In this document: positions 1-33,440 of the stretch, piece by piece
Layout of the letters: each line of letters opens with the position of its first letter
How positions within the stretch are numbered: the stretch's first letter is position 1
NCBI GenBank assembly: GCA_028287285.1
Contig: JAQBPY010000324.1
Coordinates: 1-33,440 of the forward strand
Length of the DNA stretch: 33,440 bases
From: Gemmatimonadota bacterium
GTDB lineage: Bacteria; Gemmatimonadota; Gemmatimonadetes; Gemmatimonadales; Gemmatimonadaceae
Direction: 5' to 3'
Program-made: the position numbers and the translations under genes
The notes under the pieces: generated by a model
What the model was told of the DNA's origin: nothing
What the model saw: the letters and a program-made list of their open reading frames with translations, nothing else
Database searches by the model: none

Positions 1-318
1 TGCATGGACAACATGTGTGACGCCGTGGAAGAACGCCGCATGTTTAGACAGCAGCTCGAGATCAAGCTCCTCGAGATTGGCTTCAATGACGGTGACGATC
101 GTTTCCCAGCCCGCCGGAAACTGCGAAAAACATGCTGCACGAACGACCTCGCGGCGAAAGCGCTCGTCAGCTCGCAATCCGCGCATGGGGCGGATGATGA
201 CACCAACGCGGTGAACACCGAGCTCGCTCCGACGCCGCACCAGCTCCTCCAGCAACACCTTGCCGAGGAAACCCGTGACGCCCGTAATGAGGAACGTGCG
301 TGATGGCGCTGCGCTCAC
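1..318 (-). CDS. Fatty acyl-CoA reductase-like protein, N-terminal part (cut by window start)
   Basis: This is the first 106 codons of an extended short-chain dehydrogenase of the fatty acyl-CoA reductase (NAD_binding_4, 'male sterility') type. The dinucleotide-binding motif TGVTGFLGK lies at residues 12-20 and is followed by LLEELVRR, then VIIRPMRG, where FARs carry the LVRPKRG-like strand. The visible end reads FFHGVTHVVHA, matching the family's fourth strand (VFHxAA-like). The GTG start at 316-318 overlaps the TGA stop of the upstream alkylglycerone-phosphate synthase gene by four bases (GTGA), which implies translational coupling. Enzymes of this family reduce acyl-CoA or acyl-ACP to fatty aldehyde or alcohol with NADPH. 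The neighbour consumes fatty alcohol, so supplying that alcohol is the likely role. The catalytic YxxxK lies outside the window, and a related NAD-dependent epimerase cannot be fully excluded. Confidence 0.75.
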   Translation of the reverse strand, partial: MSAAPSRTFLITGVTGFLGKVLLEELVRRRSELGVHRVGVIIRPMRGLRADERFRREVVRAACFSQFPAGWETIVTVIEANLEELDLELLSKHAAFFHGVTHVVHA

Positions 319-2081
319 TGACTCACGATGCCGAAGGTGTTGGTTGGATCGACGGCACGCTTGACCTCGGCCGCCCATTCGAGACTGGCCTGCGAAAATA
401 CGCGCGGCAGGAACGCTCTGCGAATCTTGCCCACGCCGTGATGGTGCGACAGCGACCCTCCGGACCGCAGGATTTCGTCACGCGCCGCGTTTTCCAGCTC
501 CGCATACACCTCATCCGGCCGGTCGACACCCTTGTGCACGAACCCGAAATAGAAATAGACCGCCACACCAGTCTGGTAAAGCTGCGTCACCCGGCAGGTC
601 ACGAACGGAATTCCGGGCAGCGTCCGCGCCTGATACTCGGAGACGAGCCGGCGCTTCACGTTGGTGCAGAGTGCAAGGGCGTCACTCCATGCCACTGACG
701 TCTCGAACGACTCGGCGATGATGTGATGCTTCATGATGAAGTCGCGAAGATACGCGATTCCAAAGGTCAGCTCATATCCCTTGCGGCCATTCTCTGCGCC
801 CGCCCGCATTCCGCCGTGACGCCGCGCGAGGCGGCCCACCGCCGCATTCTCGCGTGCCACCTGCTCCCGCGTTCCCTCGAACGCGATGGTGCTCGCCGAC
901 ATTCGCGCTGGATCAAAGCCGCGAATCTTCGTGACGAACAGCTTTTCCGCGCGCCGCACTGCTGCCTTCAGCCCGATGGCACGCGGCTTCAACATCTGGC
1001 TCAATTGAAACTGGAGGTTGTCCACGAGCCGCACACTCGCAGGTGCCATGCCTTCTTTCGTCAGGTCGCGAAGAAACGCCAGTCCGTTCTCGAAGCTCGG
1101 AAAGAGAACGGCCTCGTACCGCGCCACTTCGGGAAGGGGAAAAATCTTGACGATGGCCTGCGTCACGATGCCCAGCGAGCCTTCCGATCCGAATATCATG
1201 CGCCGCGGATCAAAGCCCACCGATTCGCGCGGCGGCACGGACGTTCGTGTGATGAGCCCGCGTGGGGTAACGATGTTCACGTCGAGGACAATGTCCTCGA
1301 TGTTGCCATAGCGATTTTTCTTCATGCCGCTGGCGTGTGTCGCAATCCATCCGCCCAGCGTGGAGAACTCCACGCTGTCCGGCTCGTGTCCAAGGGTGAA
1401 ACCGTACGCCCCGAGCTGCGCCTGGATCGACCGTCCCACAGCACCGGCCTGGATGCACGCGATACGATTTTCTGCGTCGATCCACAACACGCGGTTCATG
1501 CGCTGCATATCCACTGCGACGATCATGCGCTGCTCCGTGACCGGGCACTGCAACGCGTCCGACACGTTCGTTCCCCCACCATACGGAACGAGGCACACGC
1601 CATGCCGCGTTGCAGCCTCGACGAGCGCCAGTACCTGCTCCTCGGACGCGGGAAAAGCCACGAGGTCAGGAATGCGATCGATCTGCCTGTACTTTATTGC
1701 GTACATCTCGTCCAGCGCATGACCGTGTCCGCGCCGCAGGCGCACCATCGGATCGGCGCTCGATCCCTCATCGCCAACGATGGACCGGAGCGCAGCAACG
1801 AATGCCGGATTCTCGACGGGTGCGGGTACTGGCGGCGGATATGCAGAGTCGTGCGTGTCATTGGGCACGAACGGAGTATCGAGCACCTGCCGAATCCACG
1901 GCAGGAGATCGGGCAGCTCCACACCACTCAGGCCATAGCGCGATCCCGTCATCCGCGCGTGGCCGTCGGGGGAGATCTCGAATGCGGTATCGCGAAAGCC
2001 CCACACATCCGGGCTTACAGCCGTCGCGTCGGTGGGAGCGGCAGGCGCAGGGATGATTCGTGAGCTCTCCGTGCCCGTCAT
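315..2081 (-). CDS. Alkylglycerone-phosphate synthase (AGPS-like FAD enzyme)
   Basis: This 588-residue protein is a VAO-type FAD enzyme that closely follows eukaryotic AGPS along its whole length. AGPS swaps the acyl chain of acyl-dihydroxyacetone phosphate for a fatty alcohol and so makes the ether bond of alkyl lipids. Visible landmarks are WGF near residue 27, the FAD-binding loop PYGGGTNVS (166-174), GHEPDSVEFSTLGGW (231-245), SGMKKNRYGNIED (251-263), VRLVDNLQFQ (350-359), YFYF (509-512, containing the active-site Tyr region) and the histidine cluster SHHHGVGK (545-552) essential in AGPS. Simple FAD-linked lactate or glycolate oxidases lack this HHH cluster. The ATG start has no clear Shine-Dalgarno sequence. 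The gene lies 59 bases downstream of the phosphoesterase gene and overlaps the FAR gene by four bases. Confidence 0.9.
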   Translation of the reverse strand: MTGTESSRIIPAPAAPTDATAVSPDVWGFRDTAFEISPDGHARMTGSRYGLSGVELPDLLPWIRQVLDTPFVPNDTHDSAYPPPVPAPVENPAFVAALRSIVGDEGSSADPMVRLRRGHGHALDEMYAIKYRQIDRIPDLVAFPASEEQVLALVEAATRHGVCLVPYGGGTNVSDALQCPVTEQRMIVAVDMQRMNRVLWIDAENRIACIQAGAVGRSIQAQLGAYGFTLGHEPDSVEFSTLGGWIATHASGMKKNRYGNIEDIVLDVNIVTPRGLITRTSVPPRESVGFDPRRMIFGSEGSLGIVTQAIVKIFPLPEVARYEAVLFPSFENGLAFLRDLTKEGMAPASVRLVDNLQFQLSQMLKPRAIGLKAAVRRAEKLFVTKIRGFDPARMSASTIAFEGTREQVARENAAVGRLARRHGGMRAGAENGRKGYELTFGIAYLRDFIMKHHIIAESFETSVAWSDALALCTNVKRRLVSEYQARTLPGIPFVTCRVTQLYQTGVAVYFYFGFVHKGVDRPDEVYAELENAARDEILRSGGSLSHHHGVGKIRRAFLPRVFSQASLEWAAEVKRAVDPTNTFGIVSQ

Positions 2082-2140
2082 GATAGCAATGAGGATCTCG
2101 CTCGAAGCTGGTGTCGCGTTAGCTGCCGGAAGTATTCAAG

Positions 2141-3007
2141 TTAGTTGGTGAGGCTTCGCCGCGGGGCGTGAATTGTGCCGCCACGGATGCGCCCGTCCAT
2201 CACCTCGATGAGCCAGTAACCTTCGTCACCAATTCGGGTGGACGATCCGGCGCAAAACAGATGCGGCCGAGTCGCCGTTGCGGCATGGTGGAATCGCGCG
2301 TGGAGATGGCCATGGAGCACAGCGTATTGCGGGCCGGTCATCAGCTGCAAGAGCGCATCGCCGTCGCGCAGGCCGTGCACGAAAGTGTCACGTTGGCCGG
2401 CCGCATCCAGCGGAGCGTGATGCACCATCACGAGAACCGCGCGGTGGCGTACGCGAACGTCTCGCAACAGGTCACCAAAAGAAGCGAGCTGATCAGTGCC
2501 GAGCAGACCCGACGCGAGCCCGGGAAAAGGTGGAACCATCGCCGAGCAAAGACCAACCACCGCAACGTCGTTGCCCTTCAGGTGGACAAACGGGTAGGGC
2601 CCGGCAACGCAGTACTCGGGGAAGTCACTTTCGAGCAGATGCCTGAAGTGCCGTTCGAAGCGGCCTTCCTGTACGCTCCCGGGCGTGAAGTAGTCATGGT
2701 TCCCCGGCACCACGGAACACGTAACGCGGGAGCCGCCCACGCTGCCAAGTGCATCGCGAGCCATCTGGAACTCGAGCTCCGTAGCGTAGGCGGTCAAGTC
2801 GCCTGTGATCAGCAAATGATCGGCGGCGTGACGTTCGACGTCGGCCGTGATTGCGCGAAGCGTCGCTGATGCATGTGCGTAAGCCCTGGAGCGCCCGCCA
2901 ATGGTGTGCTCGAGCATCGCGACCGACCGGCGCCAGCCAAGTTCGCGAAAGGCTATTGGATCATACTGCTGCGTCACATGGATATCCGAGCAATGGAGGA
3001 ATCTCAC
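2141..3007 (-). CDS. Calcineurin-like metallophosphoesterase
   Basis: This 288-residue protein has the full metallophosphoesterase signature in order: SDIH (residues 7-10), GDLTAY, GNHDYF, VMVHHAP and HGHLHARFH. These supply the Asp, His and Asn ligands of a dinuclear metal centre. It resembles the Icc/CpdA class III phosphodiesterase group, but the substrate cannot be read from sequence. The GTG start at 3005-3007 overlaps the TGA of the PAP2 gene by four bases and places the first metal motif right at the N-terminus, as is usual for this family. The longer open frame upstream lies inside the PAP2 gene and is not coding. There is no signal peptide, so the protein is probably cytoplasmic. Its setting among lipid genes suggests a phospholipid or nucleotide-linked lipid substrate, which is inference only. 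Confidence 0.85.
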   Translation of the reverse strand: MRFLHCSDIHVTQQYDPIAFRELGWRRSVAMLEHTIGGRSRAYAHASATLRAITADVERHAADHLLITGDLTAYATELEFQMARDALGSVGGSRVTCSVVPGNHDYFTPGSVQEGRFERHFRHLLESDFPEYCVAGPYPFVHLKGNDVAVVGLCSAMVPPFPGLASGLLGTDQLASFGDLLRDVRVRHRAVLVMVHHAPLDAAGQRDTFVHGLRDGDALLQLMTGPQYAVLHGHLHARFHHAATATRPHLFCAGSSTRIGDEGYWLIEVMDGRIRGGTIHAPRRSLTN

Positions 3008-3876
3008 GACTCCAGCCTCTGGCTGATGACCGTGGCAAGTCCTCCAGCAATGATGCCGGCAACGACGTCTACCGCATAGTGGTATCCGCCATACACCGCC
3101 CCAAGCGCCAACCCCACCGTAAGCGCGCCGGTCACGTAGCCAATGGTCCGCTGGTATCGGAGTGCAAGGAGCGTGGCCACCATGCCGGCGGCCACGTGCG
3201 ACGAGGGAAAAGCTGTCCCTCGCGACGATCCGGCGGCGAGCAGCCACAGCACGAATGAACGCACCGGGCCCGCCGGCGCCGGCGCTGCACCGCGCACGAA
3301 CCGCGGTCCATCAACCGGAAAGACGATGAATGCGACGAAGCACAGTGCGAAGACCAGCACGAGCGCCAGTATCGTGGAGGTGCTCTCACGCCGGCGCCCA
3401 CGTAACCACAGGATGGCGGGTGGCAGGAACACCAGTACGTAGTACGACAGGTAGCACGCGTGCAGGATCTCGCTCAACCACACCCACGACCATCGATCGG
3501 CCAGTGATCGGGACGGATCGCCGGGAAAGACGGCCGCCTCCCAATGCCAGGCCACGCTGTCCCAGTGCGGGGCACCCGATCCCGCGATGATCCAGCCAAG
3601 CTCCACATATAGCAGCGGGCCGAGCAGGAGTGGGATCCAGTCGCGCAGCCATACGTATCCACCGCGCGACAAGAGCAGGGCAAGCGCCACTCCCAGTATG
3701 GCGACGTGGACGGCCAATGGCACGTAGCGCTCCGTGGCGAAGCACCAGCGCGCGAGGGGGAGCGTGGTGAGGGCCAGATACGCGGCCGTGATGCGCAGCG
3801 ACGTCCGCGATGTCGCGTCGGCGCGGACGTCGACGGAGGTCGGCCTGAACGCGCCCAACAGGCTGGGTGCCGGCAT
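3004..3876 (-). CDS. PAP2-family membrane phosphatase/transferase, Aur1-like subtype
   Basis: This 290-residue integral membrane protein has about six hydrophobic segments. It shows FPVDGPRF (186-193), PSSH (224-227) and GGYHYAVD (263-270), so the nucleophile-activating histidines (H227, H266) and D270 are present. The classical third motif of PAP2 phosphatases, SRxxxxxHxxxD, has no Arg here: the residue six before H266 is Ala. This pattern fits the PAP2_3 / inositol-phosphorylceramide-synthase (Aur1) branch, which includes lipid head-group transferases, better than PgpB-type phosphatases. The gene starts 6 bases after the heptose-kinase gene and its stop overlaps the phosphoesterase start. 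A role in dephosphorylating or modifying a polar lipid is likely; the exact substrate is unknown. Confidence 0.8.
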   Translation of the reverse strand: MPAPSLLGAFRPTSVDVRADATSRTSLRITAAYLALTTLPLARWCFATERYVPLAVHVAILGVALALLLSRGGYVWLRDWIPLLLGPLLYVELGWIIAGSGAPHWDSVAWHWEAAVFPGDPSRSLADRWSWVWLSEILHACYLSYYVLVFLPPAILWLRGRRRESTSTILALVLVFALCFVAFIVFPVDGPRFVRGAAPAPAGPVRSFVLWLLAAGSSRGTAFPSSHVAAGMVATLLALRYQRTIGYVTGALTVGLALGAVYGGYHYAVDVVAGIIAGGLATVISQRLES

Positions 3877-3882
3877 CCGGCG

Positions 3883-4878
3883 CTAGTGGTGCAGCGCGTG
3901 CGCGTCGACGTACTCGAGCAGTTCCCGTCCACTCACCGTCGCGGCGCCCAGCTTACCCACCTCGATGCCGGCGGCGATGTTCGCCACCACGGATGCCTCA
4001 GCCGCGGTGGCACCGCCGGCCAGCATCGCCGCGAGATAGGCGGTGACCGTGTCGCCCGCACCCACCACGTCGTACACCTCGCGCGCAACCGTAGGCACGC
4101 GCCCCACTTCGCCCTGGGCGGACACGAGCACCATGCCCAACTCCCCAAGGGTGAGCAGCAGGTTCTGCACGTCCAGCCGTCGCACCACGTCGGGCAGCGA
4201 GCGTTCGTCGTCCACATGAACCGTGGCGCCAAGGGCCGCGTTCAGCTCGCGACGGTTCGGCTTGAAGATGGTGGCTCCCCGGTAGGCAAAGAAATTCCGG
4301 TACTTGGGGTCGACGACAATGGGAATGCCCTTCGTCCTCGCCTGTGCAATGGCGAACTCGATCACCTCGGCCACGAGCACGCCCTTGTTGTAGTCCTCCA
4401 GCACCAACGCATCCGCCGCCGCCACCGCCTTCTCGATGACCGACAGCAGCTTTGTGATGTCGGCGGGGCCGAGATCAGCGTCGTCTTCTTCGTCCACACG
4501 GAGCAGCTGCTGTGAGCGGGCGACGACACGCGTTTTTACCGTGGTAGGCCGGTCGACGACCAGCAGCGAACCCACACCTGCCCCCATCCCCGAGAGCATG
4601 ACCCGAAGGGTCTCGGCGCTGCGATCATTCCCCACGGCTGCAACGAGATCGCAGCGGCAGCCGAGCGCGACGACATTTTGCGCGACGTTGGATGCGCCGC
4701 CCAGTGCGTGCTTCCGCTCGCGGACCCGCACAATGGGCACGGGCGCTTCCGGCGACACCCGGTCCACGTCGCCAGAGAGGTACACGTCGAGCATCGCGTC
4801 GCCCACAATGGCGATGCGCTTGTTCCGCGAAAGATCGAGCAGTGTCGCGAGCCGGTCTCGCGTGAGCGTGAGTGACAT
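3883..4878 (-). CDS. rfaE1: D-glycero-beta-D-manno-heptose-7-phosphate kinase (HldE kinase domain alone, PfkB family)
   Basis: This 331-residue PfkB/ribokinase-fold kinase closely matches the N-terminal domain of HldE/RfaE. It shows VGDAMLDVYLSG, a VDRVSPEAPVPIV block, GGASNVAQN, TVKTRVVARSQQLLR, LEDYNKGV, PKYRNFF, FKPNRRE and the catalytic anion-hole motif VYDVVGAGDTVTAY. It phosphorylates heptose 7-phosphate at O-1 on the route to ADP-heptose for lipopolysaccharide core. The nucleotidyltransferase half of bifunctional HldE is absent, so a separate partner would be needed. I chose the ATG at 4876-4878 because family similarity begins just after it and because a promoter-like TTGACC-18-TACCTT pair ends eight bases upstream; that choice excludes a longer in-frame extension. 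No Shine-Dalgarno sequence is visible. It is the first gene of the minus-strand run. Confidence 0.85.
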   Translation of the reverse strand: MSLTLTRDRLATLLDLSRNKRIAIVGDAMLDVYLSGDVDRVSPEAPVPIVRVRERKHALGGASNVAQNVVALGCRCDLVAAVGNDRSAETLRVMLSGMGAGVGSLLVVDRPTTVKTRVVARSQQLLRVDEEDDADLGPADITKLLSVIEKAVAAADALVLEDYNKGVLVAEVIEFAIAQARTKGIPIVVDPKYRNFFAYRGATIFKPNRRELNAALGATVHVDDERSLPDVVRRLDVQNLLLTLGELGMVLVSAQGEVGRVPTVAREVYDVVGAGDTVTAYLAAMLAGGATAAEASVVANIAAGIEVGKLGAATVSGRELLEYVDAHALHH

Positions 4879-4886
4879 TGGCGGGG

Positions 4887-4916
4887 AAGGTAAGGGGCGG
4901 TCGAGTAAACGGTCAA
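4887..4916 (-). promoter_or_regulatory. Sigma70-like promoter for the heptose-kinase gene run
   Basis: Read on the minus strand, TTGACC (4911-4916) is followed by an 18-base spacer and TACCTT (4887-4892). Eight bases then separate it from the ATG at 4878, so transcription should start at or within one or two bases of the start codon. Confidence 0.55.
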
Positions 4917-4942
4917 TCGAACGGCCGCGTTCGGCACATCCC

Positions 4943-4971
4943 TTGCCTAGTCGGGGACTGACCCGCATATC
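4943..4971 (+). promoter_or_regulatory. Weak candidate promoter for mlaEFD
   Basis: TTGCCT (4943-4948), a 17-base spacer and CATATC (4966-4971) lie in the 119-base divergent gap, about 26 bases before the TTG start chosen for mlaE. The -10 match is poor. It is the best candidate in the gap on this strand. Confidence 0.25.
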
Positions 4972-4997
4972 CGCACCTCTGGTCTCCGCCTTCCCGT

Positions 4998-5810
4998 TTG
5001 ACGCCATTGACCGACCGGTTCGCTCAGGCAGCGAAAGTGAAGTTGCGCAAAGTCCAGGATTACTTCTCCCTGGCTGGCCGCGCACTGGCCTTCATCTTCG
5101 CGCGGCCCTTCTACATGCAGGACCTCATCCAGCAGATGGACGAGATCGGCGTCAAGTCGCTCGGCATCGTGCTGCTGACGGGATTTTTCACCGGCATGGT
5201 GCTCGCGCTGCAGTCGAGCGTATCGCTCGCGCGCTTCGGAGCTACCATGTACATCGGGAGCCTCGTGTCTGCGTCCATGATCCGGGAGCTCGGGCCGGTG
5301 CTTGCCGGGCTCATGGTTGCCGGTCGAGTCGGCTCGGGCATTGCTGCTCAGCTCGGTTCAATGCGGGTGACCGAGCAAATTGATGCGCTGAACACACTTG
5401 GAACCGACCCCATCAAGAAGCTGGTGACTCCGCGAGTGCTGGCGGCGCTCATCATGCTGCCCGTGCTCACTGTCATCAACGACTTCGTCGGCATCCTTGG
5501 CGGCAACGTCATTTCCACCGTGATGGTCGGCATTCCGTCCGGCTTATATTGGCGCACGGTGTGGGATCAGATCGGCACCGATGGGTTCGCCCTTCGCGTC
5601 ATTCCAACGGATTTCATCCAGGGTATCACCAAGCCGTTCGTCTTTGGCGGGATCATCGCCATTACCGGCTGTTATTTCGGCCTGAACACCACGGGCGGCA
5701 CCGAGGGCGTGGGGCAGAGCACGACGCGCACGGTGGTGATGTCGAGCATTCTCATTCTCGTGGTCGACTATTTCCTGTCGCAGATCCTGCTGTCGGTGTT
5801 CGCGCCGTGA
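4998..5810 (+). CDS. mlaE: MlaE-type ABC transporter permease
   Basis: This 270-residue permease belongs to the MlaE/TrnB family, the membrane domain of the MCE lipid transporter that moves phospholipids between inner and outer membranes. The family core RELGPVLAGLMVAGRVGSG is intact, followed by MRVTEQIDALNTLG and LGGNVIS, with about five hydrophobic segments. The start is uncertain: the reading frame has TTG codons at 4998 and 5007 and no ATG until residue 40, so I use TTG at 4998. No Shine-Dalgarno sequence is visible. The stop overlaps the mlaF start by four bases (GTGA). Its neighbours mlaF and mlaD complete the transport cassette. Confidence 0.9.
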   Translation: MTPLTDRFAQAAKVKLRKVQDYFSLAGRALAFIFARPFYMQDLIQQMDEIGVKSLGIVLLTGFFTGMVLALQSSVSLARFGATMYIGSLVSASMIRELGPVLAGLMVAGRVGSGIAAQLGSMRVTEQIDALNTLGTDPIKKLVTPRVLAALIMLPVLTVINDFVGILGGNVISTVMVGIPSGLYWRTVWDQIGTDGFALRVIPTDFIQGITKPFVFGGIIAITGCYFGLNTTGGTEGVGQSTTRTVVMSSILILVVDYFLSQILLSVFAP

Positions 5811-6688
5811 CGGACGAAAAGAATCGCCGCGGTGAGGGACGCCGGATCTCGGAGCGCAATGCGGACCACGTGCGCGCAGCGATCCGTGACGAACTCGCGA
5901 AGGATGAATCCATCGATGCGGCGCATGCGCCGGACGCCGGAACGCCCGTCGATGCAGCGCCCGTCATCGAGCTCCAGAACGTCTTCCTGGCCTTTGACAC
6001 GCCTATCCTCGAGGATGTCTCGTTCGTTGCGAACAAGGGCGAGACGATCTGCATCGTGGGAGAATCGGGCACGGGCAAGAGCACCACCCTCAAGCTCATT
6101 CTCCGGCTGCTCATTCCGGAAAAGGGCCGCGTCTGCATCGCGGGTAAGGACATCACGCCACTGAGCTTCGTGGAGGCCCTTGGTGTCCGCCAGAAGATGG
6201 GCATGGTATTCCAGGGCGCCGCGCTCTTCGATTCCATGTCGGTGTTCGAGAACGTTGCCTATCCATTGCGGGAGCACACCGACCTCGACGAAGGCGAGAT
6301 CGAGCAGCGCGTGCGCGAGAAGCTGCAGTTCGTCGACCTCGATCCGGACCGCGTCATGGAGCAACTGCCATCCGAGCTCTCCGGCGGCATGCGAAAGCGC
6401 GTCGGCATCGCGCGCGGCATGGCCAACAACCCGGAGATCATGCTCTATGACGAGCCGACGTCGGGACTCGATCCGCTCACCACGGGCACGATCACGCGGC
6501 TCATCATGAAGCTTCAGCACGAGTTGAACGTCACGAGCATGGTGGTCTCGCACGACATCCGGTCCGTGTTCCGCATGGCGACTCGCGTGGCGGTGCTGCA
6601 CGACCGCCGCATTGAATTCTTTGGCACGCCGGAAGAGATGGCCGCCTCCGACGACACTTACCTCCGCGATTTCCTCGGCGGCAATTGA
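5807..6688 (+). CDS. mlaF: MlaF-type ABC transporter ATPase
   Basis: This 293-residue ATP-binding subunit energises the MlaE/MlaD lipid transporter. Walker A is GESGTGKST, the ABC signature is SELSGGMRKR, Walker B is IMLYDEPTSGLDP and the switch histidine lies in VVSHD. The phrase MGMVFQGAALFDSMSVFENV is typical of MlaF proteins. About 45 charged residues precede the ABC domain and are not part of the usual fold. The GTG start at 5807 overlaps the mlaE stop (GTGA), and the stop is followed after one base by the mlaD ATG. The upstream part of this open frame lies inside mlaE and is not coding. Confidence 0.93.
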   Translation: MTDEKNRRGEGRRISERNADHVRAAIRDELAKDESIDAAHAPDAGTPVDAAPVIELQNVFLAFDTPILEDVSFVANKGETICIVGESGTGKSTTLKLILRLLIPEKGRVCIAGKDITPLSFVEALGVRQKMGMVFQGAALFDSMSVFENVAYPLREHTDLDEGEIEQRVREKLQFVDLDPDRVMEQLPSELSGGMRKRVGIARGMANNPEIMLYDEPTSGLDPLTTGTITRLIMKLQHELNVTSMVVSHDIRSVFRMATRVAVLHDRRIEFFGTPEEMAASDDTYLRDFLGGN

Positions 6689-6689
6689 T

Positions 6690-7667
6690 ATGAAACGCTC
6701 GTCGACACTCACCTGGGACCAGCTGCGCGTCGGTCTCGTCATCATCCTCGCGCTGGGCGTCGTTGGCGTCGCCGTCGTCAAGCTCGGCGAATCAGCGAAT
6801 CTCTTCTCCAGGCGTTACACGCTCATTGCCTATCTGCCCGATGCGAATGGGTTGAAGGAGGGCGGCTCCGTCATGATCGCCGGCCAGCTTGCCGGCACGG
6901 TCAGCAAGATCGATTTCCTGCCCGTCGACAATGACACCACGCGCAATCTCCGGCTCACGCTCGCCATCGACGAGAACCTCCGTGAGCAGATTCGCCACGA
7001 TTCCAAGGGTAAGCTGCGCACGCTTGGACTCCTCGGTGACAAGGTCTTCGACATCACGCCGGGCACGCCGCGCACCACGGTGCTCGCGGAGGGTGATACG
7101 GTGCCCATTGGCCTGGTGCTCGACTACGAGGCAGTCATTGCACAGGCCAGCTCCGCCGTCACCGATATGGTGGCGCTCACCCGCGACATGCGTGCGCTTA
7201 CAGGTGGCATCGTCAAGGGCGAGGGCACGCTCGGCCAGCTCGTCACCAATCGCGCCCTGTATGATGAGCTCAACCGAACGCTCCGCCGGGCGAATGGCAT
7301 GCTCGCGGCATTCCAGAATCCCGATGGCACCATTGGCCGGATGCTCAACGACCCCATGCTGTACAACAAGCTCACGAATGTCATCGCGTCTACCGATTCG
7401 CTCGTCACATCGGTGAACTCCAGCAAGGGCACCGCTGGTCTGATGCTTCACGACACCACGTTGTACTCCAACCTCGTGGGCATCACCAGGGGAGCGGATT
7501 CGCTCATGAAGGCACTGAGCTCAGGCAAGGGAACGGCAGGACGGCTGTTGACTGACCAGACGCTCTATGATCAGCTGAACAAGCTGGTGACGGACCTGAG
7601 CGCCATCCTCGCGGATGTCCGGAACAACCCCGGCAAGTACACGAAAGGGCTGGTCAAGGTATTTTGA
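6690..7667 (+). CDS. mlaD: MlaD-type MCE-domain lipid-binding protein with a 34-residue repeat tail
   Basis: This 325-residue protein has one N-terminal membrane anchor (about residues 13-31), an MCE domain (about 40-145, including GLKEGGSVMIAGQLAGTVSKI and TLGLLGDKVFDI), and a long periplasmic tail. MCE domains form hexameric rings that ferry lipids across the periplasm. The tail contains four tandem units with a consensus like GTxGxLLxDxxLYxxL. Their GT pairs sit at residues 179, 213, 247 and 281, exactly 34 apart, and a partial fifth unit starts near 315. The ATG at 6690 follows the mlaF stop by one base. No MlaB or MlaC homologue is adjacent. E. coli MlaD (about 183 residues) lacks this tail. 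Confidence 0.9.
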   Translation: MKRSSTLTWDQLRVGLVIILALGVVGVAVVKLGESANLFSRRYTLIAYLPDANGLKEGGSVMIAGQLAGTVSKIDFLPVDNDTTRNLRLTLAIDENLREQIRHDSKGKLRTLGLLGDKVFDITPGTPRTTVLAEGDTVPIGLVLDYEAVIAQASSAVTDMVALTRDMRALTGGIVKGEGTLGQLVTNRALYDELNRTLRRANGMLAAFQNPDGTIGRMLNDPMLYNKLTNVIASTDSLVTSVNSSKGTAGLMLHDTTLYSNLVGITRGADSLMKALSSGKGTAGRLLTDQTLYDQLNKLVTDLSAILADVRNNPGKYTKGLVKVF

Positions 7668-7679
7668 GCGACCGGTCAC

Positions 7680-7708
7680 TTGCCCAGCCTGTTTCACCGG
7701 ACTAAAAT
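7680..7708 (+). promoter_or_regulatory. Promoter of tRNA-Val
   Basis: TTGCCC (7680-7685), a 17-base spacer and TAAAAT (7703-7708) sit 9 bases before the mature tRNA 5' end. This leaves a predicted 5' leader of only a few bases. Confidence 0.65.
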
Positions 7709-7717
7709 CCGTGTTCC

Positions 7718-7791
7718 GGTCGCGTAGCTCAGCTGGTTAGAGCGCTGCTTTCACACAGCAGAGGTCCACGGTTCGAATCCGTGCGCGACCA
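7718..7791 (+). tRNA. tRNA-Val (anticodon CAC)
   Basis: The full cloverleaf is visible. The acceptor stem is GGTCGCG / CGCGACC, the D arm contains TAGCTCAGCTGGTTAGAGC, the anticodon stem is CTGCT / AGCAG around loop TTCACAC, and the T arm carries GGTTCGAATCC. The anticodon CAC reads the GUG valine codon. Position 7791 (A) is the discriminator base, and TTG follows, so the 3' CCA is not encoded and must be added enzymatically. Confidence 0.97.
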
Positions 7792-7860
7792 TTGTCGCCA
7801 ACGTGCGCTTTTTTCTCGTATCGCTCCCTGATTACCTTTCGGTGACAAAGGGGGCTGCGC

Positions 7861-8853
7861 ATGGACCAGCACATACTCGACGTTGTCGTCACGCGTGGAG
7901 ATCTCGTCGAATCACGCCATCGCGTACACGCGGCCGTGGTCAACGCGGCCGGTGAGCTTGCTGGCTTTTCCAACGACCCCAACCTGGTCACGCACTGGCG
8001 CTCGTGCGCCAAGCCCTTCCAGATCATGCCGCTGCTCGCGAACGGTGGGTTCGACGAAATCGGCTGGGGCGACGACCAGTTGGCGCTCGCGTGCGGCTCA
8101 CACGGCGGCGAGCCCGAACACGTTGCGCTGGCGGAGTCCATGCTCGCGTCACTCGGCATGGAAGAAGGCGATCTCGCCTGCGGCGCGCACGATCCCCTCG
8201 CGGCGCGCGGCCAGAAACTGCTCCGCGAGTCAGGCGCGCGCGCCACGCGCCTCCATAACAATTGTTCGGGAAAACACGCCGCGATGCTGGCCCGCGCCCA
8301 CACGGAGCGCTGGCCCACCGTGGGATACGAGCGGCAGGATCATCCCGTGCAGCAAGCCTGCTTCGATGAGGTCGCGAGCTGGACGAGTCTCCCCAAGGAG
8401 CGGATCGGCCGCGCCGTGGACGGCTGCGGTGTCGTGGTGTTCGCACTTCCGCTCGCGTCCATGGCACATGCGTACGCCCGCCTGGCCGACGCCGCGCGGC
8501 GCTCGCACGAAATCCCGTCGCGGGTCGTACATGCCATGCAAACGCGGCCGTTCCTCGTTGGCGGCACGGACCGCTTCGACTCCGCGCTGATCGAGGCGAC
8601 AGAAGGCCATGTGATCGCCAAGATCGGCGCGGAAGGCGTCCATTCGGTCGCGATTGTCGACGAAGGCATCGGTATCGCCATCAAGGTTGAAGACGGGAAC
8701 ATGCGCGCGCAATTTCCGGCCGTGATCGCCGTGCTTCAGCACTATGGTGCGCTGCCGGCGGATCTTCCCCCCAGGCTGGCCGATTTTACCAACCGCTCCA
8801 TTCGCAATACCCGCGGTGAGGCGGTTGGCGACGTCCGCGTCCTCACCAATTGA
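7861..8853 (+). CDS. L-asparaginase, Rhizobium etli-type (asparaginase II family, PF06089)
   Basis: This 330-residue protein belongs to the ReAII/ReAV asparaginase family, which is unrelated to the E. coli AnsA/AnsB fold. These enzymes hydrolyse asparagine to aspartate and ammonia. The reactive Ser-Lys motif appears as RSCAKPFQ with S48 and K51. The zinc-site residues appear as NNCSGKHAAML (C135, K138) and VDGCGV (C189). As I recall, these positions coincide with the numbering reported for the R. etli enzyme; its second cysteine near 249 is Gly here. The ATG at 7861 is preceded by an AAAGGGGG Shine-Dalgarno-like stretch about six bases upstream. There is no signal peptide, so it is probably cytoplasmic. 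The flanking genes give no metabolic context. Confidence 0.88.
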   Translation: MDQHILDVVVTRGDLVESRHRVHAAVVNAAGELAGFSNDPNLVTHWRSCAKPFQIMPLLANGGFDEIGWGDDQLALACGSHGGEPEHVALAESMLASLGMEEGDLACGAHDPLAARGQKLLRESGARATRLHNNCSGKHAAMLARAHTERWPTVGYERQDHPVQQACFDEVASWTSLPKERIGRAVDGCGVVVFALPLASMAHAYARLADAARRSHEIPSRVVHAMQTRPFLVGGTDRFDSALIEATEGHVIAKIGAEGVHSVAIVDEGIGIAIKVEDGNMRAQFPAVIAVLQHYGALPADLPPRLADFTNRSIRNTRGEAVGDVRVLTN

Positions 8854-8888
8854 GGAGTGGTCCTCCTGCGCGCAGTTTTTCTTGCGGC

Positions 8889-9500
8889 ATGTTGAGCCTG
8901 GACGCGAACACCATTGCCCTGATCCGCCTCTCGGCGGCAATTGCCGGCGGCTCGGAATCAGACGTCCGCGAAGCCCTGGCCCAGGCGGCCGACGTCCCGC
9001 CAGCCTGGATCGACGAGCTCATCATCCAGAGCTATCTGTTCAGCGGCTTTCCGCGTGCCTTGAACGCTGCCCGCGAATGGCGTCGCGTTTCGCCCGCACC
9101 GGCGCCGTTGACCGACCCCGCCGACGACGTCATGCACGTGGACGAATGGCGGGAGCTGGGCGAGATGACCTGCAAGGCGGTGTATGCAGAGATGTACGAC
9201 AAGCTCCGCCAGAACGTCCGCGACCTGCATCCTGCACTCGACGCGGCAATGGTCGTGGAAGGCTACGGCAAGATCCTCAGCAGGCCGGCCCTGGACCTTC
9301 CGCGCCGCGAGCTCTGCATCGTTGCCGCGTGTGCCGCCACAGGTCAGGACCGGCAGCTTCATTCCCACCTGCACGGGGCGTTGAACGTTGGTGTGAGCGC
9401 CGAGGTGTTGGGGATTGCAGTGGAATGTCTCGAGCCCGCGCTTGGCGCCGCTCGCGCGAGATCGGTTCGCCTCCTGCTCGCAAGAGTCGTCGGTAAGTAG
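8889..9500 (+). CDS. Carboxymuconolactone decarboxylase / AhpD-fold protein with two half-domains
   Basis: This 203-residue protein is built from two similar helical halves. The first runs from LDANTIALIRLSAAIAGG through IIQSYLFSGFPRALNA. The second starts at LDLPRRELCIVAACAATG and includes QLHSHLHGALNVGVSAEVL, the hallmark of the CMD (PF02627) fold. No CxxC pair is present, so AhpD-type disulfide peroxidase-reductase chemistry is unlikely; the HSHLH histidines resemble those of the decarboxylase branch. I start at ATG 8889 because the first half-domain begins at once; an in-frame TTG at 8850 would add 13 residues that look unrelated. The substrate is unknown. Confidence 0.75.
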   Translation: MLSLDANTIALIRLSAAIAGGSESDVREALAQAADVPPAWIDELIIQSYLFSGFPRALNAAREWRRVSPAPAPLTDPADDVMHVDEWRELGEMTCKAVYAEMYDKLRQNVRDLHPALDAAMVVEGYGKILSRPALDLPRRELCIVAACAATGQDRQLHSHLHGALNVGVSAEVLGIAVECLEPALGAARARSVRLLLARVVGK

Positions 9501-9538
9501 CTTTCAGGATGATGCGCGTATTTGATGCGCGCTGCGCT

Positions 9539-9554
9539 GGAGTGATGACGCTCC
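9539..9554 (+). terminator. Small hairpin between the CMD gene and obg
   Basis: GGAGTG and CGCTCC (9539-9544 and 9549-9554) form a six-base-pair stem with one G-U pair and a four-base loop. No T-run follows, so any termination role is weak. A second short inverted pair (GCGCG/CGCGC) lies just upstream. Confidence 0.25.
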
Positions 9555-9587
9555 GCGGCAGGACTTCCTTACCTTTGCCAGACCAAG

Positions 9588-10607
9588 ATGTTCATCGATC
9601 GCGTAACCGTTCGTGTCACGGCAGGCTCCGGCGGCTCGGGCATCTGCAGCTTCCGTCGTGAAAAATTTGCCGCCATGGGCGGACCTGACGGCGGAGACGG
9701 CGGCAAGGGGGGAGATATCATCGTGCGTGGCGACAGCAACCTGGCAACGCTCCTGGACTTCACCTACCGCAACCAGTGGGAGGCGGAGCGCGGTGAGCAC
9801 GGCAGCGGCTCCAACAAAACGGGGCACTCGGGGGCAGACGTCACGCTCCCAGTGCCGCGCGGCACCGTGATCCGCAACCACGACACGGGCGAGATCATCG
9901 CCGAAGTGCTCGAGGACGGCGACAGCTTCGTCATTGCCAAGGGCGGCCGAGGGGGCAAGGGCAATTCCTGGTTCGCCACGTCGGTACACCGCAGTCCAAG
10001 AGAGTGGCAGCCGGGTGAAGACGGCGAAGCCTTCGCCCTGGAGTTCGAGCTGAAGCTCATTGCGGACATCGGGCTCGTTGGCCAGCCAAATGCCGGCAAG
10101 TCCACGCTCCTGTCCGTCATCAGCGCCGCCACCCCAAAGATCGCCGACTATCCGTTCACCACGCTCGCTCCGAACCTCGGTGTCGTCCAGCTGAGCGACA
10201 GCCGCACCTTCGTGGTCGCCGACATCCCGGGCATCATCGAGGGCGCGCACGAGGGAAAAGGGCTCGGTCTCCAGTTCCTGCGCCACATCGAGCGCACTCG
10301 GCTCCTGGCCTTCGTGGTTCCTATCGATTCAATGGATTGGCAGGAAGAATACGATCAGCTGCGCAACGAGATTGCCCAGTACTCCAGCGAGCTCGCAGCC
10401 AAACCGCACTGCGTCGTCTTTACCAAGATGGACCTGCTCGGCGAAGATGACGTGCCGCCCATCGAGGCACCCGAAGCGTTTGGCATGTTCGCCATTTCCG
10501 CGGCGGGCCGCACCGGGCTCGACGAGCTCAAGCTCGCCTGGTGGCGCAAGCTGCTCGACATGCGCAAGGCATCCCTTCAACCGATCAAGGACGTGGTACT
10601 GCCCTGA
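9588..10607 (+). CDS. obg: GTPase Obg (50S ribosome assembly)
   Basis: This 339-residue protein has the Obg domain (about 1-158) rich in glycine turns, such as GGPDGGDGGKGGD and KGGRGGKGN, followed by the G domain. The nucleotide motifs are GQPNAGKST (G1), the switch I PFTTL, DIPGIIEGA (G3), TKMD in place of the more usual NKxD (G4), and a short SA motif (G5). Obg binds the large ribosomal subunit late in assembly and links growth to GTP/ppGpp levels. The C-terminal OCT domain found in some relatives is absent. Obg often follows rplU-rpmA, but here it follows the CMD-like gene. A TACCTT box at 9570-9575 could be its -10 element with a very short leader. Confidence 0.96.
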   Translation: MFIDRVTVRVTAGSGGSGICSFRREKFAAMGGPDGGDGGKGGDIIVRGDSNLATLLDFTYRNQWEAERGEHGSGSNKTGHSGADVTLPVPRGTVIRNHDTGEIIAEVLEDGDSFVIAKGGRGGKGNSWFATSVHRSPREWQPGEDGEAFALEFELKLIADIGLVGQPNAGKSTLLSVISAATPKIADYPFTTLAPNLGVVQLSDSRTFVVADIPGIIEGAHEGKGLGLQFLRHIERTRLLAFVVPIDSMDWQEEYDQLRNEIAQYSSELAAKPHCVVFTKMDLLGEDDVPPIEAPEAFGMFAISAAGRTGLDELKLAWWRKLLDMRKASLQPIKDVVLP

Positions 10608-11449
10608 CGATCGCACTGCATCCGGGCGAGCCGCACTATCCCGGCGGGCTGGCGGACCTCGGCCGCCCTCCTGGTCCGCTTTGGGCCGTGGGCGATCTTG
10701 GTGTCCTGAATCGCCCCTGTGTGGCCATCGTCGGCACCCGGCGCGCCACCGCATATGCCGAGCGAGTAACGCGTGAGCTCGCGCGTACTCTTGCGAGGTC
10801 CGGGGCGTGCGTCGTGAGCGGTCTTGCCCGCGGTGTGGACGCCGAAGCACACCGTGGTGCCCTCGATGTGGGCGGTGCCACCTGTGCGGTGCTCGGAACG
10901 GGCGTCGACGTCGTCTATCCCAAAGCGCATGCTTCGCTTCAGCGCGATATCGGGCGGCGCGGTTTGCTGTTGTCCGAGCTTCAGCCGTCCAATGCCGCAC
11001 ACGCCGGCTCGTTTCCGAACCGCAATCGCATCATCGCGGCGCTCGCGTCAACGATCATTGTGGTGGAAGCAGGCGTAAAGAGCGGCGCGCTCATCACTGC
11101 GCGCCATGCGCTCGAGCTGGGCCGCAACGTTGCCGCCGTGCCGGGCCCCATCGATGTGCCGCAGGCGCTCGGCAGCAATGAGCTGCTGCGCGACGGCGCG
11201 AGCGTGATCGCAACAATGGCCGACGCCCTGGCCTTGATGGGCCTTACCGCTCCCATTCATCTTGCTGATATCCCGGAGGGTACCATCGAGCGCCGGATGT
11301 GGAATGTCCTTGCTGATGGCGCCGCCGATCTGGATTCGCTTTGCGCCCGCTGCTCCGTCCCCGCGCACGAAGGCATGGCCGCCGTGACCGCGCTGGAAAT
11401 TCGCGGCCTCATCGAGTGCTCGCTTTCGGGCGAGATCAGGCGTGTGTAA
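10541..11449 (+). CDS. dprA: DNA-processing protein DprA
   Basis: This is a Rossmann-fold protein that binds single-stranded DNA and loads RecA during natural transformation. Recognisable motifs are an HPxxYPxxL-like segment, VAIVGTRRAT, SGLARGVDAEAH, VLGTGVDVVYP, FPNRNRIIAAL and VEAGVKSGALIT, with a C-terminal winged-helix region. The N-terminal SAM domain of some DprA proteins is missing. The start is unclear. GTG at 10541 would overlap obg by 67 bases, while a CTG at 10604 overlaps the obg stop by four bases (CTGA) and would give about 281 residues. No ATG or TTG fits, and I list the conventional GTG. DprA occurs in many non-competent bacteria, so competence is not proven. Confidence 0.9.
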   Translation: MAQAARHAQGIPSTDQGRGTALTIALHPGEPHYPGGLADLGRPPGPLWAVGDLGVLNRPCVAIVGTRRATAYAERVTRELARTLARSGACVVSGLARGVDAEAHRGALDVGGATCAVLGTGVDVVYPKAHASLQRDIGRRGLLLSELQPSNAAHAGSFPNRNRIIAALASTIIVVEAGVKSGALITARHALELGRNVAAVPGPIDVPQALGSNELLRDGASVIATMADALALMGLTAPIHLADIPEGTIERRMWNVLADGAADLDSLCARCSVPAHEGMAAVTALEIRGLIECSLSGEIRRV

Positions 11450-12578
11450 CAGCCGCTCCGCCGTGCCCCGCCACGTTTACGTTCACGTCCCGTTCTGCGC
11501 CCGCCGCTGCTCGTACTGCGACTTTGCCATTGCCGTGCGCCGGGAAGTCCCTGTCAGCGAATACCTCCAGTCGCTCGCGAAGGAGCTCCAGGTCCGCTTT
11601 GGCGAGACGCCCGCAAAGGACGTTGACACCATCTATTTTGGCGGCGGCACACCGTCCCGCCTGGGTGGCGACGGCCTGGCCCGCGCCGTTGCACTCGTTA
11701 CCCGCTATTTCACGCCGGCCGCAGGCGCAGAAATCACCATCGAGGCCAACCCGGAAGACGTCACTGCAACCGCCGCCGCCCAGTGGCGGATTGCCGGCGT
11801 CAACCGTGTTTCACTTGGCGCCCAGAGCTTTGACAATGCCGTACTCGACTGGATGCACCGCACCCATGACGGTGCCGCCACCAAAAGCGCTGTTAGCACG
11901 CTCCAAAACGCCGACATCACAAATCTGTCACTCGATCTGATCTTTGCGTTACCTGAGTCGCTGCATCGTAACCTTGAAAACGACATTGACCAGTTACTGA
12001 CCCTCGAGCCCGATCATGTGTCCCTGTATGGACTTACAATCGAGCCAACCACTGCGCTCGGAAAATGGGTTCAGGTCGGCAAGGCAGTCGAGCAGCCGGA
12101 AGAGGGCTATGAGATGGACTTCCTTACCGCGAATCGACTGCTCACGAGTGCCGGGTTCGAGCACTACGAGGTGTCCAACTACGCCAAACCGGGCAAGCAG
12201 GCCGTTCACAACGCGGCGTATTGGGCAAACGTCCCCTATGTCGCCCTGGGGCCTGCCGCACACGGCTTCGACGGCGAGACCAGGCGGTGGAATCTCCGAA
12301 ACTATGCCGAATGGCGCGACGTGGTCATGACCGGCACGGACCCCATCGAAGGGAGCGAGCTCCTCACCAACGAGAACCGTGTCGCCGAGTCCGTTTATCT
12401 TGGATTGCGCTCTGAAGCCGGGCTTTTGACGACGAACTCCGATCATGCCGTGATCGATCGGTGGATCCAGGCCGGATGGGCGTCCGTTGGGGCGGACAAC
12501 CGGCTGAGGTGTACCACGAATGGGTGGCTGCGGCTCGATTCCCTCGCTGCTGCCTTGACGCATCACCGAAGTCGTTAG
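11442..12578 (+). CDS. hemW: Radical SAM haem chaperone HemW
   Basis: This 378-residue radical SAM enzyme has the [4Fe-4S] motif CARRCSYCDF (C19, C23, C26). The residue after the next position is Phe, the HemW pattern, where coproporphyrinogen dehydrogenase HemN has a fourth Cys. The SAM-binding GGGTPS follows, then NPEDVT, RVSLGAQSF, LSLDLIFALP and YEVSNYAKPG, and the C-terminal HemN_C-like region (AESVYLGLRSEAGL). HemW is thought to deliver haem to respiratory proteins. The GTG at 11442 overlaps the dprA end by eight bases; GTG at 11463 is an alternative start. The hrcA promoter lies inside its last codons. Confidence 0.9.
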   Translation: MCNSRSAVPRHVYVHVPFCARRCSYCDFAIAVRREVPVSEYLQSLAKELQVRFGETPAKDVDTIYFGGGTPSRLGGDGLARAVALVTRYFTPAAGAEITIEANPEDVTATAAAQWRIAGVNRVSLGAQSFDNAVLDWMHRTHDGAATKSAVSTLQNADITNLSLDLIFALPESLHRNLENDIDQLLTLEPDHVSLYGLTIEPTTALGKWVQVGKAVEQPEEGYEMDFLTANRLLTSAGFEHYEVSNYAKPGKQAVHNAAYWANVPYVALGPAAHGFDGETRRWNLRNYAEWRDVVMTGTDPIEGSELLTNENRVAESVYLGLRSEAGLLTTNSDHAVIDRWIQAGWASVGADNRLRCTTNGWLRLDSLAAALTHHRSR

Positions 12579-12584
12579 TATAAT
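12555..12584 (+). promoter_or_regulatory. Strong sigma70-like promoter of hrcA, predicted leaderless
   Basis: TTGACG (12555-12560), an 18-base spacer and a perfect TATAAT (12579-12584) are followed by only seven bases before the hrcA ATG at 12592. The expected transcription start falls on or next to the start codon, and no Shine-Dalgarno sequence is present. No CIRCE element overlaps it. Confidence 0.75.
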
Positions 12585-12591
12585 TAGACTT

Positions 12592-13650
12592 ATGGCCACA
12601 GTCGACGAGCTCACGCCACGCGAGCGCCGCGTCCTCGAAGCGGTCATCCAGACGTACGTCCAGACCGCTGAGCCCGCAGGCTCGCGGGTCCTCTCGCGGC
12701 GTTTTGGCCTGGGCGTATCGCCCGCGACCATTCGCAACACCATGAGCGACCTCGAGGAAAAGGGGTTTCTCATGCACCCGCATACGTCGGCGGGGCGCGT
12801 GCCAACGGACAAAGCCTATCGCTCATACGTCGACTCGTTGATCAACGCCCCGGCGAGCGCCATCGTCCTTGCGGAGCGTGATCGCCTGCAGTCCGAGATC
12901 GCTGCCAGTAACTCCCCGATCGACACCATTCTGCGCCGTGCCGCGCAATCGCTTGGCGTGCTCACGCAGGAGCTCGGCGTCGCCCTTGGTCCACGGCTCG
13001 ACGCCAGCATTCTCCGCACGCTCGATCTGGTGCGTGTGTCATCGGAGCGGCTGCTGCTTGTCCTGACACTGGATGGCGACGTCGTGCGTACGGTGTTTGT
13101 CGAAGTACGCGGAACGCTCAGCGATGCAGCCGTCACCGAGGTCACGCGTGTGCTCAACGAGCGGCTGTCGGGGCACAGCCTCCGCGAGCTGCGCGCCTCC
13201 GTCGCGGACCGGCTGCGCGATTCGGCCACCAAGCCGGAGGCCGAGGAGCTCTTGAACATCTTCGTGCAGGAGGGGGAGCAGCTGCTCGACGCGGCGCTTC
13301 CCATGGGCGAGGGCAGTGTCATTGTGGGGCAGGCCAGTGTGCTCGCATCGCAGCCCGAATTCGGGGGCGCCGAGAACTTGCGTCGCCTTCTCAGTCTTAC
13401 TGAGGAGCCGGCACGTCTGGCAGATGCACTTCGTCGTGCCCATGCCGATGACGCCAGGCCCGGTGTTAGCATTACCATTGGCGGGGAACATGGCGATCCG
13501 CGCATGGATCAGTTCACTGTCGTCACGGCCGAGTATCACGCAGGAACGCTGACGGGCGTCATTGGCGTCATTGGCCCGACCCGCATGCCGTATGAAAAAG
13601 TCATCTCGCTGGTCACGCATACGTCGCGCCTGCTCAGCGATCTGCTCTAA
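12592..13650 (+). CDS. hrcA: Heat-inducible transcription repressor HrcA
   Basis: This 352-residue repressor has an N-terminal winged helix (about 1-75) with ERRVLEAVIQTYVQTAEPAGS, SPATIRNTMSDLEEKGFL and HTSAGRVPTDKAYRSYVD. A GAF-like central domain and the C-terminal GVIGPTRMPYEKVISLV motif follow. HrcA binds CIRCE operators upstream of groESL or dnaK operons and depends on GroEL for its active form. It is transcribed from its own promoter just upstream. The next gene is dnaJ; grpE and dnaK, which usually lie between them, are absent here. No CIRCE inverted repeat was found by eye around hrcA or dnaJ, so its targets are probably elsewhere. Confidence 0.97.
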   Translation: MATVDELTPRERRVLEAVIQTYVQTAEPAGSRVLSRRFGLGVSPATIRNTMSDLEEKGFLMHPHTSAGRVPTDKAYRSYVDSLINAPASAIVLAERDRLQSEIAASNSPIDTILRRAAQSLGVLTQELGVALGPRLDASILRTLDLVRVSSERLLLVLTLDGDVVRTVFVEVRGTLSDAAVTEVTRVLNERLSGHSLRELRASVADRLRDSATKPEAEELLNIFVQEGEQLLDAALPMGEGSVIVGQASVLASQPEFGGAENLRRLLSLTEEPARLADALRRAHADDARPGVSITIGGEHGDPRMDQFTVVTAEYHAGTLTGVIGVIGPTRMPYEKVISLVTHTSRLLSDLL

Positions 13651-13693
13651 AGGGCCGCGAACCGCGCGCTCCGCATAAACCAAGTGTCCGAAC

Positions 13694-14830
13694 ATGGCTG
13701 ATTTCTACAAGGTCCTCGGCGTCGAGCGTGGTGCTGCCGACGACGACATCAAGAAGGCATATCGCAAGCTCGCGATGGCATACCACCCCGACAGAAACGG
13801 GGGGTCGAAGGAGGCTGAGGAGAAATTCAAGGAGATCACCGAGGCGTACGACGTCCTCCGCGATCCGCAAAAGCGCCAGACATTTGATCGCTACGGTGAA
13901 GCCGGACTGCGCGGGGGTGGAGGTGGTGGCTTCCACCACGTCGATCTCTCGGAGGCGCTCAGTATTTTCATGCGCGACTTTGGCGGTCTTGGCGGCCTGG
14001 AGGATCTCATGGGTGGCCGCGGCCAGAGTGGCGGCGGGCCGCGCGGAGGCCAGGATCTCAAGATCACGCTGCCCCTCACGCTCGCTGAAGTCTCCACCGG
14101 CATGGACAAGGAAATTCGCCTCAAGGTGCTCGAGGCATGTGAGCATTGCTCCGGCAATGGAGCCGAGCCGGGCTCCAGGGCGCAGAGCTGTCCTACCTGT
14201 GGCGGTCATGGCGAGGTACGTCGCGCACAACGCTCCTTTTTCGGGCAGTTCGTGACCGTTGCGCCGTGCCCTACCTGCAAGGGCGAAGGGCAGGTCGTTG
14301 ATACGCCATGTAAGAAGTGCAAGGGCGACGGACGTGTGCGGGCGGACAAGACCATCAAGGTGTCCGTTCCCGCGGGCGTGGCGTCGGGCCAGTACATGAC
14401 GCTGCGCGGCGTGGGCAACGCGGGCTCGCGGAATGGTCCGCGTGGCGATGTACACGTCATTTTCGACGTGGCCGATGACGCACGCTTCGAGCGTGACGGC
14501 GAAGACCTGTATACGGAGGTGCTCGTCACGTATCCGCAGCTGGTGTTCGGCGCAGCCGTGGAGGTCCCCACGGTGACCGCGACGGCGATGATCACGGTGC
14601 CGCCTGCGACGCAGAGTGGCCAGATGTTTCACTTGCGCGGCAAGGGGCTCGCGCGCGTGAATGCTTCCGGCACCGGTGACCTTCACGTACGCGTGCAGCT
14701 CTGGACGCCCGACAAGCTCTCCGACGAAGAGGAGGAGCTCATCACGCGCCTGAGCGAGGTGCAGCGCACCGTGCCGGCAGATCGTGAAAAGGGTCTCTGG
14801 GCCAAGATGAAAGAGAAGTTGGGCGCATGA
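13694..14830 (+). CDS. dnaJ: Chaperone DnaJ (Hsp40)
   Basis: This 378-residue co-chaperone has the J domain with HPD at 31-33 and a short Gly/Phe region near 71-110. The zinc-binding centre has four CxxCxGxG-type repeats (C149/C152, C166/C169, C192/C195, C206/C209), and the two C-terminal substrate-binding barrels follow. It stimulates the DnaK ATPase and delivers unfolded clients. The gene lies 43 bases after hrcA. The stop overlaps the prmA ATG by four bases (ATGA). DnaK and GrpE are not encoded in the window. Confidence 0.97.
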
Positions 14831-15645
14831 ACTGGCTCGCCGTGCGCGTCTGTCCGGGCGCGTCGCGCGACGCGGCGCTCGCCGCGCTGTTCGAGGCAGG
14901 GTCCGAAGGCGTGCACGAGGCGGGCGACGAGCTGGTCACGCACTTTCCAGGCGATGCCGACGGCGATGCGATCATCGCGGCGGTGCTGGCGGCGGATCCG
15001 GAGGCCAAGGTGTGGGCGGCTCTCATTCCGACGGTTGATTGGACCCAGGAGTGGAAGAAAGGCGTGGGCGCGCACGATCTTGGTACGTTGTCCATCGTGC
15101 CGCCGTGGCTCACCGACGGGCGCAATCTTTCGCGGACAATCGTCATCGAGCCCGAGATGGCGTTTGGCACGGGTGAGCATCAGACCACCCGTGGCGTTGT
15201 GCGGCTGCTGCCTGATCTGCTGAAGACGGGCGATCGCGTGGCGGATCTCGGGAGCGGAAGCGCAGTGCTTGCCATTGCGGCGGCGCTGCTCGGCGCGTCG
15301 CAGGTGTTCGCCATCGAGATCGACCACGACGCCATTGCGAACGCGCAGGAGAACGTCGAACGGAACAACGTAACGGATCGCGTTACGGTATTCGAAGGGG
15401 ACGCCACCGTCTTGTTGCCACTCGTCGCACCGGTGCGTGTGGTGCTCGCGAACATCATTTCGTCGGTGCTCATCGAGCTGCTGCCACTCATTGCGTCGTC
15501 ACTCACCAACGACGGCGAGGCCATTTTGAGCGGTATTCTCGTTGAAGAGCGCGACATGATGCTTGGCGAGCTCGCCGGCCACTGGCGCGTGGTGGCCGAG
15601 GATGTGGAGGGTATGTGGTGGAGCGTCCGCATCGCACCGCGCTGA
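14827..15645 (+). CDS. prmA: Ribosomal protein L11 methyltransferase
   Basis: This 272-residue SAM-dependent methyltransferase modifies lysines and the N-terminus of ribosomal protein L11. The family signature [14 protein letters not shown] is intact, followed by the SAM motif [20 protein letters not shown], the acidic [10 protein letters not shown] and [10 protein letters not shown], where the usual NILA-type motif lies. An N-terminal substrate-binding domain covers about residues 1-85. The ATG overlaps the dnaJ stop, and its own end overlaps rsmE by about 31 bases. Co-transcription of dnaJ, prmA and rsmE is a common bacterial arrangement. Confidence 0.95.
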
Positions 15646-16343
15646 GCACGTTTTACGCACCGGGCCCGTGGAGTGATCGTGTAGAGGCCGGTGACGCCGC
15701 GGCCCACCATGCGCACGTCAAGCGGTTGAGTCTCGGTGATCCTGTTCGGCTCACCAGTGGCGATGGGCGTCGTGCGCTCGGCGCAATCGTGCACCTTTCG
15801 AAACGGTCACTTGGCGTTGCCGTCGAATTCGTCGAGCACATCGAGCGGCCCGCTGACGTCGAGCTTCTCGCCCCCGTTGGCGATCGCGATCGTATGTTGA
15901 TGCTGGCGGAAAAGGCAGTGGAGCTCGGGGTCTCGGTGTGGCGGCCCGTGATCTATGAGCGTTCCCGCTCCGTTTCGCCCCGTGGCGACGGCGAGGCGTT
16001 TCGTGAGAAGCTGAAGCTCAGGCAGATTGCGGCATTGGAGCAGAGTGGAGGTGCATGGTTGCCTCGGGCATGTGCCGAAGTTCCGCTTGGCGATGCGCTC
16101 GGCGTTGTGACCGGTACAACGCGCCTGCTGCTCGATCAGGCCGGCGAGCGCCTTGGCGCCGTGTCTGGTGCCGTGTGTGGGGCGGTGTCCATCGGACTGG
16201 GGCCCGAGGGCGGGTTGACGGACGCCGAACGTTCGCAGTTTGTCGGTGCAGGCTGGCGACTCGTGTCGCTCAACACCAACATGCTGCGGTTCGAGACGGC
16301 GGGAATCGCCGCGCTGGCCATCGTGAGATCACTTCTACGCTGA
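15615..16343 (+). CDS. rsmE: 16S rRNA (uracil1498-N3)-methyltransferase RsmE
   Basis: This 242-residue SPOUT-class methyltransferase modifies U1498 in helix 44 of 16S rRNA. It shows an N-terminal PUA-like region (HHAHVKRLSLGD), then KAVELGVSVWRPVIYERS and the trefoil-knot SAM site GLGPEGGLTDAE with RFETAGIAAL at the C-terminus. Two adjacent GTG codons (15615 and 15618) follow a GGAGG ribosome-binding site at 15606-15610; the second has better spacing. The start lies within the end of prmA. Confidence 0.93.
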   Translation: MVERPHRTALSTFYAPGPWSDRVEAGDAAAHHAHVKRLSLGDPVRLTSGDGRRALGAIVHLSKRSLGVAVEFVEHIERPADVELLAPVGDRDRMLMLAEKAVELGVSVWRPVIYERSRSVSPRGDGEAFREKLKLRQIAALEQSGGAWLPRACAEVPLGDALGVVTGTTRLLLDQAGERLGAVSGAVCGAVSIGLGPEGGLTDAERSQFVGAGWRLVSLNTNMLRFETAGIAALAIVRSLLR

Positions 16344-16349
16344 GGTCCG

Positions 16350-16691
16350 ATGTCGGAGAGCTGCCTGTTCTGCAAGATCGTGCGGAAGGAGATTCCCGCG
16401 AGCATCGTGCTCGAGAACGAGCATGTGGTGGCCTTCCGGGACATTGACCCCAAGGCGCCCACGCACGTGCTTGTCGTGCCGCGCGAGCACATCGCAACGC
16501 TCAATGATGTGACGGACGCCGCGATGGTTGGCCACCTCATGCTCGCAGCGGCGGAGATCGCCAGGGCCGAGGGCATTGCTGAGAGCGGGTATCGCAGCGT
16601 GGTGAATTGCGGCGCGGATGGGGGGCAGACCGTGTTTCATGTCCATGTGCACGTTCTGGGTGGGCGCACGCTGAATTGGCCGCCCGGCTGA
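16350..16691 (+). CDS. HIT-family purine nucleotide phosphoramidase (HinT-like)
   Basis: This 113-residue histidine-triad protein has CLFCKIVRKEIPA at the N-terminus, a metal-binding-type CxxC, HVLVVPREHI in the middle and the catalytic triad HVHVHVLGGR near residues 96-105. HINT proteins hydrolyse nucleoside phosphoramidates and acyl-adenylates, such as by-products of aminoacyl-tRNA synthetases. It starts six bases after rsmE, with GAGG close upstream, and is clearly in the same transcription unit. Confidence 0.93.
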   Translation: MSESCLFCKIVRKEIPASIVLENEHVVAFRDIDPKAPTHVLVVPREHIATLNDVTDAAMVGHLMLAAAEIARAEGIAESGYRSVVNCGADGGQTVFHVHVHVLGGRTLNWPPG

Positions 16692-16701
16692 GCCGTCTGC
16701 G

Positions 16702-16731
16702 TTGCCCAGCATGGTGCAAACCAGCTAGCTT
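16702..16731 (+). promoter_or_regulatory. Sigma70-like promoter for the yqeY-mutS2-dnaG run
   Basis: TTGCCC (16702-16707), an 18-base spacer and TAGCTT (16726-16731) lie eight bases before the ATG at 16740. The predicted transcription start is within about two bases of the start codon. No Shine-Dalgarno sequence is present. Confidence 0.5.
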
Positions 16732-16739
16732 TCAGAGCT

Positions 16740-17177
16740 ATGCCACTCTACGACAAGCTTCAGGAAGACCTCAACGCCGCTCGCAAGGCGCAGGACAAGG
16801 CGCGCGTGCTCGTCGTGGGCACAATCTTCTCCGACGTCAAGAACAAGAAAATCGAAGTCCGCCGCGATCTCACGGACGAAGAAGTGATCGACGTGCTGCG
16901 CAAGGGCATCAAGCGCCGCCGGGAATCCATCGAGATGTACACGGGAAAGCGCGACGATCTTGCTGCCAAGGAGCACGAGGAAGTCGCCATTCTCGAGGTG
17001 TACCTGCCCGCGTCCGTCAGCGACGAGGAGTTGCGCGCCGCGGTGAAGGCAGCGATCGCCGGCGGTGCCACGCAGATTGGCGCGGTGATGGGAAAAGTGC
17101 TCCCGCAGTTCAAGGGTCGCGCAGAAGGAAGCGCGATCAACGCGATTGCGCGCGAGGAGCTGGGAAAGCAGGGGTGA
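16740..17177 (+). CDS. GatB/YqeY domain protein
   Basis: This 145-residue YqeY-family helical protein resembles the tRNA-binding tail of the GatB/GatE amidotransferase subunit. It includes LQEDLNAARKAQDKARV, the RRRESIEMY block with KRDDLAAKE next to it, and ILEVYLPASVSDEEL, all usual for the family, and IGAVMGKVLPQFKGRAEGS at the C-terminus. The exact role is unknown; binding to tRNA or tRNA-like substrates is inferred from the fold. It is preceded by its own promoter-like boxes and followed after 13 bases by mutS2. Confidence 0.9.
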   Translation: MPLYDKLQEDLNAARKAQDKARVLVVGTIFSDVKNKKIEVRRDLTDEEVIDVLRKGIKRRRESIEMYTGKRDDLAAKEHEEVAILEVYLPASVSDEELRAAVKAAIAGGATQIGAVMGKVLPQFKGRAEGSAINAIAREELGKQG

Positions 17178-17190
17178 CGGCGGTGCCGCG

Positions 17191-19596
17191 ATGAACGCGC
17201 ACGCCCTCGGTATCCTCGAATTTCCGCGGCTGCTGGAGCTGGTTGCCGAGTGCGCCGCGTCTGCTCCAGGCGCCGCGCGCGTCCGTGCGATCGAGCCCGC
17301 GTCTGACCTCGCGTGGCTGGAGGCTGAGCATCGCCGCGTGGCTGCCGTGCGGTCACTGCTGGGCGGCGAACCCGCCTGGACTCCGGAGCCCGTACCCGAG
17401 CTTTCGGGCGCCATCAAACGGTTGCGCGTCGTGGGTAGCGTGTGGAACGGCCTGGAGCTCGTTGCGGGCGGCATATTGCTCCGCTCCGCACGCCGGACGC
17501 GAGAGGCACTCACCGATGATCGCCGGCCCACGCTGATTCGTGCGGTGCTTGGAGGGTTCGCGAGCAAGATGGTCGTCGCGAAAGCACAGGAAGCGGAGAT
17601 CGAGCGTGCGCTGGGTGAAGATGGCGTCGTCAAGGATGATGCGTCGCCGGCACTGCGCCGCATTCGGCGCGAGCTGCGTGCCTCACATGGCGAATTGATC
17701 CGCATTCTCGAGAAAGTGATGAGCTCCCTCGAGCCGCATCATCGTGCACCCGACATGTCCGTCACCGTGCGCGACGGCCGGTACGTGATTCCCGTTCGTC
17801 GTGAAGGTGCACGTGGCGTTGGCGGTATCGTTCACGGGACATCGGGCACGGGCGGAACAATGTTCGTGGAACCGCCGGCGGCCGTAGAATACGGCAATCG
17901 CATTCGTGAGCTCGAGTCGGACGAGCATGAGGAAGTCGAGCGCATTCTTGCCGAGTTGACGGACAACATTCGTCCGTTGCGCGAAGGTCTCGCCGATTCG
18001 CTCGACGCACTGGCCGAGCTCGACTCGCTGCACGCGCGCGCGCGATATGCCATCCAGTTTGCGTGCACGCCGGCAGACCTCGTTCGTTCGCGGGACGGTT
18101 TCGACATTCGCGATGCGCGCCATCCTCTGCTGTTAGCAAAGGGTGTGGACGTTGTGCCGTTCGATCTGGCGATGTTTTCAGAGGAGCGGACGCTGCTGGT
18201 ATCGGGTCCCAACACGGGCGGTAAAACTGTCCTGCTCAAGGCCCTGGGTCTGATTTCCATGATGTCGCAGGCAGGGATTCCGGCGCCGGTTGGTGCGGAA
18301 AGCAGGATTCCCGTATTCGATGACGTGCTGGCGGACATCGGCGACGAACAATCCATCGAAGCGAGCCTCTCCACATTCTCGGCGCACCTCAAGAATCTGT
18401 CCGAGATACTGCGGCTTGCCACGCCGGACTCTCTGGTGCTGGTAGACGAGCTTGGGTCGGGAACAGATCCGCAGGAGGGCGCGGCGCTCGGGTGGGCAAT
18501 TCTCGAAACGCTCACCGCGCGCGGTACGACGACGCTCGCATCGACGCATCTTGGGCAACTGAAGGAGCTCGCGACCCAGGTGCCAGGTGTTGTCAATGCG
18601 TCCCTGCAGTTTGATGCTGTGCAACTGGCGCCCACGTACCGACTCATCAAGGGTGTGCCAGGCCGCTCCTACGGCATCAGCATCGCTCGCCGGCTGAATC
18701 TTCCGGAAGCTGTCGTCGCACGCGCAGAGGAGCGCATTCCGCAGGGAGAGCGTGACATGGCCGCGCTCATCGAGCGGCTGGAAAAGAAGGAAGGGGAGCT
18801 GGAAACTCGCGAGCGCGAAGCCACGGCGATGGTGGACGACGCGCGTGAGCGAATCGCGAGCATCGTGAAGCGCGAGCACAATGTGCGTGAGCGTGAACGC
18901 ACGGCGGAAAAGGCTGCACGTCAGGATGCACGAAAGTATGTGCTGGAAGCACGCGCCGAGATCGACCGTACCATCAAGGAGCTGAAGAAGAAGGGTGCGG
19001 AAGCGGCAGATGGTGCGGTGGAGGAGCTTGGCCGGGATGCGCGCCGTAAAGCCGAGGAGCTCGCGGCAAGGCAGGCAAATCTGCTTGATCGTCTCGATGC
19101 CGAAGAGCGTTCAGCGCAGAGAAAGCGCGGTACGGTTCCCCCTGCGCAGCGCACGCCTGTTGCGGCGGGCGATCTCGTTGAAGTCGGGACGCTCGGCGGA
19201 AAGATTGGACGCGTGCTGGAGCTGCGCGGTAAGGAAGCACACATCGTTGTGGGCTCCATGAAGCTCACGATGAAGCTGTCCACGCTGCGCCGCGCTGAGC
19301 AGCAGAAGATCGAGCAGGCGGTGAGCTACATCGGTGATGCGCCCGAGGTGCACGTCAGCACCGAAGTGAACCTGCTCGGCATGCGAGCCGACGAGGCCGA
19401 AGGCATGGTGCTCCAGGCGCTCGACGGCGCAATTCGCGCCGACCTCAAGAGCCTGCGCATCATCCACGGCAAGGGCACCGGTGCGTTGCGCCAGGTGGTT
19501 GACGAGATGCTCCGCAAGGATACCCGGGTGCGCGAATTCCACATGGCTGGGTGGAATGAAGGTGGCGCCGGCGTGACCATCGCGGTGTTTGCGTGA
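17191..19596 (+). CDS. mutS2: MutS2 (Smr-domain MutS paralogue)
   Basis: This 801-residue MutS2 protein has the core and clamp region (about 1-330), Walker A GPNTGGKT (339-346), Walker B LVDELGSGTDP (about 417-427), a long charged coiled coil (about 510-640), a KOW-like segment (GDLVEVGTLGGKIGRVLEL) and a C-terminal Smr domain (725-801). MutS2 suppresses recombination and, in Bacillus, acts on collided ribosomes. The Smr HGKGTG motif (759-764) is intact, but the usual LDLRG is replaced by VNLLG, removing the Asp and Arg of the LDxR nuclease motif. The ATG at 17191 matches the family's N-terminus; upstream in-frame GTG codons overlap yqeY. The stop overlaps the dnaG start (GTGA). Confidence 0.95.
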   Translation: MNAHALGILEFPRLLELVAECAASAPGAARVRAIEPASDLAWLEAEHRRVAAVRSLLGGEPAWTPEPVPELSGAIKRLRVVGSVWNGLELVAGGILLRSARRTREALTDDRRPTLIRAVLGGFASKMVVAKAQEAEIERALGEDGVVKDDASPALRRIRRELRASHGELIRILEKVMSSLEPHHRAPDMSVTVRDGRYVIPVRREGARGVGGIVHGTSGTGGTMFVEPPAAVEYGNRIRELESDEHEEVERILAELTDNIRPLREGLADSLDALAELDSLHARARYAIQFACTPADLVRSRDGFDIRDARHPLLLAKGVDVVPFDLAMFSEERTLLVSGPNTGGKTVLLKALGLISMMSQAGIPAPVGAESRIPVFDDVLADIGDEQSIEASLSTFSAHLKNLSEILRLATPDSLVLVDELGSGTDPQEGAALGWAILETLTARGTTTLASTHLGQLKELATQVPGVVNASLQFDAVQLAPTYRLIKGVPGRSYGISIARRLNLPEAVVARAEERIPQGERDMAALIERLEKKEGELETREREATAMVDDARERIASIVKREHNVRERERTAEKAARQDARKYVLEARAEIDRTIKELKKKGAEAADGAVEELGRDARRKAEELAARQANLLDRLDAEERSAQRKRGTVPPAQRTPVAAGDLVEVGTLGGKIGRVLELRGKEAHIVVGSMKLTMKLSTLRRAEQQKIEQAVSYIGDAPEVHVSTEVNLLGMRADEAEGMVLQALDGAIRADLKSLRIIHGKGTGALRQVVDEMLRKDTRVREFHMAGWNEGGAGVTIAVFA

Positions 19597-21413
19597 TCTC
19601 GGACGACACGATCGAGCGCGTGCGAGACGCCGCCGACATCGTGGGCGTGATTGGTGAGTACGTCAATCTCAAGCGCCACGGCTCGGACTTTCGCGGCCCA
19701 TGCCCCTTTCATCAGGGCACAGGCCCGAATTTTTCCGTCTCCGCAAAGAAGCAGTTCTACTACTGCTTCGTGTGCCACGAAAAGGGCGATGTCTTCAGCT
19801 ACCTGATGAAGCGCCTTGGCGTGGACTGGCCGACCTCCGTTCGAATGGTCGCGGAGAAATCCGGCATCGAGGTGATTGAAACGGAGAATCACCGCTCGGA
19901 CGAGAAGGACGCCCGCGAACCGCTGTGGGAAGTGAACGGGGTGGCCGCCGAGTACTTCCGGACGACATTGTGGGACGATGCACTTGGTGCTACGGCGCGA
20001 ACCTATCTGGAGGAGCGAGGCGTCAGCCGCGAGCTGGCCGACAAGATCGGTATCGGCTTTGCGCCGCGTGAGATCGGCCTCATGCGGTCGCACCTCAACA
20101 CACTCGGCTTCGAGGATGCGCGGCTGCTCGAGGTGGGGTTGCTCGTCCTGCCCGAAGGAAGCAGCGAACCACGTCCGCGCTTTCGTGACCGGCTCATCTT
20201 TCCCATTTCGGATGTCTCGAGCCGGGTGGTGGGATTTGGCGGACGGCTGCTTGGCCCTGGCGAACCCAAGTATCTCAATTCGGCGGAGTCGCCCGTATTC
20301 AGCAAGGGCAAGCTCTTGTATGGGTTGCATTGGGCCAAGCAGGCGGCGCGGCGCGATGAGCGCATGCTCGTGGTAGAAGGATATTTCGATGTCGTGCGCC
20401 TCATTGGCGCAGGCGTCGAGAGTGTCGTTGCGCCCATGGGAACTGCGCTGACGGATGAACAGGCAAAGCTCGTTCGGCGGTATACCCAGCGCGTATTTCT
20501 CCTCTACGATTCGGACAAGGCTGGCCTCAAGGCAACCTTTCGATCCGGCGACGAACTTCTGGCGCAGGGCGCTGCGGTGCAGGTCGTCACGCTGCCGGAC
20601 GGTGAGGATCCCGACACCTTCGTTCGGACGAACGGCGCGCGCGGGCTGGAAGCGCAAATCGCCACGTCCATCGATGTGTTCGAGCGAAAGATCCAGATTC
20701 TGGAGCGAGGGGGATGGTTCGCTGATCTGCGCAAGAAACGACAGGCCCTCGATCGCCTGCTGCCCACGCTTCGCGCCACCAGCGATCCGCTTACGCGCGA
20801 CATGTATCTCGGGTACGCGGCTTCGGCAGCGGGCGTTACCCGTGAGCTTCTGGAGCGTGAGCTGAGTGCCGCGTCGCGCGCGCGCGCCGGCCGGCCGGCC
20901 GCCACGCGCGAGGCGTCGCGTGAATTCAATGAGCCGCGCCCGGAGGTGCCGGTTCGCAAGCGGGACCACCGCATCGCCGGCGAGCGTGCTGCGAGCGCCG
21001 AACGCGAGCTCATACGTGTGCTCCTCCACCGACCGGCCTACTTCGAGCAGGTCATGGAGCGTGCCGATGAAAAAAGCTTCCGCAATCCGGACATGGAGCG
21101 GATCTTCAAGGCACTGCTGGCCAACGACGGCGATCCTGTGCCCGACAAGCTCGTGGAGCACCTGGACGGTGATTCCGTGCTCATCATGGAAGAGTTGCTC
21201 GAGGAAACCGGAGGTCTCGAACATGCCGACGAAACGGTGGCCGGTGCGCTCTCCGCCATGCACGAACGCGCGATCACCGAACGCATGTCGGAGATCGACC
21301 GGGAAATGCCGATCGCCTCGGACGGCCAGAAGACCGAGCTCACGAAGGAAAAGATGAAGCTCAGGGATGAACTGAAGGGCCTGGGGGGGCAGTGGTGGAA
21401 GAAATTTCGGTGA
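19593..21413 (+). CDS. dnaG: DNA primase DnaG
   Basis: This 606-residue primase has the CHC2 zinc-binding domain (C37, H40, C58, C61), the RNA-polymerase-like basic segment RDRLIFPISD (198-207), and the TOPRIM motifs VEGYFDVV (261-268) and DSDKAG (306-311). A linker near residues 430-445, coded by a CG/GGCC simple repeat, leads to the C-terminal helicase-binding region. It makes RNA primers for replication. The GTG start overlaps mutS2 by four bases. In many bacteria rpoD follows dnaG; here a zinc-ribbon protein and recJ follow. Confidence 0.96.
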   Translation: MISDDTIERVRDAADIVGVIGEYVNLKRHGSDFRGPCPFHQGTGPNFSVSAKKQFYYCFVCHEKGDVFSYLMKRLGVDWPTSVRMVAEKSGIEVIETENHRSDEKDAREPLWEVNGVAAEYFRTTLWDDALGATARTYLEERGVSRELADKIGIGFAPREIGLMRSHLNTLGFEDARLLEVGLLVLPEGSSEPRPRFRDRLIFPISDVSSRVVGFGGRLLGPGEPKYLNSAESPVFSKGKLLYGLHWAKQAARRDERMLVVEGYFDVVRLIGAGVESVVAPMGTALTDEQAKLVRRYTQRVFLLYDSDKAGLKATFRSGDELLAQGAAVQVVTLPDGEDPDTFVRTNGARGLEAQIATSIDVFERKIQILERGGWFADLRKKRQALDRLLPTLRATSDPLTRDMYLGYAASAAGVTRELLERELSAASRARAGRPAATREASREFNEPRPEVPVRKRDHRIAGERAASAERELIRVLLHRPAYFEQVMERADEKSFRNPDMERIFKALLANDGDPVPDKLVEHLDGDSVLIMEELLEETGGLEHADETVAGALSAMHERAITERMSEIDREMPIASDGQKTELTKEKMKLRDELKGLGGQWWKKFR

Positions 21414-21485
21414 GAACCCGCCGCCCGGGTTATGATCCTATGTTGTCCTGTCGCGCAGCATTCTCGTCTTCCCGTCATCCCCGCC

Positions 21486-22190
21486 ATGCATCCTGACGTC
21501 CAGAAACTCCTCGCCGTGCAGGTTGACGACGTGCTCTTGTACGACCTCGAAGACCGATTGGCATCATTGCAGCCCCGCCTTGCGGCCCTCGAGAAGGAAC
21601 GTGGCAAAGTGAGCGCACAGCTCGACCGCGGGCGCGAATCCATCGCCGCCGAAGAAGCGCGGCATCGGGACGTGATGCTCAAGGTCGAGGCCAACCGGGC
21701 GCTCGTGGAGCGCAGCCAGCGGGCGTACGAAAGCGTGACGTCGCCCAAGGAGGCCAACGCGGCCATCGCGCAGCTCGAGCAGACCAAGCGCATGGTTGAC
21801 GACAGCGAGCGTGACGCGGCGCAGGTCCAGGGGCGCATCAACGAGCTTCGCCATCACGTGGCGGACCTCGAGGGAATGCTTGCCGAGGTCGAGACACGAC
21901 AAGCCGCAACCCGTACCGAGCTGGAGACGGAGAAACAGGCCATCGATGCGGAGATCGTCGCGGCCAGGGCCAAGCGTGAAGCGTCGGCGCTGCTGGTCCC
22001 GCGCGCCATCATCTCCAAGTACGATCGTGTCAGGCTCCGCAAGCGGAGTGACTCGGTGTTTCCGCTGCGTGGCACGTCATGCAGTGCCTGCGACACCGCC
22101 ATTCCAACCCAGCGCCGCTCCGTCATGGCGTCATCTGGCGCACTCGAGATGTGCGAAGGGTGTGGAGTGCTCCTGTACGCGGCGGAATGA
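21486..22190 (+). CDS. Coiled-coil zinc-ribbon protein (CT398 / zf-RING_7 family)
   Basis: This 234-residue protein consists of a long antiparallel coiled coil (about 5-180, rich in Glu, Arg and Ala, with SPKEANAAIAQLE at the helical turn) and a C-terminal zinc ribbon with CSACDTAIP and CEGCGVLLY. This layout matches the Chlamydia CT398 group, whose members are often encoded beside dnaG and rpoD. The function is not settled; proposals link the family to sigma-54 or secretion proteins. The start ATG 21486 was chosen because family similarity begins at MHPDVQKLLAVQ; an ATG at 21432 would add 18 unrelated residues. No Shine-Dalgarno sequence is visible. Confidence 0.82.
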   Translation: MHPDVQKLLAVQVDDVLLYDLEDRLASLQPRLAALEKERGKVSAQLDRGRESIAAEEARHRDVMLKVEANRALVERSQRAYESVTSPKEANAAIAQLEQTKRMVDDSERDAAQVQGRINELRHHVADLEGMLAEVETRQAATRTELETEKQAIDAEIVAARAKREASALLVPRAIISKYDRVRLRKRSDSVFPLRGTSCSACDTAIPTQRRSVMASSGALEMCEGCGVLLYAAE

Positions 22191-22203
22191 TCCGTTCTCA
22201 CCA

Positions 22204-22232
22204 TTGAACGGCTGGCGGGCGCTGTCTAGGTT
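22204..22232 (+). promoter_or_regulatory. Sigma70-like promoter of recJ, predicted leaderless
   Basis: TTGAAC (22204-22209), a 17-base spacer and TAGGTT (22227-22232) are followed by six bases and the recJ ATG at 22239. The expected +1 is the A of the start codon. No ribosome-binding site is visible. Confidence 0.55.
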
Positions 22233-22238
22233 GCGTTC

Positions 22239-23966
22239 ATGACCGTTGCGCCGCCCGTCACTCGCGCTCGTGCTCGTTGGATCCTTCCCGCGGCGGTCGA
22301 CACCGCCGCGGTGCGGGCACTTTGCGAGGAGATCAACCTGCCTGAGCCGGTGTGCCGCCTGCTGGTGACACGCGGGCTGGGTGCGTCCGAGCCTGCCAAG
22401 CGATATTTGCGGCCACGGCTGGAGCACCTGCTGCCCGGTGAGCAGCTCATGGACCTCGAGCGTGCCGTTGCCCGCCTCATGCGCGCCATACGCGATGGTG
22501 AGACCATTCTCGTCCATGGCGACTACGATGTCGACGGCATGGCATCCACCACCCTGATGACGCGGGCGCTGCGTCTCCTGGGCGGAAAGCCGGTGCCATT
22601 CATCCCGCAGCGTCTCGTTGATGGATATGACCTCGGCGAGGCGGGAGTGCGTGCCGCACAGGCTGCCGGGGCCACCGTGGTCCTCACCTGCGACTGCGGC
22701 ACCAGCGCCGTTACCCCGGTGGCCACGCTCCAGGCTCTGGGAATCGACGTCATCATCAGCGATCACCACTTGCCTGGCGGTGACCTGCCCAACGCCTTCG
22801 CCATACTGAACCCGAAGCGTCCGGGCTGCGGCTCCGAAGACAAGGACCTCGCCGCTGTCGGCGTTGCGTTCAAGCTTGCGCTCGCGCTTACCCGCGCCAT
22901 GGGCGGCAACGAGAACGCTGTCTTCGGCATGCTCGATCTCGTTGCGCTGGCGACCATTGCCGACATTGCGCCACTCAAGGGCGAGAATCGGGTGTTTGCA
23001 CGCTATGGGCTGAAAATGATGGCGGAGACGCAGAACGTCGGGCTGCGAGCGCTGATTCGCGCGGCCGGGCTGGAAGGCAAGCCACTCACCGCCGGCCGCG
23101 TGGGGTTTGTCCTGGCGCCCCGCCTCAATGCAGTTGGTCGTCTCGATCGCGCCATGCGCGGCGTGGAGCTTCTTACCACAACCAACGAGCACGACGCCAA
23201 CGCCATTGCGCGGTCACTCGAGGAATTCAACGTCAGGCGCCAGGAAATCGATCGCGCGGTGCTGGACGAAGCGCGCAAGCGGGTACTGGCGCTGGATCTC
23301 GATGAGACGTTCGGCATCGTGCTCGCGTCGGACGGCTGGCACCCCGGCGTCATCGGCATCGTCGCGTCGAGACTGGTCGAGGAGTTCGGACGTCCCACCA
23401 TCCTCATTGGCCTCGAAGCCGATGAAGGAAAAGGCTCGGGACGTTCCATTTCGCGCTTCGATCTTCATGGTGGGATCGCCAAATACAAGCACATGCTCAA
23501 GCGTTTTGGCGGACATCGCAGCGCCGCGGGCGTTACCATCGCGCGCGACATGGTCCCCGAGTTTGCGCGTGCGTTCAACGAGGGCGCTCGTTCCGAGCTC
23601 ACCCTCGATGATCTCGTGCCGGAGCTGCGTGTCGACATGGAAGTAGCGCCCGAGGACGTCACCACCGAATTCGAGAAGCTGCTGCGCCACCTCGAGCCAT
23701 GTGGTATGGGCAATCCATCGCCGTTGCTCGTCACGCGCGGACTCAAGCTCGCGTCGCCGCCACGACGTGTCGGCAAGGAGGGCCTGAAGTTGAGCATCGA
23801 CATGGGCGTCGACAAACCGCTCGAGGCCATTGGCTGGTCCATGGGGGAGCGGGGCAAGGAGCTCGACATGGACAGCCGTTTCGACATTGCCTATCGCCTC
23901 GAGCAGGACGAATTTCGCGGCGTGTCCCGCCTGCAGGCCAGGCTCGCCGACTTTCGGGTCGAGTAG
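22239..23966 (+). CDS. recJ: Single-stranded-DNA exonuclease RecJ
   Basis: This 575-residue DHH-superfamily nuclease degrades single-stranded DNA from the 5' end in recombination and mismatch repair. Catalytic motifs are HGDYDVDG (93-100), CDCGTSA (151-157), SDHHLPGGDLP (174-184) and ATIADIAPL (238-246). The DHHA1 domain has SDGWHPGVIGIVASRL and GGHRSAAG, and a C-terminal OB-like domain includes CGMGNPSP. It has its own promoter-like boxes. The TAG stop abuts the TTG start of rsmD. Confidence 0.96.
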   Translation: MTVAPPVTRARARWILPAAVDTAAVRALCEEINLPEPVCRLLVTRGLGASEPAKRYLRPRLEHLLPGEQLMDLERAVARLMRAIRDGETILVHGDYDVDGMASTTLMTRALRLLGGKPVPFIPQRLVDGYDLGEAGVRAAQAAGATVVLTCDCGTSAVTPVATLQALGIDVIISDHHLPGGDLPNAFAILNPKRPGCGSEDKDLAAVGVAFKLALALTRAMGGNENAVFGMLDLVALATIADIAPLKGENRVFARYGLKMMAETQNVGLRALIRAAGLEGKPLTAGRVGFVLAPRLNAVGRLDRAMRGVELLTTTNEHDANAIARSLEEFNVRRQEIDRAVLDEARKRVLALDLDETFGIVLASDGWHPGVIGIVASRLVEEFGRPTILIGLEADEGKGSGRSISRFDLHGGIAKYKHMLKRFGGHRSAAGVTIARDMVPEFARAFNEGARSELTLDDLVPELRVDMEVAPEDVTTEFEKLLRHLEPCGMGNPSPLLVTRGLKLASPPRRVGKEGLKLSIDMGVDKPLEAIGWSMGERGKELDMDSRFDIAYRLEQDEFRGVSRLQARLADFRVE

Positions 23967-24485
23967 TTGCGAATCGTTGCCGGCCAATGGCGCGGACGTC
24001 GGCTCGTCGTGCCCAACGGCGACATCGTGCGCCCCACCGCTGATCGCGTTCGCGAAGCATGGATGAGCATCGTCCAGCCCTGGATTCCCGGCGCCCGCGT
24101 GCTCGACCTGTTCGCCGGCTCCGGTGCGCTGGGCATCGAAGCACTGTCGCGCGGTGCCGGTCACGTCGATTTCGTCGAGACGGCAACACCGAGCCTGAAT
24201 GCCATCGGCGAGAACCTCACCCAGCTTGGCGTGGGATCCGAGGCCAAGGTGCACAAGATGGATGCCTTCACGTTTCTCGACGTGGTTCATGCGGATGCGT
24301 ACGACATTGCCTTTGCCGATCCTCCGTACGACAAGGGCCACGCCGCCAAAATCGCCGAGTTGTGGCTGGCTACGCCCTTTGCGGCCATCCTTGGGGTCGA
24401 GCACAATGCCTGGGAAAAATTGCCGGACGGCGGCGAAAAGCGAAAATACGGCAGCACGGCCATCACGTTTTTTCGCACCCGCTGA
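23967..24485 (+). CDS. rsmD: 16S rRNA (guanine966-N2)-methyltransferase RsmD
   Basis: This 172-residue methyltransferase has the N-terminal MRIVAGQWRGRRL motif, RPTADRVREAWMS, the SAM loop LDLFAGSGALGIEALSRGA and the catalytic DPPY in IAFADPPYD. It methylates G966 of 16S rRNA in the small subunit. The TTG start immediately follows the recJ stop and fits the family's exact N-terminus. rsmD followed by coaD is a widely conserved pair. Confidence 0.95.
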   Translation: MRIVAGQWRGRRLVVPNGDIVRPTADRVREAWMSIVQPWIPGARVLDLFAGSGALGIEALSRGAGHVDFVETATPSLNAIGENLTQLGVGSEAKVHKMDAFTFLDVVHADAYDIAFADPPYDKGHAAKIAELWLATPFAAILGVEHNAWEKLPDGGEKRKYGSTAITFFRTR

Positions 24486-24533
24486 TCGCGGTCACGCGTT
24501 GCGCTTTGGCCCGCACACGTCGATTCTTCCCAC

Positions 24534-25025
24534 GTGCCGAACTCACGCATCGCCATCTACGCAGGCAGCTTCGATCCCATCACCCGTGGGCACGAAGACC
24601 TCATGCATCGCAGCCTGTAATTCGTCGATACGCTGATCGTGGCGGTCGCGATCAATGCCACGAAGCAGCCGCTCTTCACCATCGACGAGCGCGTCGGGAT
24701 GATTCGCTCGTCACTGGGCCACGAGCCCAACATCGAAGTTCGGTCGTTCGGTGGCCTCCTGGTGGATTTTGCCCGAGACGTTGGCGCGTCGCTGCTCATT
24801 CGCGGACTGCGCGCCGTCAGTGACTTCGAGTACGAGTATCAGATGGCGTTGATGAACCGCCACTTGTCGCCGAAGCTCGAGACGGTGTTCATGGTCCCCT
24901 CGCTCGACACCACTTACATCAGCGCGAGCCTCGTGCGCGAAGTGGCGCGCTATGGTGGCAACGTCAAGGACCTCGTGCACCCAACCGTTGCCGAGGCGCT
25001 GCGCGCCAAGCTCGGAACGAAGTGA
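24534..25025 (+). pseudogene. coaD: Phosphopantetheine adenylyltransferase coaD interrupted by in-frame TAA at codon 29
   Basis: The full reading frame would give a 163-residue CoaD, which makes dephospho-CoA from phosphopantetheine and ATP. Codons 6-25 read IAIYAGSFDPITRGHEDLMH, including the nucleotidyltransferase motif TxGH (T17, H20). Codon 29, at 24618-24620, is TAA where relatives usually have Glu or Gln (SL-E/Q-FVDTLIVAV). The same frame then continues through KQPLFTIDERV, LIRGLRAVSDFEYEYQ, YISASLVREVA and HPTVAEAL, all in good family order and with no other defect. Restarting at GTG 24639 would lose the TxGH motif, so no active enzyme is expected. CoaD is normally essential, so a sequencing or assembly error is the first suspect. 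The GTG start at 24534 has TTGCGC-17-GATTCT just upstream. The end overlaps pta by four bases. Confidence 0.88.
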
Positions 25026-26029
25026 GCTTTCTCGAGTCGCTGCACGCACGCGCCGCCGCGCGTAAACGTCGAATCCTGTTCCCCGAGGCCCGAGATCCGC
25101 GCACACGCGAGGCTGTGCGGCGTCTCAAGGACACCGGTGTCGTCGAGCCCGTGCTGGTGGGGACCGAGGCGGATGCGATGGCCGGCATCGAGCTGATCGA
25201 CGTCGATCATCTCGGCTTAACTGCTGAGGTCGCCAGCGAGATTTTCACGCAACGCGCGCCCAAAGGGATGACCCAGGAGCAAGCTGAGCAGCATGCCGTG
25301 CTGCCCTTGCTTGTCGCCAATACGCTCGTTCGCCTGGGCCGCGCGAACGGGTGCGTTGCTGGGGCCGTTCACACTACGGCTGAGGTCGTACGGGCAGCGT
25401 TGTGGATGATCGGCCCCGCTGCAGGGGTGCGGACCATTTCCAGCGCGTTCTACATGGACGTCCCCGCATTTCGTGGGAGTGACGGGGAAGTGCTTACATT
25501 TACAGATTGCGCCGTGGTGCGCAAACCCGTTGCGTCACAGTTGGCGGATATTGCCATTTCTGCGGCCGCCGACCGAAGGCGCATCGTTGGAGACGAGCCG
25601 CGCGTAGCATTCCTGTCGTTCAGCACCAACGGCAGCGGCTCGGGTGAAAGTGTCACTCGCATCCGCGCAGCGGTGGACGAAGTACGGCGCCTCGCGCCCG
25701 AGCTCGTCGTGGACGGAGAATTGCAAGGGGATGCAGCGCTCATCGAGGGGGTGGCGGCTCGCAAGGCGCCGGACAGTCCCATCGCAGGGCATGCGAACGT
25801 GCTCGTGTTCCCGGATCTGGATGCGGGAAACATCGCGTACAAGCTGGTGCAGCGGCTGGCGTCAGCGCGGGCAATCGGACCCATCCTGCAAGGGATGCGT
25901 CATCCTTGCAACGATCTCTCGCGCGGAGCTTCTGCAGAAGACATCTTCAACGTGGCCGCCATCACCGCACTACAGTCGGAAGACCCTGCGGCCACGCTAC
26001 TATCCGGGATCCGCCAGGAGACACGCTAA
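25022..26029 (+). CDS. pta: Phosphate acetyltransferase
   Basis: This 335-residue PTA_PTB-family enzyme interconverts acetyl-CoA and acetyl phosphate. Visible family segments are RILFPEARDPRTREAVRRL, MTQEQAEQ, a VAGAVHTTAEVVRAAL region, AFLSFSTNGSGSGE, VDGELQGDAALI, SPIAGHANVLVFPDLDAGN and GPILQGMRHPCNDLSRG. It is the short form without the regulatory N-terminal domains of E. coli Pta. No ackA lies in the window. The GTG start overlaps the coaD stop (GTGA); its TAA shares a base with the next ATG (TAATG). Confidence 0.93.
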   Translation: MSFLESLHARAAARKRRILFPEARDPRTREAVRRLKDTGVVEPVLVGTEADAMAGIELIDVDHLGLTAEVASEIFTQRAPKGMTQEQAEQHAVLPLLVANTLVRLGRANGCVAGAVHTTAEVVRAALWMIGPAAGVRTISSAFYMDVPAFRGSDGEVLTFTDCAVVRKPVASQLADIAISAAADRRRIVGDEPRVAFLSFSTNGSGSGESVTRIRAAVDEVRRLAPELVVDGELQGDAALIEGVAARKAPDSPIAGHANVLVFPDLDAGNIAYKLVQRLASARAIGPILQGMRHPCNDLSRGASAEDIFNVAAITALQSEDPAATLLSGIRQETR

Positions 26030-26361
26030 TGAGCTTCACGATCAGGAAGCAAGGTGAAATCGTCGTGGTCGATGTCGAAGGACAACTCATCGTCGGGAAT
26101 CGCCAGGAGCTCAAGCAGAAAGTGCTCGATGAGCTCGAGCGTGGCGAAAAGAAGTTTCTCATAGACTTTGCGCAGACGGGCTACATCGACAGCTCCGGCC
26201 TTGGCGTGCTGGTCTCGCTCTCCAAGAAGATTCGCGAGCAGGGCGGTGAGCTGCGGCTTGCCAACCTCAACGACGACTTGCGCACGCTCTTCGAGCTCAC
26301 CAAGCTCGATACGCTGTTCCAGATCTCGGATACGCGCGAACGCGCCTTGTCGAGCTTCTGA
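26029..26361 (+). CDS. STAS-domain anti-sigma factor antagonist (SpoIIAA/RsbV-like)
   Basis: This 110-residue single STAS domain carries the phospho-acceptor motif YIDSSGLGVLVS with S55 and S56. In partner-switching systems the unphosphorylated antagonist sequesters the anti-sigma kinase and so frees a sigma factor; phosphorylation by that kinase turns it off. The ATG at 26029 overlaps the pta stop by one base and has AGGAG at a good distance upstream. The two next genes encode a matching kinase and phosphatase, which supports this role. A longer reading starting inside pta is not credible. Confidence 0.92.
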   Translation: MSFTIRKQGEIVVVDVEGQLIVGNRQELKQKVLDELERGEKKFLIDFAQTGYIDSSGLGVLVSLSKKIREQGGELRLANLNDDLRTLFELTKLDTLFQISDTRERALSSF

Positions 26362-26375
26362 CAGCGCGGTAACCT
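26347..26375 (+). promoter_or_regulatory. Candidate promoter upstream of the rsbW-like gene
   Basis: TTGTCG (26347-26352), a 17-base spacer and TAACCT (26370-26375) sit at the end of the STAS gene. The -10 shows only the TA...T core. The predicted start at about 26381-26382 coincides with the base of the hairpin that follows. Confidence 0.35.
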
Positions 26376-26378
26376 GCA

Positions 26379-26410
26379 CCATGCGGCCCACCAGTTGGTG
26401 GGCCGCATGG
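26379..26410 (+). other. Perfect 14-bp hairpin in the leader of the rsbW-like gene
   Basis: Bases 26379-26392 pair perfectly with 26397-26410 around the loop AGTT, with stem core GCGGCCCACC / GGTGGGCCGC. It is the strongest intergenic inverted repeat I found. No T-run follows, so it is not a standard intrinsic terminator. It could be a 5' mRNA hairpin, an attenuator, a protein-binding site, or a Rho-independent element lacking its U-tract. Confidence 0.8.
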
Positions 26411-26435
26411 CGTTCCTCCAGTTCATCACCCGGTA

Positions 26436-26894
26436 ATGCCTGAAACTCCGCCGTCCGACGCAGGGCTTCGTGTCTCGTTGCAGGTCGACTTCCCCAGCGA
26501 TGTCGCCTATATCGAGCGCGTGGTCGACCTCGTTCGGCACCCGTGCGCGGAGCTTGCATTCAACCGGCACCATCTCGCCCTCAACGTACCTGTGGCGCTC
26601 AGTGAGGCCTTGTCCAACGCCATCCTGCGCGCCAATCGCGAAGATCCCGCCAAGCGCGTTCGTGTGCGGGCGAACGTGGATGCCACGAAGCTCGTGGTGG
26701 AGATCGTGGACGAAGGCTGCCGCTTCGATCTCGACGCCAAGACGCGCAACCCCACCGATGCGGAGAACATCGAGGCAGAAGACGGTCGCGGCCTGTTCCT
26801 GATGCGCAAGCTGATGGACGACGTCGAGCGTTTCGATGCATCGCCCGGCGGTGACAGTGGAAACGTGGTGCGGCTGACACTCGCCCGGGCGTGA
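26436..26894 (+). CDS. RsbW-like anti-sigma factor serine kinase (HATPase_c)
   Basis: This 152-residue GHKL-fold ATP-binding protein has the N-box ALSEALSNAILRAN (E57, N61), the G1 box IVDEGCRFD (D92) and the G2 box DGRGLFLMRKLMDD (116-129). It resembles RsbW/SpoIIAB kinases, which bind a sigma factor and phosphorylate the STAS antagonist. The ATG at 26436 lies 74 bases after the STAS gene, behind the hairpin. Its stop overlaps the phosphatase start (GTGA). No cognate sigma factor is encoded nearby, so the kinase may act on a distant sigma factor or a different target. Confidence 0.88.
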   Translation: MPETPPSDAGLRVSLQVDFPSDVAYIERVVDLVRHPCAELAFNRHHLALNVPVALSEALSNAILRANREDPAKRVRVRANVDATKLVVEIVDEGCRFDLDAKTRNPTDAENIEAEDGRGLFLMRKLMDDVERFDASPGGDSGNVVRLTLARA

Positions 26895-28486
26895 GCGACC
26901 TGCGCGAGGTGCTCGCCGCGTTCCGCGACGCCACCGAGTGCGATGCGGCGGTCTGGCGGCGCGAGGGAGCACCTGGCTCGCCCCTGAAATTCGTGGCCGG
27001 AACGGCGCAACGCCCGGCGCCGCCCAACGAATGGCTCCCGTCCATCGGCGACGAGCACGACCAGGAAACGGCACTCGGCCGCCTGATCATCATCCCACTG
27101 GGGGGACAACGCCCCGCGTGGATCATCGTTGGTCCATGTCCAGCCGATCGCACCGAGGTTGATCGCTACCTGAAGTTCGTTCGCCCGGTCGTCGTGCAGT
27201 ACCTGCAGAACACGATGGAAGTCGAGCACGCGGCGAACGAACTCGCCGAACGATACGAAGAGATCAACCTCCTCTATTCGATCAGCGAGATTCTCGGTCG
27301 TACCGTATCACTCGAGCACGGCGCCGCAACGATTCTGAAGGAAGTCAGCGAAACGGTGGGCGCGCATCGGGGCTCCATCCTCATTCACGATCACACCACC
27401 GAGTCGCTGCAGGTGATCGCACGCATTGGCGGCGAGGGTATTCCCACGAGTCCAATCGCCCTCGATGATGGCTGCAGTGTGGGAGCACACGTGTTCCGGA
27501 CGCTGCGTTCGGTCATCGTCGACACCGGCGAGATGGTATGCGAGGCGGAGCGCGCATATCGCCATGGCGCCATGCTCACGGTTCCCATCCTCTGGACGGC
27601 GCAGCACGGCAGCGAGCCGCTGGGCGTGGTGAATCTGTCGGACCGTCGCTCGGGCCAGGCCTTTACAGCCGGCGACCTCAAGCTCGTCACGGCAATTGCC
27701 AGCCAGATCGGCGCCGCCATCCAGAATGCGCGGCTCGTACGCCAATCGCTGGATCAGCAGCGGTTGCAGCAGGAGATGCAGCTCGCGCACGATCTGCAGA
27801 TGAAGCTCCTGCCGGATGCCGCACACGTCGCACCCGAGGCAGTCGTCTTTGCGCGCGTCGTTCCGGCCGAAGATGTTGGCGGAGATTTCTACAATCTCTA
27901 CCGGCTGCCCGGCAATCGCATCGGCGTGATGATTGGCGACGTCTCCGGTCATGGCTACGAAGCGGCGCTGATCATGGCGCTCACCATGAGCGCCTCCGCC
28001 ATTCATGCGCAGGGCACGGATGATCCGGCCGAGATGCTGCGTCGCCTGTACATGAGCGTGAAGGAAGAGCTCACGACCACGGAGATGTTCGTGAGTGCAT
28101 TCTACGCGGTGGTGGACCGCGAAGCCGGACGTCTGCGCTTCGGTAACATGGGGCATCCGCACGCATTCGTCATCTCGAAGGATGGTGACGTCACGCGGCT
28201 CGAAGCAGGCGGTCCGCCGCTGGGGATGGCCGATGAAGCGCCCAGGTCCGAATCGCTCGCGTGGAACGTGGATGGTGACATCCTGCTGCTTCTCACCGAC
28301 GGCATCACCGATGCCCGCAACGGCGATGGCGTCCGCCTGGACGAGGAGCCGGTGCTCGCCTGCGTGCGCGAGCATCGGCACGAAACACCGTCGGAAATCG
28401 CGGCACGCGTATTTGCCCTGCTCGATGAGTACACGGCAGACGTGCCGCGGCTGGATGACCTGACGCTCGTCATTCTCAAGAGCTGA
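26891..28486 (+). CDS. GAF-PP2C serine phosphatase (RsbU/SpoIIE-like)
   Basis: This 531-residue protein has an N-terminal region of unclear fold (1-110), a GAF domain (about 128-285), a linker helix (286-308) and a SpoIIE-type PP2C phosphatase domain (315-531). Metal-site motifs are VGGDFYNLYRL (D332), GDVSGHG (D350), FGNMGHPHAF, LLLTDGITDA (D470) and RLDDLTLVIL. Such phosphatases dephosphorylate the STAS antagonist after the sensor domain detects a signal and so release the sigma factor. It has no membrane segment, so the signal is probably cytoplasmic. The GTG start overlaps the kinase stop. The three genes together form a compact regulatory cassette. Confidence 0.92.
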   Translation: MSDLREVLAAFRDATECDAAVWRREGAPGSPLKFVAGTAQRPAPPNEWLPSIGDEHDQETALGRLIIIPLGGQRPAWIIVGPCPADRTEVDRYLKFVRPVVVQYLQNTMEVEHAANELAERYEEINLLYSISEILGRTVSLEHGAATILKEVSETVGAHRGSILIHDHTTESLQVIARIGGEGIPTSPIALDDGCSVGAHVFRTLRSVIVDTGEMVCEAERAYRHGAMLTVPILWTAQHGSEPLGVVNLSDRRSGQAFTAGDLKLVTAIASQIGAAIQNARLVRQSLDQQRLQQEMQLAHDLQMKLLPDAAHVAPEAVVFARVVPAEDVGGDFYNLYRLPGNRIGVMIGDVSGHGYEAALIMALTMSASAIHAQGTDDPAEMLRRLYMSVKEELTTTEMFVSAFYAVVDREAGRLRFGNMGHPHAFVISKDGDVTRLEAGGPPLGMADEAPRSESLAWNVDGDILLLLTDGITDARNGDGVRLDEEPVLACVREHRHETPSEIAARVFALLDEYTADVPRLDDLTLVILKS

Positions 28487-28493
28487 CCGCACG

Positions 28494-29330
28494 ATGAACG
28501 ACGACACGCGTCCTCCGCGGCGCGACCGCGATGGCTTTCCGCCAACGCGCAAGAGTCTGGGCCAACACTTCCTCACCGACCGGCGCATCCTCGGTCGCAT
28601 CGCCGATGCCCTTCACCTGAAGGGCACGGAAACACTGCTCGAGATCGGACCGGGGCGCGGCGCGCTCACGGACATCCTCGTGGAACGCGCAGGGCGTCTC
28701 ATCGCCATCGAGTACGATCGCGCCCTCGCGGAAATGTTGCGCCAGCGATACGCGCGCCGGAGCAATGTGCTCATCGCCGAAGCAGACGTCCTCGACGTGT
28801 CGCTCGGCGAGCTGGCGGCAGGACCATATGTGCTGGTAGGCAACGTTCCCTACTACATCACCACACCCATCCTCTTTCATGCGCTCGTTCCGCCGCGTGC
28901 CGAGCGGTCCGTGTATCTGGTGCAGAGGGAAGTCGCCGACCGGCTGTGTGCGCCGCCAGGAGGAAAGGAATACGGCGCGCTTACGGTGAACGTGGCGGCG
29001 GTGGCAAAGGCAGAAATGCTCTTCAAGGTACCGGCGGGTGCGTTCTCGCCGCCGCCCAAAGTCGAGAGCGCAGTCGTCCGGATTACGCCGTTGCCGCAGG
29101 TGCTCGTGCGCCCCGACGAAGAGCGGCCATTTCGGCTGCTGGTGCAGGGCGCATTCGGGATGCGTCGGAAGCAGATGCGGCGCGTGATCAGATCCTTACG
29201 CGCGGTTGATGTGCCAACGGCCGATGCAATTCTCGCTGCCGTGAACATCGATCCGCAGGCAAGGCCGGAGACACTGAGCCCAAACGATTTCGCCATGCTG
29301 CTCCGCGCGCTGGACACCGTCGCGCAATGA
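28494..29330 (+). CDS. rsmA: 16S rRNA dimethyladenosine transferase KsgA/RsmA
   Basis: This 278-residue enzyme dimethylates A1518 and A1519 of 16S rRNA. It has KSLGQHFLTD at the N-terminus, the SAM motif LLEIGPGRGALTDIL, the acidic AIEYDRAL, the catalytic motif NVPYYITTP and FSPPPKVESAVV. About 20 hydrophilic residues precede the domain. It starts seven bases after the phosphatase stop and its TGA overlaps the next ATG (ATGA). Confidence 0.96.
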   Translation: MNDDTRPPRRDRDGFPPTRKSLGQHFLTDRRILGRIADALHLKGTETLLEIGPGRGALTDILVERAGRLIAIEYDRALAEMLRQRYARRSNVLIAEADVLDVSLGELAAGPYVLVGNVPYYITTPILFHALVPPRAERSVYLVQREVADRLCAPPGGKEYGALTVNVAAVAKAEMLFKVPAGAFSPPPKVESAVVRITPLPQVLVRPDEERPFRLLVQGAFGMRRKQMRRVIRSLRAVDVPTADAILAAVNIDPQARPETLSPNDFAMLLRALDTVAQ

Positions 29331-31507
29331 GCGCGCCTCGCGACCGGGCGAGGAATAGTGGGGGCCGTGTCGAGCTCTGGACGGCGCTGATTCTGTTGCT
29401 GGCCGCGGCAGTCGCATATGGGCCGGCGTTATCCGCCCCGTTCATTTTCGACGATGTTCCATCCATTCAGAACAACACGTCCCTTCGCACGCTGTGGCCG
29501 CCGGGCATTGCCCTTCGTCCACCCGGACGCGGCACGGCCCTGTCGGGACGTCCCATCTCGAACTACTCGTTTGCGCTGAGCGCGGCGGCGAATCGGTGGA
29601 TTGGCATCACGCCGGGAAGCGACAAGGAAACACGCATCTATCACATCACAAACGTGATGTTGCACGTCTGTTCAGCATTCTTGCTATGTGGCATCGTGGG
29701 CAGGACACTGCGCACCAAGGGCGTGTCGAGCAAATGGCGCGAGTCCGCGCCTGGCATTGCGGCAACCATTGCCGCGCTCTGGATGTTGCATCCATTGCAG
29801 ACAGAAGCCGTGAACTATCTGTCACAGCGGACCGAGCTCCTTGTCTCGTTTTTCTATCTCGCTGTACTCTATTCCGCCATGCGCGCATGGGAGTCGGAAG
29901 GGTGGTCTGCGTGGTCCGTGGTTGCGGTCGTGGCGAGCGCACTCGGGATGGCGAGCAAGGAGGTCATGCTCACGGCGCCAATTGCCGTCGTCCTATACGA
30001 CAAGGCGTTCTTCGTTGATGCGTTCAAGTCACCTGCGCGCCGCCGGCTATATGCAGCGCTGTTCGCGACCATGGCCATCGCGGTTGCGCTCATCGTGCGT
30101 GGCGGACGGTCGGCCACGGTTGGATTCTCCGGCAGTATCACCTGGTATGAATATCTGTACAGCCAGGGATGGGCGATTTCGAGATACCTGCTTCTCGCCC
30201 TGTGGCCAGCGGACCTGGTGATCGACTACGGACGGAACGGTGTTCGCGACTCGAGTGGTGTGCCGGGCGTCATACTCTTGTCGGTTTTGTTGGCTTTCAC
30301 GCTCTGGGCCTGGCGTCATACACGATTGCGGTGGCTCGCGTTTCTGTGCTCATGGTTCTTTCTCACCCTGGCACCTTCGTCCAGCATCGTTCCCATTGTC
30401 ACCGAGATCGCGGCCGAACGTCGCGTGTACCTCGCGCTTGCATCGGTGATCATCGTATTGGTGATTGGAGCAGAGTTCCTTTTTCGGCGTGCATCGCCGC
30501 CAAGGCATCTCAGGTTCGTCCTCGTGGGCGTCGTATCGTTGTGCATGGTGGCCGCAACCGCTTCGAGAAGCCAATTGTACAATGATCCGGAAGCGCTGTG
30601 GAAGGATGCAGTGAACAAGCGTCCAGGCACTGCGCGCGCATACGAAGGCCTTGCGTCGGTCATCCTGAACAAGGACACGACGCGCCTCCGCGAAGCAGAC
30701 GAGTTGCTCTCGCGCGCCATCGCACTGGATTCGTCAGCCCCCGCGCCATTTGTCTCCCGCGCGGCAATTGCCTTGAAGCGGCGCGACTTCGCCGCCGCGG
30801 AGGCGTTTCTCGGCTACGCCCTCCGCGTGGCGCCGGATGACTCCGCCGCGAACCAGGCGTTCGGCGAAACGATGTCGGCTTCATCGCACTCCGAGCGCGC
30901 AATCGTCTACCTGAAACGAATTGCCGACGCCGCACCTTCCGGCGCTTCATTGCAGAAGCTCGGCACCGCCTATCTCATTTCCGGACGGCTCGACTCGGCG
31001 CACAGTATACTCGCTCGTGCGGTGCAGTTGGACTCCACGAACAACCTGGCCAACCAATATCTTGGCGCCACGCTCGTGGAGATGGGACGTGGCGAGGACG
31101 CTATTGCCCCGTTGACACGTTCCATGAAGATCGACTCAGCCTCGGGTTTTACGCTCTCGCTTCTGGCCGTCGCATACGCGGAATCGAAACGGCCTGAGCT
31201 CGCCATGAAGGCCGCAGGCGCCGCCGTGGCACTCGCATCGCGCGACGCGCAGACCTGGGCCTTTGCTGGCCGAGCGGCGCAGTATGCCGGACAGTATGCG
31301 CAGGCGGTTGCCTATCTGAAGCACGCGGTGCGTCTCGATAGCGCAGACCTGGAGGCTCCCACCCGTCTTGCGTTTGTGCTTGGGTCCACCGGACATTTTG
31401 CCGACGGTGTACGCATTCTCGAGCAGGTGCTGGTCAAATCACCGGGATACGAGCCGGCCACGTTGGCGCTAGCCCGGCTACGTGAAAAGAGCGGTGCGGC
31501 GCCGTGA
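29327..31507 (+). CDS. TMTC-like GT-C membrane glycosyltransferase with TPR tail
   Basis: This 726-residue protein has about ten membrane segments in residues 17-420 followed by about eight TPR-like units (430-720). The first loop carries FIFDDVPSIQNN, the acidic DD site of GT-C glycosyltransferases. Further motifs are SGRPISNYSF, YHITNVMLH, MLHPLQTEAVNYLSQRTELL, SKEVMLTAPIAVVLYD and APSSSIVPIVTEIAAERRVYL, all matching the TMTC/DUF1736 type. Eukaryotic TMTCs O-mannosylate cadherins; the bacterial substrate is unknown, presumably a polyprenyl-phosphate sugar transferred to a periplasmic protein or glycan. The ATG overlaps the ksgA stop, which is unusual for a membrane protein behind a housekeeping gene. 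The stop overlaps a paralogue's start. Confidence 0.8.
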   Translation: MSAPRDRARNSGGRVELWTALILLLAAAVAYGPALSAPFIFDDVPSIQNNTSLRTLWPPGIALRPPGRGTALSGRPISNYSFALSAAANRWIGITPGSDKETRIYHITNVMLHVCSAFLLCGIVGRTLRTKGVSSKWRESAPGIAATIAALWMLHPLQTEAVNYLSQRTELLVSFFYLAVLYSAMRAWESEGWSAWSVVAVVASALGMASKEVMLTAPIAVVLYDKAFFVDAFKSPARRRLYAALFATMAIAVALIVRGGRSATVGFSGSITWYEYLYSQGWAISRYLLLALWPADLVIDYGRNGVRDSSGVPGVILLSVLLAFTLWAWRHTRLRWLAFLCSWFFLTLAPSSSIVPIVTEIAAERRVYLALASVIIVLVIGAEFLFRRASPPRHLRFVLVGVVSLCMVAATASRSQLYNDPEALWKDAVNKRPGTARAYEGLASVILNKDTTRLREADELLSRAIALDSSAPAPFVSRAAIALKRRDFAAAEAFLGYALRVAPDDSAANQAFGETMSASSHSERAIVYLKRIADAAPSGASLQKLGTAYLISGRLDSAHSILARAVQLDSTNNLANQYLGATLVEMGRGEDAIAPLTRSMKIDSASGFTLSLLAVAYAESKRPELAMKAAGAAVALASRDAQTWAFAGRAAQYAGQYAQAVAYLKHAVRLDSADLEAPTRLAFVLGSTGHFADGVRILEQVLVKSPGYEPATLALARLREKSGAAP

Positions 31508-33440
31508 CGAAAGTACGCTCGTGGATGATCGCCGCCATGCTTGCCGCGATCATCGCGTACCTGCCAGCGCTGAGGGCGCCGTATGTCTTCGACGACATCT
31601 CGGCCATTCCCGGCAACGCCTCCATTCGCCAGCTGTCGACATCGATGTCGCCACCGCCAAATACTGCAGTTTCCGGACGGCCAGCAGTCAACTACACCTT
31701 TGCAGTGAACTATTGGATCAATGATCGACTTGGCGTTGACCAGCGTGCCACGCCCAATGGCAGGAACAAGACCCTGGGGTTTCATCTTGTGAACCTCCTG
31801 CTGCACATTGCATGCGGCCTGCTGATCTTCTGCCTTCTAAGAGATGTGCTTAGGGTATGCCTTGACGGACCGATGGCGTTTGATGCGGACAACCTTGCCG
31901 TTGCCGTGGCCGCGCTGTGGCTATTGCATCCTGTTCAGAGTGAAGCCGTAAACTACCTCGTTCAACGAACGGAGCTCCTGGTCTCATTCTGCTACCTCGC
32001 CACCATCTACTCGGCGAGTCGTGCCTGGCGCGCCCAATCGCCGTGGCGCTGGTATACCGTTGCAGTCGTTGCCTGCCTGCTCGGAATGTTGAGCAAGGAG
32101 GTCATGTTCACGGCTCCCGTCGCACTCGCGATATTCGATCGCATATTCTATTCAAGGTCGTGGGCCGCAATGTGGCACGACGGAAAACGCGTCGCGTTCT
32201 ACGGCCTTCTCGCGCTCACCAGCGTTGTGGTTGTTGCAGCTGCCATGGCCGGTACGCGAGCGGGTACGGCTGGACTGCACTCCGGCATCAGCGTACCGGC
32301 CTATGTCTACAGCCAGGCATGGGCAATAACGCACTATCTAAGGCTGATCGTGATTCCCGCCGGACTCACGTTCGACTATGGCGCTGCACCGGTGGTTGGA
32401 ATGCGCGGTATGCCGGGTGCAATCGTGCTCGCGGCCATTGCGGGAGCAACAGTCATCGCGTGGACGCGGCTCGAGAAGCGCAGGTGGGTGGCATTCGCGG
32501 GCTCATGGTTTTTCCTCACGCTCGCGCCTTCATCGAGCATCGTGCCCATCTCCACGGAGATTGCCGCAGAGCGCCGGGTGTATCTCGCCCTCGTGTCCGT
32601 TCTGATCATGATCGTTCTTGGCGCGGACCATCTTGTGCGACGCCATGAGCGCCTTCGTCGCTGGGGGCTGCGCGTCGCCGTCATGACTTGCATGCTGTTC
32701 ACTGCACTCACCTTTTTACGCAGTGTCACGTACGCGAGCAGCGAGCGCCTCTGGCGCGATGCAATGGAGAAGGTACCCGGTAACCCGCGCGCCTATCATA
32801 GCCTTGCAACGGAACTCGTATACGAAGATCCTCCGCGGTTGTTCGAGGCGGAGACACTGCTTCGCGAAGCCATCCGGCGTGATTCGCTGTATGCACCCGC
32901 ATGGTCGAGTCTCGCCGCCGTGCTGGCCGATCTCAACCGGTCCGGCGATGCCGAAGCAGCGCTCGCGCGCGTCCTGGCAATCGACCCAGGCAACGACGAT
33001 GCGACTGCACTGCTCGGTAGACTCTTGCTGAGGCGAGGCAATGCAGCGGGTGCGATTCCATATCTCGAGGGGCACGCGCGAGCCTTCCCTTCCGACGATG
33101 CCTTCGTCTCCCTGGGAACCGCCTACCTCATGGCCGGTCGAGGCGACGACGGATACGCTGCCCTGCGCGAAGCATTGCGTCTCAATCCCGCCCGCGTGGA
33201 CGCGATGCGGACGCTGGGCGGTGCGCTTGCGGAGCAGGGGCGAGCTGCCGATGCCGTGCCCATCCTGGAGGCCGCGGTACGTACGGACAGTCTTTCCGCC
33301 TTGAGTCAGGCGCTGTTGAGCTATGCGCTGGCTCGGCTTGGAAACCGCAATGAAGCCTCTCGGCACGCAGCCATTGCAGCGGCGAATGCCAATGGCAGTG
33401 CGAGTGTTTTCATTCTTGCTGGCAGAGCCGAGTTTGCGCT
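31504..33440 (+). CDS. Second TMTC-like membrane glycosyltransferase with TPR tail (cut by window end)
   Basis: This reading frame is open from GTG 31504 to the window end: 645 codons plus two bases, with no stop. It is a paralogue of the gene before it, with the same order of motifs: YVFDDISAIPGN, SGRPAVNYTF, LHPVQSEAVNYLVQRTELL, SKEVMFTAPVALAIFD, TFDYGAAP, then APSSSIVPISTEIAAERRVYL, and from about residue 420 on a series of TPR-like repeats (for example GTAYLMAGRGDDGYAALREA). The GTG overlaps the upstream TGA by four bases. The two proteins have clearly diverged in sequence, so this is an old duplication and not a recent copy. The end of the repeat tail is not seen. Confidence 0.8.
   Translation, partial: MTKVRSWMIAAMLAAIIAYLPALRAPYVFDDISAIPGNASIRQLSTSMSPPPNTAVSGRPAVNYTFAVNYWINDRLGVDQRATPNGRNKTLGFHLVNLLLHIACGLLIFCLLRDVLRVCLDGPMAFDADNLAVAVAALWLLHPVQSEAVNYLVQRTELLVSFCYLATIYSASRAWRAQSPWRWYTVAVVACLLGMLSKEVMFTAPVALAIFDRIFYSRSWAAMWHDGKRVAFYGLLALTSVVVVAAAMAGTRAGTAGLHSGISVPAYVYSQAWAITHYLRLIVIPAGLTFDYGAAPVVGMRGMPGAIVLAAIAGATVIAWTRLEKRRWVAFAGSWFFLTLAPSSSIVPISTEIAAERRVYLALVSVLIMIVLGADHLVRRHERLRRWGLRVAVMTCMLFTALTFLRSVTYASSERLWRDAMEKVPGNPRAYHSLATELVYEDPPRLFEAETLLREAIRRDSLYAPAWSSLAAVLADLNRSGDAEAALARVLAIDPGNDDATALLGRLLLRRGNAAGAIPYLEGHARAFPSDDAFVSLGTAYLMAGRGDDGYAALREALRLNPARVDAMRTLGGALAEQGRAADAVPILEAAVRTDSLSALSQALLSYALARLGNRNEASRHAAIAAANANGSASVFILAGRAEFA

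Follow-up and report, generated by a model that had tools for sequence, protein, structure and literature searches.

A lone in-frame TAA codon in an otherwise ordinary coaD of a fragmentary Gemmatimonadota metagenome assembly

Introduction

Bacteria are generally considered unable to do without phosphopantetheine adenylyltransferase (CoaD), and a stop codon inside its gene raises the question of how the gene is to be understood. The coaD frame analysed here carries a TAA at codon 29, for which the original prediction offered three explanations, namely a sequence error or polymorphism, a loss tolerated through another CoaD, and readthrough of the stop. The window, that is the whole stretch of 33,440 nucleotides that was analysed, is one entire contig (C414) of a 6.1-Mb draft metagenome assembly of a soil-type Gemmatimonadota bacterium, which comprises 441 contigs and has a completeness of 84.49% and a contamination of 3.79%. 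The nearest relatives of the window are Gemmatimonadota, many of them Gemmatimonadaceae, and almost all are metagenome assemblies themselves.

Results

The coaD frame is interrupted once

Translation of 24534-25025 gives VPNSRIAIYAGSFDPITRGHEDLMHRSL*FVDTL...LGTK*, with one internal stop (Table 1). The piece upstream of the TAA includes the tetrapeptide TRGH, which we take to be the nucleotide-binding T-x-G-H motif, and it matches positions 1-22 of the coaD model TIGR01510 with 29.1 bits, a score under the cut-off, which is unsurprising for a fragment of this length. The open reading frame that begins at the GTG at 24639 matches positions 32-154 of the 155 in the model with 137.4 bits (cut-off 103.3). 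By TIGR01510 score, membership in the CoaD family is therefore reached by the downstream frame alone, and the continuous frame that would link the N-terminal nucleotide-binding stretch with the remainder is broken by the TAA at codon 29. When the stop is replaced by X, the frame aligns continuously, from residue 6 to residue 160, to solved phosphopantetheine adenylyltransferases, and coaD thus contains no frameshift; the residues opposite codon 29 in three of these alignments are Ser, Ser and Gln. The N-terminus read from the GTG start, VPNSR, recurs at five of eight congener loci, the other three (L085-L087) having been read in the wrong orientation. A simple consensus scan of 24400-24760 found no sigma-70-like promoter.

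Since a GTG lies 18 bases past the stop and opens a frame of 128 codons, reinitiation at this codon, or the assembly of two separate pieces, might be thought to yield a working split CoaD. This is barely credible, however, as positions 23-31 of TIGR01510 are covered by neither piece, the first piece has only 28 residues, and a stop at codon 29 is absent from all relatives read.

Table 1. Coordinates of coaD, its parts and neighbours, and of the other genes of the host assembly with lone stop codons (positions in the window unless a locus is given)
Feature	Position	Strand	Remarks
rsmD, upstream neighbour of coaD	23967-24485	+	no internal stops
coaD frame (phosphopantetheine adenylyltransferase)	24534-25025	+	GTG start, TGA stop, one internal stop
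Upstream 28 codons of coaD	24534-24617	+	contains the nucleotide-binding T-x-G-H stretch (TRGH)
In-frame TAA, codon 29	24618-24620	+	next base T; GAG (Glu) in 8/8 congeners covering the codon
Downstream open frame	24639-25025	+	from first GTG past the stop; 128 aa, without the N-terminal nucleotide-binding stretch
pta, downstream neighbour of coaD	25022-26029	+	GTGA overlap with the end of coaD; ends with TAA, then T
acs (acetyl-CoA synthetase)	L136:775-2844	+	lone TGA; 3.2-kb contig
RND-family transporter	L127:5-2026	+	lone in-frame TAG near contig start
MFS transporter (weaker case)	L136:1-648	-	lone TAG near contig end; about 15 aligned residues past the stop
Chromate-transporter-like domain (weaker case)	L137:6124-6600	+	split by TGA; both halves below Pfam cut-off

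Codon 29 in related genomes

Codon 29 was surveyed at 90 loci, 78 of which fitted the site pattern, while 12 were unmatched and dropped; L006 and L009, which are not in the count of 78, were read separately later. With the window's own locus (L001) and four contig repeats (L082, L083, L084 and L088) left out of the 78, there are 73 distinct relatives, and none of them has a stop at this codon, so that the comparison with sister genomes proposed originally found a sense codon throughout. All eight congeners that cover the codon (L002-L009) have GAG, encoding Glu, and the ninth (L011) begins downstream of it. Among the pattern-matched relatives the position is occupied by Gly, Glu, Thr, Ser, Gln, Ala, Lys, Val, Arg or His, and it is therefore tolerant.

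The proposal that the TAA arose by a single-base change from GAA or CAA stands in part. Glu is indeed the residue of the genus, but its codon there is GAG, which differs from TAA at two bases, whereas GAA differs at one. This two-base difference would count against one miscalled base, an objection that falls away if the lineage already had GAA. In the 570 modelled genes of the assembly, Glu is encoded 3598 times by GAA and 7525 times by GAG (11123 in total). The simplest path would be a silent change of GAG to GAA in the host lineage and then a single base, miscalled or mutated, that turned GAA into TAA. Loci of the congeners resemble the window in gene order as well, with recJ, rsmD and pta placed around coaD in the same arrangement.

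Selection on coaD and the search for a second copy

With codon 29 left out, the coaD of the window gives a pN/pS of 0.177 in comparison with nine relatives, of which one is partial; the relatives compared with one another give 0.209. The corresponding pairs of values are 0.254 and 0.265 for recJ (8 relatives), 0.344 and 0.348 for rsmD (8 relatives), and 0.325 and 0.369 for pta (9 relatives). This parity indicates that selection maintained a full-length CoaD in the usual way up to recent times, and may do so today, although a very recent loss of coaD would leave the parity intact. An old pseudogene is ruled out, as neither raised non-synonymous change nor a frameshift is found. The original description of coaD as intact on both sides of the stop, in one frame and otherwise undecayed is therefore borne out by the translation, the TIGR01510 matches, the unbroken alignment to solved enzymes and the pN/pS values.

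A real and recent nonsense mutation could nevertheless have inactivated the gene, the loss being tolerated through an unseen CoaD or salvage, or the allele belonging to a minority or dying strain. A search of the host assembly with the coaD frame found one CoaD match and no second CoaD. PF01467 matched at four places, coaD and three other nucleotidyltransferases; the latter are excluded as CoaD, since they score above the cut-offs of the nadD, ribF and rfaE domain II (rfaE2) models. The idea that loss is tolerated through another CoaD thus found no backing in this assembly of about 84% completeness, although a second copy could have been missed, because some 15% of the genome may be absent and the contigs shorter than 3 kb are apparently masked (10 of the 10 stretches checked are all N). 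Lone nonsense codons in other genes of the assembly (see below) also agree with an inactivating allele. Against it, each of the ten genomes of the genus, the host included, has one CoaD match, the constraint on coaD equals that of the relatives (a measure blind to very recent loss), and there is the presumed essentiality of the enzyme. Matches to the other two coenzyme A genes that were sought, coaBC and coaE, are free of stops, and the coenzyme A pathway therefore looks retained. On balance, such an allele is possible but unlikely.

Use of TAA as a terminator

The frame past the stop is conserved, as would be required if a suppressor tRNA or the sequence context allowed readthrough and the production of full-length CoaD. 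The same TAA-T context, however, terminates pta, the gene that follows coaD, and TAA terminates 81 of the 570 modelled genes of the assembly (modelled by codon score and not individually verified). TAA is accordingly in use as a terminator, contrary to what reassignment or suppression would demand, and a recoding of this codon is ruled out, in keeping with the original view that TAA is a genuine stop elsewhere. In 30 tRNA loci, 80 stretches of contig sequence and the window, which together cover a part of the 46 tRNA matches, none of the tRNAs has the anticodon TTA or CTA. As there is also no stop at codon 29 in any relative read, readthrough is very improbable, and the suggestion that the coaD stop is read through did not gain support. 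Improbable to a still higher degree is a variant in which a genuine, fixed TAA is read through at a low, regulated level to yield full-length CoaD, so that termination efficiency would set the supply of coenzyme A.

The short contigs C264, C270 and C224 of the host assembly (G000) carry recurring tRNA matches with identical scores, and two kinds of tRNA are found on both C264 and C270 with different spacing, which hints at repeated or redundant tRNA loci.

Insertion of selenocysteine at the coaD stop is ruled out, as selenocysteine uses TGA and the stop is TAA. The host assembly contains a gene for a formate-dehydrogenase-like molybdopterin oxidoreductase (L105:5422-7497, + strand) with an in-frame TGA at 5818, presumably the site at which formate dehydrogenases carry selenocysteine, and a tRNA-SeC lies on a different contig (L104, c10292-10386). 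Given these two observations, the host genome probably makes selenoproteins by means of TGA, a use that has no bearing on the TAA of coaD. In the congener G001, frames of ArsM-like methyltransferase and AhpD-like type (families named by eye) contain in-frame TGA codons on contig C9 near 99172 and 230550 (0-based), and these sites look like selenocysteine sites.

Lone stop codons elsewhere in the assembly

Lone stops were sought by a codon-score scan of 916,330 bases of the host assembly including the window, of which 888,744 (about 889 kb) are readable. The scan returned 45 candidates, among them the coaD stop and two other sites in the window; by eye, most of the 45 are places where one gene stops and another starts behind it, or are ambiguous. 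Pfam was applied to ten pieces, namely both sides of the acs, RND, chromate-transporter-like and formate-dehydrogenase-like cases, one side of the MFS case, and one open reading frame that matched no family. Clear lone stops in other conserved genes amount to two, a TGA in acs and a TAG in the RND-family transporter, both with Pfam matches above cut-off on either side of the stop. The chromate-transporter-like and MFS cases are weaker (Table 1), the latter coming from a tblastn comparison and standing outside the 45 scan candidates. Two of these four cases, acs and MFS, sit on one short contig.

The downstream piece of acs shares 86-91% identity with its best congener matches, and that of the RND gene 83-87%. 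These best matches are free of stops, and their frames remain open upstream except at contig ends, mostly over at least 600 codons. The site of the acs stop is a sense codon at two of three congener loci, the third not fitting the pattern, and that of the RND stop is a sense codon at all three loci examined; three weak congener matches do contain a stop. As controls, two congeners were scanned in the same way and inspected by eye. In 768 kb of G001, one interrupted IstB-like gene was found along with the two selenocysteine-like TGA cases described above, and one interrupted RidA-like gene turned up in the roughly 255 kb of G009 that are readable, all of these control cases being named by eye only. 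In a survey of ABC_tran, no stop was seen among the matches listed, 16 of which are from the host assembly; because these were the best matches only, the survey was not used as a rate. The stop-free ABC_tran matches, the weak congener matches with a stop and the interrupted genes of the two controls speak against a raised nonsense rate in the host assembly. With such low background counts, an excess of nonsense codons there is suggested and not proven.

Near-identical duplicate contigs, which would point to mixed strains, were sought with blastn, and none of at least 200 bases at 90% identity was found in the window and the readable stretches; the ten short contigs in this comparison are all N.

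Discussion

This is an ordinary coaD, and the lone nonsense codon belongs to the deposited consensus. Two accounts together are very probable for this TAA in a fragmentary metagenome assembly: the consensus is in error, or the codon is a private nonsense allele of very recent origin; the tentative weight given to the allele forms part of that joint judgement. Taken singly, a base-calling, consensus or strain-mixing error is the most likely account and, in our assessment, a probable one; the very recent private allele, carried in the sampled population, comes next. The original suggestion of an error or a polymorphism is hence supported: the frame is not decaying, no relative read has the stop, and other lone nonsense codons are present in the assembly. 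We infer that a functional sense codon occupies 24618-24620 in the living population. None of the remaining accounts, be it readthrough, an enzyme in two pieces or a second CoaD out of sight, has positive evidence behind it, and the stop most likely does not represent a new way of reading genes.

If the TAA is an error, as seems likely, the case calls to mind that reads and congeners should be consulted before any lone stop in a core gene of a draft genome is taken as evidence of gene loss or recoding. A real TAA that is read through would make this a remarkable example of an essential enzyme produced across a TAA stop.

With respect to known systems, the coaD frame fits the CoaD family (TIGR01510; PF01467) except at codon 29, and differs from it by one TAA, placed at a position that varies among relatives. 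Draft metagenome assemblies commonly contain lone stops, and the coaD case resembles them, as well as recent pseudogenes, in having a single stop with no other decay, which is absent in relatives and is accompanied by comparable lone stops elsewhere in the host assembly. It differs from such cases in that the stop hits a gene present in one copy and regarded as essential, and for this reason an error is favored over loss of the gene.
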